From assembly GCA_017474235.1 (NCBI GenBank), contig JAFVIB010000044.1, forward strand, positions 35,785-99,784: a stretch of 64,000 nucleotides of DNA, read 5' to 3'. The translations under genes were made by a program, and so were the position numbers. Origin of the DNA: Alistipes sp. (GTDB lineage: Bacteria; Bacteroidota; Bacteroidia; Bacteroidales; Rikenellaceae). A model generated the notes under the pieces. That model was not told where the DNA came from. It saw only the letters and a program-made list of their open reading frames with translations, and ran no database searches. Shown piece by piece: positions 1 to 64,000 of the stretch. The first letter of the stretch is position 1; each line of letters begins with the position of its first letter.

Positions 1-273
1 ATGCAACCGCTAATCTACGATAAAGCGGCAATCATAGCACCACCGCACCTTGCCACGCAAGCACTATCTATCGTTATGGCAGCCAACTATATAGCCATAA
101 TTCTATGCCCCTTTATAATCGATGCCGTCCGCAAGCTGTTTGCAACACAAAGTATCTCATTCAGTTTTGGAATTTGTGCAGTAGTGGCGGCAGTGACGAC
201 ATTGATAGCCTTTATCGGCAAATCAGACTTTGCATTAGGGCTTGACAAGTCGTATTATTCTACAAAAAATTGA
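1..273 (+). CDS. Membrane transporter, C-terminal fragment (cut by window edge)
   Basis: The frame is open from the first base and ends with TGA at 271-273, so the true start lies upstream of the window. The visible 90 residues hold two hydrophobic segments (about residues 20-37 and 54-73) joined by a short charged loop, followed by a polar tail. This looks like the last two membrane helices of a Major Facilitator type carrier, but no family-specific motif is visible, so the substrate cannot be named. A strong hairpin terminator follows directly. Confidence 0.5.
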   Translation: MQPLIYDKAAIIAPPHLATQALSIVMAANYIAIILCPFIIDAVRKLFATQSISFSFGICAVVAAVTTLIAFIGKSDFALGLDKSYYSTKN

Positions 274-278
274 GTTTT

Positions 279-320
279 GAGTGTCGAAATTGAGTATTTT
301 TCGACACTCTTCTTTTTATT
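279..320 (+). terminator. Rho-independent terminator
   Basis: An 11-bp perfect stem (279-289 with 299-309) with a 9-nt loop is followed by a T-rich tract from 310. It ends the transporter transcript before the yitT-like gene. Confidence 0.8.
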
Positions 321-335
321 TTGAGCATATTTTTG

Positions 336-343
336 TATCTTTG
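336..343 (+). promoter_or_regulatory. Bacteroidetes -7 element (TATCTTTG)
   Basis: This exact TAnnTTTG match lies 20 nt before the ATG at 364. The -33 position is only T-rich, with no clean TTTG, so this is a moderate promoter call. It would drive the yitT-miaB-ychF run. Confidence 0.45.
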
Positions 344-363
344 ACCGCTAAATATATACTAAT

Positions 364-1356
364 ATGGATATCAAGTCTTTAACACAGCCTATGTTCTCCC
401 TTAAATGGTGGAGTTCTTGGTTTTTCATCCTGCTTGGTTGCACTCTGCTTGCTGCGGGTTATGTATTCTTTATCAGCCCATACAACATTGTTCCGGGCGG
501 TATTTATGGTGCAAGTATTGTGTTGCACAATATCTTCCCTGGCATTCAGGTTGGTACCTTCGGCTATATGTTCGACATTCCGCTGCTTGCGCTTGCCTTT
601 ATGATTTTCGGAAGTAAGTTTGGTGCGCGAACAATTGTTGCTGCGCTCTACACTCCGGGCTGTATGAACTTGATTACCAAGCTCAGTTTTCCTAACGAGG
701 AGGCTATGCGTACGCTCGATCCTTCACAGATGTTGGGCGGTATTCTCGACTTGTCAGACCATCTGATGCTTGCCTCATTTATCGGCTCTGTATTCCTCGG
801 TGTAGGTGTAGGTCTTGTTGTACGCCAGCAGGCAACTACCGGTGGTACAGATATCGTAGCGATGATGATTCAGAAGTACTTCCACATCGGTTTTTCAAAT
901 GCAGTGCTTATAGCCGACTCTGTAGTAGTTCTCTCAGGACTTCTTGTTATCGGTTTTGGTATCGGCACAGGCGAGCCTGACCCGCAGGGTTGGCTATTGT
1001 CACTCTACTCGCTCATTACTATCTATGTCACTTCACGAGTATTGGCGTATGTTATCAATGGAGCTTCGTACAACAAGCTGATTTTCATTGTACTCAATAA
1101 ACACAACGACACACTGAAGGAGTTTATCCTCAAAGACCTTGACCGCTCTGCCACATACATTCAGGCACGCGGTATGTATTCAAATGACGATAAGGAGATG
1201 ATTTTCCTTGTTGTTCCAAATAAGGATGTACCGCTTGTTCAGAGCACAATCCGCGAGGTTGACCCATCGGCATTTATTGTAGTAACAGATGCTTATGACA
1301 CCTTTGGCGAGGGCTTCAAGCCACTACCGACAAAGGATGAAATTCAAAACATATAA
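364..1356 (+). CDS. YitT family membrane protein (DUF161/DUF2179)
   Basis: This is a 330-residue inner-membrane protein of the YitT family. The first two thirds hold five or so hydrophobic helices with glycine-rich turns, for example VPGGIYGAS near residue 43 and QATTGGTDIVAMM near 155, which are hallmarks of the family. The last ~80 residues form the soluble DUF2179 domain (GMYSNDDKEMIFLVV onward). The biochemical role is not established; membership is clear from sequence. It is the first gene after a terminator and is followed after 11 nt by miaB, so the two are probably co-transcribed. Confidence 0.85.
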   Translation: MDIKSLTQPMFSLKWWSSWFFILLGCTLLAAGYVFFISPYNIVPGGIYGASIVLHNIFPGIQVGTFGYMFDIPLLALAFMIFGSKFGARTIVAALYTPGCMNLITKLSFPNEEAMRTLDPSQMLGGILDLSDHLMLASFIGSVFLGVGVGLVVRQQATTGGTDIVAMMIQKYFHIGFSNAVLIADSVVVLSGLLVIGFGIGTGEPDPQGWLLSLYSLITIYVTSRVLAYVINGASYNKLIFIVLNKHNDTLKEFILKDLDRSATYIQARGMYSNDDKEMIFLVVPNKDVPLVQSTIREVDPSAFIVVTDAYDTFGEGFKPLPTKDEIQNI

Positions 1357-1367
1357 ACTTAACAATT

Positions 1368-2717
1368 TTGAAGATTAACTCACTGCGCCCCCTTACAGGA
1401 GAGGGCAGAAAACTATTCATAGAGACCTACGGCTGCCAGATGAATGCCGGAGATAGCGAGATTGTTGTCTCCATAATGCAGCAGGAGGGGTATCGCTATA
1501 CAGAGAATATTGACGAGGCTGATATAATCCTTATCAACACCTGCTCAATTAGAGATAATGCAGAGCAGCGCATCTGGGGCAGACTCTCTGCTATGCGTCA
1601 ATTGAAGCGTCGCAAGCCGAGCCTTATTGTCGGAATTATCGGCTGTATGGCAGAGCGACTCAAAGAGCAGCTTATAGAGAAAGGCACCGGTGTAGATATT
1701 GTTGCAGGTCCGGACTCTTATCGCTCTCTGCCTGAGCTTGTGCGTACAGCAGAGGATGGCACTAAGGGTATCAATGTCGAGCTGTCAAAGGAGGAGACAT
1801 ACGCAGAGATTGCACCTGTTCGCCTTGACCGCAACGGCGTGAGTGCTTTTATAGCCATTATGCGTGGTTGTAACAACTACTGTGCATATTGCGTTGTCCC
1901 ATATACACGAGGCATAGAGCGCAGTCGTGACCCTCAGACTATTGTAGCCGAGGCGCGTACGCTATTTGAGAACGGTTATCGTGAAGTTACGCTTTTGGGA
2001 CAAAATGTAAACTCATACAGCTTTGGCGAGGTCGGTTTCCCGGAACTTATGGCTATGGTTGCCGAGATTTCACCACTTTTGCGTGTACGCTTCGCAACAT
2101 CTCATCCAAAGGATATCTCAGACCGTTTGTTAGAGGTTATGGCGCGCTACGATAATATCTGCAAGGCTATCCACCTTCCGGCGCAGAGCGGCAGTAACGA
2201 GATGCTTGGGAAGATGAACCGCAAATATACTCGCGAGTGGTATTTGGAGCGTATTGCAGCTATTCGTCGCTATATGCCTGATTGTGCAATATCAACAGAC
2301 CTTATTGCAGGTTTCTGTGGAGAGACTTTGGAGGACCATCAGCAGACACTCTCGCTGATGAAAGAGGTGGGTTATGCTTCGGCATTTATGTTTAAGTACT
2401 CGGAGCGTCCGGGTACATTCTCGGCTCGCCACTTTGAGGATGATATTGCGGATGATGAGAAGACTCGTCGTCTCAATGAGATTATCGCCCTGCAAAATAG
2501 TCTGTCGGTAGTATCTAACGAGGCTGAAATAGGCAAAGTGCGTCAGGTACTTGTCGAAGGTACTTCAAAGCGTAGTGACGAGCAGATGTGCGGTCGTACA
2601 TCTCAGAACAAGATGGTTATTTTTGACCGTGGCGACCATAAGGCTGGTGACTATATCACAGTCAAGATTACAAGTTGCTCTTCTGCAACCCTTTTTGGAG
2701 AAGAGATATTTGAATAA
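1368..2717 (+). CDS. miaB: tRNA-2-methylthio-N6-dimethylallyladenosine synthase MiaB
   Basis: This radical-SAM methylthiotransferase converts i6A37 to ms2i6A37 in tRNAs reading UNN codons. The 449 residues show the full architecture: an N-terminal UPF0004 domain with three auxiliary-cluster cysteines (C23 in YGCQMN, C59 in NTCS, C93 in GCMAE), the radical-SAM motif C168-x3-C172-x2-C175 ([10 protein letters not shown]), and a C-terminal TRAM domain. The start is TTG at 1368, because no ATG lies upstream in frame after the preceding stop and the next internal ATG would remove C23. It sits 11 nt after the YitT gene and 29 nt before ychF. Confidence 0.95.
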
Positions 2718-2746
2718 GAGGTATAAACAAAAAAATATAACATTTT

Positions 2747-3847
2747 ATGGCTTTACAATGTGGAATTGTCGGACTTCCGAATGTCGGCAAATCAACACTC
2801 TTTAACTGTCTGTCGAATGCAAAGGCGCAGTCGGCAAACTTTCCTTTCTGTACTATCGAACCCAATGTAGGTGTAATTACCGTACCTGACGAGCGACTGA
2901 TAAAGCTTGCCGAGATAGATAATCCGAAGCGAGTAATCCCGACAACTATCGAGATTGTAGATATTGCCGGTCTTGTAAAGGGTGCATCAAAGGGCGAAGG
3001 TCTTGGTAATAAATTCCTTGCCAATATTCGTAATACAAATGCAATTATCCATGTTTTGCGCTGCTTTGAGGATGGTAATATTACCCATGTGGATGGCAGT
3101 GTAGATCCTGTGCGCGATAAGGGCGTTATCGACACCGAGCTTCAGCTCAAAGACCTTGAGACTGTAGAAAATCGTATTGCAAAGGTTGCAAAGCAGGCTC
3201 AAACCGGTGGCGACAAGATAGCAAAGCGTCAGTATGATATTCTTCTGCGCTATAAGGAGGCTTTAGAGCAGGGTCTCTCTGCTCGTACTGTTGAGTTAGA
3301 CAAGGAAGAGAGAAAAGTTGTGCAAGATCTTAACCTGCTGACAGATAAGCCTGTACTTTACCTCTGCAATGTGGATGAGAAGAGTGCCGTTACGGGTAAC
3401 AAATACACAGAGGCTGTTGCCGAGGCTATTAAGGACGAGAATGCAGAGATGCTCATCGTTGCAGCAGCAACTGAGGCAGATATTGCCGAGCTTGAGAGCT
3501 ATGAGGAGCGTCAGATGTTCCTCGAAGATATGGGTCTTACCGAGTCGGGCGTGAGCCGTCTTATCAAGTCTGCATATCGCCTGCTCAATCTTGAGACCTT
3601 CTTTACAACAGGTGCAGATGAGTCTCGTGCGTGGACATATGTTCGTGGTGCAAAGGCTCCACAGGCGGCAGGTACTATCCATACAGATTTCGAGAAGGGC
3701 TTTATCCGCGCAGAGGTTATCAAGTATGATGATTATGTTACACTCGGCTCAGAGAAGGCTTGCCGCGATGTAGGAAAGATTGGCATTGAAGGTAAAGAGT
3801 ATGTTGTTCAGGATGGCGACATAATGCACTTCCTCTTCAATGTTTAA
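2747..3847 (+). CDS. ychF: Redox-regulated ATPase/GTPase YchF
   Basis: This is an Obg-family P-loop protein of 366 residues, a typical length. The G1 motif [12 protein letters not shown] is at residues 8-19 and the G3 region [16 protein letters not shown] near 68-83, followed by a coiled-coil insertion and a C-terminal TGS domain (residues ~280-363, ending [16 protein letters not shown]). YchF binds ribosomes and prefers ATP in studied bacteria. It lies in the same direction as miaB and is followed by a weakly separated steroid-reductase cluster. Confidence 0.97.
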
Positions 3848-3885
3848 TGCGACATTTAGAACACTACTATATCCAATAAAACCTC

Positions 3886-3893
3886 TATTTTTG
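3886..3893 (+). promoter_or_regulatory. -7 element (TATTTTTG), predicted leaderless start
   Basis: This exact TAnnTTTG match ends 5 nt before the ATG at 3899. Given where this element normally sits relative to +1, transcription would begin at or next to the start codon. No clear TTTG is present at -33, so the promoter is inferred from the -7 box and spacing only. Confidence 0.45.
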
Positions 3894-3898
3894 CAGTT

Positions 3899-4669
3899 AT
3901 GTTTACACTTGCAACATATAATACCTTTCTTATCGTCATGGCAGCTGTTGCCGTGGTGGTATTTATAGTTCTCTATTTTGTTGATGCCGGCTATGGGTAT
4001 CTGTTCAACCCCAAGTTCGGTTTTCCTATCCCCAATAGGGTTGCATGGGTACTTATGGAGTCGCCGGTGTTTATTATAATGACTATTCTGTGGTGGTTAT
4101 CTGATGTTCGCTTTGAGGTAGCTCCACTTGTACTGTTTATTATATTCCAGACACACTATTTCCAGCGTTCATTCATCTTCCCGCTCCTGATTCGCGGCAA
4201 CTCAAAGATGCCATTCGGAATTATGCTTATGGGTATGATATTCAACTCTTTAAATGCAATTATGCAGGGCGGTTGGATATTCTACTTGGCTCAGGAGCAG
4301 GGTTACTATGACGGCTGGATGTGTAAACCATACATATATATAGGTGCAGCAATATGGCTTGCAGGTTTTATTATCAACCTGCACTCTGACTACATTATTC
4401 GCCACTTGCGTAAGCCGGGCGATACAAAGCACTACATCCCAAAAGGTGGAATGTTCCGCTATGTATCATCGGCAAACTACTTTGGCGAGCTGACAGAGTG
4501 GGTAGGCTTTGCTGTTGCAAGTTGGTCTTGGGCAGGTGTAGTCTTTGCCCTTTGGACCTTTGCAAACCTCGGACCGCGTGCAAACTCGCTCTACAAACGC
4601 TATGAGCGCGAGTTTGGCGAAGAGTTTACATCCTTAGGTAGAAAACGAATAATCCCATTTATCTATTAA
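3899..4669 (+). CDS. Steroid 5-alpha-reductase family membrane enzyme
   Basis: This 256-residue polytopic protein matches the length and residue pattern of eukaryotic SRD5A enzymes, which reduce the delta-4 double bond of 3-oxo steroids with NADPH. Visible family positions are E54 (MESP), H86-Y87-R90 (HYFQR), N160/D164 (NLHSD), the IPKGGMFRYVS stretch from 180, N193-Y194-E197 (NYFGE), E200-W201, N223, R227 and Y235, and the closing R-x-x-PF. From N160 onward the numbering coincides with human SRD5A2 as I remember it. About seven hydrophobic helices are present. One base separates it from the flavin reductase gene. In known gut Bacteroidales clusters the homologue makes 5-alpha (allo) bile acids; substrate here is inferred. 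Confidence 0.85.
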   Translation: MFTLATYNTFLIVMAAVAVVVFIVLYFVDAGYGYLFNPKFGFPIPNRVAWVLMESPVFIIMTILWWLSDVRFEVAPLVLFIIFQTHYFQRSFIFPLLIRGNSKMPFGIMLMGMIFNSLNAIMQGGWIFYLAQEQGYYDGWMCKPYIYIGAAIWLAGFIINLHSDYIIRHLRKPGDTKHYIPKGGMFRYVSSANYFGELTEWVGFAVASWSWAGVVFALWTFANLGPRANSLYKRYEREFGEEFTSLGRKRIIPFIY

Positions 4670-4670
4670 T

Positions 4671-5912
4671 ATGAAGAAAGATTTACAAGAGTCTAAACTC
4701 TTTACCCCATATAAGATGGGTCCTGTAACTCTTCGTAACCGAGTAATTCGCTCGGCTGCCTTTGAGAGTATGGGTAAGGACTTTGCTCCGACACAGGACT
4801 TAAAAGACTACCACACAAGCGTTGCTCGTGGCGGTGTGGGTATGACAACTCTTGCCTATGCATCTATTAACCGTAGCGGAGTATCGTTCAACTCTCAGCT
4901 TTGGTTGCGCGACGAGATTATACCTCAGCTGCGCGACATTACCGAGGCTGTGCATAACGAGGGTGCTGCCGTAGGTGTTCAAATTGGTCACTGTGGAAAT
5001 ATGACCCACTGGTCAACCGCCGGTTCGTTCCCCGTATCGGCATCTAACGGATTTAACCTCTACTCCCCTACCTTCCACCGTCGTATGAGCCATAGCGAGA
5101 TAGCGCAGACTGCAAAGGATTTCGGCAAGGCTGTCTATACGGCTCACGAGGCTGGTTTTGACTCTGTTGAGGTACACGCAGGTCACGGATACCTTATCTC
5201 TCAGTTCCTCTCTCCGTGGACAAATCGTCGTAGAGATGAATTTGGAGGCTCACTTGAAAACCGTATGCGCTTTATGAAGATGTGCCTTACCGAGGTTATG
5301 GAGGCTGCTGCTAAGTGCAATATGGCGGTACTTGTAAAGCACAATATGGAGGATGGCTTCAAGAGTGGTATTCAGATTCCTGAGAGTATAGAGATTGCTA
5401 AAGAGATTGAAAAGTTTGGCGTACACGGCATAGTACTCTCTTCAGGCTTTGTTTCTCGCGCCCCAATGGTGGTTATGCGCGGTCGTATCCCTACAAAGAC
5501 TATGGGCTACTATATGGGTTGGAACGAGTGGTTGCAGAAGATTGTCGTTTCACTCTTTGGTCAGTGGATGATTAAGGACTACGACTTTGAGGAGTGCTTC
5601 TTCCTTGAAAATGCAAAGAAGTTCCGTGCAGAGCTTAAGGGTCCGCTGGTATATGTTGGCGGTCTTGTATCGCGTGAGGGTATCGAAAAGGTTCTTGACG
5701 AGGGATTTGAGATGGTGCAGATGGCACGCGCGCTGGTAAACGACCCTGCATTTATCAACAAACTGCGCGAGGGAGACTTTACTACCCGTGCAGGTTGCGA
5801 CCACCGCGACTACTGCATCGCCCGTATGTATTCAGATAAGATGATATGTTGTCACAACTGCACCGAGCATATTCCGGAGCGTTTGTGGAAAGAGTTGCGT
5901 AAAATTAAGTAA
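4671..5912 (+). CDS. NADH:flavin oxidoreductase, Old Yellow Enzyme family; candidate steroid/bile-acid ene-reductase
   Basis: This 413-residue FMN TIM-barrel enzyme is of the OYE family. Landmarks are the N-terminal FTPYKMGPVTLRNR, the QIGHCGN region near residue 105, the family signature VHAGHGYLISQFLSP near 165-180 followed by NRRRDEFGGS, and the phosphate-binding YVGGL near 327. Unlike BaiCD/BaiH-type reductases (over 600 residues) it lacks the C-terminal flavin/NAD(P)H domain. Near the end there is a cysteine cluster (C-x5-C-x10-CC-x2-C) where related enzymes hold a 4Fe-4S cluster. It is one base from both neighbours. The 5-beta-reductase role in the bile-acid clusters is the best analogy, and is an inference. 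Confidence 0.85.
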   Translation: MKKDLQESKLFTPYKMGPVTLRNRVIRSAAFESMGKDFAPTQDLKDYHTSVARGGVGMTTLAYASINRSGVSFNSQLWLRDEIIPQLRDITEAVHNEGAAVGVQIGHCGNMTHWSTAGSFPVSASNGFNLYSPTFHRRMSHSEIAQTAKDFGKAVYTAHEAGFDSVEVHAGHGYLISQFLSPWTNRRRDEFGGSLENRMRFMKMCLTEVMEAAAKCNMAVLVKHNMEDGFKSGIQIPESIEIAKEIEKFGVHGIVLSSGFVSRAPMVVMRGRIPTKTMGYYMGWNEWLQKIVVSLFGQWMIKDYDFEECFFLENAKKFRAELKGPLVYVGGLVSREGIEKVLDEGFEMVQMARALVNDPAFINKLREGDFTTRAGCDHRDYCIARMYSDKMICCHNCTEHIPERLWKELRKIK

Positions 5913-5913
5913 T

Positions 5914-6720
5914 ATGCGTCGTGGAGAGGTTGTAAAGGGTTCAAAGACCGCCCTTGTCACAGGTGCATCAACAGGCATCGGTCGTTGCTATGCCGAACAG
6001 CTGGCTGCTTTGGGCTATAATCTTATTATCGTTAGTCGCGATGGCGAACTACTCAATAAAGCTGCAAGGGAAATTACTGATACACACGGAGTTAAAGTTA
6101 GTGTTTTAGCAAAAAACCTCGCAACACTCACAGCCGCCGAGGAGCTTTACGAGTGGACAAAGAGCGAGGGTCATACGGTCAATGTACTTATAAATAATGC
6201 CGGAATGTTCTCATTCTGCGACATTCTTGACACCCCTACCGAGCGTATTAAAGAGACTATTCTGCTGCACGATGTAACAAACACTATGCTCTGTAAGCTC
6301 TTTGCAGCAGATATGGCATCTCGTGGTGGCGGACACATTCTCAATATGTCATCTTACTCTATTTGGATGCCTTGGCCCGGACTGTCGTTGTACAGCGCAA
6401 GTAAGGCATACCTAAAGTCGTTCTCTGTTGCCTTTGCAAAGGAGGTGCGCGAGAAAAAGGTCTATGTAACAGCAGTCTGCCCTGCCGGTATTGCCACTGA
6501 CCTATACGGACTAAGTAAGAAGTGGCAAAAGATTGGACTTAATATCCACGCGCTATCTACTCCGAAGTTCTGCGCTCGTCGAGGTCTGAATAGTCTGTGG
6601 CGACGCCGACGCTCTGTAGTTCCTGACTGGTGGATGCGCCTACTTATACCAATTCTTGAGTATCTGCCGATGTTTATTCTGCGCTGGATGAGAGGTTTTA
6701 CAAAGAAATGGCAGAAATAA
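5914..6720 (+). CDS. Short-chain dehydrogenase/reductase; candidate hydroxysteroid dehydrogenase
   Basis: This is a classical SDR of 268 residues. The dinucleotide-binding TGASTGIG is near residues 14-21, the structural NNAG near 94, the catalytic Ser in MSSYS near 148, and the YSASK catalytic Tyr-Lys pair near 161-165. A basic, hydrophobic C-terminus (from about residue 225) suggests membrane association, as in 17-beta-HSD12-like enzymes. Its position directly after the 5-alpha-reductase and OYE genes suggests oxidation or reduction of the 3-hydroxyl of the same substrate, matching the 3-beta-HSDH in known Bacteroidales bile-acid clusters. Coenzyme and stereochemistry cannot be read from sequence. 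A strong terminator follows. Confidence 0.82.
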   Translation: MRRGEVVKGSKTALVTGASTGIGRCYAEQLAALGYNLIIVSRDGELLNKAAREITDTHGVKVSVLAKNLATLTAAEELYEWTKSEGHTVNVLINNAGMFSFCDILDTPTERIKETILLHDVTNTMLCKLFAADMASRGGGHILNMSSYSIWMPWPGLSLYSASKAYLKSFSVAFAKEVREKKVYVTAVCPAGIATDLYGLSKKWQKIGLNIHALSTPKFCARRGLNSLWRRRRSVVPDWWMRLLIPILEYLPMFILRWMRGFTKKWQK

Positions 6721-6740
6721 AATTAGTTTTGGACTATCAC

Positions 6741-6785
6741 AATACCAAAAAAAGTCTTTTTTATCGCTTTTTTTGGTATTTTTAT
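6741..6785 (+). terminator. Terminator of the steroid-reductase operon
   Basis: A 14-bp stem (6741-6754 with 6767-6780) is followed by a T-rich tail. It separates the enzyme operon from the surface-protein genes. Confidence 0.8.
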
Positions 6786-6816
6786 TTGCATTTTTAATTA
6801 AAATCCCCTATTTTTG
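6785..6816 (+). promoter_or_regulatory. Consensus promoter TTTG-N20-TATTTTTG
   Basis: The -33 TTTG is at 6785-6788 and the -7 TATTTTTG at 6809-6816, with exact 20-nt spacing. It predicts an A/T-rich leader of about 75 nt before the ATG at 6895. Confidence 0.75.
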
Positions 6817-6894
6817 TAGGTGTGTATATATAATCGCAATTTTCCATTCTGTCGATTTATATTTAAATTAAATAACTAACATAATTATTAACTT

Positions 6895-9162
6895 ATGAAA
6901 AACTTTTTCCGTAGTTTGGTTGCAGTAGCCGTATTGTTTGGTGCTGCATCTTGTACCACAGAAGATTTATCTACTTCTGTAGTAGGCGGTGGTGAGTCTG
7001 TAGAGCTTACCATTACAGCTAATCTTGCTCAGATTGGCACTCGTACCCTTGGTGACGGTACTCAGGTGGACCGAGTTTATCTTGGTGTTTATGAGAACGG
7101 TGGCGGTTTCCTTGATGAGCTTACTCAGGATGGCGGTTATGCAGTTGATGCTGCCGGCAAGGCTACTATTCCTGTTGTTCTGCTGAAGAACAAGAAGTAT
7201 GACCTTGTATTCTGGGCTCAGAATGACGAGGTGGGTAACACCTGCTACACTGTCGATTGGACAAACCGTAAGCTCTCTGTAGATTACACAAATGTTGAGT
7301 CTCAGGTTGAGAAGCGTGATGCGTTCTTCCTTGTTCAGAACGGCTTTGAGGCTGGTAAGGACGAGACTACATTCAAACTCAATCGTCCATTTGCACAGCT
7401 CAATGCAGGTTTGAGCGCAGAGGAGGTTACTAATGTTACTAACAACGGTGTTGTTGTAGCAGACATCCAGTCTAAGGTTACTGTTGAGGTTGCTAAGACT
7501 ATGAGCTTTGCAGACAATACAGGTGCTGTTTCTGACCTTGAGTCTATTACTTTTGCAATGGCTGCTAAGCCAACAGAGAGTCTCTCTGCTGCAAACGGCA
7601 CTTACAATTGGCTCTCAATGAACTACCTGCTTGTTAATGAGTATAAGCTCGTTAATGTTGCTTATGAGTTCCTCGAGGGTGGCACAACTTACAAGCGCAA
7701 CTACGCATCAGTTCCTGTACAGCGTAACTACCGCACAAATATTATCGGTGCGCTGCTTTCAAGCACTTTCGATTTCAATGTTGAGATTGTTCCTGGATTT
7801 ACAAATGATCACGAAGTTAAGTCTAATGTAGCAAGTTCTACTGAGCTTCTTGCAGCTATCAAGAGCGGTATGCCTGAAATTACCCTTAGTGATGACATTA
7901 CAATCAACGAGACTTTGGTATTCGAGCCTAAGACAAGAGCTGCTGTTACAGATTATACCCTTAACCTCAATGGTAAGGCTATCACAAACACTGTTGACAG
8001 CAATCCTACTGATGTTATCATCGTTAAGGAGGGTGTAACTCTTACTATCAACGGAAATGGTAGTGTAACTGCTGTTAGCGGCAATGACGGATTTACTATT
8101 ATCTCAGAGGGTAAGGTAATCATCAATGATGGTACTTACCGCAGTGGTCTTGACGCAACCAATGATGGTAACTGCACCGTATATGCACGCGGCAAGGGCG
8201 AGGTTTATATCTATGGTGGTGATTTCTCAACTCCTGATGGTGACGATGAGACTTATGTTATCAATAAGAAGGATGCAGACAAGGCTACCACAAAGATTGT
8301 AATCTATGGTGGTACTTTCAAGAACTTCGACCCAGCATTGGGTAAGACTGAGAATCCTACAGAGGGTTTCGTAGCCGAGGGTTACAAGTCTGTTAAGGAT
8401 GGTAATTTGTATGTAGTTGTTCCTGCAACTGTTGATGCTGTTGCATCTACTTCAACTGCTGTCACAGAGGCTTTGGCAGAGGGCAAGAGCGTGGTTCTCT
8501 CTCAGGATGTTGAGGCTACTGCAACTATCCAAATGAGCAATGCAGAGGCTGTTCTTGACGGTAACGGCAAATCAATCTCTGGAGATCTTACAGGTTACTA
8601 CAACTCTGCAGTAAGCACTGTTGGTGGTACTATTAAGAATATCTCTATCGTAACAGGTTGCGAGCGTTCTATCACATCAGATAAGTTTGAGGGTGACCTT
8701 ATCATCGACAATGTAACTACAGATAAGACCGGCTATGGTCTTAATGTTCGCCCTTCAAACAATGGCGATGGTTACAAGATGATTGTTACAAACTCTACTT
8801 TCAAGGCTTGGAACTCATTTACTTGCCCTGCAACATTTACAAACTGCCACTTCGGTCAGGGTGAGTATTGGGTAAATAAAGGTTATCCAGATGCATATGA
8901 CCGTTTGATTAAACCTTACACCGATGTTGTTTTTGAGAACTGTACATTTGAGAAGGGTTTCTATCTTGACCTCTCAGCTTATGTAGGCACAACTGTAAAG
9001 CTTGTAAATTGTAGCGTTGCAGGTGTTGCTCTTACAAAGGATATGTTCAAGAATCAGAGCACATCTACATCCGGAAATCAGCTTGTTTCCGAGCTTGACG
9101 GCAATACTGCTCTTTGGTATGAGGCTACTGATGCTGTTTGGGCAACTGTTGTAGTTGAGTAA
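6895..9162 (+). CDS. Surface lipoprotein: DUF6562/fimbrillin-like N-terminus plus parallel beta-helix-like C-terminus
   Basis: This 755-residue exported lipoprotein has a signal peptide ending in the lipobox FGAASC (Cys20). Residues ~30-310 resemble the DUF6562 / Mfa-like fimbrillin group (ANLAQIGTRTLGDGTQ, KKYDLVFWAQND). Residues ~315-510 and 515-750 then carry repeated short beta-turn motifs (ITLSDDITIN, LTINGNGSVTA, VIYGGTFKNF, VFENCTFEKGF) typical of right-handed beta-helix folds. The protein is probably displayed on the outer membrane; whether it polymerises or binds glycans is not visible. It is transcribed alone from a consensus promoter and ends in a terminator. Confidence 0.75.
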   Translation: MKNFFRSLVAVAVLFGAASCTTEDLSTSVVGGGESVELTITANLAQIGTRTLGDGTQVDRVYLGVYENGGGFLDELTQDGGYAVDAAGKATIPVVLLKNKKYDLVFWAQNDEVGNTCYTVDWTNRKLSVDYTNVESQVEKRDAFFLVQNGFEAGKDETTFKLNRPFAQLNAGLSAEEVTNVTNNGVVVADIQSKVTVEVAKTMSFADNTGAVSDLESITFAMAAKPTESLSAANGTYNWLSMNYLLVNEYKLVNVAYEFLEGGTTYKRNYASVPVQRNYRTNIIGALLSSTFDFNVEIVPGFTNDHEVKSNVASSTELLAAIKSGMPEITLSDDITINETLVFEPKTRAAVTDYTLNLNGKAITNTVDSNPTDVIIVKEGVTLTINGNGSVTAVSGNDGFTIISEGKVIINDGTYRSGLDATNDGNCTVYARGKGEVYIYGGDFSTPDGDDETYVINKKDADKATTKIVIYGGTFKNFDPALGKTENPTEGFVAEGYKSVKDGNLYVVVPATVDAVASTSTAVTEALAEGKSVVLSQDVEATATIQMSNAEAVLDGNGKSISGDLTGYYNSAVSTVGGTIKNISIVTGCERSITSDKFEGDLIIDNVTTDKTGYGLNVRPSNNGDGYKMIVTNSTFKAWNSFTCPATFTNCHFGQGEYWVNKGYPDAYDRLIKPYTDVVFENCTFEKGFYLDLSAYVGTTVKLVNCSVAGVALTKDMFKNQSTSTSGNQLVSELDGNTALWYEATDAVWATVVVE

Positions 9163-9180
9163 CAAAAATGTCATACTATT

Positions 9181-9209
9181 AAACTGCGCTCTTCGGGGCG
9201 CAGTTTTTT
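9181..9209 (+). terminator. Terminator after the fimbrillin-like gene
   Basis: The stem AACTGCGC / GCGCAGTT with a short loop is followed by six T. The T tract doubles as the -33 element of the next promoter. Confidence 0.8.
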
Positions 9210-9238
9210 GTATATATACAGAATATTGGTTACTTTTG
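9207..9238 (+). promoter_or_regulatory. Consensus promoter TTTG-N20-TACTTTTG
   Basis: The -33 TTTG (9207-9210) comes out of the preceding terminator's T tract and the -7 box is at 9231-9238. The ATG follows within 11-17 nt, so the leader is very short. Confidence 0.7.
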
Positions 9239-9255
9239 CGGAAAATTTTATGACT

Positions 9256-10764
9256 ATGAAGAGCATTTTTAAGTACGCAGTAATGTTTTCTACCCTACTC
9301 TGCCTTGCGGCGTGTGGAGGTGGAGAGGATACGCCAACAGACGACCCAAATAATGGTAATCCTGATGTTCCGGAGCAGGTTGCTGCGCTTACAATCAGCA
9401 TAACCGATATTACAGCCACTGCGGCACGAGTATCTGTAACCCCGCAAAGTAAGACCACGAAGTACTACTTCGACATTCTGCGTGCCGAGTACTACAGAGA
9501 GTACAACGAACAGTTTGGTTTCCAGCGTTTTATAAACAACACTATAAACAGTCTGATGAATGCCAACAGTATGACCAAAGAGGATGTACTCTCGCGCATT
9601 CTCTCGGCAGGCGACGACTCATACGGCTTCACAGGGTTGGATGCCGACACGGAGTACTATGCCGTAGCTATGGGCATTGACCAAGATGGACTGATAACCA
9701 CAGAGATTTATTCCGAGTCGTTCAAAACAGCGGCTGTAAAGCCTTCAGATAACACCTTTGCGATAGATATCAAGTCTGTAAGCTACGAGAGTGTTTCATA
9801 CTCCGTAAAACCCAAAAACAATGAGCCTTATGTGCTGATATATTGGAACAAGCCTATTGTCGATAAGCTCGGCGACAAGTTTATAGACCACTGTATCGAG
9901 TCGCGCTCGGATATAGAGAGTTTTGTGGTTACAGGCAGTCAGACCGGCGTCTTTAATGATTGTGTACCCGGCAGAGATTACTATCTTGTAGCATTCGGCT
10001 TTGACGGAGGACTACCAACGACAGCCATAACAAAAGCTTCTTTTACAACAAAAGCAGATGCAGACCCTTCTCAGTGTAAGTTTACATTCGCAGTGAGCGA
10101 TATCCAGTACGATCGCGCTTATATGAAGGTCACTCCATCGGCAAAGCACACACCTTTCTTTTGGAGCGTTGTCGAGAAGAGCTACTACGAGGAGTTGGTA
10201 CGCACTGTCGGAGCAGAGGAGGGTATGAAGAGCGTTCTTGCTGAGTCTTTAGCCCCATTTGCGACCGATTTCGGCAATATTTATGATGCGCTGGAGATTA
10301 TCACCTCATATAACGATGTGAGCGTAGAGGGCACAACCTACGGTCTTGAGCAGGGCAAGGAGTATATTCCGTGGGCAGTTGCAATAGACAATGGCGGTAA
10401 TGCCACAGCTGAGTTTGTTATGGGCAACGGATTCAAAACAAAGATTGATTCTGTTGCAGACTGCACCGTCGAGGTTAAGGGTAGCTTCGAGGCAGGTAGC
10501 GACGGCAAGGCAGTGCTTATATCGACAGCAAAACCTGACGACAAGTGCGTGAATTTCTATAATGTCATCTTCCAAGGCGATTTAAGAGACGCGTCGCGCC
10601 AAAGCCTGCTCAATAATATTATCAAGATGGGCTTTAAGAATCAGAGAGAGGTAAAATTTGAGAAGTGCCCGTGGAATCAACCTGCAAGTGCTATTGCCGT
10701 AGGCGTCGATGCTGACGGCAACTTCGGCGAAATTGCAATTGATGTCTTTATCCCGATAAAGTAG
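9256..10764 (+). CDS. Lipoprotein with repeated fibronectin type III-like domains
   Basis: This exported lipoprotein is about 502 residues long. The signal peptide KSIFKYAVMFSTLLCLAAC ends in a clear lipobox, followed by a GGGE anchor-exit motif typical of surface-exposed Bacteroidetes lipoproteins. The rest divides into about four ~110-residue modules that each begin with alternating beta-strand patterns (LTISITDITATAARVSVTP, FAIDIKSVSYESVSYSVKP, FTFAVSDIQYDRAYMKVTP, CTVEVKGSFEAGSDGKAVL), read as diverged fibronectin III-like repeats. An ATG six bases upstream (9250) is an alternative start. The function is unknown; an adhesin or ligand-binding surface protein is likely. Confidence 0.7.
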   Translation: MKSIFKYAVMFSTLLCLAACGGGEDTPTDDPNNGNPDVPEQVAALTISITDITATAARVSVTPQSKTTKYYFDILRAEYYREYNEQFGFQRFINNTINSLMNANSMTKEDVLSRILSAGDDSYGFTGLDADTEYYAVAMGIDQDGLITTEIYSESFKTAAVKPSDNTFAIDIKSVSYESVSYSVKPKNNEPYVLIYWNKPIVDKLGDKFIDHCIESRSDIESFVVTGSQTGVFNDCVPGRDYYLVAFGFDGGLPTTAITKASFTTKADADPSQCKFTFAVSDIQYDRAYMKVTPSAKHTPFFWSVVEKSYYEELVRTVGAEEGMKSVLAESLAPFATDFGNIYDALEIITSYNDVSVEGTTYGLEQGKEYIPWAVAIDNGGNATAEFVMGNGFKTKIDSVADCTVEVKGSFEAGSDGKAVLISTAKPDDKCVNFYNVIFQGDLRDASRQSLLNNIIKMGFKNQREVKFEKCPWNQPASAIAVGVDADGNFGEIAIDVFIPIK

Positions 10765-10784
10765 CCTATTAAAAAACATACGAC

Positions 10785-10820
10785 AAGAGGCTGTCACAAC
10801 AAAATGTTGGACAGCCTCTT
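10785..10820. terminator. Bidirectional terminator between convergent genes
   Basis: An 11-bp perfect stem (10785-10795 / 10810-10820) can extend through CAAC/GTTG in the loop. It lies between the convergent lipoprotein and gpmI genes. Confidence 0.75.
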
Positions 10821-10837
10821 ATTATATATTTGGTATA

Positions 10838-12364
10838 TTACTTCAAAGTAACCAGCGAATGACCGGTCATCTCCTTTGGCTGCTCAACGCCCATAAGCTG
10901 AAGGACTGTTGGAGCGACATCGGCAAGGATACCATTCTCAACCTTTGCCACACGGTCTGAAACAACAACTACCGGCACAGGGTTGAGTGAGTGTGCTGTA
11001 TTTGGAGTACCGTCGGCATTAACAGCGTTATCTGCGTTACCGTGGTCTGCAATCATCACTACCTCATAGCCATTTGCCTTTGCAGCGGTTACAACCTTCT
11101 CCACGCAGCTATCAACAGCCTTTACAGCCTTCTCGATAGCCTCATAGATACCTGTATGACCAACCATATCGCCATTTGCGAAGTTCAGGCAGATAAAGTC
11201 ATACTTCTGAAGGTTAAGTGCGCCAACGAGCTTATCTGCCACCTCATAAGCACTCATCTCAGGCTGAAGGTCATAAGTTGCAACCTTTGGAGAGGCTACA
11301 AGGATACGATCCTCATTTGCAAACTCAGCCTCACGACCGCCATTGAGGAAGAATGTTACATGGGCATACTTCTCAGTCTCTGCAATACGGAGCTGTGACA
11401 GACCAAGTGACGATACAACCTCGCCGATAGTATTATTTACATTCTCCTTATCAAAGAGGATATGAAGACCTGTAAATGATGCGTCATAAGGGGTCATACA
11501 GCAGTAGTAGAGCGGCATTGTGTGCATACCCTGCTCAGGCATATCCTGCTGTGTGAGGGCAACGGTAATCTCACGAGCGCGGTCGTTACGATAGTTGAAG
11601 AAGATAACCATATCGTTTGGCTTGATTGTACCAACTGCATTACCAGCCTCATCTACACGAACAATAGGCTTAACAAACTCGTCGGTAACACCCTCGTCAT
11701 AAGACTTCTGCATAGCTGCAACCATATCGGTAGCCTTCTCACCCTCGCCATTTACAAGTTGGTCATAAGCAACCTTTACGCGCTCCCAACGCTTATCGCG
11801 GTCCATAGCATAGTAACGACCGATAATAGAAGCGATAGTGCCGGCAGAGCCCTTCAAGTGGTTCTCAAGAGCCTCGATAAAGCCCTTACCGCTCTTAGGG
11901 TCGGTATCACGACCATCCATAAAGCAGTGGATATATGTATTCTCAATACCGTAGTGCTTGCTGATATCACAGAGCTTAAAGAGGTGGTCGAGTGAAGAGT
12001 GTACACCTCCGTCAGATGTAAGACCCATAAAGTGAACATTCACTCCATTTGTCTTTGCATACTCAAACGCTGCCACAACCTCGGGATTGCTAAGGATTGA
12101 GTTATCACGACACGCACGGTTAATCTTTACCAAGTCCTGATATACAACTCGTCCTGCACCAATATTGAGGTGACCCACCTCAGAGTTACCCATCTGACCC
12201 TCAGGCAGACCCACATTCTCGCCATCTGTACGAAGCTGTGCGTGTGGATATGACGCTGTGAGGTTATTGATAAACTGAGGATTTGTCGAATAGATAACAT
12301 CCGACTTTGTCTGATTTCCGATTCCCCAACCATCGAGAATCATCAATAATACTTTATTTGCCAT
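10838..12364 (-). CDS. gpmI: 2,3-bisphosphoglycerate-independent phosphoglycerate mutase
   Basis: This enzyme interconverts 3- and 2-phosphoglycerate in glycolysis. It is 508 residues, the family's usual length. It has the metal-binding start MILDGWG (residues 8-14), the phosphoserine nucleophile in [13 protein letters not shown] near residue 61, RDNDRAR-type arginines (NYRNDRARE near 258), and the second metal site [10 protein letters not shown] near 444. It lies 12 nt downstream of alaS on the same strand and is probably co-transcribed with it. Confidence 0.97.
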
Positions 12365-12376
12365 ATCTTTTCTAAA

Positions 12377-14986
12377 TTATAATTTCTCTTTAATAAGTAC
12401 AACAGCCTTGTCAATTGCAGCCTGCAAACCATCAGGGTTCTTACCACCGGCAGTAGCAAAGAACTTCTGACCACCGCCACCGCCATTCATCAGCTTAGCA
12501 GCCTCACGAACAACAGCACCTGCATCTACACCCTTTGCAACAACTGCATCTCCAAGCATAATCATCAGCGTAGCCTTACCTCCTACATTTGAGCCAAGGA
12601 CAAGAACCAAATTCTCACGCTGTGAACGCAAATTATAAGCCAAATCCTTCAAGAACTCTGTTGCACGAGGGAGCTGACGAGCCACAATTGTATAGTCGTC
12701 TGTTGCAGGTGCATTAGCAAGGATACTCTCAGCAAGGGCTGCAACCTGCTCCTTACGAACAGCCTCAAGCTCCTTATTGAGAGACTCGTTGCTCTCTACA
12801 AGGCGACGAACTGCATCTACAAGCTTTGGATTACCTACAACCTCAGCAGCTGCGTGGATAGTATCCTCGGCAGCATAGAGAAGTTTCTCTGCATTCTCGC
12901 CTGTAACAGCCTCGATACGACGAACACCGGCAGAGATAGCACTCTCACTCACAATCTTTACAAAACCGATATTTCCGGTAGCAGATGTGTGAGTACCACC
13001 ACAAAGCTCTACCGACTCGCCAAAGCGTACCATACGCACCTTATCGCCATACTTCTCACCGAAGAGCATCATTGCGCCGGCAGCCTTTGCCTCCTCCTGT
13101 GTAGCATCGCGCTTCTCCTCAAGAGGGTCATTCGCACGAACAGCACGGTTTACAAGACGCTCAACCTCACGCAACTGCTCGGCTGTAACCTTCTGGAAGT
13201 GAGAGAAGTCAAAACGCAAAGAGTCAGGACTAACCATAGAGCCCTTCTGCTCAACATGGCTACCCAGCACCTTACGCAGTGCTGCGTGAAGAAGGTGGGT
13301 TGCAGTGTGATTATTGGCAGCGCACTGACGCTTATCTGCATCTACAACAGCACGGAAAGTTGCTGAAAGATTTTCCGGAAGTGTTGTCGCAATATGAATT
13401 GTAAGACCATTTTCCTTCTCAGTTGCGACAATGGCAATCTTCTCGTTTGCGCTCTCAATATAACCGGTATCGCCTACCTGACCACCCGAATTACCATAGA
13501 ATGGTGTGCGGTCAAATACCATCTGATATGTTGTCTTATTCTTTGACTGCACGCGACGAACACGGGCAATCTTCACATCGCACTCAAGGGTATCGTAACC
13601 CACAAACTCGCTCTGCTTAACCTCGACAATCTCCTGCCAATCATCAACATCCTGAGCTGCTGCATTACGAGAACGCTCCTTCTGTGCAGCAAGCTGCTGC
13701 TCGAACTCTGCGAGATCAACCTCTACACCCTTCTCCTTTGCGATAAGCTCTGTAAGGTCGATTGGGAATCCGTAAGTATCGTAGAGCACAAAGGCATCTT
13801 TACCTGAGATTTTGCCGCCATCAAGCTTTGCAATAACACCCTCAAGCAGATTGATACCTGTTGCAAGAGTGCGGAGGAATGAAGCCTCCTCCTCCTCGAT
13901 AACCTTCTCGACAAGAGCCTGCTGAGCCTTAAGCTCCGGATACTGACCACCCATCTGCTCAACAAGTGTTGCCACAAGGCGGCAGATAAATGGGTTGTTA
14001 AAGCCGAGATATGTATAGCCATAGCGAACAGCACGGCGAAGAATACGACGGATAACATAGCCTGCCTTAACATTTGAAGGCAGCTGACCATCAGCGATAG
14101 AGAAAGCGATAGCGCGAAGGTGGTCTGCAATAACACGCATTGCAACATCAACCTTCTCATCCTCGCCATACTTCTTGCCCGACATCTCCGAGATAACAGC
14201 GATAGTTGGCTGGAAGACATCTGTATCGTAGTTAGACTTCTTGCCCTGCATAATCATACACAGACGCTCAAAGCCCATACCTGTATCGACATGCTTTGCA
14301 GGAAGCGGCTCCAATGAGCCATTTGCCTTACGGTTGAACTGCATAAATACGAGGTTCCAAATCTCAATAACCTGTGGATGACCTGTATTTACCATATCAC
14401 GACCCGAAATCTGAGCAATCTCAGCCTCGTCACGAAGGTCGAAGTGAATCTCGCTACAAGGACCGCAAGGACCTGTCTCGCCCATCTCCCAGAAGTTATC
14501 GTGCTTATTACCACGGATAATGTGATCCTCCGGCAGATACTGCTTCCAATAGTCGTATGCCTCCTGATCGAATGGCACGCCATCAGACTCAGAACCCTCA
14601 AAAACTGTTGCATACATACGCGACTTATCAAGACCATAAACCTCAGTCAAAAGCTCCCACGCCCAGCTGATAGCCTCCTTCTTGAAATAGTCGCCAAAAG
14701 ACCAGTTTCCAAGCATCTCAAACATTGTATGGTGGTAAGTATCGTGACCTACCTCCTCAAGGTCGTTATGCTTACCCGATACACGCAGACACTTCTGAGA
14801 ATCGGCAGCACGCGGAGTACGACGAGGGGCATTACCCAAAAAGATATCCTTAAACTGATTCATACCCGCATTGGTAAACATCAGTGTCGGGTCATTCTTT
14901 ACAACCATAGGTGCAGATGGAACAATTTCGTGCTCTTTAGATGCGAAAAAGTCCAAAAATGCTTGTCTAATTTTGTTTGATTCCAT
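12377..14986 (-). CDS. alaS: Alanyl-tRNA synthetase
   Basis: This class II synthetase charges tRNA-Ala. The 869 residues start with the canonical [14 protein letters not shown], followed by the class II catalytic core ([15 protein letters not shown], residues ~37-51), the editing domain with the zinc-binding [11 protein letters not shown] near 560, CGGTH near 660, and the C-terminal glycine-rich oligomerisation domain ([17 protein letters not shown]). All catalytic and editing motifs are intact. It heads a two-gene unit with gpmI and is divergent from an M23 peptidase operon. Confidence 0.98.
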
Positions 14987-15022
14987 ACTATACTAAAATT
15001 ATTACTTATCCGTTTTTATAGC

Positions 15023-15044
15023 AATCGACGATGTTTAGTCGATT
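15023..15044. other. Hairpin in the alaS / M23 divergent region
   Basis: A 7-bp perfect inverted repeat (AATCGAC 15023-15029, GTCGATT 15038-15044) lies 37 nt upstream of alaS and upstream of the M23 promoter. It could be an operator or part of the alaS leader; there is no direct evidence of function. Confidence 0.35.
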
Positions 15045-15047
15045 CAG

Positions 15048-15079
15048 GTTGCAAAATTAGTGTAAATTTTGTATTTTTG
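15048..15079 (+). promoter_or_regulatory. Promoter GTTG-N20-TATTTTTG
   Basis: The -33-like GTTG (15048-15051) and exact -7 TATTTTTG (15072-15079) precede the M23 peptidase start at 15119. Confidence 0.6.
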
Positions 15080-15118
15080 CACCTATATTTATAAGAATTT
15101 TAACGATTATTGACAAAT

Positions 15119-16066
15119 ATGACCTCTCAAAGTATCAATTCGGTGCGCAAAGTTCGCGTGGGCAGATACCCTCTGCTGCGCAAACTGCTGGTAGGCTTTA
15201 TTGTCATATCGTTGTTAAACCTCATAATATCGTATTTTCTCTACACTCCAAAAATCTTCTCGATAGACAATGAGAATAGAGAGCTTGTGATAAAATACAA
15301 CATTTTGCAAGACCGTATCCGCTCGTTGGAGAGCAAGATTGACGATATTCATCATAGGGATATTTCGGTCTATCGTTCACTCTTCTCTGTCGATACGCTC
15401 GCCATTGAGGGCATCTATACGCCCTATGCAGAGAGCAAGTATGCCACATTGCAGGGCGATGAATACTCTACCCTGATGACCGACTCTTGGAAGAGCATCG
15501 ACAACCTCGCCCGCAAGGCGTATGCCACAACTCTGTCGCTCGACCAGCTTCAGATTTTGGCAAAAAATAAGGAGCGAATGTCCTTTGCAATTCCTGCGAT
15601 ATGGCCCATCGACCGTACTCAGCTTGAGTGGTTCTACTCCTTCGGTATGAGAGCCCGTCACCCAATATACAAGACCCGCAAGATGCATAAAGGCGTAGAT
15701 ATGTCGTGCAAGCGCGGAGTGCCGGTATATGCTACGGGAGATGCCATTGTGCAGATGACCGACGAGGGTATGCGTCGTCGTGGATATGGTCGTCAGATAC
15801 TACTCAACCACGAGTTTGGATATCAGACGCGCTATGCCCACCTGAATAAGATTTTTGTCAAGGAGGGTGAGCGAGTAACTCGCGGACAACTCATTGGCGA
15901 GGTCGGCTCTACAGGTGGCTCTACGGGTCCTCACTTGCATTATGAGGTGATATATATGGGCAGACATGTAAACCCTGTAAACTACTTCAACCGCAATATG
16001 TCCTCGGATGAGTATAAGCAGTTGATGGATAAGATGAAACATAACACCGACCTTGAGGTTGAATAG
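15119..16066 (+). CDS. Membrane-anchored M23 family metallopeptidase (first of a tandem pair)
   Basis: This is a peptidoglycan endopeptidase-like protein of 315 residues. It has a basic N-terminus, one membrane segment (~residues 24-43), a coiled-coil stretch (~52-77), and a C-terminal LytM/M23 domain. The zinc motifs HKGVD (~196) and HLHYE (~274) are both present, with the central RYAHL histidine, so the active site looks complete. ATG at 15119 is preferred over an in-frame TTG nine bases earlier. The next gene begins one base after its stop and encodes a paralogue. Divergence from alaS is a common arrangement in this phylum. Confidence 0.88.
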   Translation: MTSQSINSVRKVRVGRYPLLRKLLVGFIVISLLNLIISYFLYTPKIFSIDNENRELVIKYNILQDRIRSLESKIDDIHHRDISVYRSLFSVDTLAIEGIYTPYAESKYATLQGDEYSTLMTDSWKSIDNLARKAYATTLSLDQLQILAKNKERMSFAIPAIWPIDRTQLEWFYSFGMRARHPIYKTRKMHKGVDMSCKRGVPVYATGDAIVQMTDEGMRRRGYGRQILLNHEFGYQTRYAHLNKIFVKEGERVTRGQLIGEVGSTGGSTGPHLHYEVIYMGRHVNPVNYFNRNMSSDEYKQLMDKMKHNTDLEVE

Positions 16067-16067
16067 T

Positions 16068-16985
16068 ATGGCACGCAGACCGAAAAATAAGATAACACGA
16101 TTTGTAACGACGCTCCTTACTTGGGTCGGCGCGGCGGTGTTGTACTATATTGTCTTCTCTCTGCTTTTTGATACCCCTGCCGAATATGAACTGCGCCACT
16201 CGACAGACCGTATGAGGGCTGAATATGAGGTGCTTAGTGCGAGATACGACTCACTTAATATGGTAGTTGATAATATCGTTGAACGCGACCGCAACATCTT
16301 CGGAATACTCTTTGAATCAACACCTTACGATTTTGACTCTGATTATAAGCAGCAACGCCTTGCTCTGCACGAGAGGCTGCTCGGCGAGTCTAAGCACCGC
16401 ATGTTGCGCGACCTGACTACTTCGACCGACGAGTTGGAGGAAAAACTCCGACAGGTCGAGAGTACATACAACACTCTGCAACACAATTTGGACTCTTTAG
16501 GAGGTGGTTGCGACCATATTCCATCTATACAGCCTGTAATTAACCATCAGCTCACACTGCTTACCGCAGGCTACGGAATGTTGATGCACCCGTTCTATCG
16601 CACTCTGCAATCGCATCAGGGTATCGACTACACAATTCCGGAGGGCGAGAGTATATTTGCCACTGCCGACGGTGTTGTTAAGGATGTTTTGGGCAAAACT
16701 TCGACATCGGGTATTACAGTTGTCATCGACCACGGCAACGGTTACACTACATCATACAGCCACCTTCAAAAGGCAAAGGTAAAAAAGCGTGAGAAGGTGC
16801 GTCGCGGAGATATTATCGCACTGTCGGGTAATTCGGGTCTTTCGCTCTCTCCTCACCTCCACTATGAGGTTAGATATGAGGGGGTTAGAGTCGATCCTGT
16901 ACATTACTTCTTTATGGAGCTTACACCTGATGAGTATCAAAAGATTATGAGAATTTCCCAATCGGGTATGCAATCGTTTGACTAA
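16068..16985 (+). CDS. Membrane-anchored M23 family metallopeptidase (second of the pair)
   Basis: This 305-residue paralogue of the upstream gene has the same plan: basic start, one membrane helix (~13-33), a coiled coil (~45-150) and a C-terminal M23 domain with HQGID, SYSHL and HLHYE. The metal ligands are intact. It may cut peptidoglycan peptides during growth or division. The pair are separated by one base and the stop of this gene overlaps the next start (TAATG), so the three genes form one translationally coupled unit. Confidence 0.87.
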   Translation: MARRPKNKITRFVTTLLTWVGAAVLYYIVFSLLFDTPAEYELRHSTDRMRAEYEVLSARYDSLNMVVDNIVERDRNIFGILFESTPYDFDSDYKQQRLALHERLLGESKHRMLRDLTTSTDELEEKLRQVESTYNTLQHNLDSLGGGCDHIPSIQPVINHQLTLLTAGYGMLMHPFYRTLQSHQGIDYTIPEGESIFATADGVVKDVLGKTSTSGITVVIDHGNGYTTSYSHLQKAKVKKREKVRRGDIIALSGNSGLSLSPHLHYEVRYEGVRVDPVHYFFMELTPDEYQKIMRISQSGMQSFD

Positions 16986-17548
16986 TGGAGATAAAGTTAC
17001 TACTACTCGACTTTGATGGCACTCTTGCCAATACAGGTCGCGCAAATGCAACATCATACATCGAAGCCCTTGCTGAACAGGGCATAACGATAACTATGGA
17101 GGAGTATCGTCAGAAGTATTTCGGACTGCGCTGTCCGGAATTTCTGACAGATATAGGTATCACAGACCCCGAACTGATGAACACTATCCGTCGTCGTAAA
17201 GTTGAGATTTACCCTACCCATTTCGATATGGTTACGCTCAATCGCCCTCTGTGGGAGTTCGTTCAGAATTTTCGTAGCAACGGCGGTAAAGCGATGATTG
17301 TCTCCACAGGTCATATTGATAATATAACCAATGTGATGCACTATTTAGGCATTGAAAATCAAGTAGATGCAATACTATCATCAGACGATGTCGTGCGTTC
17401 CAAGCCTCATCCCGACTGCTTTATTAAGGCGATGGATATGGCGGGAGTAACACCGGCAGAGACCATAATTTTTGAGGACTCTCAGATAGGTCTTGATGCC
17501 GCTAAAGCCTCCGGTGCAGCATACTTCAAAGTAGAACTTGAATTTTAA
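16985..17548 (+). CDS. HAD-superfamily phosphatase/phosphoglucomutase-like
   Basis: This haloacid dehalogenase hydrolase has 187 residues and a complete active site: motif I LDFDGTLANT (residues 7-16, with both Asp), motif II VSTGH near 104, motif III Lys in KPHPDCF near 137, and motif IV EDSQIGLDAAK near 161. The cap is helical (subfamily IA). Substrate cannot be read; beta-phosphoglucomutase and phosphoglycolate phosphatase-like enzymes share this form. It overlaps the stop of the second M23 gene by one base. Confidence 0.82.
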   Translation: MEIKLLLLDFDGTLANTGRANATSYIEALAEQGITITMEEYRQKYFGLRCPEFLTDIGITDPELMNTIRRRKVEIYPTHFDMVTLNRPLWEFVQNFRSNGGKAMIVSTGHIDNITNVMHYLGIENQVDAILSSDDVVRSKPHPDCFIKAMDMAGVTPAETIIFEDSQIGLDAAKASGAAYFKVELEF

Positions 17549-17585
17549 CAGATAGGGGCGAGAGATAATCTCGCCCCTATCTGTT
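17547..17585. terminator. Bidirectional terminator, 17-bp perfect stem
   Basis: A 17-bp perfect stem (17547-17563 / 17569-17585) has a 5-nt loop. It contains the stop codons of both convergent genes and lacks a long T tract on either side. Confidence 0.75.
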
Positions 17586-18300
17586 ATTGAACAATGTAAA
17601 TCTCACCTAACTCGATAGCGGCATCAGCATCTTTAACCACTATTCGTGTTCCTATAATTGTTTGCAAGCTAAGTTCTACTATCTCTTTTCGCCCTTTGGT
17701 TGTGACTTCAATAGCGACCAATTTAGCTACTGTACCACCTAATGAAGTATCACAAGGTAGGAATTGATATGATTTAGCCGCAGTATGCAGAATCTCAATC
17801 TCTGTCGTACCCACAACAAGATTTGTTCCATTAGAAAGTGTATGCTGAGACATACCAAATGCAGTATCTACAGGAACTGTATTCGCCGATTCTACCGATG
17901 CAACTGCACCAACCTCTGATACAATATCTCCATTAAAAATAGCTTCTTCAATACTTGGAAAATTCAAAGGAACAGGCAGTTTTCCAATTCGCAAACGCAA
18001 TTGCATACCTACCTGTAAACCTTGTTTTTTACTATTTCCAACATATATTTTCATTATCTCTGCCGTAAGAGCATCAGGATTGGTTACATTAATCAGTACT
18101 TCCGCGGAAAAAGCAGGTCCTAATGTTACTACTCCACCCACAGAAAAGACCTCGCCATTTGATGCTTCGTAAGAGGTAATTTTCATCTTCTTGAAATCTT
18201 TGATAGAGGCAGCATTGGCGACCTGAGAGTATGTAATCTGCTCTGCATTAGCCACAAAGCTAATGCAGGCAAGAATTACAATAACCAAGATTCTTCTCAT
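17584..18300 (-). CDS. Exported protein of unknown function (third gene of an envelope operon)
   Basis: I do not recognise this family. It is 238 residues from the ATG at 18300, with a signal peptide (RRILVIVILACISFVANA, cleavage near residue 20) and a mature part rich in short beta-strand patterns, without cysteine pairs or known catalytic motifs. A start three codons upstream (18309) would overlap the preceding gene; 18300 leaves a one-base gap and gives a cleaner signal peptide. It is the last gene of a three-gene run of secreted proteins, suggesting a shared complex at the envelope. Confidence 0.6.
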   Translation of the reverse strand: MRRILVIVILACISFVANAEQITYSQVANAASIKDFKKMKITSYEASNGEVFSVGGVVTLGPAFSAEVLINVTNPDALTAEIMKIYVGNSKKQGLQVGMQLRLRIGKLPVPLNFPSIEEAIFNGDIVSEVGAVASVESANTVPVDTAFGMSQHTLSNGTNLVVGTTEIEILHTAAKSYQFLPCDTSLGGTVAKLVAIEVTTKGRKEIVELSLQTIIGTRIVVKDADAAIELGEIYIVQ

Positions 18301-18301
18301 A

Positions 18302-19264
18302 CTACTCATTCTTTACGAGATTGAATTTTGAAGATATCTCCTTTTGGTCTATTGCTTGACGCAAATTAAATCGCTTCATAGAGGGTGCATATCCGGCTTT
18401 CTCGACCATTACCTCTATCTGCACATTTCCTGAGTTATTATATGTCAAACCTTTGATATCAAATGCCTCAGTTGCCTCATACGGAGTTGTACCCACATAG
18501 TTTGAGTTTGTATTTTTAACCTCCGATGTAGATGAGATAACTCGCATATAGACATCTGCGCCTCGAGGGGTAGAATCAAAGAACCAGCGAATAACTGTAG
18601 ATTCAAGAGCTGTATTACCCTCGCCCTGCACCTGCTTATTTGCCTCTAACTTAGGAGTTGATGCCTTTTTGAGGAAGTATGCAATACGATCCCAATCTAT
18701 ATCTTCCAAAGCATTGGCAAAGGCTGCATTAATTACCTGATTGCCAGATTCAAAGCTATATGCTGATGCCTGCATATTTGCGCGACCCGCAGCTACCACC
18801 TTAGGATAGACAATCTGACGATTAGAGTCATATACACAGACCTCCAACATAACTGTTGCAGACCAACCTATACCTGAAAGATAACCTAAATTGAAATCTT
18901 TAATCGAGAGATTCATCATATAATCTGTTGCAACATCTGCGTCAAGGTTGAAACCCATAGTACGCATATATCGACGAGTACTCTCCGATACAAAAGAGCG
19001 CACTGCCGGATTTACAGTCACTGCCGGCAATGAAGTGGCTGATGCATCGTATTTAGTAATAAGTCTTTGGTCTGCACGCGCATCATCCACATTAAGGCGA
19101 ATACCATAATCTAAGTTTATATATTTGCCGGACTGAGCATTTCGCACTAATGCAAGATTTATAACTTTCGGCTGTACCACCGGTGCAGGTTTAGAGACAC
19201 CACAAGAGATAAATATTGCAGCACACGCAACTGTTGTTGCTATCAATTTAAACATAGTTTTCAT
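18302..19264 (-). CDS. Lipoprotein with YajG-like N-terminal region and PEGA-like C-terminal domain
   Basis: This is a 320-residue lipoprotein whose signal peptide ends at the lipobox AIFISC. Residues ~35-190 resemble YajG-type lipoproteins (VNPAVRSFVSESTRRYM, MNLSIKDFNLGY, and a ~25-residue helix before DWDRIAYFL). Residues ~220-310 look like a PEGA-type surface domain (FFDSTPRGADVYMRV, YVGTTPYEAT, MVEKAGYAPSMKRFNL). No enzyme motif is visible. It is flanked by two other secreted proteins in one operon. The family assignment is by motif impression and is tentative. Confidence 0.55.
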   Translation of the reverse strand: MKTMFKLIATTVACAAIFISCGVSKPAPVVQPKVINLALVRNAQSGKYINLDYGIRLNVDDARADQRLITKYDASATSLPAVTVNPAVRSFVSESTRRYMRTMGFNLDADVATDYMMNLSIKDFNLGYLSGIGWSATVMLEVCVYDSNRQIVYPKVVAAGRANMQASAYSFESGNQVINAAFANALEDIDWDRIAYFLKKASTPKLEANKQVQGEGNTALESTVIRWFFDSTPRGADVYMRVISSTSEVKNTNSNYVGTTPYEATEAFDIKGLTYNNSGNVQIEVMVEKAGYAPSMKRFNLRQAIDQKEISSKFNLVKNE

Positions 19265-19275
19265 AATCCGATATA

Positions 19276-19797
19276 TTAATTGTCAGTATTAAGTTTAACC
19301 AATTTTGCGCGAACAGATGTTCTGAAGATGACATTTTTACCTCTCTGCTCCACATTTGTAGAGATAACAGGCTCGATAGCTCCATCAGCACCGTACTGCA
19401 TCACCTGATTGATAAGGCGATAGATAGCCAAACGACGAGCAACACTCTCAGGTGTAAGTTCAAAAACAGACGCATTAAGATCGTAGTCATTTGACAGATA
19501 GCCCAACTTGACTATGCCGGTATGATAGCAAGTTCTACCATGCTTAGTAGTTGTATAGGTAAGTGTAAACTCGTTGTTCTCGCCAATAATCTTCTGTACC
19601 TTGCCGTAATGAGTCTCTATGTAGGTAATAGTAGCATCGGCTGTTACGGTATTGAGAATCTGATAATCTCCCTTTGTCAGATTAAGCTCCTTAAGCGATA
19701 CTGCATCGACTGTATTTACTGCTTTTGGGACAATAACATTATTAGTTGCACACGATGCAAACGAGAGTACAATAGCAAATAATAAAATCTTTTTCAT
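19276..19797 (-). CDS. Small lipoprotein of unknown function (first gene of envelope operon)
   Basis: This 173-residue lipoprotein starts at 19797. Its signal peptide KKILLFAIVLSFASC has a typical lipobox. A longer reading begins 16 codons upstream without a signal-peptide-like start and is rejected. The mature part begins with a linker, then a mixed alpha/beta domain ending ...GADGAIEPVISTNVEQR and a closing beta pair, similar in feel to other Bacteroidetes 'unknown function' lipoproteins. Eleven bases separate it from the YajG/PEGA-like gene. Upstream lies a long structured RNA element (19837-20040) and a consensus minus-strand promoter (20083-20113). Confidence 0.6.
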   Translation of the reverse strand: MKKILLFAIVLSFASCATNNVIVPKAVNTVDAVSLKELNLTKGDYQILNTVTADATITYIETHYGKVQKIIGENNEFTLTYTTTKHGRTCYHTGIVKLGYLSNDYDLNASVFELTPESVARRLAIYRLINQVMQYGADGAIEPVISTNVEQRGKNVIFRTSVRAKLVKLNTDN

Positions 19798-19836
19798 TTT
19801 TTTTACTTTTTGAAGGTTTAATACTATGTCCTCAAA

Positions 19837-20040
19837 CGCACACATAAAAAAAGCGCGGACAATACTTATATATTTGCTATTGAGGTCTTCGACTACCTGT
19901 AACCCAAATACATAGTAATATCCGCACCGACATACGGTACGAACATCAACTCTTATTCCTTAGGTTACAATGAAAGTGTCGAAGTTTCAATAGCCAAGAA
20001 CAAAAGCTAACGCTTTTTCCAAATATTTAAAATGTGTGCG
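19837..20040 (-). ncRNA. Rod-like structured RNA, 6S-RNA-like candidate
   Basis: A 204-nt stretch folds end to end into one rod. The closing stem is 19837-19845 / 20032-20040 (9 bp), then 19848-19855 / 20011-20018 (8 bp), a large bubble of 16-20 nt per side, then 19876-19883 / 19987-19994 (8 bp), 19887-19893 / 19978-19984 (7 bp), 19898-19904 / 19963-19969 (7 bp), and a small inner hairpin at 19926-19938. A closed rod with a central bubble is the shape of 6S RNA, the RNA-polymerase-binding regulator. Minus strand is favoured by an exact promoter (20083-20113) and a seven-U run near the 3' end; the plus strand is not excluded. It could instead be the 5' leader of the lipoprotein operon. Confidence 0.5.
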
Positions 20041-20082
20041 TAAAAATACGCTAATTCTCCATAGGCAAACTGTTTTATTATG

Positions 20083-20113
20083 CAAATATAGACAATATGG
20101 AGCAATTATCAAA
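20083..20113 (-). promoter_or_regulatory. Consensus minus-strand promoter TTTG-N19-TATATTTG
   Basis: Read on the minus strand, the -33 TTTG is at 20113-20110 and the -7 TATATTTG at 20090-20083, spaced 19 nt. The predicted start is near 20078. It would transcribe the structured RNA and possibly the lipoprotein operon beyond it. Confidence 0.7.
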
Positions 20114-20145
20114 TTCTTAAACCTAAAAATATTTTTGCTCTTTAT

Positions 20146-20176
20146 TCTGTAACATCTCTTTTTTTTACTAATTTTG
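20146..20176 (+). promoter_or_regulatory. Promoter TCTG-N19-TAATTTTG, predicted leaderless tsaE
   Basis: The -7 TAATTTTG (20169-20176) ends 6 nt before the tsaE ATG. The -33 is a one-mismatch TCTG at 20146-20149. Confidence 0.5.
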
Positions 20177-20182
20177 CAAATT

Positions 20183-20599
20183 ATGAAACAGATTACAATA
20201 GATTCACTAAACGAACTGCACAGTGTTGCCGAGGCGGTATTAGAGTCGCTGGATGGGCGAAATGTTGTGGCATTTTTTGCGCCGATGGGTGCAGGAAAGA
20301 CCACTCTTATCAGTGCCATAATGGAGTACACTGGCTCTAACGATACTGTGACAAGCCCGACATTTGCCCTTGTAAATCAGTACTATACAGGCAACGACGA
20401 GAGAGTTTATCACTTCGACTTTTACCGCATCAACTCTATTGCCGAGGCGTTTGATATGGGCTATGAGGAGTATTTCTACTCCGGCGACCTATGTCTTGTA
20501 GAGTGGCCCGAGAAGATTGAGCAGTTACTGCCGGAAGATACGATGGTTGTGCGCATCGAGATTATCGACGAGCATACGCGAAGATTTACGATAGATTAG
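20183..20599 (+). CDS. tsaE: tRNA threonylcarbamoyladenosine biosynthesis ATPase TsaE
   Basis: TsaE is the ATPase partner of TsaB/TsaD in t6A37 synthesis on ANN-decoding tRNAs. This protein has 138 residues with a Walker A APMGAGKTTL (residues ~33-42), SPTFALVNQY near 58 and the Walker B-like DFYR near 78, with LVEWPEKI near 104, all standard for the family. The start is the ATG at 20183; a TTG nine bases upstream lies inside the -7 box and is rejected. It is convergent with oxyR with a 3-bp gap and no visible hairpin between them. Confidence 0.95.
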   Translation: MKQITIDSLNELHSVAEAVLESLDGRNVVAFFAPMGAGKTTLISAIMEYTGSNDTVTSPTFALVNQYYTGNDERVYHFDFYRINSIAEAFDMGYEEYFYSGDLCLVEWPEKIEQLLPEDTMVVRIEIIDEHTRRFTID

Positions 20600-20602
20600 C
20601 CT

Positions 20603-21496
20603 CTACTTCTTCTTTACACAGTCAAGGATAGTCCTTTGCAGAGCCTCGACAATAGAGAGTTTTACATAAGTTCGGCGAACTGCAAGGGCTATTTTGCGGG
20701 AGTATGCACCACGAATAAGCGACTTGATTTGGCGAGAGTGCTCCTTACCTATATACTCAATAGCCATCTCAGGAATGATTGTCACGCTATTTGTACAATC
20801 TACAATACGCATCAGTGTATCAAGTGAGCCTGACTCGAAATAGTAACGAGACGGGTAGAGCGAGCGCGCCTGACAGAGTTCCAGCACCTGATCACGCATA
20901 CAGTTACCACGACTAAGCAGTACCAACTCACGCATATCTATATCAGAGACCTGAATATTACTCTTTTTATACAGAGAATTTGACGGCGACACATAGGCAT
21001 AAAAGCGGTCATCAAAGAGTTCGTACTCTGTAAAATCATCGCCACAAGTACCTCCGGCAACCAAAGCCACATCTATACGGTCTCGATTCATCTGATCCAC
21101 AAGATCCTCTGTGTGCATTTCACGAATCTCCAGCTCAACCTTCGGATAGCGCGACACAAACTCAGGAATAAACTTATGAAGGATATACGGAGCAATAGTA
21201 GGTATGACACCTAGACGAATCTTTCCGGCAATCTCACCCTTAAACTGCGAGACCACCTCCTTAATAGAGTTGTACTCTCGCAATGCCTCACGCGCCTGAG
21301 CAAGGACAACCTCTCCCGCCTCGGTAGGCACAACAGGCTTCTTTGAACGGTCGAGCAACATAACGCCCAACTCTCCCTCTAACGCCTTAATCTGCATACT
21401 GAGCGAAGGTTGTGTAACAAAACAGTGGTCGGCAGCAATCGAAAAACTACCGAAATTGGCAACTGCCAAAAGATACTCAAGCTGGATAATAGTCAT
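20603..21496 (-). CDS. oxyR: Hydrogen-peroxide-sensing LysR regulator OxyR
   Basis: This is a 297-residue LysR-type activator. The winged helix-turn-helix occupies residues 1-60 (LEYLLAVANFGSFSIAA, FVTQPSLSMQIKALE). The regulatory domain carries the two redox cysteines C199 and C208 (GNCMRDQVLELC), at the same numbers as in E. coli OxyR, so peroxide sensing through a disulfide is very likely. The start at 21496 gives the canonical MTIIQLEYLL; an ATG eight codons upstream lies on the far side of the -7 element and is rejected. It probably controls catalase and peroxidase genes elsewhere. Confidence 0.92.
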   Translation of the reverse strand: MTIIQLEYLLAVANFGSFSIAADHCFVTQPSLSMQIKALEGELGVMLLDRSKKPVVPTEAGEVVLAQAREALREYNSIKEVVSQFKGEIAGKIRLGVIPTIAPYILHKFIPEFVSRYPKVELEIREMHTEDLVDQMNRDRIDVALVAGGTCGDDFTEYELFDDRFYAYVSPSNSLYKKSNIQVSDIDMRELVLLSRGNCMRDQVLELCQARSLYPSRYYFESGSLDTLMRIVDCTNSVTIIPEMAIEYIGKEHSRQIKSLIRGAYSRKIALAVRRTYVKLSIVEALQRTILDCVKKK

Positions 21497-21500
21497 AGTA

Positions 21501-21508
21501 CAAAAATA
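21501..21508 (-). promoter_or_regulatory. -7 element (TATTTTTG), predicted leaderless oxyR
   Basis: An exact minus-strand TAnnTTTG match ends 4 nt before the oxyR ATG. No TTTG is seen at -33. Confidence 0.45.
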
Positions 21509-21542
21509 TTCTGATGACAAAGTTATAAAAAAAAGTTATACT

Positions 21543-21575
21543 TTTGCCTAATCTCCACATTTTTTTATATTTTTG
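21543..21575 (+). promoter_or_regulatory. Consensus promoter TTTG-N21-TATTTTTG
   Basis: -33 at 21543-21546 and -7 at 21568-21575 give a 45-nt leader region before trpS. Confidence 0.7.
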
Positions 21576-21620
21576 TAGCTTAATTGGTTACATATAACAA
21601 AAAAGAGAAATACAGACACT

Positions 21621-22748
21621 ATGGGTAAGATAATTTTGACTGGCGACCGCCCAACAGGACGCCTCCACTTGGGACACTTTGTTGGTTCACTCTCTCGTCG
21701 CGTAGAGCTTCAGAATAGCGGGGAGTTTGAGAAGATTTTTATTATGATTGCCGACGCTCAAGCCCTTACAGACAATGCCGACAATCCTGACAAGGTGCGT
21801 CAGAACATTATCGAGGTGGCTCTTGACTACCTCTCTTGCGGCATTGACCCAAATGTTTCGACAATATTTATACAGTCACAGGTAGCAGAGCTTTGCGAGC
21901 TTGCATTCTACTATATGAATCTTGTTACCGTGTCGCGCTTGCAGCGCAACCCTACTGTAAAGACCGAGATTAAGATGCGTGGCTTCTCGGAAGATGTTAC
22001 AGAGGGCGACACTACACAGAAGAAAGGTATTCCTGTCGGTTTCTTTACCTACCCTATCTCTCAGGCGGCAGATATTACAGCCTTCAAGGCTACAACCGTT
22101 CCTGTGGGAGAGGATCAGGAACCTATGATTGAGCAGACCCGTGAAATTGTACACAAGTTCAACTCTATCTATGGTCAGACCCTTGTAACTCCGGAGATTT
22201 TGCTCCCATCAAATAATGCTTGTCTGCGCCTGCCGGGTACTGACGGAAAGGCGAAGATGAGTAAGTCTCTCGGAAACTGCATCTACCTCTCCGATACCGA
22301 GAAGGAGGTTAAGCAGAAGGTTATGGGTATGTACACCGACCCGAACCACCTTCGCGTTGAGGATCCGGGTCAGGTTGAGGGCAACTGCGTATTTACCTAT
22401 CTCGACGCCTTCTGTCGTCCGGAGCACTTTGCGCTCTATCTGCCTGAGTACGAAAATCTTGATGCTCTGAAAGAGCACTATCGCCGTGGCGGTTTGGGCG
22501 ATGTTAAGTGTAAGAAGTTCCTCATCGCTATTCTCAACGAGCTGCTTGCCCCTATTCGTGAGCGCAGAGCATATTGGGAGCAGAATATTGAAGAGGTATA
22601 TCGCATTCTCGAGCAGGGCTCTAATGAGGCTCGCGCAGTAGCTGCACAGACTCTTAATGATGTTCGTAATGCGATGAAAATCAACTATTTTGCCGACCGC
22701 GAGTTGATTGCACAGCAGGCAGAGCGTTATAAGGCAGAGCACAAATAG
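21621..22748 (+). CDS. trpS: Tryptophanyl-tRNA synthetase
   Basis: This class I synthetase charges tRNA-Trp. It has 375 residues, somewhat longer than the usual ~330. The HIGH-like motif is [13 protein letters not shown] (residues ~12-24) and the KMSKS motif GKAMSKSLGN-like ([10 protein letters not shown] near 210). The GDR start, the substrate-pocket DAQALTDNA and the [14 protein letters not shown] segment match the family. It is transcribed from its own consensus promoter and followed after 9 nt by a ClC channel gene. Confidence 0.96.
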
Positions 22749-22757
22749 TCACATAGT

Positions 22758-24569
22758 ATGGAGATTATTGAAGAGTCGAAATACATTAAACCTGCGGGGC
22801 GGGAGAAGATATACCGCTGGTTTTTGCGACTGACAAAGCGTTTTAGCGAGCGACAGGTGCTTGCTATACTCGCTGTGCTTGTCGGTGCATTTGCCGGATT
22901 GGGTACATATCTGTTTGAGGTGTTGCTACACCTTATCAAAAGTTGCCTTGTCAATTGGTTTGATGTCGATACATTCCATATTCTCTACCTGATATACCCG
23001 GGTATCGGTATTATTCTCGCCACACTCTTTGTAAAGTACATTGTCCGCGACAATATCTCGGAGGGAGTTACAAGAGTGCTATACGCAATGTCAAGGCGAG
23101 GGTCGCGCATTGCAGGGCATAACTGCTGGACCTCTATTGTAGGTGGTGCAACCACTATCGGCTTTGGAGGCTCCGTAGGTCCGGAGGCACCGATTGTGCT
23201 TACAGGAGCTGCAATAGGCTCAAATATCGGTAAACTTGCCAAGTTGAACTATAAGAACATTACCCTACTTCTCTGTTGTGGTGCAGGTGCTGCCGTGGCT
23301 GCAATTTTCAAAGCTCCAATTACAGGTGTGGTCTTTGTTCTTGAGATTTTGATGCTCGATATCACCTCTGCGTCGGTTATTCCTCTGCTCATATCGTCAA
23401 TTACCGCAACTACGCTGGCGATTGTACTAAGAGGTTGGGACCCGATTATATCGGTAACACTATCTACTGCTGACGCCTTCCAAATCAAGCAGATACCACT
23501 CTTTATACTCCTCGGATGTATGTGTGGAGCGATGTCATACTACTTCACAAGCACAAACTCTGCCATAGGCAAGCGCATAGGGGCACTGAAGAGCCAGTAT
23601 CACAAGTGGTTAGCCGGCGGTGTTATCCTCGGTTTGCTGATATTCCTCTTTCCCGCGCTCTATGGCGAGGGTTATGAGGCTTTCGTATCGCTGATGCACG
23701 GCGATAAGCAGACAATATTCGAGAGGTCGCTATTCTATCCGTTCAGAGATATTGATTGGGTAGTTCTGCTATATGTGATTGCAACAATGCTCTTCAAGGT
23801 TATTGCCACAGCTACAACAAATGCTGCCGGAGGTGTCGGTGGAACATTCGCGCCATCCCTCTTTGTGGGTGCGTTTACAGGTGCATCTTTGGCAATATTC
23901 TGTCAGCTATGTTTCGATTGGGAGGTCTCTATTGCAACATTTACCCTTGTAGGTATGGCGGGAGTGATGGCGGGAGTGATGAAAGCTCCGCTGACATCAA
24001 TATTCCTTATCGCAGAGCTATCAAACGGCTATGGTCTCTTCATACCGCTGATGATTGTTGCCTGTATAGCCTTTGCTGTCGGCTACTATCTTGACCCTGA
24101 CTCTATCTACACAAAGCGTCTGAGGGCAAGCGGAGATTTGCTGACACACGACAAAGACCAATCGGTACTTGTCTTTCTGAAGCTCGAAGATTTGATGGAG
24201 ACCGACTTTGTGCGTCTGCGTGAGAATGTCACACTCGGAGATGTTGTCTCGATAATCTCAACGGCTCGTCGTAATATCTTCCCTGTGATAGACAACTTCG
24301 GTCATCTGCTCGGAGTGGTACAACTTGACGATCTGCGCGAGGATATGTTTAAGCAGAGCAAATGGGGGAATCCTATTACAAGCTATATGATTCAACCACC
24401 TGACAGAATTATCGAGAAGGAGTTGATTGGAGAGGTATTACCACGCTTTGAACAGAACCATACTTGGATGCTGCCTGTGGTAGATAAAGATAACAGATAT
24501 AAGGGTTTTATCTCCAAATCGAAAATCCTTAATGCCTACCGCGAACAGCTTGTAAATATATCACAATAG
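22758..24569 (+). CDS. ClC-family chloride channel/antiporter with C-terminal CBS pair
   Basis: This 603-residue membrane protein has about 430 residues of ClC core followed by two CBS domains (~460-595). The filter and gate motif is GGSVGPEAPIVLTG near residue 138, where the gating glutamate is kept but the usual G-R-E-G-P context is changed to G-P-E-A-P. A second helix-start motif, GGVGGTFAPSLFVGA, is near 358. The gating Glu suggests proton-coupled or gated anion transport. The CBS pair suggests nucleotide regulation. It sits between trpS and a HAD phosphatase with short gaps. Confidence 0.9.
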   Translation: MEIIEESKYIKPAGREKIYRWFLRLTKRFSERQVLAILAVLVGAFAGLGTYLFEVLLHLIKSCLVNWFDVDTFHILYLIYPGIGIILATLFVKYIVRDNISEGVTRVLYAMSRRGSRIAGHNCWTSIVGGATTIGFGGSVGPEAPIVLTGAAIGSNIGKLAKLNYKNITLLLCCGAGAAVAAIFKAPITGVVFVLEILMLDITSASVIPLLISSITATTLAIVLRGWDPIISVTLSTADAFQIKQIPLFILLGCMCGAMSYYFTSTNSAIGKRIGALKSQYHKWLAGGVILGLLIFLFPALYGEGYEAFVSLMHGDKQTIFERSLFYPFRDIDWVVLLYVIATMLFKVIATATTNAAGGVGGTFAPSLFVGAFTGASLAIFCQLCFDWEVSIATFTLVGMAGVMAGVMKAPLTSIFLIAELSNGYGLFIPLMIVACIAFAVGYYLDPDSIYTKRLRASGDLLTHDKDQSVLVFLKLEDLMETDFVRLRENVTLGDVVSIISTARRNIFPVIDNFGHLLGVVQLDDLREDMFKQSKWGNPITSYMIQPPDRIIEKELIGEVLPRFEQNHTWMLPVVDKDNRYKGFISKSKILNAYREQLVNISQ

Positions 24570-24587
24570 CCAAACAACAGACTGACT

Positions 24588-25238
24588 ATGAGCAACATAA
24601 AATTCGTAATGCTCGATTTTGACGGCACTACAGCAGATACCACTCCAAGCATTCTCTACTGCGCAGACAAGGTGTGTCAGGCAGAGGGTTATATCCTTGA
24701 CCACGAGCTACTTGCACGCAACACGGGATATACCACAGAGGCTGCATTCGAGTTCCTTACAGGCAGTAAAGACTCTGTGCTTATCGAGCGTATGTCGAAG
24801 CTTTATCGTGATATGTACAACTCTGAGGGATTGGAGATGATTACTCTTTTTGACGGGGTGTTGGAGACAATGAAGGCTCTTCATCAAAAGGGTATCAAGA
24901 TGGCTATTGCAACAAATAATATCACATCGGTAATAGCCAAGATGGCAGACAAGCTCGGCATGACTCCATATCTTGACAACTTTGTATGCCTTGATGATGT
25001 TGTCAATGGCAAGCCTGAGCCCGATATTGCAATAGAGGCTATGCGTCGCGCGGGTTGCACACCCGAGGAGTCGATAGTTGTCGGAGACTCTACATTCGAT
25101 ATGGGTATGGGTGTCAATGCAGGGTGTCGCTGCTGTGGCGTAACATACGGCAGCCACGACCGTCAGACACTCTTTAATAGCGGTGCAAGTTGGGTTATAG
25201 ATGACTTCAGAGAGCTTGAAAAGATAGTACTCGGATAA
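24588..25238 (+). CDS. HAD-superfamily hydrolase, phosphoglycolate phosphatase-like
   Basis: This is a 216-residue HAD IA phosphatase. Motif I LDFDGTTADTTP (residues 9-20), motif II ATNN near 104, motif III Lys in NGKPEPDIA near 142 and motif IV VGDSTFDMGMGVNAG near 165 are all present. Motif IV and overall length fit the Gph/phosphoglycolate phosphatase group, though pyrophosphatase PpaX-like activity is also possible. The stop overlaps the rnhA start (TAATG), indicating coupling. Confidence 0.82.
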   Translation: MSNIKFVMLDFDGTTADTTPSILYCADKVCQAEGYILDHELLARNTGYTTEAAFEFLTGSKDSVLIERMSKLYRDMYNSEGLEMITLFDGVLETMKALHQKGIKMAIATNNITSVIAKMADKLGMTPYLDNFVCLDDVVNGKPEPDIAIEAMRRAGCTPEESIVVGDSTFDMGMGVNAGCRCCGVTYGSHDRQTLFNSGASWVIDDFRELEKIVLG

Positions 25239-25699
25239 TGGCAACTCCTGTAATTACAATATATACAGACGGCTCAGCACTTGGCAACCCGGGAAAGGGT
25301 GGCTACGGAGTTGTGCTTATCAGCGGACCTCACCGCAAGGAGTTGTCGGCAGGTTTTCGTCTGACAACAAACAACCGTATGGAGCTTATGGCAGTCTGTG
25401 TAGCCCTTGAGACTCTCAAGTTTGAAGGCTCGGATGTGACTATATACTCCGACTCAAAATATGTTGTCGATGCAGTGAGCAAAGGCTGGGTATTCGGCTG
25501 GGAGCAAAAGCGATTTAAGGATAAGAAAAACCCCGACCTTTGGATGCGTTTTCTCAATAGCTATCGTCGCCACAAAGTCCGCTTTGTATGGATTAAAGGT
25601 CACGCCGAAACTGTCGAAAACAACCGTTGTGACACCCTTGCAGTCGCTGCTGCAAACTCAGACAGACTATTGGAAGATACCGGTTATCAACCGGAGTAA
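25238..25699 (+). CDS. rnhA: Ribonuclease HI
   Basis: RNase HI cleaves RNA in RNA-DNA hybrids. This 153-residue protein carries the catalytic set: Asp in ITIYTDGSALGNPG (residues 6-19), Glu in NNRMELMAV near 48, Asp in YSDSKYVVDAV near 70, and the late Asp in ENNRCDTLA near 134. It contains the basic-protrusion WEQKRFKDKKNPDLW. The start overlaps the preceding HAD stop. It is convergent with valS across a clear terminator. Confidence 0.96.
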   Translation: MATPVITIYTDGSALGNPGKGGYGVVLISGPHRKELSAGFRLTTNNRMELMAVCVALETLKFEGSDVTIYSDSKYVVDAVSKGWVFGWEQKRFKDKKNPDLWMRFLNSYRRHKVRFVWIKGHAETVENNRCDTLAVAAANSDRLLEDTGYQPE

Positions 25700-25706
25700 T
25701 AACAAT

Positions 25707-25736
25707 AAAGGGTCGCACCGCTTGGTACGACCCTTT
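25707..25736. terminator. Bidirectional terminator between rnhA and valS
   Basis: A 9-bp perfect stem (25707-25715 / 25728-25736) extends inward by three more pairs. Confidence 0.75.
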
Positions 25737-25753
25737 ACTGTTTATTATAGTTA

Positions 25754-28381
25754 TTACTTCAAAGCAGTCAACTGCTCCTTGATTGCTGCAATCTTCGCCT
25801 CAGCATCCGACTGCTTTGCACGCTCATTTGCAACAACCTGCGCAGGTGCTGAAGATACGAAACGCTCATTTGAAAGTTTCTTCATCACAGACGCAAGGAA
25901 GCCCTCATAGTATGCCAAATCCTTCTCGAGCTTTGCAATCTCCTCCTCAACATTTACATTATCGTCCATAGGGATAAAGTATTGAGTAGTCTTTACGATA
26001 AAGCCCGCATCGGTAGGATTCTTCTCTGTCACAGGTGTCACTGCCGAGAGGTTACCCATCTTAACAAGCACAGCCTCAAACTCCTTTGGATAGTTATCAT
26101 CAACAACAACCTTCAGCTCGACAGCCTCCTTCTGTGGAAGGTTCTTCTGCTTGCGGACATTACGGATAGCAGATACTGCCTCCTGAAGCAGAGAGAAACG
26201 AGCGAGGAGGTTTTCGTCAGCAGCTGCTGCCTTTGGCATTGGGCTGACCATAATAGACTCGCCCGCAGCGCGAGGTGCAAGGTCCTGCCAAATCTCCTCT
26301 GTAACAAACGGCATAAACGGATGCAGAACGAGCATCAACTGCTCAAAGAAGAGCTTTGTCTGCTCGATAGTTGTCTTATCTGCAGGCTGACCATAAGCCG
26401 GCTTGACAATCTCGAGATACCAACCGCTGAAGTCGTCCCAGAAGAGTTTATAAGCAACCATAAGAGCCTCAGAGATACGGTAGCTGCGGAAGTTATCCTC
26501 AATCTCTGTGAGTGCAGCGTTGAGTTTCTCGCGGAACCAAGCGACTGCCGCAGCATTATTACTGCTCTGTGCAAGATTCTCATCAACACTCCAACCGTTG
26601 ATAAGGCGGTATGCGTTCCAAATCTTATTACCGAAATTACGACCCTGCTCGCAGAGTGCATCATCAAACATAAGGTCATTACCTGCGCTTGAGCAGAGCA
26701 TCATAGCTACACGAACTCCATCTGCACCATACTGAGCAATAAGATCAAGTGGGTCCGGAGAGTTACCGAGCTGCTTAGACATCTTGCGACCAATCTTATC
26801 ACGCACAATACCTGTGAAATAGACATTGCGGAACGGCATCTGACCGCGATACTCATATCCCGCCATAATCATACGGGCAACCCAGAAGAAGATAATATCC
26901 GGACCTGTAACAAGGTCGTTTGTCGGATAGTAATACTTAATCTGCTCGTTATCAGGGTTACGAATACCATCAAATACAGAGATAGGCCAGAGCCAAGAGC
27001 TGAACCAAGTATCCAGCACATCCTCGTCCTGACGAAGGTCTGCAAGAGTAAGGCTGCTATCGCCACTCTTCTGCTGTGCAAGCACAAGTGCCTCCTCAGC
27101 ACTCTCTGCTACAACATAGCCACCCTTTGGCAGGTAGTATGCCGGAATACGCTGACCCCACCACAACTGACGGCTGATACACCAATCCTTGATATTCTCC
27201 ATCCAATGGCGGTATGTATTCTTGTACTTCTCTGGTACAAAACGGATAACATCCTCAAGCACAGCCTTTGTTGCAGGCTTTGCAATCTCGGACATAGACA
27301 TAAACCACTGCATAGAGAGCTTTGGCTCAATAGCAACACCTGTACGCTCAGAGTAGCCCACATTGTTTGTATAAGCCTCTGTCTTCTCCATAAGACCGGC
27401 AGCCTCAAGGTCCTTCTCAATCTGCTTGCGACACTCAAAGCGGTCCATACCTACATAAAGACCAACCTTATCATTGATAGTACCATCATCATTGAAGATA
27501 TCGATAGTCTCAAGAGCATACTTCTCGCCAAGCATATAGTCGTTCACATCGTGTGCAGGGGTCACCTTGAGCGCACCTGTACCAAACTCGATATCTACAT
27601 ACTCGTCACGAATAATCGGGATAGAACGACCTACAAGCGGTACTATTACACGCGCACCCTTCGGAACATCGGCATAGCGAGGGTCTGCAGGGTTAAGGCA
27701 GACTGCGCTATCGCCCAAAATTGTCTCCGGACGGGTTGTTGCAACGATAATATTGCGGTCTGTACCCTCCAACTTGTAGCGCAGATAGTAGAGTTTACCC
27801 TGCGACTCCTTGTATATAACCTCCTCGTCTGACAGAGCGGTCTTTGCAGAAGGATCCCAATGCACCATACGCACACCGCGGTAGATTTTACCCTTATTGT
27901 AGAGGTCACAGAAGACCTTAATAACACCCTCTGTACGAGCCTCATCCATTGTAAAGCAGGTGCGGTCCCAATCACAAGATGCACCCAACTTACGGAGCTG
28001 CTTGAGGATAATTCCACCGTGCTTCTCCTTCCACTCCCAAGCGTGGGCGAGGAACTGCTCACGAGTAAGCGACGCCTTATCTATACCCTCAGCCTTGAGC
28101 TTTGCTACCACCTTAGCCTCAGTTGCAATACTTGCGTGGTCAGTACCCGGAACCCAACAAGCATTCTTGCCGAGCATACGAGCGCGACGCACCAGCACAT
28201 CCTGAAGCGTATTGTTGAGCATATGACCCATGTGGAGCATTCCTGTCACATTTGGTGGCGGGATAACGATTGTGAACGGCTCACGCTCGTCCGGCTCTGA
28301 ATGGAAGAGGTTGTGGTCGCACCAATAGTCGTACCACTTCTGTTCAATCTCCTGCGGAGTGTACTTATCTGCTATCTGCAT
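25754..28381 (-). CDS. valS: Valyl-tRNA synthetase
   Basis: This 875-residue class I synthetase charges tRNA-Val. It shows the HIGH-like motif [15 protein letters not shown] (residues ~41-55), the CP1 editing insertion ([10 protein letters not shown], near 218), [12 protein letters not shown] (near 535) and a C-terminal coiled coil (~805-875) that grips the tRNA elbow. The [10 protein letters not shown] and [15 protein letters not shown] stretches are typical. It stands alone on the minus strand and is divergent from lon. Confidence 0.97.
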
Positions 28382-28417
28382 TGTATGATATTTTTAGTTA
28401 TAATCCAATTCAACCCA

Positions 28418-28425
28418 CAAAGATA
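28418..28425 (-). promoter_or_regulatory. -7 element (TATCTTTG) upstream of valS
   Basis: An exact minus-strand match lies 36 nt from the valS start. No clear -33. Confidence 0.4.
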
Positions 28426-28497
28426 GTAAAACTATTCCGAAAAAAGTGTTTTTTGTACCACTATTTATACCACAAGTCGTTTTTTTACCGTTTTAGC

Positions 28498-28528
28498 ATT
28501 GAAGAACAGAGAAAAAGTATTATCTTTG
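28498..28528 (+). promoter_or_regulatory. Promoter ATTG-N19-TATCTTTG for lon
   Basis: An exact -7 (28521-28528) and a one-mismatch -33 (ATTG, 28498-28501) give a leader of about 43 nt before lon. Confidence 0.6.
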
Positions 28529-28575
28529 TACGATTATAACTGTACCCACACGGGGAATATATTTAGTTAAGAACT

Positions 28576-31002
28576 ATGAAGAAAGAAGATAACGATATTT
28601 TATTTGACGAAAAGGGTTTCTCTACGGAGCTTGCAGACCGCAAGTTTCAGGCAATACCTATCGTGTCAGGCGATGATGACACGATTGAGGATGTAAAATT
28701 GCCGGAGATTCTTCCTATACTAACACTGCGTAACTCTGTACTCTTCCCGGGGGCTGTAACGCCTATTACTGTCGGTAGAGAGAAGAGCATCGCACTTGTG
28801 CGTGCCGTAAATTCAGGAGATGGTCTATTGGGTGCTGTGCTTCAGCGTAATCCTGAGATTGAGACCCCTACGCCTGATGATATGTACCGCATAGGTACTG
28901 CTGCGCGTATTCTCAAGATTCTTGAGATGCCAAATGGTAATCTGACTGTTATTCTCTCAGGTCTTGAAAAGATAGAGGTGGGAGAGTATATCTCTACCGA
29001 GCCATTCTTTAAGGCTACGGTCACTACCCTGCTCGACACTGCTCCGGACAAGAATAATCCTGAGTTCAATGCCCTTGTAGAGGCTGTCAGAGATACTGCT
29101 CTGCGTATTATAAACATCTCGCCGAATATTCCGAAGGAGGCATCATTTGCCATTAAGAATATAGATTCGCACCGCGGAACTATCAACTTTATCTGCTCAA
29201 ATCTCGAGTTCTCGGACGATGACCGCCAGTCACTTCTTGAGGCTCCGGGTCTGCTGGCACGCTCTCGCAAGTTGTTAGAGATACTTATTCGCGAGCAGCA
29301 GCTTTTAGAGCTTAAGCAGGAGATTCAGGAGAAGGTTAAGAGCGAGATTGACAAGCAGCAGCGCGACTACTACCTCCAGCAGCAGATGCGTACTATACAG
29401 GAAGAGTTGGGCGACGATGTAAACGGAGATGTTGAGCGTCTGCGCGAGGCTGCAAAGAAGAAGGTATGGAAGAAGGAGGTTGCCGAGCTGTTTGAGAAGG
29501 AGGTTACCAAGCTCGAGCGACTCAATCCTGCTATTGCTGAGTACTCTATTCAGATGACATACCTCAACCTTATGCTCGATTTGCCGTGGGATGAGGTTAC
29601 AAAGGACAATCTTGACCTTAACTGCGCACGCGAACAGCTTGATGCCGACCACTTTGGTCTTGAAGAGGTCAAAGATCGTATTCTTGAGCATCTTGCTGTA
29701 ATCAAGCTCAAGGGTGACCTTAAGTCGCCAATTCTCTGCCTCTATGGTCCTCCGGGAGTGGGTAAAACATCTCTCGGCAAGAGCGTCGCTACGGCATTGG
29801 GTCGTAAGTTTGGCAGAATAGCCCTCGGAGGTCTGCACGATGAGTCTGAAATCAGAGGTCATCGCCGTACATACATAGGTGCTATGCCGGGTCGTGTAAT
29901 TGAGACAATCAAGCGTTGCGGCTCGTCAAACCCTGTAATTATCCTTGATGAGGTGGATAAGATGACCGTATCAAACCACGGTGACCCATCATCTGCTCTG
30001 TTGGAGGTACTTGACCCTGAGCAGAATACCACATTCCACGATAACTATCTCGATGTAGAGTACGACTTGTCAAAGGTACTCTTTATCGCAACTGCAAATG
30101 ACATTAGCTCTATCAATCCGGCACTGCGTGACCGTATGGAGTTGATAAATATCTCGGGATATATTCTCGAAGATAAGATTCAGATTGCACAGAAGCACCT
30201 TATTGCAAAGCAGAGTGAGGCTCACGGTTTGCGCGAGGGAGATATGACACTCTCGAATGAGGTTTTGGAGAAGATTATCTCTGAATACACTCGTGAGTCG
30301 GGTGTGCGTTCACTTGACAAGAACATTGCCAAGCTTGCTCGTCATCGCGCAAAGAACATAGCCTTTGAGGAGGCATATACCCCTGAAATCTCGGCAGCAG
30401 ATATTGAGAAGATTCTCGGCAAGCCGAAGTTTATCAATGACAAGTATGAGATTAAGGATATGGTCGGTGTTGTTACAGGTCTTGCGTGGACAGCTGTAGG
30501 TGGCGATATTCTCTACATAGAGTCGTTGCTCACTCCGGGTAAGGGAAAGCTCTCTCTTACAGGTAATTTGGGAGATGTGATGAAGGAGTCGGCAACTATC
30601 GCTTACGAGTGGGTTATGGCTCATCACGCCGAGCTGGGCATAGACCCTGCGATGTTTGAGAAGAACGACCTTAACATACATGTTCCCGAGGGAGCTGTAC
30701 CAAAGGATGGTCCGAGTGCAGGTATTACGATGATTACATCTATCGTCTCTACATATACAGGTCGCAAAGTGCGTGAGCGTATTGCTATGACGGGAGAGAC
30801 TACCTTGCGCGGTCGTGTAACCCCTATCGGCGGTGTAAAGGAGAAGGTGCTTGCAGCAAAGCGTGCAGGAATTGATACTATTCTCGTTCCGGAGGAGAAC
30901 CGCAAGGATGTAGAGGAGATTAAAGCAGAGTATGTTGAGGGTATCACCTTCCACTATGTACGCACTAACGAGCAAGTCCTCGAATTAGCATTAGAGAAGT
31001 AA
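28576..31002 (+). CDS. lon: ATP-dependent protease Lon
   Basis: This 808-residue cytoplasmic AAA+ serine protease has an N-terminal LAN substrate domain (~residues 40-235), a coiled coil (~240-300), the AAA+ module with Walker A YGPPGVGKTSLGKS (~393-406) and Walker B VIILDEVDKM (~453), and the C-terminal S16 protease domain with catalytic Ser in PKDGPSAGIT (~712) and Lys in PIGGVKEKVLAAK (~755). It degrades misfolded and regulatory proteins. kdsB follows one base after its stop, an unusual pairing of proteolysis with Kdo synthesis, so it heads a long operon. Confidence 0.97.
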   Translation: MKKEDNDILFDEKGFSTELADRKFQAIPIVSGDDDTIEDVKLPEILPILTLRNSVLFPGAVTPITVGREKSIALVRAVNSGDGLLGAVLQRNPEIETPTPDDMYRIGTAARILKILEMPNGNLTVILSGLEKIEVGEYISTEPFFKATVTTLLDTAPDKNNPEFNALVEAVRDTALRIINISPNIPKEASFAIKNIDSHRGTINFICSNLEFSDDDRQSLLEAPGLLARSRKLLEILIREQQLLELKQEIQEKVKSEIDKQQRDYYLQQQMRTIQEELGDDVNGDVERLREAAKKKVWKKEVAELFEKEVTKLERLNPAIAEYSIQMTYLNLMLDLPWDEVTKDNLDLNCAREQLDADHFGLEEVKDRILEHLAVIKLKGDLKSPILCLYGPPGVGKTSLGKSVATALGRKFGRIALGGLHDESEIRGHRRTYIGAMPGRVIETIKRCGSSNPVIILDEVDKMTVSNHGDPSSALLEVLDPEQNTTFHDNYLDVEYDLSKVLFIATANDISSINPALRDRMELINISGYILEDKIQIAQKHLIAKQSEAHGLREGDMTLSNEVLEKIISEYTRESGVRSLDKNIAKLARHRAKNIAFEEAYTPEISAADIEKILGKPKFINDKYEIKDMVGVVTGLAWTAVGGDILYIESLLTPGKGKLSLTGNLGDVMKESATIAYEWVMAHHAELGIDPAMFEKNDLNIHVPEGAVPKDGPSAGITMITSIVSTYTGRKVRERIAMTGETTLRGRVTPIGGVKEKVLAAKRAGIDTILVPEENRKDVEEIKAEYVEGITFHYVRTNEQVLELALEK

Positions 31003-31003
31003 T

Positions 31004-31756
31004 ATGAAGTTTATAGCAATTATTCCGGCTCGATATGCCAGCACCCGCTTTCCGGCAAAGCCATTGGCAATGCTTGGTGGTAAGCGAGTAATTGAGCGTG
31101 TATATGAGCAGGTTGCAGGGGCTACAGACAAAACTGTAGTAGCAACAGATGATAGTCGCATCTACGAGGCTGTAAAGGCTTTCGGTGGCGAGGTTGAGAT
31201 GACATCGACAGAGCATCGTAGCGGTACTGACCGCTGCTGGGAGGCATATCAAAAGCAGGGAGAGCAGTTCGATGTTGTGATAAATGTACAGGGCGATGAG
31301 CCTTTTATACAGCCATCACAAATCGAGACCCTCAAGAGTTGTTTTAACGACCCTAATACAGATATTGCAACCCTTGTAAAGCCATTTTCGGCAGATGACG
31401 GCATTGCGGTTTTAGAGAATCCAAACTCTCCTAAAGTCGTGATAGACAACACTATGCACGCACTATACTTCTCTCGCTCCGTTATCCCATACATTCGAGG
31501 TGTAGAGCGTGAGCAGTGGTTAAGCCGTCATACATTCTACAAGCATATCGGCATCTATGGTTTTAGAAGTCAAGTACTTAAGGCTGTTACATCATTGCCA
31601 CAATCGCCACTTGAGATTGCAGAGTCGCTTGAGCAGCTGAGATGGTTGGAGAATGGGTATAAAATCGGTGTCGGAATATCAGAGGTTGAGACTATCGGCA
31701 TAGATACCCCCGAGGACCTTGTTAGAGCAGAAGAATTTTTAAAAACTCTAAAATAA
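31004..31756 (+). CDS. kdsB: 3-deoxy-manno-octulosonate cytidylyltransferase
   Basis: KdsB activates Kdo to CMP-Kdo for lipopolysaccharide core assembly. This protein has 250 residues, the standard length. It starts with IPARYASTRFPAKPLA (residues 5-20), then shows STEHRSGTDR near 69, QGDEPFIQPSQI near 95 and KHIGIYGFR near 177. It is one base after lon and 15 nt before a GH2 gene. kdsA and kdsD follow that, so this is the Kdo supply cluster. Confidence 0.97.
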   Translation: MKFIAIIPARYASTRFPAKPLAMLGGKRVIERVYEQVAGATDKTVVATDDSRIYEAVKAFGGEVEMTSTEHRSGTDRCWEAYQKQGEQFDVVINVQGDEPFIQPSQIETLKSCFNDPNTDIATLVKPFSADDGIAVLENPNSPKVVIDNTMHALYFSRSVIPYIRGVEREQWLSRHTFYKHIGIYGFRSQVLKAVTSLPQSPLEIAESLEQLRWLENGYKIGVGISEVETIGIDTPEDLVRAEEFLKTLK

Positions 31757-31771
31757 CAAACCCATAAAACT

Positions 31772-33592
31772 ATGAAAAGGAACCTTTTGTCGCTACTTGC
31801 AGCAGTAGCATTATTTGCAACGGCAAATGGAGAGTGGAAAATCGCCGGTGACAAGATTCGCACATCTTGGGCTGAAGAGATTGATGTAGAGAATGTACTT
31901 CCTGAGTACCCTCGTCCACAGTTAGAGCGTAGTGAGTGGCTCAACCTCAATGGTCTGTGGAGCTATGCAGTAACAGATTTAAACGCTCAGAAGCCAAATA
32001 CTTTTGACGGTCAGATTCTCGTACCTTTTGCTATTGAGTCTGCACTGTCGGGCGTACAGAAGAGCCTTACAAAGGAGAATCTGCTTTGGTATGAGCGCAC
32101 CTTTACTCTGCCATCTAATTGGAATGGTCAGCGTATTATGCTCAACTTCGGCGCAGTAGATTGGAGTGCTGATGTATATGTAAACGACATCTTTGTAGGT
32201 AACCACACAGGCGGTTATGCCCCTTTCTCATTAGACATTACACCTGCTCTGAAGAAGGGCGAGCAGAAGATTGTTGTTCGCGTTTGGGACCCTACAGATA
32301 CTATACACAATCCTGTTGGTAAGCAGCGTATAGAGCCAAGCGGTATTTGGTACACTGCCGTATCGGGCATTTGGCAGACAGTGTGGTTGGAGCCTGTAGC
32401 AAAGGCTAACCACATTGAGGCTATTACAACTGATTGCGACATTGTTCGTGGCGAGCTTTATCTCAACACTATCTGTGCAAACGACAATGGTACACTCAAA
32501 ATCGAAGTTAAGGATGGCGAGAATGTAGTATGCTCTACAACAGCCCTTTGTGGAGTGAAGGCTACTCTTCCTATTGCAAATGCAAAACTGTGGAGTCCTA
32601 ATACTCCAAATCTCTATGATGTTACCGTTTCGCTGATTCAGAACGGCAAGGTTATCGACAGCGTAAAGAGCTATGCAGCTATGCGTCAGTTCTCTACAAA
32701 GCGTGATGAGGGTGGTCATCTGCGCATTACCCTCAATGGCGAGCCTATCTTTATGTATGGTCCGCTCGATCAGGGTTGGTGGCCTGATGGTCTCTATACT
32801 GCTCCGACAGACGAGGCTCTGCTGAGCGATATTACCCTTACAAAGGAGCTCGGTTTCAATACTATCCGTAAGCATATCAAGGTTGAGCCTGCACGCTGGT
32901 ACTACCACTGCGATAGAGAGGGTATTGTCGTATGGCAGGATATGCCTTGCCTTGCGCTCTACAAGAATGACACAAAGGGAGGTTGGGGTCGCAACAATAT
33001 CGGTGGCGGCAGTGACTCCCCTGCTACTCGCGAGGAGAAGAACACATACTACAAGGAGTGGGCTGAGATTATGGATGCACTCCGTTTCTTCCCATCTATC
33101 GGCGTTTGGGTTTCATTTAACGAGGCGTGGGGTCAATTTGATACAGAGAAGGTTGTCGAGTGGACAGCTACTAACGACCCTACTCGTCTTATAAATGGAG
33201 CAAGTGGCGGTAATCTGCGTCTTTGTGGTCATATTCTCGATATTCACAACTACCCTGCTCCGGCTATGCCGTTCTACAGCTCTGACTATGTTGTTGTCTT
33301 GGGCGAATACGGTGGTATCGGCTACCCTATCGAGGGTCACTTGTGGTGGAACAAGCGCAATTGGGGCTATATCCAGTTTAACAATACCGATGAGGTGACA
33401 GCAGAGTATGTAAAGTATGCTACAATGCTCAAGGACTTCATCCCACAGGGTATGTCAGCAGCTATCTACACCCAAACAACCGATGTCGAGGGTGAGGTAA
33501 ACGGCTTTGTTACTTACGACCGTAAGGTTACAAAGATGGACAAGGCTAAGGTCAATGCTATAAATACTGAAATTATAAATCTTCTCAAGTAA
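31772..33592 (+). CDS. Secreted glycoside hydrolase family 2 enzyme
   Basis: This 606-residue exported enzyme has a signal peptide (KRNLLSLLAAVALFATANG). A jelly-roll domain (~45-210, LNLNGLWSYAVTD), an immunoglobulin-like domain (~215-310) and a TIM barrel (~315-600) follow. The general acid/base Glu lies in FNEAWG near residue 451 and the nucleophile in GEYGG near 511, so it should be active. GH2 members cleave beta-galactosides, glucuronides or mannosides; specificity cannot be read here. It lies between kdsB and kdsA and its stop overlaps the kdsA start by one base, which is unusual for a periplasmic glycosidase. Confidence 0.85.
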   Translation: MKRNLLSLLAAVALFATANGEWKIAGDKIRTSWAEEIDVENVLPEYPRPQLERSEWLNLNGLWSYAVTDLNAQKPNTFDGQILVPFAIESALSGVQKSLTKENLLWYERTFTLPSNWNGQRIMLNFGAVDWSADVYVNDIFVGNHTGGYAPFSLDITPALKKGEQKIVVRVWDPTDTIHNPVGKQRIEPSGIWYTAVSGIWQTVWLEPVAKANHIEAITTDCDIVRGELYLNTICANDNGTLKIEVKDGENVVCSTTALCGVKATLPIANAKLWSPNTPNLYDVTVSLIQNGKVIDSVKSYAAMRQFSTKRDEGGHLRITLNGEPIFMYGPLDQGWWPDGLYTAPTDEALLSDITLTKELGFNTIRKHIKVEPARWYYHCDREGIVVWQDMPCLALYKNDTKGGWGRNNIGGGSDSPATREEKNTYYKEWAEIMDALRFFPSIGVWVSFNEAWGQFDTEKVVEWTATNDPTRLINGASGGNLRLCGHILDIHNYPAPAMPFYSSDYVVVLGEYGGIGYPIEGHLWWNKRNWGYIQFNNTDEVTAEYVKYATMLKDFIPQGMSAAIYTQTTDVEGEVNGFVTYDRKVTKMDKAKVNAINTEIINLLK

Positions 33593-34344
33593 TGAAACCA
33601 ATCTTTATTGCCGGTCCGTGCGTCATCGAGAATAGCGAAGTTCTCGATGCTGTTGCTCAGCGCATTGTTGAAATTAACAAACAACTTGGCGTAGATATTA
33701 TCTTCAAGTCATCTTTCGACAAGGCTAATCGTACCTCTATCTCCTCTTACCGAGGAGTGGGTATTGATAAGGGGTTACAGATGCTCGCCGACATAAAGAG
33801 TAAGTGGGGGTTAAGCCTACTTACAGATATTCACGAGGCTTGGCAGGCTGAGGCTGCCGGAGAGGTTGTAGATGTACTCCAAATTCCGGCATTCCTCTGT
33901 CGCCAGACAGATCTCCTTGTTGCAGCAGCAAAAACAGGCAAGACAGTAAATATAAAGAAGGCTCAATTCCTGTCAGGTGCGGATATGAAGTATCCTTATC
34001 AGAAGGCTATGGAGTCCGGCGCAAAAGATGTTTGGCTTACAGAGCGCGGAAATAGCTTTGGTTACAACAACCTTGTAGTCGATTTTCGCAATATCCCCGA
34101 TATGCTCGCCATTGCTCCGAGGGTAATTATGGACTGTACACACTCTGTGCAGCGTCCGGGTGCTGCAGGTGGTAAGACGGGTGGCAACAGAGAGTATGTA
34201 CCCGCAATGGCACTTGCCGCAAAGGCTTTTGGTGCTAACGGTTACTTCTTTGAGGTGCATCCCGACCCCGACAATGCTCTGAGCGACGGACCTAATATGC
34301 TACAACTTGACAACTTGGAAAATGTAATAAAATCTCTACTATAA
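33592..34344 (+). CDS. kdsA: 3-deoxy-8-phosphooctulonate synthase
   Basis: KdsA condenses phosphoenolpyruvate and arabinose-5-phosphate to Kdo-8-phosphate. It has 250 residues, with FIAGPCVIEN (residues 4-13), the FKSSFDKANRTSI strand (38-50), IPAFLCRQTDLL near 97, and the substrate loop RPGAAGGKTGG near 187. It overlaps the GH2 stop by one base and is followed after 3 nt by kdsD, the enzyme that makes its arabinose-5-phosphate substrate. Confidence 0.97.
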   Translation: MKPIFIAGPCVIENSEVLDAVAQRIVEINKQLGVDIIFKSSFDKANRTSISSYRGVGIDKGLQMLADIKSKWGLSLLTDIHEAWQAEAAGEVVDVLQIPAFLCRQTDLLVAAAKTGKTVNIKKAQFLSGADMKYPYQKAMESGAKDVWLTERGNSFGYNNLVVDFRNIPDMLAIAPRVIMDCTHSVQRPGAAGGKTGGNREYVPAMALAAKAFGANGYFFEVHPDPDNALSDGPNMLQLDNLENVIKSLL

Positions 34345-34347
34345 ATT

Positions 34348-35307
34348 ATGAATAATCGACAACTGATACTCGATGTAGCCACAGATGCTTTACAAACAGA
34401 GGCAGATGCGCTGTTGCGTATAAAGCGTGATTTGGGCGAGGAGTTTGTGCGCGCAGTTGAACTTATCTTGGAGTGCAACGGCAAGGTTATTATGACCGGT
34501 ATGGGCAAGTCGGGACTTATTGCCAAAAAGATTGCAGCTACTCTTGCAAGTACCGGCACACCGAGCTTCTATATGCACCCGGGAGAGGCTTTTCACGGCG
34601 ATTTGGGTATGATTTCAAAGGGTGACATTGTCATCGCGCTCTCATACTCGGGCGAGACTGATGAGGTTCTTAAGATAGTACCTTTTATCCACGACAACGG
34701 CAATACACTTATCTCTATGACAGGTAATTGCAATTCGTCGTTGGCAAAGAACTCTGATATTCATCTCGATGTCAAGGTTGAGCGTGAGGCTTGCATCCTA
34801 CATCTTGCCCCAACGACATCGACCACAGCTCAACTTGCAATGGGCGATGCCCTTGCCTGCGCACTGATGAAGGTTCGTGAGTTTACATCTATGGACTATG
34901 CCCGCCTACATCCGGGAGGTAGTCTTGGTCGCCGACTGCTTATGCGCGTAGGCAATGTTATGCGCAGAACAGATTTACCAATTATCTCAGAGCAGTGCTC
35001 TATTACCGAGATGATACAGCGTATGTCGCGCGGTGGACTCGGATTGGTTGTTATCAGTCGGGAGGATGAAATTCTTGGCATTGTAACAGATGGAGATGTC
35101 AGAAGAGCTATGGAGAGCCGTCAGGCTGAATTTTTCAATATCAAACCGATAGATATAGCCTCAAAGTCGCCAAAGATGATTCGGGCGACAGAAAAACTTA
35201 TTGATGCAGAGAAGATGATGACCCAAAATAAGATTAACTCTCTGCTGGTAGTTGATGACAATAAACATCTAATCGGTGTAATTCAGATTTACGATATTAA
35301 ACTATAA
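34348..35307 (+). CDS. kdsD: Arabinose-5-phosphate isomerase (KpsF/GutQ family)
   Basis: This 319-residue enzyme converts ribulose-5-phosphate to arabinose-5-phosphate for Kdo synthesis. A SIS sugar-isomerase domain (~residues 35-180, TGMGKSGLIAKKIAATLAST, SYSGETDEVL) is followed by two CBS domains (~200-319). The family member next to kdsA is usually the Kdo-pathway isomerase, so kdsD is the natural name. Confidence 0.93.
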   Translation: MNNRQLILDVATDALQTEADALLRIKRDLGEEFVRAVELILECNGKVIMTGMGKSGLIAKKIAATLASTGTPSFYMHPGEAFHGDLGMISKGDIVIALSYSGETDEVLKIVPFIHDNGNTLISMTGNCNSSLAKNSDIHLDVKVEREACILHLAPTTSTTAQLAMGDALACALMKVREFTSMDYARLHPGGSLGRRLLMRVGNVMRRTDLPIISEQCSITEMIQRMSRGGLGLVVISREDEILGIVTDGDVRRAMESRQAEFFNIKPIDIASKSPKMIRATEKLIDAEKMMTQNKINSLLVVDDNKHLIGVIQIYDIKL

Positions 35308-35332
35308 CCTTAAACCTAAAAAATAACCAATT

Positions 35333-36766
35333 ATGGGCTTGCTAAATTTCTTTACTCCTCCCGCAAAAAAGCCGATGATGGCTTCAGAGAAAATTGACAA
35401 AGAGTATAAAAAGATGCGTCTTAAGGTCTTTTTAGGCATCTTTTTGGGTTATGCAGCTTACTACCTTGTTCGTAAGAATCTCTCCCTTGCAGCTCCAGGA
35501 ATGATTGAGCAGGGGCTGATTGACAAAGCTGGTGCAGGTCTTGCGATGTCAGGTATTCCGATTGCCTATGCATTCAGTAAGTTTCTGATGGGCAGTCTGT
35601 CAGATCGTTCTGATGCGCGCAAGTTTATGACCGTAGGTCTTGTACTATCATCGCTGGTGATGATAGTTGCAGGTGTTCTGCCATACCCTACAGGTGTCGA
35701 TGGGAACTACTCTGTCACTGTCGGACTTATGTTCGTGTTTATGCTCCTTGCCGGTTGGCTTTCAGGTATGGGCTGGCCCCCTTGTGGACGAGTACTTGCA
35801 CATTGGTTCTCGACAAACGAGCGTAGTTTTAAGATGTCTGTTTGGAATACGGCTCATAATGTAGGTAACGGAACACTCGGTCTGCTTATCCCTGCCGGTG
35901 TTATCATATTCAGCGCATTTGGAATTGGGGAGACTTGGCGTGCTGCATTTATTGTCCCTGCATTGGTGGCAATGCTTATTGCACTATTCTGTTGGTGGGC
36001 TATTCGCGACACACCGGAGTCTTGCGGTCTGCCATCAATCGAGAAATACCGCAATGACTATTCAGGTGCGAAAGCAGCGAAAGGCGAGGAGGATAAAATT
36101 CCGTTCCGTCGTCTGTTTATAGACTACATCTTCAAGAACAAACTGCTTTGGCTTATCGCCTGCGCAAATGTCTTTATCTATCTTATTCGCTACGGTATTG
36201 CAGATTGGTCGCCTACATACCTTACAGAGGTCTATGGTTGGAGCAAGGATGATGCGTCGTTAGCTTACGCAATCCGCGAGTATGCCGGTATTCCGGGTAC
36301 TATCCTCGGTGGTTGGATATCATCTAAGTTCTTCAATGGTCGTTGCGCTCCGGTAAATGTAATCTTCCTCATTGCAGTAACTATCGGTATTCTGACCTAT
36401 TGGCAGGCAGGAGCTGTTGCAGAGTTTACCCATATTCCTATCACTTGGCTTATTTACGGTTCTCTTGCTCTTATCGGTGGTGCTATCTACGCACCGGTAG
36501 CGATGATTGGTATTCAGGGTCTTGCGATTGTACCAAAGAATGCAGCGGGTACTGTAGCCGGTTTCTTGAGCCTTTGGGGTTATCTTATTGGCGATGCTGT
36601 TCTGTCAAAGATTGTTTTGGGTCGTGTTGCTCAGAGTTCGCTCGGTTGGGATGCGACCTTCTGGGTATTTACCATTGGCGCACTCTTGGCAGCCGTTATC
36701 TGCCTTACCTCATGGGGTAAAGAGAAGAGAATGATGGAGGAGAGAATAGCAGCCGCAAAAGAGTAG
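35333..36766 (+). CDS. Organophosphate:phosphate antiporter (GlpT/UhpT family)
   Basis: This is a 477-residue Major Facilitator protein with about 12 helices. It carries the OPA-family opening YYLVRKNLSLAAPGMIE (residues ~43-59), with the conserved Arg, and the loop motif GSLSDRSDARKFM near 86. GlpT and UhpT exchange glycerol-3-phosphate or hexose-phosphate for phosphate. The specific substrate is not visible. It sits 25 nt after kdsD and 2 nt before ubiD in the long operon. Confidence 0.87.
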   Translation: MGLLNFFTPPAKKPMMASEKIDKEYKKMRLKVFLGIFLGYAAYYLVRKNLSLAAPGMIEQGLIDKAGAGLAMSGIPIAYAFSKFLMGSLSDRSDARKFMTVGLVLSSLVMIVAGVLPYPTGVDGNYSVTVGLMFVFMLLAGWLSGMGWPPCGRVLAHWFSTNERSFKMSVWNTAHNVGNGTLGLLIPAGVIIFSAFGIGETWRAAFIVPALVAMLIALFCWWAIRDTPESCGLPSIEKYRNDYSGAKAAKGEEDKIPFRRLFIDYIFKNKLLWLIACANVFIYLIRYGIADWSPTYLTEVYGWSKDDASLAYAIREYAGIPGTILGGWISSKFFNGRCAPVNVIFLIAVTIGILTYWQAGAVAEFTHIPITWLIYGSLALIGGAIYAPVAMIGIQGLAIVPKNAAGTVAGFLSLWGYLIGDAVLSKIVLGRVAQSSLGWDATFWVFTIGALLAAVICLTSWGKEKRMMEERIAAAKE

Positions 36767-36768
36767 TA

Positions 36769-38589
36769 ATGAATTTACGAGATTTTATACAAAAGTTAGA
36801 GAGTGCCGGTGAGTTAATTCGCATCGGCACTCCGGTTTCGAGCATATACGAGATTGCCGAGCTGACAGACCGTCAGGCAAAGAGTGAGGGTGGTGGTAAG
36901 GCTCTACTATTTGAGAATACAGAGAGTAGTTTTCCTGTACTTACAAATATGATGGGCTCGGAGCGTCGTATATCTATGGCACTGGGTGTTGAGCAACCTG
37001 AAGATATAACTACACGCATCGAGACTCTGCTGAAGCAGGTAACCACACCAAAAGAGTCTATATCGGAGCAGCTCAAGATGTTGCCACTCTTGGGAGAGGT
37101 GGCTCGTTGGTTTCCAAAGCGTCTAAAGCGTCGTGGAGAGTGCCAGCAGGTAGTTCTAAAGGGAGAAGAAGCCTCTGTTGACCTACTACCTATACTCAAG
37201 AGTTGGGGCTGCGATGGTGGGCGATTCATAACCCTGCCTATGGTAAATACGCTCGACCCATACACAGGTATTCGCAATGTGGGTATGTATCGTATGCAGG
37301 TCTTTGACAGCCACACAACGGGTATGCATTGGCATCGTCACAAGACCGGAGCCCGCCACTATGAGGGTTACAAGGCTTTAGGTAAGGTTATGCCCGTCTC
37401 TGTTGCTATTGGTGGCGACCCTGCTTATACATACGCTGCTACAGCACCTATGCCCGACAATATGGACGAGTATCTGCTCGCCGGATTTTTGCGTCGCAAA
37501 CCTGTAAAACTCGTAAAGTGTATTACAAATGATATATATGTACCTGACGATTGCGACTTTGTTATCGAGGGATATGTTGATCCTTCAGAGCCTCTTGCAG
37601 TAGAGGGTGACTTTGGCGACCATACAGGCTTCTATTCACTCAAAGACCTCTATCCTCGTTTCCACATCACAGCAATAACACATCGTAAGGATGCTGTGTA
37701 TCCTGCTACGGTTGTGGGTATTCCTCCCCAAGAGGATGCCTATATCTCGATTGCTACAGAGCGTATTTTCCTTGCACCTATACGCCTTGTGATGCAACCT
37801 GAGATAGTTGATATGACAATGCCGAGAGCCGGAACATCCCACAATATAGCTATCATATCAATCAATAGCCGCTATTTGGGACAGGCGACAAAGGTCACTC
37901 AGGGTATGTGGAGCGCAGGACAGATGATGTTTAATAAGTATCTGTTACTGACGCCTCCAAAAACAAATATCCGCAATAGCAATGAACTTGCCGCTCTGCT
38001 ACGAGATTGCAATCCGAAGAGTGCCGTAATCCGTGGAGAGGGCATATATGATGTACTTGACCACGCAACAGCAACTTGTGGCTTTGGCGGAAAACTCGCC
38101 CTTGACCTTACCCAAAGCAGTGATAGTCATTGCGCTTCGGTAGATACAGATATTACTCTGCCACAGGGCGTTACGATGCGTACAGACCTTGTAGATAAGT
38201 GGAGTACGCTACTGCTCTTTGCAGAGAATAGCTGCACGGTTAATCTCTCTGATATTGCAGTAAACGAGGGTGTTAATTGTAATTTCATAGCACTCTTTGA
38301 CAGCAGAGCCGAAGAGTTTGATGCAGAGGATTTGCTATGGATTGCTGCGGCAAATACAGAGCCTAATCGTGATATAAAGCTCATAGGCAACACTCTTACA
38401 ATAGATGCACGAGTGAAGATTCCGGGCAGTGATGGTGCTCCGGCACGCTTCCCAAATGTCGTGACATCGCTACCAGAGGTTATTGACAGCGTAGATAGGC
38501 GTTGGAGCGAGTATGGATTGGGCGAATTTATAGAGTCGCCATCGGTAAAATATCGCAAGTTACTCTTTTCTGATAAAGCGGAGTGGTAA
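36769..38589 (+). CDS. UbiD family decarboxylase
   Basis: This is a 606-residue UbiD-family protein (typical 450-620), a prenylated-FMN-dependent decarboxylase fold. Typical segments are the FIQKLESAGELIRI start, KALLFEN near 44, GMHWHRHKTGARHY near 186, and GDFGDHTGFYS near 283, where an acidic residue of the active site lies. In Bacteroidetes the long form is often annotated as a menaquinone-pathway decarboxylase; the exact substrate is not certain. Two bases follow the transporter and its stop overlaps the next start. Confidence 0.88.
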   Translation: MNLRDFIQKLESAGELIRIGTPVSSIYEIAELTDRQAKSEGGGKALLFENTESSFPVLTNMMGSERRISMALGVEQPEDITTRIETLLKQVTTPKESISEQLKMLPLLGEVARWFPKRLKRRGECQQVVLKGEEASVDLLPILKSWGCDGGRFITLPMVNTLDPYTGIRNVGMYRMQVFDSHTTGMHWHRHKTGARHYEGYKALGKVMPVSVAIGGDPAYTYAATAPMPDNMDEYLLAGFLRRKPVKLVKCITNDIYVPDDCDFVIEGYVDPSEPLAVEGDFGDHTGFYSLKDLYPRFHITAITHRKDAVYPATVVGIPPQEDAYISIATERIFLAPIRLVMQPEIVDMTMPRAGTSHNIAIISINSRYLGQATKVTQGMWSAGQMMFNKYLLLTPPKTNIRNSNELAALLRDCNPKSAVIRGEGIYDVLDHATATCGFGGKLALDLTQSSDSHCASVDTDITLPQGVTMRTDLVDKWSTLLLFAENSCTVNLSDIAVNEGVNCNFIALFDSRAEEFDAEDLLWIAAANTEPNRDIKLIGNTLTIDARVKIPGSDGAPARFPNVVTSLPEVIDSVDRRWSEYGLGEFIESPSVKYRKLLFSDKAEW

Positions 38590-39686
38590 TGAGAAGGAGC
38601 GAGGTTGTCAGTATTCTGATACTTGTAGTAATGGTACTTGCCATTACTGCCGTAACTATGTTGGGTAATCGTAAAGAGTACTCTGCAATAGAGAGTCAAA
38701 CAGCAGTAGAGCAGAAAACAACCAATACGCTATTTACTTTTGACCCTAACACCGTAACCTACGATGAGTTACTTGCTCTCGGTTTTGAGAAACAGACTGC
38801 CGTGACACTGCTCAAATATCGCTCTCGCGGTAAGGTCTTTGAGATTGCAGAGGAGTTGGCTCTCTGTTATGGTGTAACCGACTCTATGTTCAAGGCTCTG
38901 CGTCCATATATCACTATCGGAGAGGAGTTTAAACCCAAACCGATAGTCTATCACAGTAAGACAACTGCTAAATCCGACTCTCTGCGCACTGTTCGCCAGC
39001 AACAGTGGGAAGCAAAAATATCAAAACGCACGCCACATCCCAAAGAGCGATTTAGGATAGATACGGTAGGTATTGCCTATCTTCAAAGCATCGGCTTTAC
39101 ATATCGTCAGGCTGAAGGGCTTATAGAGTATAGGGATAGCGGTGCGGAAGGTATTCGCAATATGGCAGAGCTTTCGGACTGCTGGGCAGTGAGTGTAGAG
39201 ATGGCTGATTCGCTTGCCCGATATATAATCTTTCCCGAGCCAAAGCCGCATAACGGTAAAATTGAGATAAACTCTGCCGACTCGGCAACGCTTGTTACCA
39301 TTCGCGGCATAGGTCCGACAACTGCCGGTGCGATAGTCCGCTACCGAGATTTACTCGGTGGATATGTCTCTATTGACCAACTTTCAGAGCTAAAATGTGT
39401 TACAAATGAAAATTTTGCACTTTTTTCTAAACAAATTTGCTGTGATAGTTGTGTTTTTTCAAAAATTGATATTAACTTTGCAACCGCTTCTGAGTTGGAA
39501 TTACATCCATATATGACTCGGAAGGCTATAAAGAGAATTATTCAACTGCGCAAATCGAAAGGAGGCTGGAAGTCGATTGAAGAGATAGTAAGTGATGACA
39601 TATTTACAGAGGAGCAAGTAGTTTCGCTTGCGCCGTATCTTCATTTCGGCACAATCCCTTTAGATTTCTTTGACGAGAATAATTAA
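38589..39686 (+). CDS. Helix-hairpin-helix protein with N-terminal membrane anchor
   Basis: This 365-residue protein has a membrane segment at ~7-26 and several helix-hairpin-helix (ComEA-like) modules: LLALGFEKQTAVTLLKYR, YLQSIGFTYRQAEGLIEYR, LVTIRGIGPTTAGAIVRYR and a last one in MTRKAIKRIIQLRKSKGG. HhH repeats bind DNA non-specifically; in ComEA they act in DNA uptake. ATG at 38589 overlaps the ubiD stop. The role here is open: DNA binding at the membrane or a structural use of the fold. Confidence 0.78.
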   Translation: MRRSEVVSILILVVMVLAITAVTMLGNRKEYSAIESQTAVEQKTTNTLFTFDPNTVTYDELLALGFEKQTAVTLLKYRSRGKVFEIAEELALCYGVTDSMFKALRPYITIGEEFKPKPIVYHSKTTAKSDSLRTVRQQQWEAKISKRTPHPKERFRIDTVGIAYLQSIGFTYRQAEGLIEYRDSGAEGIRNMAELSDCWAVSVEMADSLARYIIFPEPKPHNGKIEINSADSATLVTIRGIGPTTAGAIVRYRDLLGGYVSIDQLSELKCVTNENFALFSKQICCDSCVFSKIDINFATASELELHPYMTRKAIKRIIQLRKSKGGWKSIEEIVSDDIFTEEQVVSLAPYLHFGTIPLDFFDENN

Positions 39687-39786
39687 ACAGTCGGCATACT
39701 GCAAGAGTAGGAGACAAAATACTCTGAAATTGAAAGTGCAAACCAAAAAAAACAGAATTTAATAAACTAAAAAAAGATTTGATATT

Positions 39787-39981
39787 ATGATTATTATGCC
39801 AGTTAAGGAGGGCGAGAATATCGAGCGCGCCCTTAAGAAGTTTAAGCGTAAGTATGAGCGTACAGGTGTTCTGAAGGAGCTTCGTGCTCGTCAGTACTTC
39901 ACAAAGCCTTCAATTGCAAAGCGCGAGAAGATGGCTCACGCTATCTATGTTGAGAAACTTCACCGCGAAGAGGCTGAATAG
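39787..39981 (+). CDS. rpsU: 30S ribosomal protein S21
   Basis: S21 is a small-subunit protein near the anti-Shine-Dalgarno end of 16S rRNA. This one has 64 residues, basic, with the family pattern VKEGENIERALKKFKRKYE and TGVLKELRARQYFTKP. It has its own strong terminator. Confidence 0.97.
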   Translation: MIIMPVKEGENIERALKKFKRKYERTGVLKELRARQYFTKPSIAKREKMAHAIYVEKLHREEAE

Positions 39982-39988
39982 CAATAAC

Positions 39989-40022
39989 GAGGGCTGTCAC
40001 GACTGACAGTCCTCTTTTTTTT
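39989..40022 (+). terminator. rpsU terminator
   Basis: A 10-bp stem (39989-39998 / 40005-40014, one G-T pair) with a 6-nt loop is followed by eight T. Confidence 0.88.
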
Positions 40023-40042
40023 ACCATTAATACCAAACTATT

Positions 40043-40429
40043 ATGAGCAACAACAACACAGCACAAACCGTATGGGCATTGGTAGTATTGTCACTTATCG
40101 GTATTGTAGTAGTCCTCGGACTGATGTTCGGACTTCCAATGTATAATGTATGGCAGCAGGAGATGAGCGGTCGCGCAGAGCTTGCAAAGGCAGAGCAGAA
40201 CCGCCAAATCAAGATTGAGGAGGCAAAGGCAAACCTTGAGGCTGAGAAACTCAATGCACAGGCAGAGATTGAGCGCGCAAAGGGTGCTGCAGAGGCTATC
40301 CGTATCGAGAATGGCTCACTGACCACAACATACATTCAGTATCTGTGGGTACGCCAGCAGAACAATATTCCTGACAAGGTTATCTACATCCCTACCGAGG
40401 CAAATCTGCCAATACTCGAGGCTAAATAG
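40043..40429 (+). CDS. Small membrane protein resembling only the tail of SPFH/prohibitin proteins
   Basis: This is a 128-residue protein with one membrane helix (~residues 10-31), then an Ala/Glu/Lys-rich coiled coil (~43-88, AEIERAKGAAEAIRIE) and a C-terminal stretch (YIQYLWVRQQNNIP...) that resembles the end of prohibitin/stomatin-family proteins. The globular SPFH domain expected between helix and coil is absent. It could insert into, or cap, full-length SPFH rings; this is inference. It lies between rpsU and the LuxC-type gene. Confidence 0.6.
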   Translation: MSNNNTAQTVWALVVLSLIGIVVVLGLMFGLPMYNVWQQEMSGRAELAKAEQNRQIKIEEAKANLEAEKLNAQAEIERAKGAAEAIRIENGSLTTTYIQYLWVRQQNNIPDKVIYIPTEANLPILEAK

Positions 40430-40445
40430 TATCAGCAGCGATAAA

Positions 40446-41408
40446 TTGAAGAGTTGTATCGACATATTCGCAGAGCTTGGCGTAAGGCTTAAGTCACTAC
40501 CACAGACCATCATAGAGCGAGCAATGGCTGAGAATGAGTGGTTCTGTCAGATAGAGACTGCCATCGGTGCTATACGGGAGCAGATGCTCGACAGGCGTGC
40601 GATAGAGCAGTGGATTGCCCACTACCCTATCGCTCCGCATGCTCCAAAGCGTGTGGCGATAATTATGGCGGGCAATATCCCTGCTGTGGGGTTTGCTGAC
40701 CTTATGTACACCATTTGTAGCGGTAATATCCCCGTTATCAAGTACTCCTCAAAGGACCGAGTTCTGATGCAGTATATCGTAGAGCAACTGCAAGAGATTG
40801 AGCCACATCTCATTATAGAGCAATATAGTGATAACGACAATGTCGATGCAGTGATTGCAACGGGTAGCGATACCGCTGCGCTCCACTTTAGGGCAATGTT
40901 TGGCGATATACCGACTCTTATCCGTGGTTCTCGTCACTCCGTTGCGGTACTTACAGGTGTAGAGAGCTGTGAAGAGATAGAGAATTTATCAAAAGATATA
41001 TTCACATACTCTGGTTTGGGTTGTCGCAATGTATCGCTCATTTTCGCACCTCAAGGCTTTGATTTTCAGCTTGTTGTACCTCAAATGCCACAAAGTTACA
41101 AGAATAACTACCGCCACGCAAAGGCTATGATGACTATGCAGGGCAGAGTATTTACCGACTGTGGCAGTGCGCTACTTTTAGAGGGCAAGGCAGAGTTTCC
41201 GCGCTACATAAGTACCATAAATATCTGCCGTTATAACTCCCTGAGCAGTGTCAAGGAGTGGATTGCCGAAAATAGTGAGCGTCTGCAATGTGTCGTATCG
41301 TCAGATAAAAGTATTGCTAATGCCGTAGCATTTGGTCGCGCACAGTATCCTGCATTAAATAATTATGCAGACGATATAGATGTTATGAAATTTTTACTAT
41401 CTTTGTAG
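40446..41408 (+). CDS. LuxC-family acyl-CoA reductase
   Basis: This is a 320-residue aldehyde-dehydrogenase-fold protein of the LuxC group. Landmarks are VAIIMAGNIPAVGFADLMY near residue 69 (cofactor region), a SGNIPVIKYSSKD motif, DAVIATGSDTA near 138 and the catalytic cysteine in YSGLGCRNVS near 194. It would reduce a fatty acyl-CoA or acyl thioester to the aldehyde. No luciferase genes are present, and such stand-alone LuxC-like genes are common in Bacteroidetes. The start is TTG at 40446; the first ATG would remove 26 residues of the N-terminal helix. Confidence 0.82.
   Translation: MKSCIDIFAELGVRLKSLPQTIIERAMAENEWFCQIETAIGAIREQMLDRRAIEQWIAHYPIAPHAPKRVAIIMAGNIPAVGFADLMYTICSGNIPVIKYSSKDRVLMQYIVEQLQEIEPHLIIEQYSDNDNVDAVIATGSDTAALHFRAMFGDIPTLIRGSRHSVAVLTGVESCEEIENLSKDIFTYSGLGCRNVSLIFAPQGFDFQLVVPQMPQSYKNNYRHAKAMMTMQGRVFTDCGSALLLEGKAEFPRYISTINICRYNSLSSVKEWIAENSERLQCVVSSDKSIANAVAFGRAQYPALNNYADDIDVMKFLLSL
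41398..41405 (+). promoter_or_regulatory. -7 element (TATCTTTG) at the end of the LuxC-type gene
   Basis: This exact TAnnTTTG match overlaps the LuxC-type stop region and lies 28 nt before the next ATG. No clear -33. Confidence 0.4.
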
Positions 41409-41433
41409 TAAGCAATTTGTAAAACAGAAGATT

Positions 41434-41931
41434 ATGAAAAAGTTTCTTACACTACTTATCGCAGCCTTTGCTGTAAATATGGCTACAGCACAACCCCCTA
41501 TGGGTCCACCTCCGGGTATGGGTCGTGGCGGTATGGAGCGCGGTCCTCGCAAGACACCTGTAGAGCGTATAGCGGGTCTTGTAGAGGAGCTTCAGCTCAC
41601 ACCTGAGCAGGCAGAGAAGTTCGCACCTGTATATCTGAACTATCAGGGCGAAATTCGCAAAATCCGTCAAGAGCTCAAGATGCTGATGGATGGCTATGAG
41701 GGTAAAGAGATAGACGAGAAGCTCGCCTTCCGTATGGTTATGGATCAGCTCAACGCAGATGCAGACATTATCGCCTGCAAGAAGGAGTATATGCGCGTAT
41801 TCAAGAGCTACCTTACTCCGGAGCAACTTTCAAAGATATTCCTTGTCGAGAAACACGCAAATCGTCCTCCGGGCAGACCTCACGGCGTACCGCAAGGTCC
41901 CCCGCCGACAGGTAGCCCAATGCAGAATTAA
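41434..41931 (+). CDS. Secreted Spy/CpxP-like small protein
   Basis: This 165-residue exported protein has a signal peptide (KKFLTLLIAAFAVNMATA). The mature N-terminus is rich in Pro, Gly and Met, followed by helices with LTPEQAEKFAPVY (~60) and YLTPEQLSKI (~130), the LTxxQ pattern of Spy/CpxP periplasmic chaperones. It ends in another proline-rich tail. A periplasmic stress or chaperone role is inferred from motif resemblance. A small lipoprotein gene follows after 16 nt. Confidence 0.65.
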   Translation: MKKFLTLLIAAFAVNMATAQPPMGPPPGMGRGGMERGPRKTPVERIAGLVEELQLTPEQAEKFAPVYLNYQGEIRKIRQELKMLMDGYEGKEIDEKLAFRMVMDQLNADADIIACKKEYMRVFKSYLTPEQLSKIFLVEKHANRPPGRPHGVPQGPPPTGSPMQN

Positions 41932-41947
41932 AAAACAGACAAAAGAG

Positions 41948-42313
41948 ATGAAGAGAATTATTAAATTGGCAGTTATCGCTATTATTGCAGCAGTAGCAAC
42001 ATCTTGTGGAACAGTTCTAAACTCCACATCAAATAGCAACCTACTACAAACCAATGTTGTCTTAAGCGGTAATAATTATACCGTTGTACGCCAAGTGAGC
42101 GGCACAGCTACTGCAACCTATTGGTTCGGTATCGGCGGACTTTCGCGCAAGGCTCTGCATAACAACTCCGTAGCAACAATGGTAAAGCGTGCCGATTTGA
42201 AGGGTTCACAGGCTTTGGTGAATGTCACTACCCACTCAAGTATAAAGAGTTTTGCCGGCATATACTCAAAAATTACATACACCTCACACGGTACTGTAAT
42301 CGAGTTTAAGTAA
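41948..42313 (+). CDS. Small lipoprotein, DUF6567-like
   Basis: This 121-residue lipoprotein starts at the ATG at 41948. Signal peptide IIKLAVIAIIAAVATSC ends in a lipobox. The mature part has FGIGGLSRKALHNNS and a C-terminal beta pair closing with GTVIEFK, which I associate with the DUF6567 group of Bacteroidetes lipoproteins. The function is unknown. A tandem-repeat region follows. Confidence 0.55.
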   Translation: MKRIIKLAVIAIIAAVATSCGTVLNSTSNSNLLQTNVVLSGNNYTVVRQVSGTATATYWFGIGGLSRKALHNNSVATMVKRADLKGSQALVNVTTHSSIKSFAGIYSKITYTSHGTVIEFK

Positions 42314-42429
42314 CTGAATTGCCGAGGCGTAGCAGTGAAGGGTCATCAAAGATGAGCCAAGGCTCGATAATTTTCCGAATTGCACTACGCTCATTCCTCG
42401 CACAATTTTATCGTCAGAGTGGGGTATTT

Positions 42430-42790
42430 ACAAGGCTCGGCTAAAAAGACAACGAAGGGCTGTACTGAGTGTACTGCCCTTTGTTGAATTTTTAGTTAGC
42501 CGATGGAAATGCGCCACTATCACGATAAAATCATTTTGTTGTCAAAATAGTGCAAATACCACGCTCGCCGATATTCGAGGCGATGGGACATACTTCTGTA
42601 TTTCCCATTGACGAGAATGAGGTAGCGGAAGTAGTTGTGCTATTTTCACGATAAAATACCGATTTGTGCTTAGAAGGGTGCAGATGCCACGCTCGGCAAA
42701 AATACCCGCGAAGGGACATACTATGCGTATTTCCCTTTGCGGGTACTTTTTGTTAGCGGAAGCAGGTGCGCCCTTATAAGCGCAAATACT
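42430..42790. repeat. Three tandem ~128-nt hairpin-forming repeat units
   Basis: The gene-free stretch 42314-42800 holds three diverged copies of one unit. The marker GCTCG(G/C) recurs at 42435, 42563 and 42691, an exact 128-nt period. Each unit folds into a hairpin whose loop contains a TATTTCCC-like or ACTG-rich core; for example unit 3 pairs 42704-42715 with 42733-42744. Units share a right flank with TAGCnGAnG and a CACGATAAAAT tail. Stem sequences differ between units while pairing is kept. The first part, 42314-42429, holds further inverted-repeat fragments and no gene. I see no transposase. Confidence 0.7.
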
Positions 42791-42800
42791 CACAACAAAA

Positions 42801-43826
42801 TTAGATATTGTGAGATAACGGCGGCGGCACAACCTCCCCAAACTCATAATCTCCCCAACGGTCAGCGATGGACGAGATGGTATCTTGAAGTTCATCGACA
42901 TCTGTTAGAGTAACGAGTTTCATACGGGTCTGCTTGAAGTCGGGCAGACCTTTGAAGTAGTTAGAGAGGTGGCGACGCATCTCAAAGACACCCACCTTAT
43001 CGCCCTTAACCTCGACAGACTTGGCAAGATGCTCCTTTGCGATAGCAATACGCTCAAGGACAGATGGTTGCGGGATAAGTTCGCCAGTTTCGAGGTAGTG
43101 GCGCACCTCGCGGAAAATCCAAGGGCGACCGTATGTGGCACGACCAATCATTACGCCATCCACACCATATCTGTCGAACATCTCTTTTGCCTTGACAGCA
43201 GAATCGACATCTCCATTGCCAATAATCGGGATATGAATTGCGGGGTTATTCTTGATTTTACCGATAAGTGTCCAATCAGCCTCGCCCGTATAGAGTTGGC
43301 AGCGCGTACGACCGTGGATAGTAAGGGCAGCAATACCTACATCCTGCAATCGGAGAGCAATCTCCTCGATATTTTTGCTTTCATCATCCCAGCCAAGGCG
43401 GGTTTTTACAGTAACCGGTTTCTTCACAGCTGCCATAATCTGGCGGGTCATCTCTACCATAAGTGGCACATCGCGCATCATACCCGAGCCGGCTCCACGA
43501 CCGGCAATCTTCTTCATTGGGCAACCGAAGTTAATATCGATAACATCAGGATTCGCCCCCTCGGCGATGCGGGCAGCCTCGACCATCGGCTCTATCTGAT
43601 TGCCATAAATCTGAATACCTACAGGGCGTTCAAAGTCCGAGATATTGAGCTTTGCAAGCGACTTTCGAGCATCTCGGATAAGACCATCAGAGGATATAAA
43701 CTCCGTAGTAACCATATCGGCACCAAAGAGTTTACACATATATCGAAACGATGGGTCGGTAACATCCTCCATCGGTGCAAGAAAGAGCGCACGGTCACGC
43801 AACTCAACATCTCCAATCTTCATCAA
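42801..43826 (-). CDS. dusB: tRNA dihydrouridine synthase (DusB family)
   Basis: This FMN enzyme reduces uridine in tRNA D-loops. It has 341 residues, with LFLAPMEDVTDPSFR (~14), the catalytic Cys in NFGCPMKKIAGRGAG (~100) and IIGNGDVDS (~200). The TIM barrel is followed by a helical tRNA-binding domain. It overlaps the transporter stop by 4 bases (ATGA), the last gene of a four-gene run starting with a cell-wall amidase. Confidence 0.92.
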   Translation of the reverse strand: MMKIGDVELRDRALFLAPMEDVTDPSFRYMCKLFGADMVTTEFISSDGLIRDARKSLAKLNISDFERPVGIQIYGNQIEPMVEAARIAEGANPDVIDINFGCPMKKIAGRGAGSGMMRDVPLMVEMTRQIMAAVKKPVTVKTRLGWDDESKNIEEIALRLQDVGIAALTIHGRTRCQLYTGEADWTLIGKIKNNPAIHIPIIGNGDVDSAVKAKEMFDRYGVDGVMIGRATYGRPWIFREVRHYLETGELIPQPSVLERIAIAKEHLAKSVEVKGDKVGVFEMRRHLSNYFKGLPDFKQTRMKLVTLTDVDELQDTISSIADRWGDYEFGEVVPPPLSHNI

Positions 43827-44719
43827 TCCCTCTTTTTATATATTTGGTATGAATTTACTATATTTTGCCAGACAATATAAGCCGTTGGTGCGACACAACT
43901 GAGTGGGTCAAGAAATGACTGCGCCATCCACACGGCAAGCACCGTATTCTTCTGACCCAAAGATTGACCTCCGGCAACAGTGTCGCCATACTTTGTGCCA
44001 ATCTTACGACCAAGAGCAAACTGTGCAACACATATCACAGCCGCAACGGCTGCAAGTATAATCTCTGTAGTACCCTCAGTAGCACTATGCTCAATGACAA
44101 AAGCGGTAGTTCTACCGACAACAACCGTAAGCGAAACGAGCCATATATAGAACGATATACGACTATGGTCTGCAACCCACCCCGCCACGCGAGGCATTGC
44201 AAAGCGACAGAACTGACCTGCTACAAATGGTGCTACAAGCAGTGGAGCGACCTTTGTGAGTATCTGCATCAGTGTACATTCGCCATTGCCGACCCACGAC
44301 AGGATAAATGGCGCGACAAATGCAGTTCCCACATTACAGAGCAGGCTATATGTTGTCATATTCTCAATATTTGCCCCCAGCATACCGCCAATAACAACTG
44401 CCGCCATAGCGATAGGTGCAAGTGAGCATATCATAGCACCTTGAGCAATAGTTTGACCGAGTGGCAAGCAGAGGGTATAAAGGGTCATTGAGCCTACTAT
44501 CTGAGCGGCGAAGAGCCAAAAGTGCATCATCGTCACACGCATCTTTGTTATATCGACACGACAGTAGGTAAAAAAGAGCATAGCAAAGATAAGCATCGGC
44601 GTAAGCCAACCGCAGCTCCAGCTATCCAAAGCAACTATCTGGCGACAAAACAGCGCACCGACCACCATACCAAACGGCATAGAGACAGTGCGCATAGTGT
44701 GTGACGATAAGTGTTTCAT
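43823..44719 (-). CDS. BASS (bile acid:sodium symporter) superfamily transporter
   Basis: This is a 298-residue protein with about nine or ten hydrophobic helices. The segment GGQSLGQKNTVLAVWMAQSF near residue 240 resembles the crossing-helix motif of BASS carriers, and AMAAVVIGGMLGANIENMT near 103 the first one. BASS members move bile acids, pantothenate, pyruvate or other organic anions; the name does not prove bile-acid transport here. It begins directly after the GH20 stop and overlaps dusB, so it is probably translationally coupled to both. Confidence 0.7.
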   Translation of the reverse strand: MKHLSSHTMRTVSMPFGMVVGALFCRQIVALDSWSCGWLTPMLIFAMLFFTYCRVDITKMRVTMMHFWLFAAQIVGSMTLYTLCLPLGQTIAQGAMICSLAPIAMAAVVIGGMLGANIENMTTYSLLCNVGTAFVAPFILSWVGNGECTLMQILTKVAPLLVAPFVAGQFCRFAMPRVAGWVADHSRISFYIWLVSLTVVVGRTTAFVIEHSATEGTTEIILAAVAAVICVAQFALGRKIGTKYGDTVAGGQSLGQKNTVLAVWMAQSFLDPLSCVAPTAYIVWQNIVNSYQIYKKRD

Positions 44720-46324
44720 CTACTCGATACCATTAAAGAAATATGGTGCATAGACAAAGCCCTTATAGTCGTAGAGTCCACGCAGAATGTGCATACGGCG
44801 TGCAAAATCGTCATAATCCTTATTGCCATACGACCAGCCTGTCTCACAAAGAGCAGCAATTCGTGGCAAAAGCATATGCTGGAAGTGGTCAAAGGTTGCA
44901 ATATACTCTGTCCACAAATTCATCTGAACACCCTTGATATGACGCTGCTGGCTCTCATTAAGACCATCATAAGGGTCGAGAGAGTATGCCTTGCGGAGAG
45001 TTATCGGAAAACGACCATTGCCAAGCGGCTCGCCATTAGCCTGCGGGTCAGAGGTCTGATAGTAGTCAATATAGCAGTGGGTATTTGGTGTCATAATCAC
45101 ATCATTACCCAACTTTGCAGCTGCAATACCACCCTTAGAGCCTCGCCAAGACATAACCGTAGCACTCTTAGAGATACCACCCTGAAGAATCTCATCCCAA
45201 CCGATAATTGAGCGACCGCGCTCATTGAGCCAACGCTCTACGCGCTCCATAAAGTAACTCTGAAGCTGGTGTTCATCCTTCAGACCCTCCTCCTTAATGC
45301 GCTTCTGGCAATCCGGACAACTCTTCCACGCATCACGCGGAGCCTCGTCACCGCCGATGTGGATATACTTATACGGGAAGAGGTCAAGAATCTCTGTCAG
45401 CACATTCTCGATAAACTCAAAAGTACTCTCCTTGCCGGCACAGAAGATATTCTTGCTGATACCCCAACGAGTCCAAACCTCATAAGGACCTCCTGTACAA
45501 CCCAAATGCGGATAGGTTGTAAGTGCCGCAACAGCGTGTCCGGGCATCTCAAACTCCGGAATAACATCGATATATCGCTCTGCTGCGTATGCCACAACCT
45601 CGCGAACCTCATCTTGTGTAAATACACCACCATAACGGGTATCGTCATAGGTCTTTGAAGAGCGATTTTTACCTACAATAGTCTGATTACGGTATGCGCC
45701 AACCTGAGAGAGTTCTGGATAGCGTTTAATCTCGATACGCCAGCCCTGATCCTCTGTAAGATGCCAATGGAACTTATTGAGTTTGTGGAGCGCAAGGATG
45801 TCTATATAACGCTTTACTTCATCTACAGTAAAGATATGACGGCAGACATCAAACATACCGCCACGATAGCTAAAATGGGGTTTATCTGCAATCTTTACAG
45901 CTGCCAAAGTAATAACACCGTCACTATTTGGTGCAGCAGCTACCATCTGCAACAGACTCTGCAAGCCATAGAATACGGCGCGAGGTGTTCCACCCTTAAT
46001 TGTAATACCTGTTGAAGGTAGAATATCGAGCGTATATTCCTCCTCGCCGAGCGACTCAAGCAGTGAAAGAGTTATCGCACCCTTACCCTTAGTTGTCACC
46101 TTCATATTGCCACCCAAAAGTGCAGCAACATCCTTCGCAAAGAGCTTTGCAGGAGCAACAAGTTCAGGGTTACAAGCCTTGATTTTGCTCTTATACGAAA
46201 CTTCCACCTCTCCGTCAGCTGCCTGACAAGAGAGAGGACGAGGAACAATAATGTTCTCATAATCCGCAGCATAAACAGCTATGCTACAAATAGTTGCAAT
46301 AATTATTAAAAGTAATCGTTTCAT
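44720..46324 (-). CDS. Beta-N-acetylhexosaminidase (GH20), exported
   Basis: This 534-residue enzyme has a signal peptide (KRLLLIIIATICSIAVYA), an N-terminal GH20b domain (~25-145) and the catalytic barrel. The Asp-Glu catalytic pair is in HIGGDEAP near residue 325, and FHWHLTEDQGWRIEIK near 185 matches the family. It removes terminal GlcNAc or GalNAc from glycans; N-acetyl assistance by the Asp is conserved. It is 3 nt after the amidase gene, so the two could act on peptidoglycan or host glycans together. Confidence 0.93.
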   Translation of the reverse strand: MKRLLLIIIATICSIAVYAADYENIIVPRPLSCQAADGEVEVSYKSKIKACNPELVAPAKLFAKDVAALLGGNMKVTTKGKGAITLSLLESLGEEEYTLDILPSTGITIKGGTPRAVFYGLQSLLQMVAAAPNSDGVITLAAVKIADKPHFSYRGGMFDVCRHIFTVDEVKRYIDILALHKLNKFHWHLTEDQGWRIEIKRYPELSQVGAYRNQTIVGKNRSSKTYDDTRYGGVFTQDEVREVVAYAAERYIDVIPEFEMPGHAVAALTTYPHLGCTGGPYEVWTRWGISKNIFCAGKESTFEFIENVLTEILDLFPYKYIHIGGDEAPRDAWKSCPDCQKRIKEEGLKDEHQLQSYFMERVERWLNERGRSIIGWDEILQGGISKSATVMSWRGSKGGIAAAKLGNDVIMTPNTHCYIDYYQTSDPQANGEPLGNGRFPITLRKAYSLDPYDGLNESQQRHIKGVQMNLWTEYIATFDHFQHMLLPRIAALCETGWSYGNKDYDDFARRMHILRGLYDYKGFVYAPYFFNGIE

Positions 46325-46327
46325 AGG

Positions 46328-49282
46328 TTAGTGTATTAAGTATTTAACAATATCTTGCATAAGTAAATCTCGTTCCTTACTATCTGTTATAGACTCAAAA
46401 GGAAAACTCATAACAAATGTCGCACAATCGCCTTTATAGCCCACGGCTGCTGCCAAACGGCTATCCGGATAGTGCATCAGTGCTGTCGCTCCATCGGTTG
46501 CAGCAAGTCCATCCACAGAATTAACAGTATAGTAATCAGGACGATAGTCACGACAGAAGTGGTAATCACGACCTGTTAGGCGAATAGGTGAACGGCTGGC
46601 AGTTGTTGCAACAGAACCCTTTGTCGCGCAATTGCCAATAAATGAGAAATGGAGGCTCTTCTCTGCAAATTCGACATCTCGACTCTCGCCACTGCTATAC
46701 AAGTCTGTACCGATATATGCGCCGGAGATAATTAAAGCACCACTTGACTTTAAGTAATCATTTATAACGCTCTGCAAATCAGCAGTAAAGCACTGATATT
46801 TTGCAGGTGCAACACCACGACCTACTGTTGTTGTGCGCTGCTTACCGAGTATTATATCTACAATATCGAATGTTTTCAAATCGACCTCTCCGCGCTCTAC
46901 GGCAGCCACAGAAGAGGAGTAGAACGAGCAACCTGCCGTAAGAAGGCTTACACCGTGTGTATATGGGTAGTCAAAGCTATTTCCACCTACAAGTTTACCC
47001 TCATAATCGCTATAAGAGACACCCAAAGCCTTCTGCTCTACCCTCTCGCGACGCTTTGTCACATCATAAACGCGCTGTTCGCCAATAAACGCCACATCTT
47101 TGATATACGCCACGCCACTATCGAACTCATTATGGAAACCATCCTCCCTGCACTCAGGCGCAGCAAGACGGTCAAAGCCATTGACTACCATAGCCGTAGC
47201 TGTGGCATCATCACGCTGACAGACAGAGAGAATTTCACTCGGGAAGCTCTCGCCACCTGCATTTATAGCAGTTACACGATAGCTATAAATAACTCCTTTC
47301 TTCTGCTTGGTTATCAGCGTTGTATCGGTCACAACACGACCATTATCAAATCCATTTTCCCCTTCGCGAGTATAGACCACATAGGCTGTCGGCGTTGCAG
47401 TAATTTCAAGCGTATCGGTTGTAGGATGCCAACTCAGCTTAACATCTCCATCGGCTGTAGGAGTTGTTGCAAAGCCATTTACAGGTAGCGGAGCGACTAC
47501 ATAGTCTGTCTTATATTGAGCAGAGAGATGACGCAAAACCGCCTTATATATAGCTCGAGAGACGATAAACTTAAAGTTTGGATCGTGTCCGAGGCGCATA
47601 TCTGCAAGATTTTGATGCGAGAGTAGCTCGAGCAACATTGTCGGTGTAGATGGCACTCGCGCCTCGAAGTATGAGCTATTCCACATACCTCTACGACGCC
47701 ACTCAGGCTCGTATGTTGCGCGTATATCCCCCGCAATCTGCGACATAACAAGGTCTGTAAGATCTCGAGAGCGATAACGGCTTGCTCCACCCTCAAACTT
47801 ACCCTTATTAAAGCGAGTATAGTATATTCCGAGTGTACCTATCGTTGCATCATCATCCGTAATACCTGCATCAGAGTGAAAAGCGAGTGACATATCGACC
47901 GGAATACCAAGACCTTCAACCTTCTTGAGTCTATCCGAACCACCCATCAGCGCATTGACCCACTCGCCACGACACATATAGTCATCCTTATAGTCGTTAG
48001 TGTCACTCTGAAGATTATATACAGACTCGTCAAAGCCCGCCCACTGTAACCAATAGCGTGCGCCCTCACAGTAGCGAGGCATAGAGCTTGTTATTGGACG
48101 ATAATCACCACCTTCAACCCTCATTGAATCGACCACCGTACGGGCTACATTACCATAACCACCACCAATCTTAACAGCATCGGCACTAACAACACAATTA
48201 TTTGATTTACAATAATTTGAAAGAGTTACTGCAACCTTATCTTTACCAACAGTAAAGTGGTGTGTTCCCAAATATATCCAAGTACCGCCACCGATGCGCT
48301 GATTGACGCGATACCTACTCTCGCCGCCCGAGTGGTGGACTGTATAGAGGGCATCATCTGCGCTATTTTTAAATGAGCGATAGCTCACATAGACTGCATA
48401 TTCGCCACCTCTATCAAATGTCGCAGACCACTGCGCAGCACTCTTATCGTTAGCCTTATTAGTGGTCTTTGCAACACGACTTGTACCATCCTTAAATGGG
48501 TTTTCGCCCGACAGATAGACCCTCTTTGTATGGGCAAAACCTACCGTATCGCTACCCCACACGCCCTCTGCACCACGCTCCGCATAGCCTGCGCCATCAT
48601 TATCGACAATAATCTCACAAGTCTGAAAATCACGCTCTCGAGGTAACAAAACCGTCGCTCCGGCGCGCTCAAGCATAGGCACAAGATATGGCAACACATA
48701 GCTCTGAGTGTATAAATCCTCCACTGTCTGCCAAAGTAGTGAGCGTTGCCAAATCCACCTGTTCACATCCTCGTCAAAGTAGCGACCGTGACTCTGCCAC
48801 ATAGCTATATGTCTATCTTTCAGACCTTTAGTAATACTAAAAGGTCGTTCTGCACGAACCAACTGACTACCTACGCCATCATTTACAAAGTGCTTAACAC
48901 CCCTATCGGATGAGCGGTAGAAGAGCGGTATATAAAACTCAAGGGAGTGTCCGTCAGAGATAATCTCAATATCTCTCTTTTGCAAATTTTTAGGCAGACA
49001 GAGGCGTACAGAGTCATATATCGCCAACAGATTATCCTCTCGAACAGGATAGTAAGATATATTCTTCGAGGCATCAATAACCACCTTATTCCCCTTAACC
49101 ACCACCGAGTTTACCCCGACAGGGACACCCTTTAGCTCTCGCTTGACAATGCGCGTAAGGGTCTGAGAGATTGCAGTTTGAACACTATCTGCGACAACCT
49201 CTTTAGGGGCTGCAACAGCTATCTGCACTGTAAGCAGAAGAGTGAAGAGGTGAAGTATTTTATAAATAAGATTTTGTTTCAT
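46328..49282 (-). CDS. Large secreted N-acetylmuramoyl-L-alanine amidase-like protein (xanthan lyase type)
   Basis: This 984-residue exported protein follows the multidomain form often misnamed xanthan lyase in Bacteroidetes. After a signal peptide (~1-24) come an N-terminal domain resembling GerMN-like repeats, an amidase_3 core split by an insertion (WQSHGRYFDEDVNRW near 160, and the zinc-site SLAFHSDAG near 470), a golvesin-like beta domain in the insertion (~285-370, KVAVTLSNYCKS), a fibronectin III domain (~600-700) and a Rossmann-like C-terminal region. Histidines expected for zinc are visible. Target glycan or peptidoglycan is inferred. It heads an operon with GH20, a transporter and dusB. 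Confidence 0.75.
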   Translation of the reverse strand: MKQNLIYKILHLFTLLLTVQIAVAAPKEVVADSVQTAISQTLTRIVKRELKGVPVGVNSVVVKGNKVVIDASKNISYYPVREDNLLAIYDSVRLCLPKNLQKRDIEIISDGHSLEFYIPLFYRSSDRGVKHFVNDGVGSQLVRAERPFSITKGLKDRHIAMWQSHGRYFDEDVNRWIWQRSLLWQTVEDLYTQSYVLPYLVPMLERAGATVLLPRERDFQTCEIIVDNDGAGYAERGAEGVWGSDTVGFAHTKRVYLSGENPFKDGTSRVAKTTNKANDKSAAQWSATFDRGGEYAVYVSYRSFKNSADDALYTVHHSGGESRYRVNQRIGGGTWIYLGTHHFTVGKDKVAVTLSNYCKSNNCVVSADAVKIGGGYGNVARTVVDSMRVEGGDYRPITSSMPRYCEGARYWLQWAGFDESVYNLQSDTNDYKDDYMCRGEWVNALMGGSDRLKKVEGLGIPVDMSLAFHSDAGITDDDATIGTLGIYYTRFNKGKFEGGASRYRSRDLTDLVMSQIAGDIRATYEPEWRRRGMWNSSYFEARVPSTPTMLLELLSHQNLADMRLGHDPNFKFIVSRAIYKAVLRHLSAQYKTDYVVAPLPVNGFATTPTADGDVKLSWHPTTDTLEITATPTAYVVYTREGENGFDNGRVVTDTTLITKQKKGVIYSYRVTAINAGGESFPSEILSVCQRDDATATAMVVNGFDRLAAPECREDGFHNEFDSGVAYIKDVAFIGEQRVYDVTKRRERVEQKALGVSYSDYEGKLVGGNSFDYPYTHGVSLLTAGCSFYSSSVAAVERGEVDLKTFDIVDIILGKQRTTTVGRGVAPAKYQCFTADLQSVINDYLKSSGALIISGAYIGTDLYSSGESRDVEFAEKSLHFSFIGNCATKGSVATTASRSPIRLTGRDYHFCRDYRPDYYTVNSVDGLAATDGATALMHYPDSRLAAAVGYKGDCATFVMSFPFESITDSKERDLLMQDIVKYLIH

Positions 49283-49295
49283 AGATGCAAAGATA

Positions 49296-49303
49296 CAAAA
49301 TTA
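49296..49303 (-). promoter_or_regulatory. -7 element (TAATTTTG) for the amidase operon
   Basis: An exact minus-strand match lies 13 nt before the amidase start. It nearly abuts a plus-strand -7 box, making a compact divergent promoter pair. Confidence 0.45.
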
Positions 49304-49308
49304 ATTAT

Positions 49309-49316
49309 TAATTTTG
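49309..49316 (+). promoter_or_regulatory. -7 element (TAATTTTG), predicted leaderless DUF5689 gene
   Basis: An exact TAnnTTTG match ends 4 nt before the ATG at 49321. No clear -33 TTTG. Confidence 0.45.
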
Positions 49317-49320
49317 CCCT

Positions 49321-50082
49321 ATGAGACCGATTTTATCCGCCATATTATCGCTACTTATCTTCACTTGTTGCAGAAGCTATAGCACACCCGAAGAGAGTCG
49401 GGATGAACTTGTAGCACATACAACCATTGAAGAGCTTTATCAGATGTGTCAAATAGCACCTTTCACACCCCATATAGAACTGAAGGTAAGAGGCAAAGTA
49501 GTCGGCTGCGACAGAGGCGGATACCTACATAACGAGCTATTTATCGACGACGGCACAGGCAGAGCAAAGGTACTAATAGAGAGATATTTCATCTCTAATT
49601 TATATCCCGAAGGCGTAGAGTTATCTATCGACCTCAACGGTCTAACTATAGCCCAAATAGACCATATTTTACAAATCGGTCTATCCCCGACAAGTAGCAA
49701 GAGAACTCTTGACCTTATAGGTTCGCAACAGGTTTTAGACCAACATATTACACGCGGCAATTCTATCAATCCTTTACCTCCAAAAGAGTACTCTGTAGCA
49801 GATATAACGACCACGATGTGCGGAGAGTTGGTAAAGATAGACAATGTGATACACTTTCCGGCAGACAGCACCGATGTAAAGACAGCCGGTGGATACCACC
49901 GCTTCAGCGATAGTGACCTGAATTTTATCAATATCTACATCAATCCCCAAAGCACGGGAGCGGGCAAGATATTACCTCAAGAGAAATGTTCAATAACCGG
50001 CATAGTATCCTATAAATCAGGCACAAGCACAACAAGTGGGCTCTTTCTTCTTCCCCGCAAGGATAGCGATATATGGCAATAG
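49321..50082 (+). CDS. DUF5689 exported protein (OB-fold type)
   Basis: This is a 253-residue protein with an N-terminal export signal (RPILSAILSLLIFTCC, a lipobox-like Cys pair) and a DUF5689-type domain: IEELYQMCQ, KVRGKVVGCDRGGYLHNELFIDDGTGRAKVLI (split by me from 50 to 85), and a second beta-rich half ending in a SGLFLLPRKDSDIW tail. The fold is OB-like and the function is unknown. It is convergent with the ABC-F gene; no hairpin terminator is visible in the 26-nt gap. Confidence 0.7.
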   Translation: MRPILSAILSLLIFTCCRSYSTPEESRDELVAHTTIEELYQMCQIAPFTPHIELKVRGKVVGCDRGGYLHNELFIDDGTGRAKVLIERYFISNLYPEGVELSIDLNGLTIAQIDHILQIGLSPTSSKRTLDLIGSQQVLDQHITRGNSINPLPPKEYSVADITTTMCGELVKIDNVIHFPADSTDVKTAGGYHRFSDSDLNFINIYINPQSTGAGKILPQEKCSITGIVSYKSGTSTTSGLFLLPRKDSDIWQ

Positions 50083-50108
50083 AAAAAAGCCGAATACACT
50101 CTCTTAAT

Positions 50109-52043
50109 CTACTGCTCGCTTTCGACTATTTCTAACTCATAGACAGCCTTTTCCCACTCGTGCATAAGGTGGTCAAGGCGTTGTTTTAGGGCATCGTAAG
50201 CCTTATAATCATCAGCGTTATACTCTGTAGCTGTGGCAAACTTGGCGTCGTATTGAGCTATCTCAGCTTCCACCTCGGCGGTCTGAGCCTCGATAGTCTC
50301 GACAGCCTTACGATGGCGACGGATTGTCTTTTCAAGTTCCTTTTTCTGTTCGTAGCTCAATTTGCCCTTAGATGGCTCTTGAGTTTGCTGAGTACGAGGC
50401 TTATCGTCCTTACGCTCAATCTCTTGCAGACTTTCAACCTTTCGCTTTTCGAGAAAGTAGTAGATGCCGCCCAAATACTCTTTTACTCCGCCATCACGGA
50501 ATTCATAGACCTTATCTACAATGCCGTCAAGAAACTCTCGGTCGTGCGAAACGAGTACAACCGTGCCGTCAAATTTACGCAGAGCCTCCTTGAGAATATC
50601 TTTCGAGCGCATATCCATATGGTTTGTCGGCTCATCAAGCACAAGCAGGTTGTGTGGCTCAAGCATCATACGCGCCATAGCAAGGCGTGAACGCTCGCCT
50701 CCTGATAGTACCTTGACCTTCTTATCCACATTCTCGCCACGGAATAGAAATGCTCCCAAAATATCGCGTAGGCGGGTGCGAATATCGCCCACAGCCACAC
50801 GGTCGAGGGTGTCATAGACGGTAAACTCGCCATTCATCAAATCATCTTGATTTTGGGCATAATAGCCGATGCTGACATTTGCACCGAGGCGTATAGAGCC
50901 TTCGGTCGGCTCGGTCTCACCGATAAGTATTCGGGCAAATGTAGTCTTCCCCTCGCCATTACGACCTACAAGAGCTATCTTATCGCCCTTGGTAATTGTA
51001 AATTCGGCATCGGAAAAGACTCTGTGCGCTCCGAAACTCTTACCAACACCCTTTACCTCTGCAACCATCTGACCTGAGCGTGGAGCAGGTGGAAACTTGA
51101 TATTTAGTGTAGCCAAATCCTCCTCATCGACCTCAATACGCTCTAACTTATCAAGCTGCTTGATGCGCGACTGCACCTGATTTGACTTGGTAGGCTTATA
51201 GCGGAACTTCTCGATAAACTCCTCACTCTTCTCTATAAGTCGCTGCTGATTTTGGTATGCAGCAAGCTGTTGCGCACGACGCTCGGCACGAAGTGTAACA
51301 AATTGAGAGTAAGGAACTTTATAGTCGTATATCTTACCTAATGACAGCTCTATGGTGCGAGTTGTGACATTATCAAGAAATGCACGGTCGTGCGAAATGA
51401 GAAGTACAGCACCATTGTAGTTCTTCAGATACTCCTCCAACCACTGTATAGACTCAATGTCAAGGTGATTTGTCGGCTCATCAAGCAGAAATATTGACGG
51501 GCGACGCAGCAGTAGCTTCGCCAGCTCGATACGCATACGCCAACCGCCTGAGAATGTGCTGGTTGGCTTATCAAACTCCTCACGACGGAAACCCAATCCG
51601 AGCAGTGTCTTTTCAATATCGGCATCGCGGGTATCTCCACCGAGGATATGATACCTGTCTGAGGCATCGTTAAGGCGATGGAGCAACTTTTCATAGCTCT
51701 CACTCTCAAAATCTGTACGCTCTGCAATCTCGGCAGTGAGCCTCTCAATCTCAGCCTCTATGGCGAGTACCTCCTCAAAAGCCTTTGCAGTCTCGGCAAT
51801 AAGTGTTGTGGTATCAGCAACCTGCATCTGCTGTGGCAGGTAGCCTATTGTGCAGTCAGCAGTGCGAGTGACAGCTCCTGAAGTGGGTTGCTGAAGTCCT
51901 GCAATAAGTTTGAGTATCGTTGTCTTTCCCGCGCCATTCTTGCCGACAAGTCCTACGCGGTCTTTAGGGTTTATCAGAAAGGATATTTGGTCGAATAGTG
52001 TCCAACCTCCAAAGCTGACAGATAAGTTATCTACAGATATCAT
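50109..52043 (-). CDS. ABC-F family ATPase
   Basis: This is a 644-residue cytoplasmic protein with two ABC domains and no membrane segment. Walker A motifs are GLVGKNGAGKTTILK (~34) and ALVGRNGEGKTTFAR (~350); signatures are TFSGGWRMRIELAK (~161) and VLSGGERSRLAMAR (~448), each followed by LDEPTNH. The linker (~235-310) and a C-terminal charged coiled coil (~545-644) match Uup-like ABC-F translation factors. It acts at the ribosome; a housekeeping role is more likely than drug resistance, but this cannot be decided by sequence alone. Confidence 0.88.
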   Translation of the reverse strand: MISVDNLSVSFGGWTLFDQISFLINPKDRVGLVGKNGAGKTTILKLIAGLQQPTSGAVTRTADCTIGYLPQQMQVADTTTLIAETAKAFEEVLAIEAEIERLTAEIAERTDFESESYEKLLHRLNDASDRYHILGGDTRDADIEKTLLGLGFRREEFDKPTSTFSGGWRMRIELAKLLLRRPSIFLLDEPTNHLDIESIQWLEEYLKNYNGAVLLISHDRAFLDNVTTRTIELSLGKIYDYKVPYSQFVTLRAERRAQQLAAYQNQQRLIEKSEEFIEKFRYKPTKSNQVQSRIKQLDKLERIEVDEEDLATLNIKFPPAPRSGQMVAEVKGVGKSFGAHRVFSDAEFTITKGDKIALVGRNGEGKTTFARILIGETEPTEGSIRLGANVSIGYYAQNQDDLMNGEFTVYDTLDRVAVGDIRTRLRDILGAFLFRGENVDKKVKVLSGGERSRLAMARMMLEPHNLLVLDEPTNHMDMRSKDILKEALRKFDGTVVLVSHDREFLDGIVDKVYEFRDGGVKEYLGGIYYFLEKRKVESLQEIERKDDKPRTQQTQEPSKGKLSYEQKKELEKTIRRHRKAVETIEAQTAEVEAEIAQYDAKFATATEYNADDYKAYDALKQRLDHLMHEWEKAVYELEIVESEQ

Positions 52044-52059
52044 TTATTTATGTTTTTAT

Positions 52060-52114
52060 GAGGTTTTACTGCCCTAACATCCTTCTCAAAGTCTGTCAAG
52101 CGTTGTAAAACCTC
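52060..52114 (-). other. Long-loop hairpin between rpe and ABC-F genes
   Basis: A perfect 10-bp inverted repeat (52060-52069 / 52105-52114) encloses 35 nt, in the 90-nt gap upstream of the ABC-F start. It may be a terminator of the ROK operon lacking a U tract, or a leader element of the ABC-F gene. Confidence 0.35.
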
Positions 52115-52133
52115 TCCTACTGAGTGCTTGGTG

Positions 52134-53243
52134 TTACGCGTTAAGTATCTTTACAATCTCTGCCTCGGGGTCCGGTGCTGCGAATACAGCCGAGCCGGCT
52201 ACAACAACATCAACACCTGCCTCAAAGACCTCTGCTGCATTTGCCGCCGATATTCCGCCGTCAATCTCTATCAGACAGTCAGGGTTGAGTGTTGCTATCA
52301 TCTGCTTTAGCTCTCTGACCTTATCGAGCGAATGAGGCATAAACGACTGACCGCCAAAACCGGGCTCTACGCTCATTATAAGTACCATATCGAGCTTTGG
52401 CAACCACTCCTTAAGCACACTTGGCTCTGTTGCCGGCTTGATACTTATACCAGCCTTTGCACCTGCATTGTGAATAGCATCTATGCAGGCATCTATATCT
52501 TCTGCCGCCTCATAGTGGAATGTAACATAGTCAGAGCCGGCTTTAACAAACTTCTCGACATAGCGTATCGGGTCACAAATCATCAGATGGGTATCTATTG
52601 TCTTTGTGCTGACCTTAGTCACTGCATTTAGCACAGGAAAGCCAAAGGAGATGTTCGGAACAAACACTCCGTCCATAATATCGACATGTACCCATTCGGC
52701 TGCCGAGCGGTTGAGCATCAGCGTATCGCGCTCAAGATTACCAAAGTCGGCAGATAGTATTGAAGGTGCTACAATTCGTTTCATACGGCAAATGTATCTA
52801 TTATTCTCAAAATTCACAAATCCACAACTACAAAAGAGAGCCTTACTCGCGCTATTTTGTGGCTCTACTGTGGCATATAGGGTATCAATACCCAAACTTC
52901 GCGCTGCATATTGCACTGTCTTTAGAGCATCACGACCATACCCCTTACCTCTATACTGCTCAGGATATATCAGAATACCCACCTCTGCTCCACCTGCGTT
53001 GTAGTCAAAGAGATCTATTGCTCCCACAATATCTGTTCCGACCTCAATCATCAGCCTAATCTGCCCATTAGCCGCAAAACCGAGTTGTTGATTTTCAACA
53101 AATTGCTCTATCTCCTCACGGCAATATGGTGGATGAGGGTCTGAGTAGGCAGCAAGTGCGGGGTCATTCTCCCATAAAAGAATAGTGCCGACATCCGAAG
53201 AGACGACACTACGCAGTCTGCAAACTTCACCCTGCAAGACCAT
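52134..53243 (-). CDS. rpe: GNAT acetyltransferase fused in frame to ribulose-phosphate 3-epimerase
   Basis: One open frame of 369 residues. Residues 1-153 are a GNAT acetyltransferase (acetyl-CoA loop EQYRGKGYGRDALK near 95-108); residues 154-369 are a complete ribulose-5-phosphate 3-epimerase starting MKRIVAPSILSADFG, with HVDIMDGVFVPN, HLMICDP and EIDGGI metal and substrate sites. No stop separates the two. The Rpe part is a normal 216 residues and could start alone at ATG 52784, where an internal consensus promoter sits. Rpe serves the pentose phosphate pathway. The gene starts one base after the ROK stop. Confidence 0.85.
   Translation of the reverse strand: MVLQGEVCRLRSVVSSDVGTILLWENDPALAAYSDPHPPYCREEIEQFVENQQLGFAANGQIRLMIEVGTDIVGAIDLFDYNAGGAEVGILIYPEQYRGKGYGRDALKTVQYAARSLGIDTLYATVEPQNSASKALFCSCGFVNFENNRYICRMKRIVAPSILSADFGNLERDTLMLNRSAAEWVHVDIMDGVFVPNISFGFPVLNAVTKVSTKTIDTHLMICDPIRYVEKFVKAGSDYVTFHYEAAEDIDACIDAIHNAGAKAGISIKPATEPSVLKEWLPKLDMVLIMSVEPGFGGQSFMPHSLDKVRELKQMIATLNPDCLIEIDGGISAANAAEVFEAGVDVVVAGSAVFAAPDPEAEIVKILNA
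52789..52820 (-). promoter_or_regulatory. Consensus promoter TTTG-N20-TACATTTG inside the GNAT coding region
   Basis: On the minus strand the -33 TTTG is at 52820-52817 and -7 TACATTTG at 52796-52789, ending 4 nt before the internal ATG at 52784. It predicts a leaderless mRNA for Rpe alone. Confidence 0.7.
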
Positions 53244-53244
53244 A

Positions 53245-54471
53245 CTAAAGACCGATTACCTGATTGCGGATAAGCATCGCTACGCCCCACGCAGGAGCAT
53301 TCTCGCTCATCTTCGATAGGCGGAACTTAGTATCTTTATAGACTAAGTTGAGTGAGTATTTGTTTGTCGCGCTCTTGAGTGGCAACATAATATAGTCGCC
53401 TGCCGCGGCAAGATTACCACCGACAATAACGGTCTCAGGGTTAAAGATATTGATAAGTATCGCCACAGCCTTGCCAATCTTCTCTCCAGCCTCCTCAATA
53501 AGTTCGATAGATAGATTGTCGTCGTTGCGTGCAGCATTTATAATATCGTTGATGTGAATAGTCTCTCCGCTCTCATACTTAGGGCGCAAAATTGAGTTAG
53601 CACCGCCACGAATAAGTTCGCTCATCTTCTCCTCAATGGCAAGACCTGATACCTCTGTCTCAAGGCAACCCTTCTTGCCGCAGAAACAGATCTTCTCGTT
53701 GTCAAAGAATGGGATATGACCAAACTCGCCCGCAAAACCATTCTTACCATAGAAGAGTTTACCACCTACTACAATACCGATAGCCACACCGAGTCCGAGG
53801 TGAAGATAGAGTACATTACTCTCATCCTTTGAACGACCGAATGTGTACTCGGCATAACAGCGTGAACGGGTATCATTCTCAATCAGTACACGAATACCAA
53901 TTCTCTGCTCAATAATCTCCTTGAGTGATGTCTCTACGCTTGTAAAGTATTTATACGAGCGACCCTGCTGTGTATTTACACGACCTACAATGCAGACACC
54001 CACTCCGAGAATATGGCTCTTGTCGATACCGCAGTTGTTAATAAAATTCTCAATATTGTCGCAGATTTTCTCAAGACACTGTGTACGGTCACTCAGCTCA
54101 AAAGTATCATCTACAACCTCCCGAATTACATTATTTTGCAAATCGGTAATTACAAAGGTCATACGGTCACGACCAACATTAATGCCGGCAAAATATATCG
54201 CAGTATTTGTCAGTCCGAACACATTAGGGCGACGACCTCCCGGGGTCTCAACCTTACCTAAATCGGTAACAATACCCTCATCACACAGCTCCTGCACCAA
54301 TTTGGTAATCGTCGGCACACTTATTCGAAGCTCCTTTGTCAGCTCGGCGAGTGTAGATTCGCCATTAACTGCCATATAGGCAATTATGTTACGCTTGATT
54401 ATATTGTTCTTCTGCAACAGACCTTTATTTTCGGTCTCCTGATTGTTGAAAAAGTCTATTAATGAGCTCAT
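53245..54471 (-). CDS. ROK family transcriptional regulator (NagC/XylR type)
   Basis: This is a 408-residue protein with an N-terminal winged helix (~20-85, ELTKELRISVPTITKLVQEL) and a ROK sugar-kinase-like domain. It shows the zinc-binding CFCGKKGCLE (~267-276) and the GLGVAIGIVVGGKLFYG segment. ROK repressors bind sugar signals such as N-acetylglucosamine-6-phosphate or xylose. It is translationally next to the GNAT-Rpe frame, hinting at pentose or amino-sugar control, but the ligand is not visible. Confidence 0.88.
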   Translation of the reverse strand: MSSLIDFFNNQETENKGLLQKNNIIKRNIIAYMAVNGESTLAELTKELRISVPTITKLVQELCDEGIVTDLGKVETPGGRRPNVFGLTNTAIYFAGINVGRDRMTFVITDLQNNVIREVVDDTFELSDRTQCLEKICDNIENFINNCGIDKSHILGVGVCIVGRVNTQQGRSYKYFTSVETSLKEIIEQRIGIRVLIENDTRSRCYAEYTFGRSKDESNVLYLHLGLGVAIGIVVGGKLFYGKNGFAGEFGHIPFFDNEKICFCGKKGCLETEVSGLAIEEKMSELIRGGANSILRPKYESGETIHINDIINAARNDDNLSIELIEEAGEKIGKAVAILINIFNPETVIVGGNLAAAGDYIMLPLKSATNKYSLNLVYKDTKFRLSKMSENAPAWGVAMLIRNQVIGL

Positions 54472-54499
54472 TTCACACCTGTTTATTTGTTAACCGTGA

Positions 54500-54507
54500 C
54501 AAATATA
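54500..54507 (-). promoter_or_regulatory. -7 element (TATATTTG) for the ROK operon
   Basis: An exact minus-strand match lies 28 nt before the ROK start, directly downstream of the fabD terminator. Confidence 0.5.
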
Positions 54508-54510
54508 GTA

Positions 54511-54537
54511 AAAAAGAGTGGAAAAATCCCACTCTTT
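54511..54537 (-). terminator. fabD terminator
   Basis: A stem AAAGAGTGG / CCACTCTTT with a short loop, then T-rich on the minus strand. Confidence 0.75.
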
Positions 54538-54569
54538 ATTAAAAAATTTTTCAAAAATCTTAAAATTTA

Positions 54570-55448
54570 TTAAAGACAACTTACTGAATTAACCTCTACA
54601 TTGCTATTTATCTTGCTTATAAGCCCCTGAAGAACAGTACCGCAACCAACCTCGGTAAATGATGTTGCACCATCCTCAATCATCTGCTCTACGCTCTGTC
54701 GCCAACGCACAGGTACTGTAAGTTGGGCAATGAGGTTTTTCTTAATCTGCTCGGGGTCGGTGTATGGTTTGGCATCGACATTCTGATAGATAGGACAGAG
54801 TGGAGTAGAGAACTCAGCCTCGAAGATAGCCTTCTCAAGCTCTACGCGCGCACTCTCCATAAGTGGCGAGTGGAATGCACCGCCCACAGGTAGCGGAAGG
54901 GCTCTCTTTGCGCCGGCAGCCTTCATCTCCTTACAGGCAGCCTTAACTGCCTCTGCCGCCCCCGAGATAACTACCTGACCCGGGCAGTTGTAGTTTGCAG
55001 CCACAACAACGCCGTCACACTGCTCGCATACACGCTCTATAGTATCATCGTCAAGAGCAAGTACGGCAGCCATACTTCCCTCCTCGGCTTGACAAGCTCT
55101 CTGCATTGCTGCAGCTCGCTTGGCTACAAGTGTCAATCCATCCTCAAAAGTCAATGCTCCTGATGCTACGAGAGCCGAAAATTCGCCTAATGAGTGACCA
55201 GCTACCGCATCAGGGGTAATCCCCAATACCTTTGCAAGAACAACAGAGTGCAGGAATACTGCCGGCTGTGTAACATTCGTCTGGCGCAACTGCTCGGCTG
55301 TACCCTCAAACATTATATCGGTAATTCTGAAACCTAAAATCTCATTTGCCTTCTCAAAAAGCTCTTTGGCAACCTCGGAGTTGTCATATAACTCCTTGCC
55401 CATACCCGGGAACTGTGAGCCTTGACCCGGAAATACAAAAACCTTCAT
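54570..55448 (-). CDS. fabD: Malonyl-CoA:ACP transacylase
   Basis: FabD transfers malonyl from CoA to acyl carrier protein for fatty-acid synthesis. It has 292 residues, with FPGQGSQFPGMG (residues 5-16), the nucleophile Ser in AGHSLGEFSAL (~88), the NCPGQVVISG (~154) and the catalytic His in GGAFHSPLM (~194). It stands alone on a consensus promoter and terminator. Confidence 0.96.
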   Translation of the reverse strand: MKVFVFPGQGSQFPGMGKELYDNSEVAKELFEKANEILGFRITDIMFEGTAEQLRQTNVTQPAVFLHSVVLAKVLGITPDAVAGHSLGEFSALVASGALTFEDGLTLVAKRAAAMQRACQAEEGSMAAVLALDDDTIERVCEQCDGVVVAANYNCPGQVVISGAAEAVKAACKEMKAAGAKRALPLPVGGAFHSPLMESARVELEKAIFEAEFSTPLCPIYQNVDAKPYTDPEQIKKNLIAQLTVPVRWRQSVEQMIEDGATSFTEVGCGTVLQGLISKINSNVEVNSVSCL

Positions 55449-55468
55449 ATTGTTATTGTTTAACGAAG

Positions 55469-55499
55469 CAAAGGTAGGGATTTCTTTCGAAGAATCAAA
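55469..55499 (-). promoter_or_regulatory. Consensus promoter TTTG-N19-TACCTTTG for fabD
   Basis: -33 at 55499-55496 and -7 at 55476-55469 on the minus strand; leader ~17 nt. Confidence 0.72.
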
Positions 55500-55515
55500 T
55501 TGTGGTGGCTCGGTA

Positions 55516-55549
55516 TTTGTGAAACAGTGGCTGTAATCAATAAAATTTG
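55516..55549 (+). promoter_or_regulatory. Promoter TTTG-N21-TAAAATTTG, predicted near-leaderless
   Basis: -33 TTTG is at 55516-55519; the -7 box (55541-55549) has one extra base. It ends 6 nt before the ATG at 55556. Confidence 0.45.
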
Positions 55550-55555
55550 CGAATT

Positions 55556-56143
55556 ATGAAACGAAAAATTTTTACACTATCTGTATTGGCAGTTTGCGCA
55601 GTACTATTTGCAGCAGTTGTCCACTCTCAGAGCTCAAAGACAACTCACAAAGTTGCTACAACGACACAGACAAACAGCAACGACAATCGCGAGGCACGCC
55701 ATAAAGAGCGAGAGGCTCGTCGAGCAGAACGACTTGCTGCCTATGAGCGGTTTATGGATTCGATAGTTCTTGCACGCAACTTTAAATTTATCCCTAACAG
55801 CGTTCAGCAAGAGCCGGCGGGTTCTACCCGACAGCTGAATAATCCTAACTACGAGTTGGCAGTATGGGGCTCGGAGGTTGACATCTGCTTACCTTATATA
55901 AAAGGTGTAACGCCACCATACTATTTTGTGCTACTCAACTACACTCTGCCTTCTGTGTCAAGATATATTACAGAGCAGACGCGTGACGGCTGGAATGTAT
56001 CGTTCTCTTCATCGCTCTTCTCGGCTACCGATTATAATTTCTCGCTCGATATATACTCCTCTTCGGGTACTGCCACGCTGACAATATCATCTACTTGGTA
56101 TCCCGATGTGCAGTATGATGGCTCAGTTATAAGCATCAATTAG
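55556..56143 (+). CDS. Exported DUF4251 protein (first of a tandem pair)
   Basis: This 195-residue protein has a signal peptide (KRKIFTLSVLAVCAVLFAAVVHS), a charged stretch (~32-65), then a DUF4251 domain (ARNFKFIPNSVQQEPAGSTR, YELAVWGSEVDICLPYI, a closing beta-sheet). DUF4251 proteins are secreted Bacteroidetes proteins of unknown function. An ATG-like TTG upstream is rejected in favour of 55556. A smaller paralogue follows after 16 nt. Confidence 0.7.
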   Translation: MKRKIFTLSVLAVCAVLFAAVVHSQSSKTTHKVATTTQTNSNDNREARHKEREARRAERLAAYERFMDSIVLARNFKFIPNSVQQEPAGSTRQLNNPNYELAVWGSEVDICLPYIKGVTPPYYFVLLNYTLPSVSRYITEQTRDGWNVSFSSSLFSATDYNFSLDIYSSSGTATLTISSTWYPDVQYDGSVISIN

Positions 56144-56159
56144 CAGCCTGTCTGATGTT

Positions 56160-56621
56160 ATGAGAAAGCTCTATATATTGGTTGCAATGCTCTACTGTGG
56201 CGTTGCAACCTCTTTTGTTAGTGGGCGCGAAGATATTGTGGCGCAGACCAATGGCTATGTATCGAGTAGAGAGTGGTCTTTTCGCCCTGTGACTATGCAG
56301 AACCCTGCACTTGGCTCTACGCGTGACCTTGAACAGTATAACCTCTACTTCAACCTCGCAGGGGATGTCGCTACGGTGCATCTGCCTGTCGAGTGGGTCA
56401 GTATGTCTATCTTTACCGAGGAGTTTACGGTGGCTATTGAGAACTACTCGGCAACATTTGTGGCAGACGACTATTGGCGCATACTCTTTACCTTTGAATA
56501 CAATTCCGAGCAGTGGGCTGTAGAGGTTGCAGCCGAGCCGACGACGGGTAAAGTTGAGCTGGCAATGGTCACTCGGCAGGGCACAATGCGATATATAGGC
56601 TCGTTTTGGAAGCTGTTTTGA
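56160..56621 (+). CDS. Exported DUF4251-like protein (second of the pair)
   Basis: This 153-residue protein has a signal peptide (RKLYILVAMLYCGVATSFVSG). The mature part repeats the plan of its neighbour: WSFRPVTMQNPALGSTRDLEQYNLYF, DVATVHLPVE and ATFVADDYWRILFTF. It lacks the long charged stretch, so the pair is an old duplication or a two-component set. The function is unknown. Confidence 0.65.
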   Translation: MRKLYILVAMLYCGVATSFVSGREDIVAQTNGYVSSREWSFRPVTMQNPALGSTRDLEQYNLYFNLAGDVATVHLPVEWVSMSIFTEEFTVAIENYSATFVADDYWRILFTFEYNSEQWAVEVAAEPTTGKVELAMVTRQGTMRYIGSFWKLF

Positions 56622-56647
56622 GAAACAATAAAAAATAATTATCTTTG
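56617..56647 (+). promoter_or_regulatory. Consensus promoter TTTG-N19-TATCTTTG for ispF
   Basis: -33 at 56617-56620 overlaps the end of the DUF4251 gene; -7 at 56640-56647. Both are exact. Confidence 0.75.
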
Positions 56648-56663
56648 CAGAAAAAGATAACTT

Positions 56664-57143
56664 ATGAAGTTCAGAATTGGTCACGGATACGATGTTCACG
56701 CACTCGGAGATGGTCTTCGCCTTGTTCTTGGGGGTGTGGAGATTCCGCATACAAAGGGTTGTATAGCCCACTCCGACGGAGATGTGCTTATTCACGCCAT
56801 TTGCGATGCCATTTTGGGAGCTTTGGCTCTTGGCGATATTGGTAAGCATTTTCCGGATAGCTCAGCCGAGTTTAAGGGTATAGACTCGCGAAAACTGCTT
56901 GTCAGGGTTGTCGAACTGATTGCAGCAGAGGGTTATCGGGTTGGCAATATCGACTCTACAATAGCTATGCAGCAGCCTAAATTGCGACCATATATCGACT
57001 CTATGCGCTCACAGATTGCCCAATGTGTTGGGCTCGATGTGGCAGATGTGTCGGTTAAGGCGACAACGACCGAGCATCTTGGTTTTGAGGGTGAGCAGAA
57101 GGGTGTATCCGCCACAGCAGTAGTATTAATTTATAAAGAGTAA
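56664..57143 (+). CDS. ispF: 2-C-methyl-D-erythritol 2,4-cyclodiphosphate synthase
   Basis: IspF acts in the MEP route to isoprenoids. It has 159 residues, with the metal site GHGYDVHAL (residues 6-14), HSDGDVLIHAICDAILGAL (34-52) and the C-terminal KATTTEHLGFEGEQKGV. All ligands are visible. pepD follows after 4 nt. Confidence 0.97.
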   Translation: MKFRIGHGYDVHALGDGLRLVLGGVEIPHTKGCIAHSDGDVLIHAICDAILGALALGDIGKHFPDSSAEFKGIDSRKLLVRVVELIAAEGYRVGNIDSTIAMQQPKLRPYIDSMRSQIAQCVGLDVADVSVKATTTEHLGFEGEQKGVSATAVVLIYKE

Positions 57144-57147
57144 AAAT

Positions 57148-58587
57148 ATGACTATCAGAGATTTACAACCTAAACTTGTTTGGGAGATTTTTGACGAGAT
57201 TACAGCCGTTCCTCGTCCGTCAAAGCATGAGGAGAAGATTATAGAGTACCTTGTGGACTTTGCCCGCAAGCACTCTTTGGATTATAGCCGTGATGATATT
57301 GGCAATGTCGTTATTCGCAAGCCTGCCACAGCGGGTTATGAGAGTAAGCCGACCGTTGTTCTTCAGTCGCATATGGATATGGTGTGCGAGAAGAATTCGG
57401 ATACTGTTCACAATTTCGATACTGACCCTATCCGCACAAAGATTGTGGATGGATGGGTAAAGGCTGAGGGTACAACACTTGGTGCAGACTGCGGTATCGG
57501 TATGGCAGCAGCTTTGGCTCTGCTCATTGACCCGCAGGTTGAGCATGGAGCTATCGAGGCTCTCTTTACTGTCGATGAGGAGACAGGTCTTACCGGTGCT
57601 TTCAATCTTGGCGAGAATATGCTCTCAGGCAAGTATCTGATAAACCTTGACTCAGAGGATGAGGGCGAGATATTTATCGGCTGCGCAGGTGGAGTGGATA
57701 CGCTGGCAAAGTTTGACTATACAGCCCAAACACTTGAGGGCGAGTATATCTACTATCGTATTGCTGTCTCCGGACTGAAGGGTGGTCACTCGGGCGATGA
57801 TATTGACAAGGGCTTGGGTAATGCCAATAAGATTTTGGCAAATTTCCTCTACGATGCAGAGCGATTCGATATTCGCTTGGGTATGTTTGATGGCGGAAAT
57901 CTGCGCAATGCAATTCCGCGTGAGGCTTATGCAGTTGTGGCTGTTCCGGAGCATCCAGCACTGCTCTTTGAGACTGCTCTTGCACAGTATGTTTCAGCTG
58001 TTAAGGCTCTCTATACGCCAACTGAGCCTAACCTTCACATAGCTTTAAGTGAGGCAGCGGAACAGCCTGTGATAGATAGCGATACACAGTCAGCTCTGCT
58101 TGCTGCTCTTGTAGGTTTGCCAAATGGAGTGCTGGCAATGTCGCAGACTATGAAGGGTCTTGTAGAGACCTCTACCAACCTCGCATCTGTAAAGTTTGTG
58201 GAGAGTCAGATTGTCGTGACAACCTCGCAGCGTTCATCTGTTGAGCGTTCTAAGCGTGATGCTATGCACAGCATCGAGGCGGTACTTGCCCTTGCAGGTG
58301 CTACGGTTGAGCACTCTGACGGCTACCCGGGCTGGACTCCTGATCCGTCATCTCAACTGCTTGCATCAACTGTTGCAGCATATAGAGAGCTGTTTGGCAC
58401 AGAGCCAAAAGTGCGCGCTATCCACGCAGGTCTTGAGTGTGGACTCTTCCTTGAGAAGTATCCGCACCTTGAGATGGTCTCTTTCGGTCCTACACTAAGG
58501 GGAGTTCACTCTCCTGATGAGCGATTGGAGATTGCAACGGTAGATAAGTTCTGGGTATTACTTCTCGAGGTACTAAAACGAGTATAA
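57148..58587 (+). CDS. pepD: Aminoacyl-histidine dipeptidase (M20 family)
   Basis: This 479-residue metallopeptidase cleaves Xaa-His and other dipeptides. It shows the M20C landmarks FDEITAVPRPSKHEEKI (~12), metal His-Asp in LQSHMDMVCEKN (~74), the GTTLGADCGIGMAA metal loop (~107), the catalytic Glu-Glu in TVDEETGLTGA (~138) and late ligands near the C-terminus. It is probably co-transcribed with ispF. A strong terminator follows. Confidence 0.95.
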   Translation: MTIRDLQPKLVWEIFDEITAVPRPSKHEEKIIEYLVDFARKHSLDYSRDDIGNVVIRKPATAGYESKPTVVLQSHMDMVCEKNSDTVHNFDTDPIRTKIVDGWVKAEGTTLGADCGIGMAAALALLIDPQVEHGAIEALFTVDEETGLTGAFNLGENMLSGKYLINLDSEDEGEIFIGCAGGVDTLAKFDYTAQTLEGEYIYYRIAVSGLKGGHSGDDIDKGLGNANKILANFLYDAERFDIRLGMFDGGNLRNAIPREAYAVVAVPEHPALLFETALAQYVSAVKALYTPTEPNLHIALSEAAEQPVIDSDTQSALLAALVGLPNGVLAMSQTMKGLVETSTNLASVKFVESQIVVTTSQRSSVERSKRDAMHSIEAVLALAGATVEHSDGYPGWTPDPSSQLLASTVAAYRELFGTEPKVRAIHAGLECGLFLEKYPHLEMVSFGPTLRGVHSPDERLEIATVDKFWVLLLEVLKRV

Positions 58588-58610
58588 TAAGAGTTGCCTA
58601 CCAAAAAGTA

Positions 58611-58653
58611 AAAAATAGGTAATGATGCGAAATTTGCATCATTACCTATTTTT
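58611..58653. terminator. pepD terminator, 18-bp perfect stem
   Basis: A perfect 18-bp stem (58611-58628 / 58636-58653) with a 7-nt loop; A-run on one side and T-run on the other suit both directions. Confidence 0.88.
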
Positions 58654-58660
58654 ATAAACG

Positions 58661-58705
58661 GAGGAATTGTGCTATTTTCACGACAAAATCCCCTTTTTAT
58701 TGTCA
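58661..58705. repeat. Solo fragment of the hairpin-repeat family
   Basis: This fragment shares TTGTGCTATTTTCACGA (58667-58683) exactly with the right flank of tandem unit 2 (42635-42651), and the TTGTCAAAAT stretch with 42539-42548. It links the two loci as one dispersed repeat family. Confidence 0.6.
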
Positions 58706-58708
58706 AAA

Positions 58709-59071
58709 TCACTTTAGGGTTTTATAACTCAGTATATGCCATGTAATCACTACAGCAAGCAGAGCCATAAGAAGTTGCGCCCACCAATATTCATTGACGA
58801 CGGAGATGATGCAATAGCCGATGGTGACCCAGACCATGGTTACGGCATAAATTTTGACTTTAAGCGGGATGGCGCGGTGGATACGGAAGTTGCGGATATA
58901 CTCTCCAAAGACGCGATGGTTGAGCAACCAATTGTAGAGGTTATCTGACGACTTGAGCCATAGGGCTGCGGCAAGCAGCAGAAGTGGCGTAGTAGGGAGT
59001 AGAGGAAGAAAAATTCCCGCCACAGCAAAGGCAAAAGAGATTGCTCCGAGTATAATCAAGATAATTTTCAC
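58709..59071 (-). CDS. DUF454 (YbaN) family small membrane protein
   Basis: This is a 120-residue protein with two hydrophobic segments flanking PLLPTTPLLLLAAALW, the DUF454 hallmark, then FGEYIRNFRIHRAIPLKVK and two C-terminal membrane helices. The start is GTG at 59071, placed 4 nt after an exact -7 box; an ATG 19 codons upstream gives a poor N-terminus and would precede the promoter. Function of the family is unknown. Confidence 0.8.
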   Translation of the reverse strand: MKIILIILGAISFAFAVAGIFLPLLPTTPLLLLAAALWLKSSDNLYNWLLNHRVFGEYIRNFRIHRAIPLKVKIYAVTMVWVTIGYCIISVVNEYWWAQLLMALLAVVITWHILSYKTLK

Positions 59072-59075
59072 GCCA

Positions 59076-59083
59076 CAAAGATA
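59076..59083 (-). promoter_or_regulatory. -7 element (TATCTTTG), predicted leaderless DUF454 gene
   Basis: An exact minus-strand match ends 4 nt before the GTG start. No TTTG at -33. Confidence 0.45.
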
Positions 59084-59103
59084 CAAATTACGAAGAAAAT
59101 GTC

Positions 59104-59111
59104 TAACTTTG
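59104..59111 (+). promoter_or_regulatory. -7 element (TAACTTTG) for rpiB
   Basis: An exact TAnnTTTG match 28 nt before the rpiB ATG; -33 not evident. Confidence 0.45.
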
Positions 59112-59139
59112 TGGCAATAATTAAACAAAACCTATCACT

Positions 59140-59580
59140 ATGAGTAATAAAATTGGTATTGCCTCTGACCACGCAGGCTATGATATGAAGGAGATGCTGA
59201 CAGGTTATCTTTCAGCAAAGGGTTTCGAGATTTTTGACTTCGGATGCACCTCGGATGAGAGTTGCGACTATGCAGATTATGCACACCCAATGGCTGAGGC
59301 TCTTGAGGCTGGCGAGTTTGAGCGTGCAATCGGCATCTGCGGCAGTGGCGAAGGTATGGCTATTACCTTAAATAAGCATCAGAAGGTGCGTGCATCGCTC
59401 TGTTGGCTCCCTGAAATTGCAAATATCACCCGTAAGCACAACGACTCGAATGTACTTGTTCTCCCTGCTCGTTTTATCGACAACGATACCGCTATTGCCA
59501 TTGTAGAGCAGTGGCTCACAACACCTTTTGAGACAGGTGGTCGTCACGAGCGTAGAATTGCAAAGATTGCCGTTAAGTAG
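59140..59580 (+). CDS. rpiB: Ribose-5-phosphate isomerase B
   Basis: RpiB interconverts ribose-5- and ribulose-5-phosphate. It has 146 residues, with the family start IGIASDHAGYDMK (residues 4-16), DYADYAHPMAEAL (~44), the catalytic Cys in GICGSGEGMAI (~65), and NKHQKVRASLCW. The product is the substrate of the Rpe enzyme encoded ~6 kb upstream. A GSCFA gene follows after 30 nt. Confidence 0.93.
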   Translation: MSNKIGIASDHAGYDMKEMLTGYLSAKGFEIFDFGCTSDESCDYADYAHPMAEALEAGEFERAIGICGSGEGMAITLNKHQKVRASLCWLPEIANITRKHNDSNVLVLPARFIDNDTAIAIVEQWLTTPFETGGRHERRIAKIAVK

Positions 59581-59610
59581 CCTTTTGGGTAGATTTACGG
59601 CTCATACTAT

Positions 59611-60573
59611 ATGAAGTTTCGCACAGAAATTGACAAGCCACAACTCAAGGGCAGGATTGACTATAACTCAAAGATTGTCACTTTAGGAAGTTGCTTTGCA
59701 GAGAATATTACCAAGCGTCTTGCGTCGGCAAAGTTCTGTGTGAAGCACTCCCCTGTGGGCATACTGTTTAATCCTGCATCTATTGCATCGACACTCACTG
59801 CTTTTGCAGAGAGGAGTGCGGTGGATTGTGGGCGTATAGTTCGTCGTAGTGAGGGTTGGGTGTCACTCGACTGCCACTCGGAGCTGACTATGCCGACCGA
59901 AGAGGAGGCTATCAAGACTCTCCAAAATGCTATTGATGAAGGACATAAGCTTTTGAGAAGCGCGACCTGTGTGATTATAACATTCGGCACAGCGTGGGTC
60001 TATGAGCATATAGCTACGGGCAGAGTGGTTGCCAACTGCCATAAGCAGCCAAGCAGAGAGTTTTGCCGTCGTCGTATGAGCGTAGAGGAGATTGTTGCAC
60101 TCTTCAAACCACTTATGGAGGGAGTTTTGAGGGATAAACATGTAATTTTTACAGTCAGTCCCATTCGCCATACAGCCGACGGACTTACTGAGAACTGCGT
60201 GAGCAAAGCTATACTCAGGCTTGCTGCCGATACCCTATCAAGTACTTACGACAATGCAGACTATTTCCCTGCATATGAGATAGTTACAGACGACTTGCGC
60301 GACTATCGTTTCTATGCGGAGGATATGGTGCATCCATCAGCGCAAGCGGTTGAGTATATTTGGCAACGATTTATAGAATCTGCACTCGCTGATAGTGCCG
60401 TGGAGTTACTGCCAAAGGTCGAAAAGATTATTGCGGCAGCTACTCACAAGCCTTTCAACCCTAACAGTGAGGAGTATGCAACATTCTGCAAAAGGTATCT
60501 CAAAGAGGCACAAAGGCTCTCTATGATAGATTTTAGTGCAGAATGTGAGGTTTTTGAGCGGTATTCTAAATAA
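59611..60573 (+). CDS. GSCFA domain protein
   Basis: This 320-residue protein carries the GSCFAENI motif (residues ~28-35) that names the family and is placed like the nucleophile loop of SGNH-type esterases. Later VSPIRH (~188) and MVHPSAQAVEYIW (~238), with Asp/His spacing, suit an SGNH-like catalytic set. No signal peptide. Function is not known from sequence; hydrolase activity is inferred. Confidence 0.8.
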   Translation: MKFRTEIDKPQLKGRIDYNSKIVTLGSCFAENITKRLASAKFCVKHSPVGILFNPASIASTLTAFAERSAVDCGRIVRRSEGWVSLDCHSELTMPTEEEAIKTLQNAIDEGHKLLRSATCVIITFGTAWVYEHIATGRVVANCHKQPSREFCRRRMSVEEIVALFKPLMEGVLRDKHVIFTVSPIRHTADGLTENCVSKAILRLAADTLSSTYDNADYFPAYEIVTDDLRDYRFYAEDMVHPSAQAVEYIWQRFIESALADSAVELLPKVEKIIAAATHKPFNPNSEEYATFCKRYLKEAQRLSMIDFSAECEVFERYSK

Positions 60574-60580
60574 AAGTTAG

Positions 60581-60588
60581 TACATTTG
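60581..60588 (+). promoter_or_regulatory. -7 element (TACATTTG)
   Basis: An exact TAnnTTTG match 18 nt before the ATG at 60607. A TTTG lies 24 nt upstream, longer than ideal spacing. Confidence 0.45.
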
Positions 60589-60606
60589 CAGGTTATTTTC
60601 TGTTAT

Positions 60607-62169
60607 ATGCGCAAATTATTAACAATACTTGTGGCATTGTATGCCATTATATCTGCATCTGCACAGCCAAAGTTGGCAGTAAATATCATTGTCGGAGGTA
60701 TGAGTGCCTCCGATATTGACCGTTATGCAGAGAATCTGTCAAATGACGGTTTTTTGAGGCTCAAGTTTGGCGGCACAACATTCACAGAGTGCTACACAGA
60801 CTTTATTCCGACATCGCCCGAGGTTGCCATTGCAACGGTAGCTACCGGCTCACTGCCATCTATGCACGGTATCTCATCAAACCGCTGGTTTGACCGTACA
60901 AGTGGCAATACCCCCGTGTCATTATGCCTCAATTCTAAGGGCAGATATACCACTGAGCACTTCACAACACCGACTCTTGCACAGACTCTTCAGTCTGCCG
61001 ACAGCGGTGCTGTAATAGCGACCATAGCGCACAATTACAGTTCTGCAATGACCCTTGCCGGCAAAGGTGGCGAGTGCTACTGGATTGACACTTTAGGCAA
61101 TTGGACTACGGCTCAAAGTTACTTGCAGCAACTACCCGAGTGGGTTGGCAAGCTCAATGAGAACGGTATTAACCGCACTCATGTAACCGGTAATTGGTTT
61201 GGCAAGTTGGCAAAGAGCAAGTATCTGAACAAGGATGCTACCGATATTAAGATTTACGACATCTACGGTAAGGCTCTTTCGCTATTCAGCAAAAAGCCAT
61301 CTGCCGAGTGGGTTGCAGAGTTAAAGAGTACTCCTGCGGGTAATAAAGCATTGTTTGACTTTGCAAAAAAGACCCTTGAGCAGATGATGGCAGATAAGAA
61401 AAACAACTCCTGCCGAATGTTAAATATCTGTCTTGATGTTCCGCGCGCCGTAGCAGAAAAGTATGGTCCCAACTCTACCGAGTACGAGGATATGCTCTAC
61501 TATCTCGATGCCGATTTGGCTGAGTTTCTGCAATATATCGACACACTCTACCCTAACGGCAAAAACTACCTTATAACCCTCACTTCGGATAGCGGTATGG
61601 GCAATAAGTATATTGAAGATAATCCAAATCTTGACCTTTTTAACCCTCGCCAAACAGCAGCTATTCTCAATGCCTTTCTCAGTGCGCAATATGGTCAAGG
61701 CAGTTGGGTACTTGAGTGTAGTAACGGAGCGATATACCTCAACCGTGACCTTATCTACGCAAAGAGGCTCTCGGTGGCTCAAATACAGAACGAGGCTGCA
61801 ACATTTGCTCTTCAATTCCGCGGTGTAGCGAATGCTGCAACTGCAACTACACTCCAAGGTGGAGCTATGAGCAGCAACACCTCACGACTGATGCAGAATA
61901 GTTTCCATCCGCGACGCTCAGGAGATATTCTCTACTGTCTGCAACCGGACTTTTATGAGTTAGACGAAGGCAAGGTAGCAAAGAGCGGCTCGCCATATAA
62001 CTACAATCGCCATATACCACTTATTTTCTACGGTAACGGCATAGCTACCAATGAGATAGACCGAACTATAAGTAGTACAGCAATAGCTGTCACTACGGCA
62101 TATCTTTTGGGTATCAGCAGACCTGATTGTGCCGATGGAGAGCTGATTTACGAACTTAAAAAGAGATAG
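60607..62169 (+). CDS. PafA-like alkaline-phosphatase-superfamily protein with degenerate active site
   Basis: This 520-residue exported protein (signal peptide RKLLTILVALYAIISASA) follows PafA-type phosphatases throughout, e.g. GSLPSMHGISSNRW near 81-94 and KYGPNSTEYEDMLYYLDADL near 285. Catalytic positions are mostly changed. By alignment to Elizabethkingia/Chryseobacterium PafA, metal D38 is G30, nucleophile T79 is P71, metal D305 is R280, H309 is E284, H353 is S329 and H486 is S460; D352 (D328) and N100 (N92) remain, and the K162/R164 pair is lost. The offset stays near constant, supporting the alignment. It is probably a non-catalytic binding protein. Its start is the ATG at 60607. Confidence 0.85.
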   Translation: MRKLLTILVALYAIISASAQPKLAVNIIVGGMSASDIDRYAENLSNDGFLRLKFGGTTFTECYTDFIPTSPEVAIATVATGSLPSMHGISSNRWFDRTSGNTPVSLCLNSKGRYTTEHFTTPTLAQTLQSADSGAVIATIAHNYSSAMTLAGKGGECYWIDTLGNWTTAQSYLQQLPEWVGKLNENGINRTHVTGNWFGKLAKSKYLNKDATDIKIYDIYGKALSLFSKKPSAEWVAELKSTPAGNKALFDFAKKTLEQMMADKKNNSCRMLNICLDVPRAVAEKYGPNSTEYEDMLYYLDADLAEFLQYIDTLYPNGKNYLITLTSDSGMGNKYIEDNPNLDLFNPRQTAAILNAFLSAQYGQGSWVLECSNGAIYLNRDLIYAKRLSVAQIQNEAATFALQFRGVANAATATTLQGGAMSSNTSRLMQNSFHPRRSGDILYCLQPDFYELDEGKVAKSGSPYNYNRHIPLIFYGNGIATNEIDRTISSTAIAVTTAYLLGISRPDCADGELIYELKKR

Positions 62170-62177
62170 ACAGAACA

Positions 62178-62594
62178 ATGACAGATAGTGTACAGAATGA
62201 GATAATCGAGGAGTTCTCGATGTTTGAAGATTGGTTGGATAAGTACGACTACCTTATATCGCTTAGCGACTCTCTACCCGTAATTGACCCGTCACATAAG
62301 ACCGAGCAGTATATTATTGAGGGTTGTCAGTCGCGCGTATGGGTGGATGCCCGACTTGAAGATGGCAAAGTATATTACTCTGCCGACAGCGATGCGATTA
62401 TTGTCAAGGGTATTCTTGCACTGCTTATTCGCGCGATGCAGGGTCGCACTCCACAGCAGATTCTCGACCTCGACCTCTACTTTATTGAGGCTATTGGTCT
62501 GCAAGAGAATCTCTCCCCTACCCGTGGTAATGGAGTACTTGCAACAATCAAACAGATGCGACTTTTTGCACTTGCATTCTCTACAAAAATGTAA
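62178..62594 (+). CDS. sufE: Cysteine desulfurase activator SufE
   Basis: SufE accepts sulfur from SufS for iron-sulfur cluster assembly. It has 138 residues, with FEDWLDKYDYLISL near the start and the sulfur-accepting Cys in EGCQSRVWV near residue 51, plus the RGNGVLATIKQM end. It is 8 nt after the phosphatase-like gene and 5 nt before a SufT-like gene. Confidence 0.95.
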   Translation: MTDSVQNEIIEEFSMFEDWLDKYDYLISLSDSLPVIDPSHKTEQYIIEGCQSRVWVDARLEDGKVYYSADSDAIIVKGILALLIRAMQGRTPQQILDLDLYFIEAIGLQENLSPTRGNGVLATIKQMRLFALAFSTKM

Positions 62595-62599
62595 CAATT

Positions 62600-62920
62600 A
62601 TGACACCTGAAGAGATTTTAGAGGTTGAGAAGGATATTGTCCTGACGCTCAAGAACATATACGACCCCGAGATTCCCGTAAACATATACGATCTCGGTCT
62701 AATATACGATATTGACTACAACCCATCGGGCGAGGTTACGATACAGATGACACTCACTGCACCGAACTGTCCTATGGCAGATATGCTTGTTGAGGATGTC
62801 AATATACAGGTTGCAAAGGTTAAGGGTGTAAGTAAGGTTAATGTAATTTTAGTATTTGAGCCTGCGTGGGATAAGAGTATGATGTCGGAGGAGGCTCTGC
62901 TTGAGCTTAATCTATTCTGA
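62600..62920 (+). CDS. SufT/PaaD-like MIP18-family iron-sulfur assembly protein (DUF59)
   Basis: This 106-residue MIP18 (DUF59) protein shows IYDPEIPVNIYDLGLIYD (~19-36) and the conserved Cys in LTAPNCPMADM (~52). SufT-like proteins help mature iron-sulfur proteins, which fits its place directly after sufE. Its stop is one base before the next ATG. Confidence 0.92.
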   Translation: MTPEEILEVEKDIVLTLKNIYDPEIPVNIYDLGLIYDIDYNPSGEVTIQMTLTAPNCPMADMLVEDVNIQVAKVKGVSKVNVILVFEPAWDKSMMSEEALLELNLF

Positions 62921-62921
62921 T

Positions 62922-63815
62922 ATGGAGCGCATATCTTGTCGTAACATACTCCTCAATGCAGATAGAGAGGCACTTGACAATCTATTCGAAAAGGTAGAAA
63001 ACGAGCGTCTATTGCGCAAGTATAACGACATTACGCTCCTCTACGAAAGTGCTATCAAGGATTGGAATCAGACCGCCTACGAGATAATGCTCAAGATGAT
63101 GGATGTAGGGGTCAATAAATCTGCTTATCAGTCTCTTGCGCATCATATACCTTACCGCTATCTGCTTCGAGAAGCAAGCTCTGCGCTCTCTGTCGAAGCA
63201 CTGCTTATAGGCGGTTCTGGGCTGCTCTCTATGTATGATGAAGATGAGTATATCAGCCAACTCAAAGAGCAGTGGAACCATCTTGCAAACAAATACGACC
63301 TCTCCCCTATGCGCTACTCGGAGTGGAATTTGGCACGGGTACGCCCATACAACCACCCCGTACTGCGTTTGGCTCAACTATCTACGCTACTGCACAGCAA
63401 AGAGTTTATCGTAAACAGAATTATCGACTGTAAAAGTGTAGAAGATGTCGAAAATCTCTTCTGCGTAGAGGCTTCTGAGTATTGGAAGAATCACTTTGTT
63501 CCGGCGCGCGAATCTATCAATGTCTCCAAGCGTATCGGCAAGGAGAAGAGCCATATTTTGGGTATTAACCTTGTAGTGCCAATTCAAATAGCATATTCTG
63601 ACAATATCGGCAAAAGGGAGTTACGCAATCGTGCTATGACTCTGCTGGGTATGTTGCCGGCAGAGAACAACCGCTACACCCGCCGTTGGCAGCAGAAGGG
63701 TCTTTTTCTCAAGAACGCCAAAGAGAGTCAGGCAGTAATACAAATTGTGACCGAGTATTGCCAAAAAGAGCGTTGCGCAGAGTGCCCTGTGATGCAAATG
63801 GGACAAAATTTGTAG
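62922..63815 (+). CDS. DUF2851 family protein, N-terminally short form
   Basis: This 297-residue protein matches only the C-terminal two thirds of DUF2851 proteins (normally ~420-430): NDW-like DWNQTAYEIML (~52), VEALLIGGSGLL (~95), ARVRPYNHPVLRLAQLS (~145), and a closing cysteine set EYCQKERCAECP. The first ~130 residues of the usual protein are missing and no frameshift is seen; ATG 62922 comes one base after the SufT-like stop. Function unknown; the linkage to suf genes and the C-terminal cysteines hint at metal or cluster binding. Confidence 0.72.
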   Translation: MERISCRNILLNADREALDNLFEKVENERLLRKYNDITLLYESAIKDWNQTAYEIMLKMMDVGVNKSAYQSLAHHIPYRYLLREASSALSVEALLIGGSGLLSMYDEDEYISQLKEQWNHLANKYDLSPMRYSEWNLARVRPYNHPVLRLAQLSTLLHSKEFIVNRIIDCKSVEDVENLFCVEASEYWKNHFVPARESINVSKRIGKEKSHILGINLVVPIQIAYSDNIGKRELRNRAMTLLGMLPAENNRYTRRWQQKGLFLKNAKESQAVIQIVTEYCQKERCAECPVMQMGQNL

Positions 63816-63877
63816 AAAATTCGAAACAGTTTAAAATTTATTCCACTCTTTTATACTGTTTAAGAAGCTGTTTAAAT

Positions 63878-63988
63878 TTGTTTACGAAATTATTTTAGGG
63901 TTGTTTTGTGGCTATTTTTTTCGTTTGATTTGAGGCGCATAGGGGCTCCTATGTAACGAGAATCAGACGAAAAAAGAGTCGTAAACAA
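63878..63988. repeat. Large nested palindrome at window end
   Basis: Three nested stems share one axis: outer 63878-63887 / 63979-63988 (10 bp perfect), middle 63915-63930 / 63961-63975 (15 bp, one wobble) and a central hairpin 63938-63943 / 63948-63953. GAGGCG and ACGAGAAT flank the centre as in tandem unit 2 at 42577-42618. The 185-nt tail after the DUF2851 gene holds nothing else recognised. It may be a mobile repeat unit; it could also end transcription. Confidence 0.65.
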
Positions 63989-64000
63989 CCTAAAAGAACG

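Follow-up and report, generated by a model that had tools for sequence, protein, structure and literature searches.

A steroid 5α-reductase, ene-reductase and short-chain dehydrogenase operon of Alistipes whose third gene differs from that of Bacteroides and Parabacteroides clusters

The window, by which we mean the whole 64-kb stretch of DNA analyzed, carries an operon that encodes, in this order, a steroid 5α-reductase (5AR), a flavin ene-reductase (OYE) and a short-chain dehydrogenase (SDR1). Judging by the sequence, the operon probably specifies a steroid A/B-ring inverter that acts in the gut lumen on bile acids or other 3-oxo steroids and converts the 5β into the 5α configuration, the main end product being a 3-oxo-5α steroid or a 3-hydroxy epimer set by SDR1. 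Clusters of this kind are already known, and it is the third gene that differs here. As SDR1 is not the gene usually found at this place in Bacteroides and Parabacteroides, the end product may differ as well. The operon and its flanking elements are as follows.

3886..3893, + strand: TAnnTTTG box, TATTTTTG, ending 5 bases ahead of the 5AR ATG
3899..4669, + strand: 5AR, steroid 5α-reductase, 256 aa
4671..5912, + strand: OYE, single-domain FMN ene-reductase, 413 aa, putative 5β-reductase / Δ4-dehydrogenase
5796..5849, + strand: C376-x5-C382-x10-C393 of OYE, perhaps a vestigial or modified Fe-S site
5914..6720, + strand: SDR1, probably a classical short-chain dehydrogenase, 268 aa, with Ser147-Tyr160-Lys164
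6268..6270, + strand: His119 codon of SDR1, where the tetrad Asn usually stands
6741..6780, + strand: terminator-like 15-pair A/U-rich hairpin followed by a U-rich stretch (RNA fold)

The open reading frames are separated by one-base gaps, as the sequence-only reading had described, and share the + strand. The TAnnTTTG box upstream of them matches what we take to be the −7 promoter element of Bacteroidota. Of 30 loci examined, 11 (L001–L010 and L023) have the box at exactly this 5-base distance from the 5AR start codon, two more have one at most 30 bases away, and 17 have no box within 30 bases; the two strands of the window contain 43 and 34 such boxes. The hairpin downstream of SDR1 has a z score of −3.54, an equally good fold having arisen in 1 of 200 shuffles, and is missing from the output of the terminator scan, which demands G-C pairs. 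5AR and OYE are adjacent in 57 of 59 fetched loci, the exceptions being L023, where the contig ends, and L057, and their pairing is thus not due to chance. OYE also stands beside 5AR in 67 of the 80 named loci, a set made up of the top-ranked 80 of 562 confirmed relatives, the ranking being by likeness to a Parabacteroides-type sequence.

Pfam places the three products in the Steroid_dh (1.3e-42), Oxidored_FMN (6.3e-57) and adh_short (1.1e-40) families, which agrees with the SRD5A-like, OYE and SDR identities proposed earlier. By similarity, 5AR is a member of the steroid 5α-reductases of the SRD5A1/2 type: it scores 145.8 bits against the PF02544 family profile (cut-off 22.6) and matches bacterial SRD5A 7c83 at 2.9e-53 and human SRD5A2 at 3.7e-42. 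Its match to an enoyl-CoA reductase reaches only 1.6e-8, so that this identity was rejected. Identical residues occupy 89 of the 229 positions aligned with human SRD5A2. E54, Y87, N160, D164, N193, E197, R227 and Y235 correspond to E57, Y91, N160, D164, N193, E197, R227 and Y235 of SRD5A2 and are invariant in alignment A1 (13 sequences); presumably, they have catalytic (the Glu-Tyr pair) or NADPH-site roles. The claim of a full eukaryote-like residue set therefore holds for these eight but not for Q56 of the human enzyme, which is M53 in the window.

The breadth of 5AR and the constraint on the operon are what a housekeeping lipid reductase, acting on polyprenol or fatty acyl groups and unrelated to host steroids, might display. 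5AR was matched in 158 of the 180 genomes that belong to the same genus as the window (Alistipes-type; genus counts rest on a kinship grouping of genomes). Against the near relatives L196–L204, rough dN/dS values, for which dS is close to saturation, are 0.025–0.052 for 5AR (eight values; L204 was not computable), 0.025–0.046 for OYE and 0.054–0.107 for SDR1 (nine relatives each), indicating strong constraint. Partnerless 5AR genes also exist: the 20 loci of a nearer tier of relatives (51–58% identity) are evenly divided between those in which 5AR has no partner and those with OYE nearby (10 each), and in a distant tier from other Bacteroidales (34–41% identity) neither OYE nor SDR occurs nearby in any of 20 loci. 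The last count also speaks against the housekeeping role, because OYE and SDR are linked to 5AR in the window, and 5AR resembles SRD5A1/2-type enzymes far more than it does an enoyl-CoA reductase. We consider such a role very improbable.

The window OYE has its family and putative reaction class in common with BaiCD and with the Clostridium innocuum 5β-reductase ci2350. It is not BaiCD itself, a candidate rejected at 180.3 bits against an equivalog cut-off of 825; the BaiCD model spans 642 positions, and the 413-residue window protein is without the BaiCD C-terminal part. Its closest or near-closest folds are those of 2-naphthoyl-CoA reductase, 2,4-dienoyl-CoA reductase and trimethylamine dehydrogenase (TMADH), but it lacks the second domain of these enzymes. 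C376, C382 and C393 are invariant (37 of 37) and H378 nearly so (35 of 37) in the OYE alignment. In a weak fragment match (E 0.22) the three cysteines align with TMADH cysteines that bind a cluster, and the fourth aligned TMADH cysteine, needed to complete the four-Cys site of Fe-S OYEs such as TMADH and FadH, is replaced by Arg.

SRD5A enzymes act generally on Δ4-3-oxo steroids, and this broad scope would allow the same chemistry to serve other natural substrates, namely steroid hormones or 3-oxo compounds derived from dietary or host sterols. Gut OYEs that perform 5β-reduction of hormones are known, and two active-site positions carry Asn and Ser in their hormone clade and Tyr/Ser and Glu in their bile-acid clade (PMC12238238, in part). 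The equivalent residues of the window OYE, located via the YqjM tyrosine and not by direct alignment, would be Gly173 and Gln178, which seem to fit neither clade, so that this rule gives no substrate assignment; a word search of that source returned no mention of Alistipes, Bacteroidota, Parabacteroides or Odoribacter. In the accessible parts of PMC12692668 and PMC10382948, the reported Bacteroidota 5AR activities are on bile acids, with no hormone data for such clusters, and we regard the other substrates as rather unlikely.

Bacteroidota 5AR clusters use two different SDRs, SDR1 and SDR2. SDR1 keeps the Ser, Tyr and Lys of the classical tetrad and has His119 in the place of Asn; the alignments show His in this column in every SDR1 row and Asn in every SDR2 row, and chain 2et6 (MFE-2) likewise shows His. 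The two proteins differ in motifs and nearest structures, and the best match to SDR2 in the window genome is SDR1 at 27% identity, for which reasons they were rejected as orthologues. SDR2 itself was found neither in the window genome nor in the 180 genomes of its genus, where up to 9 candidates per genome were scored and some genomes are incomplete. No published account of the split was found in the literature searched, to which the original cluster paper did not belong, and this is not proof that it is unpublished.

Among the matches listed, Bacteroides loci and those Parabacteroides loci that bear 5AR nearly all have SDR2, and both SDRs occur together in 7 of 9 Odoribacter-, Barnesiella- or Coprobacter-type loci. 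Of the Parabacteroides loci fetched around 5AR or SDR2, 15 of 18 show the order 5AR-OYE-SDR2, whereas the window cluster has SDR1 only. In 14 Parabacteroides genomes OYE is followed by SDR1, the same adjacency as in the window, but there is no 5AR (one of them has just the second half of OYE). SDR1 matches were counted at E up to 1e-45 and many genomes have two, so paralogues may be included; one locus (L135) was counted as 5AR alone owing to an overlong ORF, and OYE and SDR1 do adjoin 5AR there. On the OYE tree, 5AR goes with SDR2 in two independent pairs on starred branches, which is not significant in a sign test. The tree was built by a quick method from 125 rows (121 once identical ones were removed), ten short, weak or cut OYE entries from nine loci were dropped, and L242 was scored as 5AR-absent, although the same genome has 5AR on another contig (L243).

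Bile-acid 5AR clusters of gut Bacteroidota have been reported, and the 5AR / NADH:flavin oxidoreductase / 3β-HSDH cluster of Sato et al. 2021 (via PMC10382948, in part) unites a 5AR with a BaiCD-like flavin enzyme and an SDR, as the window does. The likeness claimed to known clusters stands for the adjacent 5AR and BaiCD-like OYE, but a composition identical to that of the Parabacteroides cluster is not supported, the SDR being of another subfamily; that to Odoribacter stands insofar as SDR1 is present in the Odoribacter-type clusters L070, L073 and L074, which, however, have SDR2 too. According to the same source, 3-oxo-Δ4-LCA is taken to isoalloLCA by P. merdae, O. laneus and B. dorei but no further than 3-oxoalloLCA by another twenty Bacteroidota strains, several strains turn the 5β acids 3-oxoLCA and isoLCA into isoalloLCA, and disruption of 5AR in P. 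merdae abolishes allo products. Firmicutes BaiP/BaiJ have bile-acid 5α-reduction in common with these clusters and are set apart from the membrane-associated Bacteroidetes 5α-reductases (PMC9645264, in part).

Considering (i) the family and residues of 5AR, (ii) its linkage to OYE, (iii) the contrast between the 5AR tiers, (iv) the distribution of the SDRs and (v) the reported activities of relatives, we favor the ring inverter. From gene content, families, residues, conservation and neighborhoods we infer its substrate, cofactors, direction, stereochemistry and product as follows. SDR1 would interconvert the 3-hydroxyl and 3-oxo groups, OYE would add or remove the C4–C5 double bond on the 5β side through FMN, and 5AR would reduce the Δ4-3-oxo intermediate on the α face to a flat 3-oxo-5α product. 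Since the genus yielded no SDR2 match, the expected main end product is 3-oxo-5α (e.g. 3-oxoalloLCA) or the 3-hydroxy epimer set by SDR1, rather than isoalloLCA formed by the SDR of the Parabacteroides clusters. Since no bile salt hydrolase match was found in the window genome, the organism would rely on others for free bile acids.

The sequence-only reading had suggested iso-allo products by analogy with Parabacteroides, SDR1 being the 3β-HSDH as in P. merdae and Odoribacteraceae. The analogy is weak, because the SDR subfamily differs, and 3β-HSDH activity and iso-allo products are not simply transferable; the Parabacteroides order and the lack of SDR2 matches in the genus also argue against it. 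Alistipes onderdonkii, moreover, is entered in a review table only under 5α-reductase, as converting 3-oxo-Δ4-LCA to 3-oxoalloLCA, alongside the 3-oxoalloLCA makers P. goldsteinii and B. thetaiotaomicron (PMC12692668, in part). If the latter two bear SDR2, like most of the Bacteroides and 5AR-bearing Parabacteroides loci found here, the presence of SDR2 does not by itself determine the product. The co-occurrence of SDR1 with SDR2 in Odoribacter-, Barnesiella- and Coprobacter-type clusters would fit an iso-allo operon. P. distasonis is reported to make LCA, 3-oxoLCA and isoLCA with 5BR, 3α- and 3β-HSDH (PMC11647740, in part; 3β-HSDH also in PMC12692668), products that fit the OYE-SDR1 pair of the 5AR-less Parabacteroides, and SDR1 could thus be a 3β-HSDH, which counts against our product prediction. 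On balance, iso-allo output from this operon appears doubtful. Also counted against the prediction were the few events that link SDR2 with 5AR and two loci titled Alistipes (L098 and L107) that, among the matches listed, hold both SDRs.

More tentatively, the steroid clusters of Bacteroidales might follow a modular code in which OYE and SDR1 handle the 5β series and 5AR and SDR2 the 5α series, so that SDR content would predict the bile-acid isomer released. Alistipes would then be a producer of 3-oxoallo acids (or alloLCA) feeding isoallo makers, with OYE working largely as a Δ4-dehydrogenase whose electrons leave through an altered Fe-S site. Such a code is possible, though we would not bet on it.

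In reviews, as far as accessible, flat bile acids, isoalloLCA among them, are associated with Treg cells and with the inhibition of C. difficile, and enrichment of Alistipes in old age and in centenarians has been reported. If gene content tells the isomer for each genus, bile-acid output would become readable from metagenomes, and labeling all 5AR clusters as isoallo would be an error.

The three genes of the operon were confirmed at the positions proposed by the sequence-only reading, with one-base gaps between them, and their products belong to the Pfam families Steroid_dh, Oxidored_FMN and adh_short. The operon and its signals are laid out as follows:

3886-3898 region, + strand: TAnnTTTG box, ending 5 bases upstream of the first ATG
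3899-4669, + strand: steroid 5-alpha-reductase (5AR)
4671-5912, + strand: FMN ene-reductase (OYE)
5914-6720, + strand: short-chain dehydrogenase (SDR1)
3′ of the third gene: 15-pair A/U-rich hairpin, then a U-rich stretch

Because this promoter-like box lies so near the ATG, the operon mRNA may be leaderless. The box recurs with the identical 5-base spacing in 11 of 30 Alistipes loci (L001-L010 and L023); two more have it elsewhere within 30 bases of the ATG, and 17 have none there. We infer a single transcript of 5AR-OYE-SDR1. The product of the gene that follows the operon (6895-9162) shows a weak DUF6562 match (20.8 bits against a cut-off of 25), and a Pfam search with the product of 9208-10764 gave no match.

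The operon is real, its cluster type is already known, and the key activity is already listed for the genus. All eight 5AR residues singled out from the sequence agree with human SRD5A2 in the alignment; the position of human Gln56 is Met53 in the window's enzyme. Excerpts of PMC10382948 describe isoalloLCA formation from 3-oxo-delta4-LCA by three Bacteroidota species and 3-oxoalloLCA formation by twenty strains, the prevention of allo products by 5AR disruption in P. merdae, and a predicted 3-beta-HSDH and flavin oxidoreductase clustered with 5AR. A table in PMC12692668 gives 5-alpha-reductase for P. goldsteinii, B. theta. and A. onderdonkii, and 3-beta-HSDH for O. laneus, Odoribacteraceae, P. 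distasonis and P. merdae. According to a section of PMC6069880, the enzyme (in context, 5AR) is encoded by all chicken Bacteroidetes isolates, Alistipes included, but two Odoribacter and P. distasonis; the latter species is also treated in an extract of PMC11647740, and P. merdae is the sole addition from that of PMC13209567. A connection between Alistipes and 3-oxoalloLCA is put forward as a hypothesis in a passage of PMC13233536, and pathway descriptions appear in extracts of PMC12916643, PMC9645264, PMC11271093, PMC12292970 and PMC12697870. BSH is present in some cow Alistipes MAGs (PMC9750977); a BSH search of the window's genome (1.97 Mb, 98.9% complete) returned no match.

The proposal that the operon has the same composition as the Parabacteroides cluster found no support: the window's SDR is SDR1, whereas 15 of 18 Parabacteroides loci around 5AR or SDR2, a separate SDR subfamily, read 5AR-OYE-SDR2 (17 genomes). 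The two SDRs can be told apart at conserved positions; at the tetrad place SDR1 carries His119 and SDR2 Asn (alignment of 42 SDR1 and 46 SDR2 rows). As far as could be seen, it is new that the window's SDR is a different one from that of the Parabacteroides clusters. The nearest solved sequences are 2et6 (MFE-2) and 6zdz for SDR1 and 3rd5 for SDR2. The nearest folds of the SDR1 model (mean pLDDT 92.9) are a bulky-ketone ADH (6ze0), 4bmv and HSD17B13, with 7-beta-HSDH 5gt9 lower in the list; at 18-29% identity, these matches to a predicted model tell fold, not substrate. SDR1 (5914-6720) is also the faster-diverging gene, its identity to eight near relatives (L196-L203) being 75-84%, compared to 94-97% for OYE and 88-94% for 5AR.

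SDR2 matched at 1e-25 in 23 of 268 family genomes and in none of the 180 Alistipes genomes among them (G000-G179; at most nine candidates scored per genome). When all seven candidates of the window's genome were scored against an SDR2 protein, the top match was SDR1 itself, at 27%. That the genus seems to lack the Parabacteroides-type SDR is, as far as could be seen, also new. Across the same 268 genomes, OYE matched in 189 (1e-60) and SDR1 in 202 (1e-45), perhaps with paralogues; 5AR gave 195 matches, found in 158 of the 180 Alistipes genomes and, in 37 cases, outside the genus. Among 38 Parabacteroides genomes, 5AR and SDR2 each occur in 20 and together in 19; 14 carry a strong SDR1 (2.8e-105 or better) with neither, always with OYE immediately upstream. 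In one of these 14 (L219; G657, a genome with a 4.81-Mb contig) the OYE before SDR1 is found as its second half only, residues 187-407. Six Parabacteroides genomes that have 5AR hold a weaker SDR1-like gene with no OYE adjoining. In the OYE tree (121 rows) the window falls within a clade of 29 SDR1-only rows (SH-aLRT 100), the neighbours of which hold both SDRs; six label groups require 11 changes in total. The 5AR-SDR2 association on this tree, with two independent pairs on starred branches, was not significant.

Contiguous gene orders, grouped by locus title, were counted in the best 80 of 562 confirmed relatives. Within this set, 20 loci read 5AR-OYE-SDR2 (plus two cut by contig ends), 20 read 5AR-OYE-SDR1-SDR2 (plus one cut) and 13 read 5AR-OYE-SDR1 (plus two cut); 5AR stands alone in 11, 5AR-OYE runs into a contig end in six, two are 5AR-SDR2 (L084, L095), and 5AR-OYE, 5AR-OYE-OYE-SDR2 and 5AR-OYE-SDR1-SDR1 occur once each. 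The order lacking OYE is also found at L186 and L187; L215 repeats the G208 cluster in L186. By title, again among these best 80, 5AR-OYE-SDR2 accounts for 12 of 18 Bacteroides loci (one more is cut after SDR2; the others are one split OYE, two without OYE, one with 5AR apart from OYE-SDR2, and one MAG with SDR1 and SDR2) and four of six Parabacteroides loci (one cut, one 5AR alone). Both SDRs are present in three of four Odoribacter-type and four of five Barnesiella/Coprobacter loci. The 19 Rikenellaceae-type loci comprise 11 with SDR1 only, one with SDR2 only, two with both (L098 and L107, both titled Alistipes) and five cut or scored as alone. Many of the 80 are titled as gut isolates or animal-gut MAGs; the titles of some (L126, L128) give no source. 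At L090, L091, L092 and L113, about 1.4-4 kb separates 5AR from OYE.

5AR matched at 1e-3 in 116 of 393 Bacteroidales genomes. One tier of these matches lies above 50% identity and another at 34-41%; the remainder are weak and partial. OYE lies near 5AR in 10 of 20 loci at 51-58% identity and is not close by in the other 10; in the lower tier, OYE or SDR was nearby in none of 20 loci, some of which end early at contig ends. Two Bacteroidales genomes, G268 and G379, have two 5AR copies each (L174, L175; L181, L182), with neither OYE nor SDR near any of them.

The OYE is a 413-residue protein with one barrel domain. The nearest fold to its model (mean pLDDT 90.4) is 2-naphthoyl-CoA reductase, followed by 2,4-dienoyl-CoA reductase, with YqjM and, at rank 28, TMADH among the lower matches. 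All 37 sequences compared keep Cys376, Cys382 and Cys393, and likewise His169, His172 and Tyr174; His378 is conserved in 35 of 37. In a fragment search the three cysteines pair, in a weak match (E 0.22), with three TMADH cysteines that presumably bind the TMADH cluster; what we take to be the fourth cluster cysteine of TMADH is an arginine at this candidate cluster site of the window's OYE. As far as could be seen, this odd cysteine site is new. The different SDR, the seeming lack of SDR2 in Alistipes and the odd OYE cysteine site lead to a testable product prediction.
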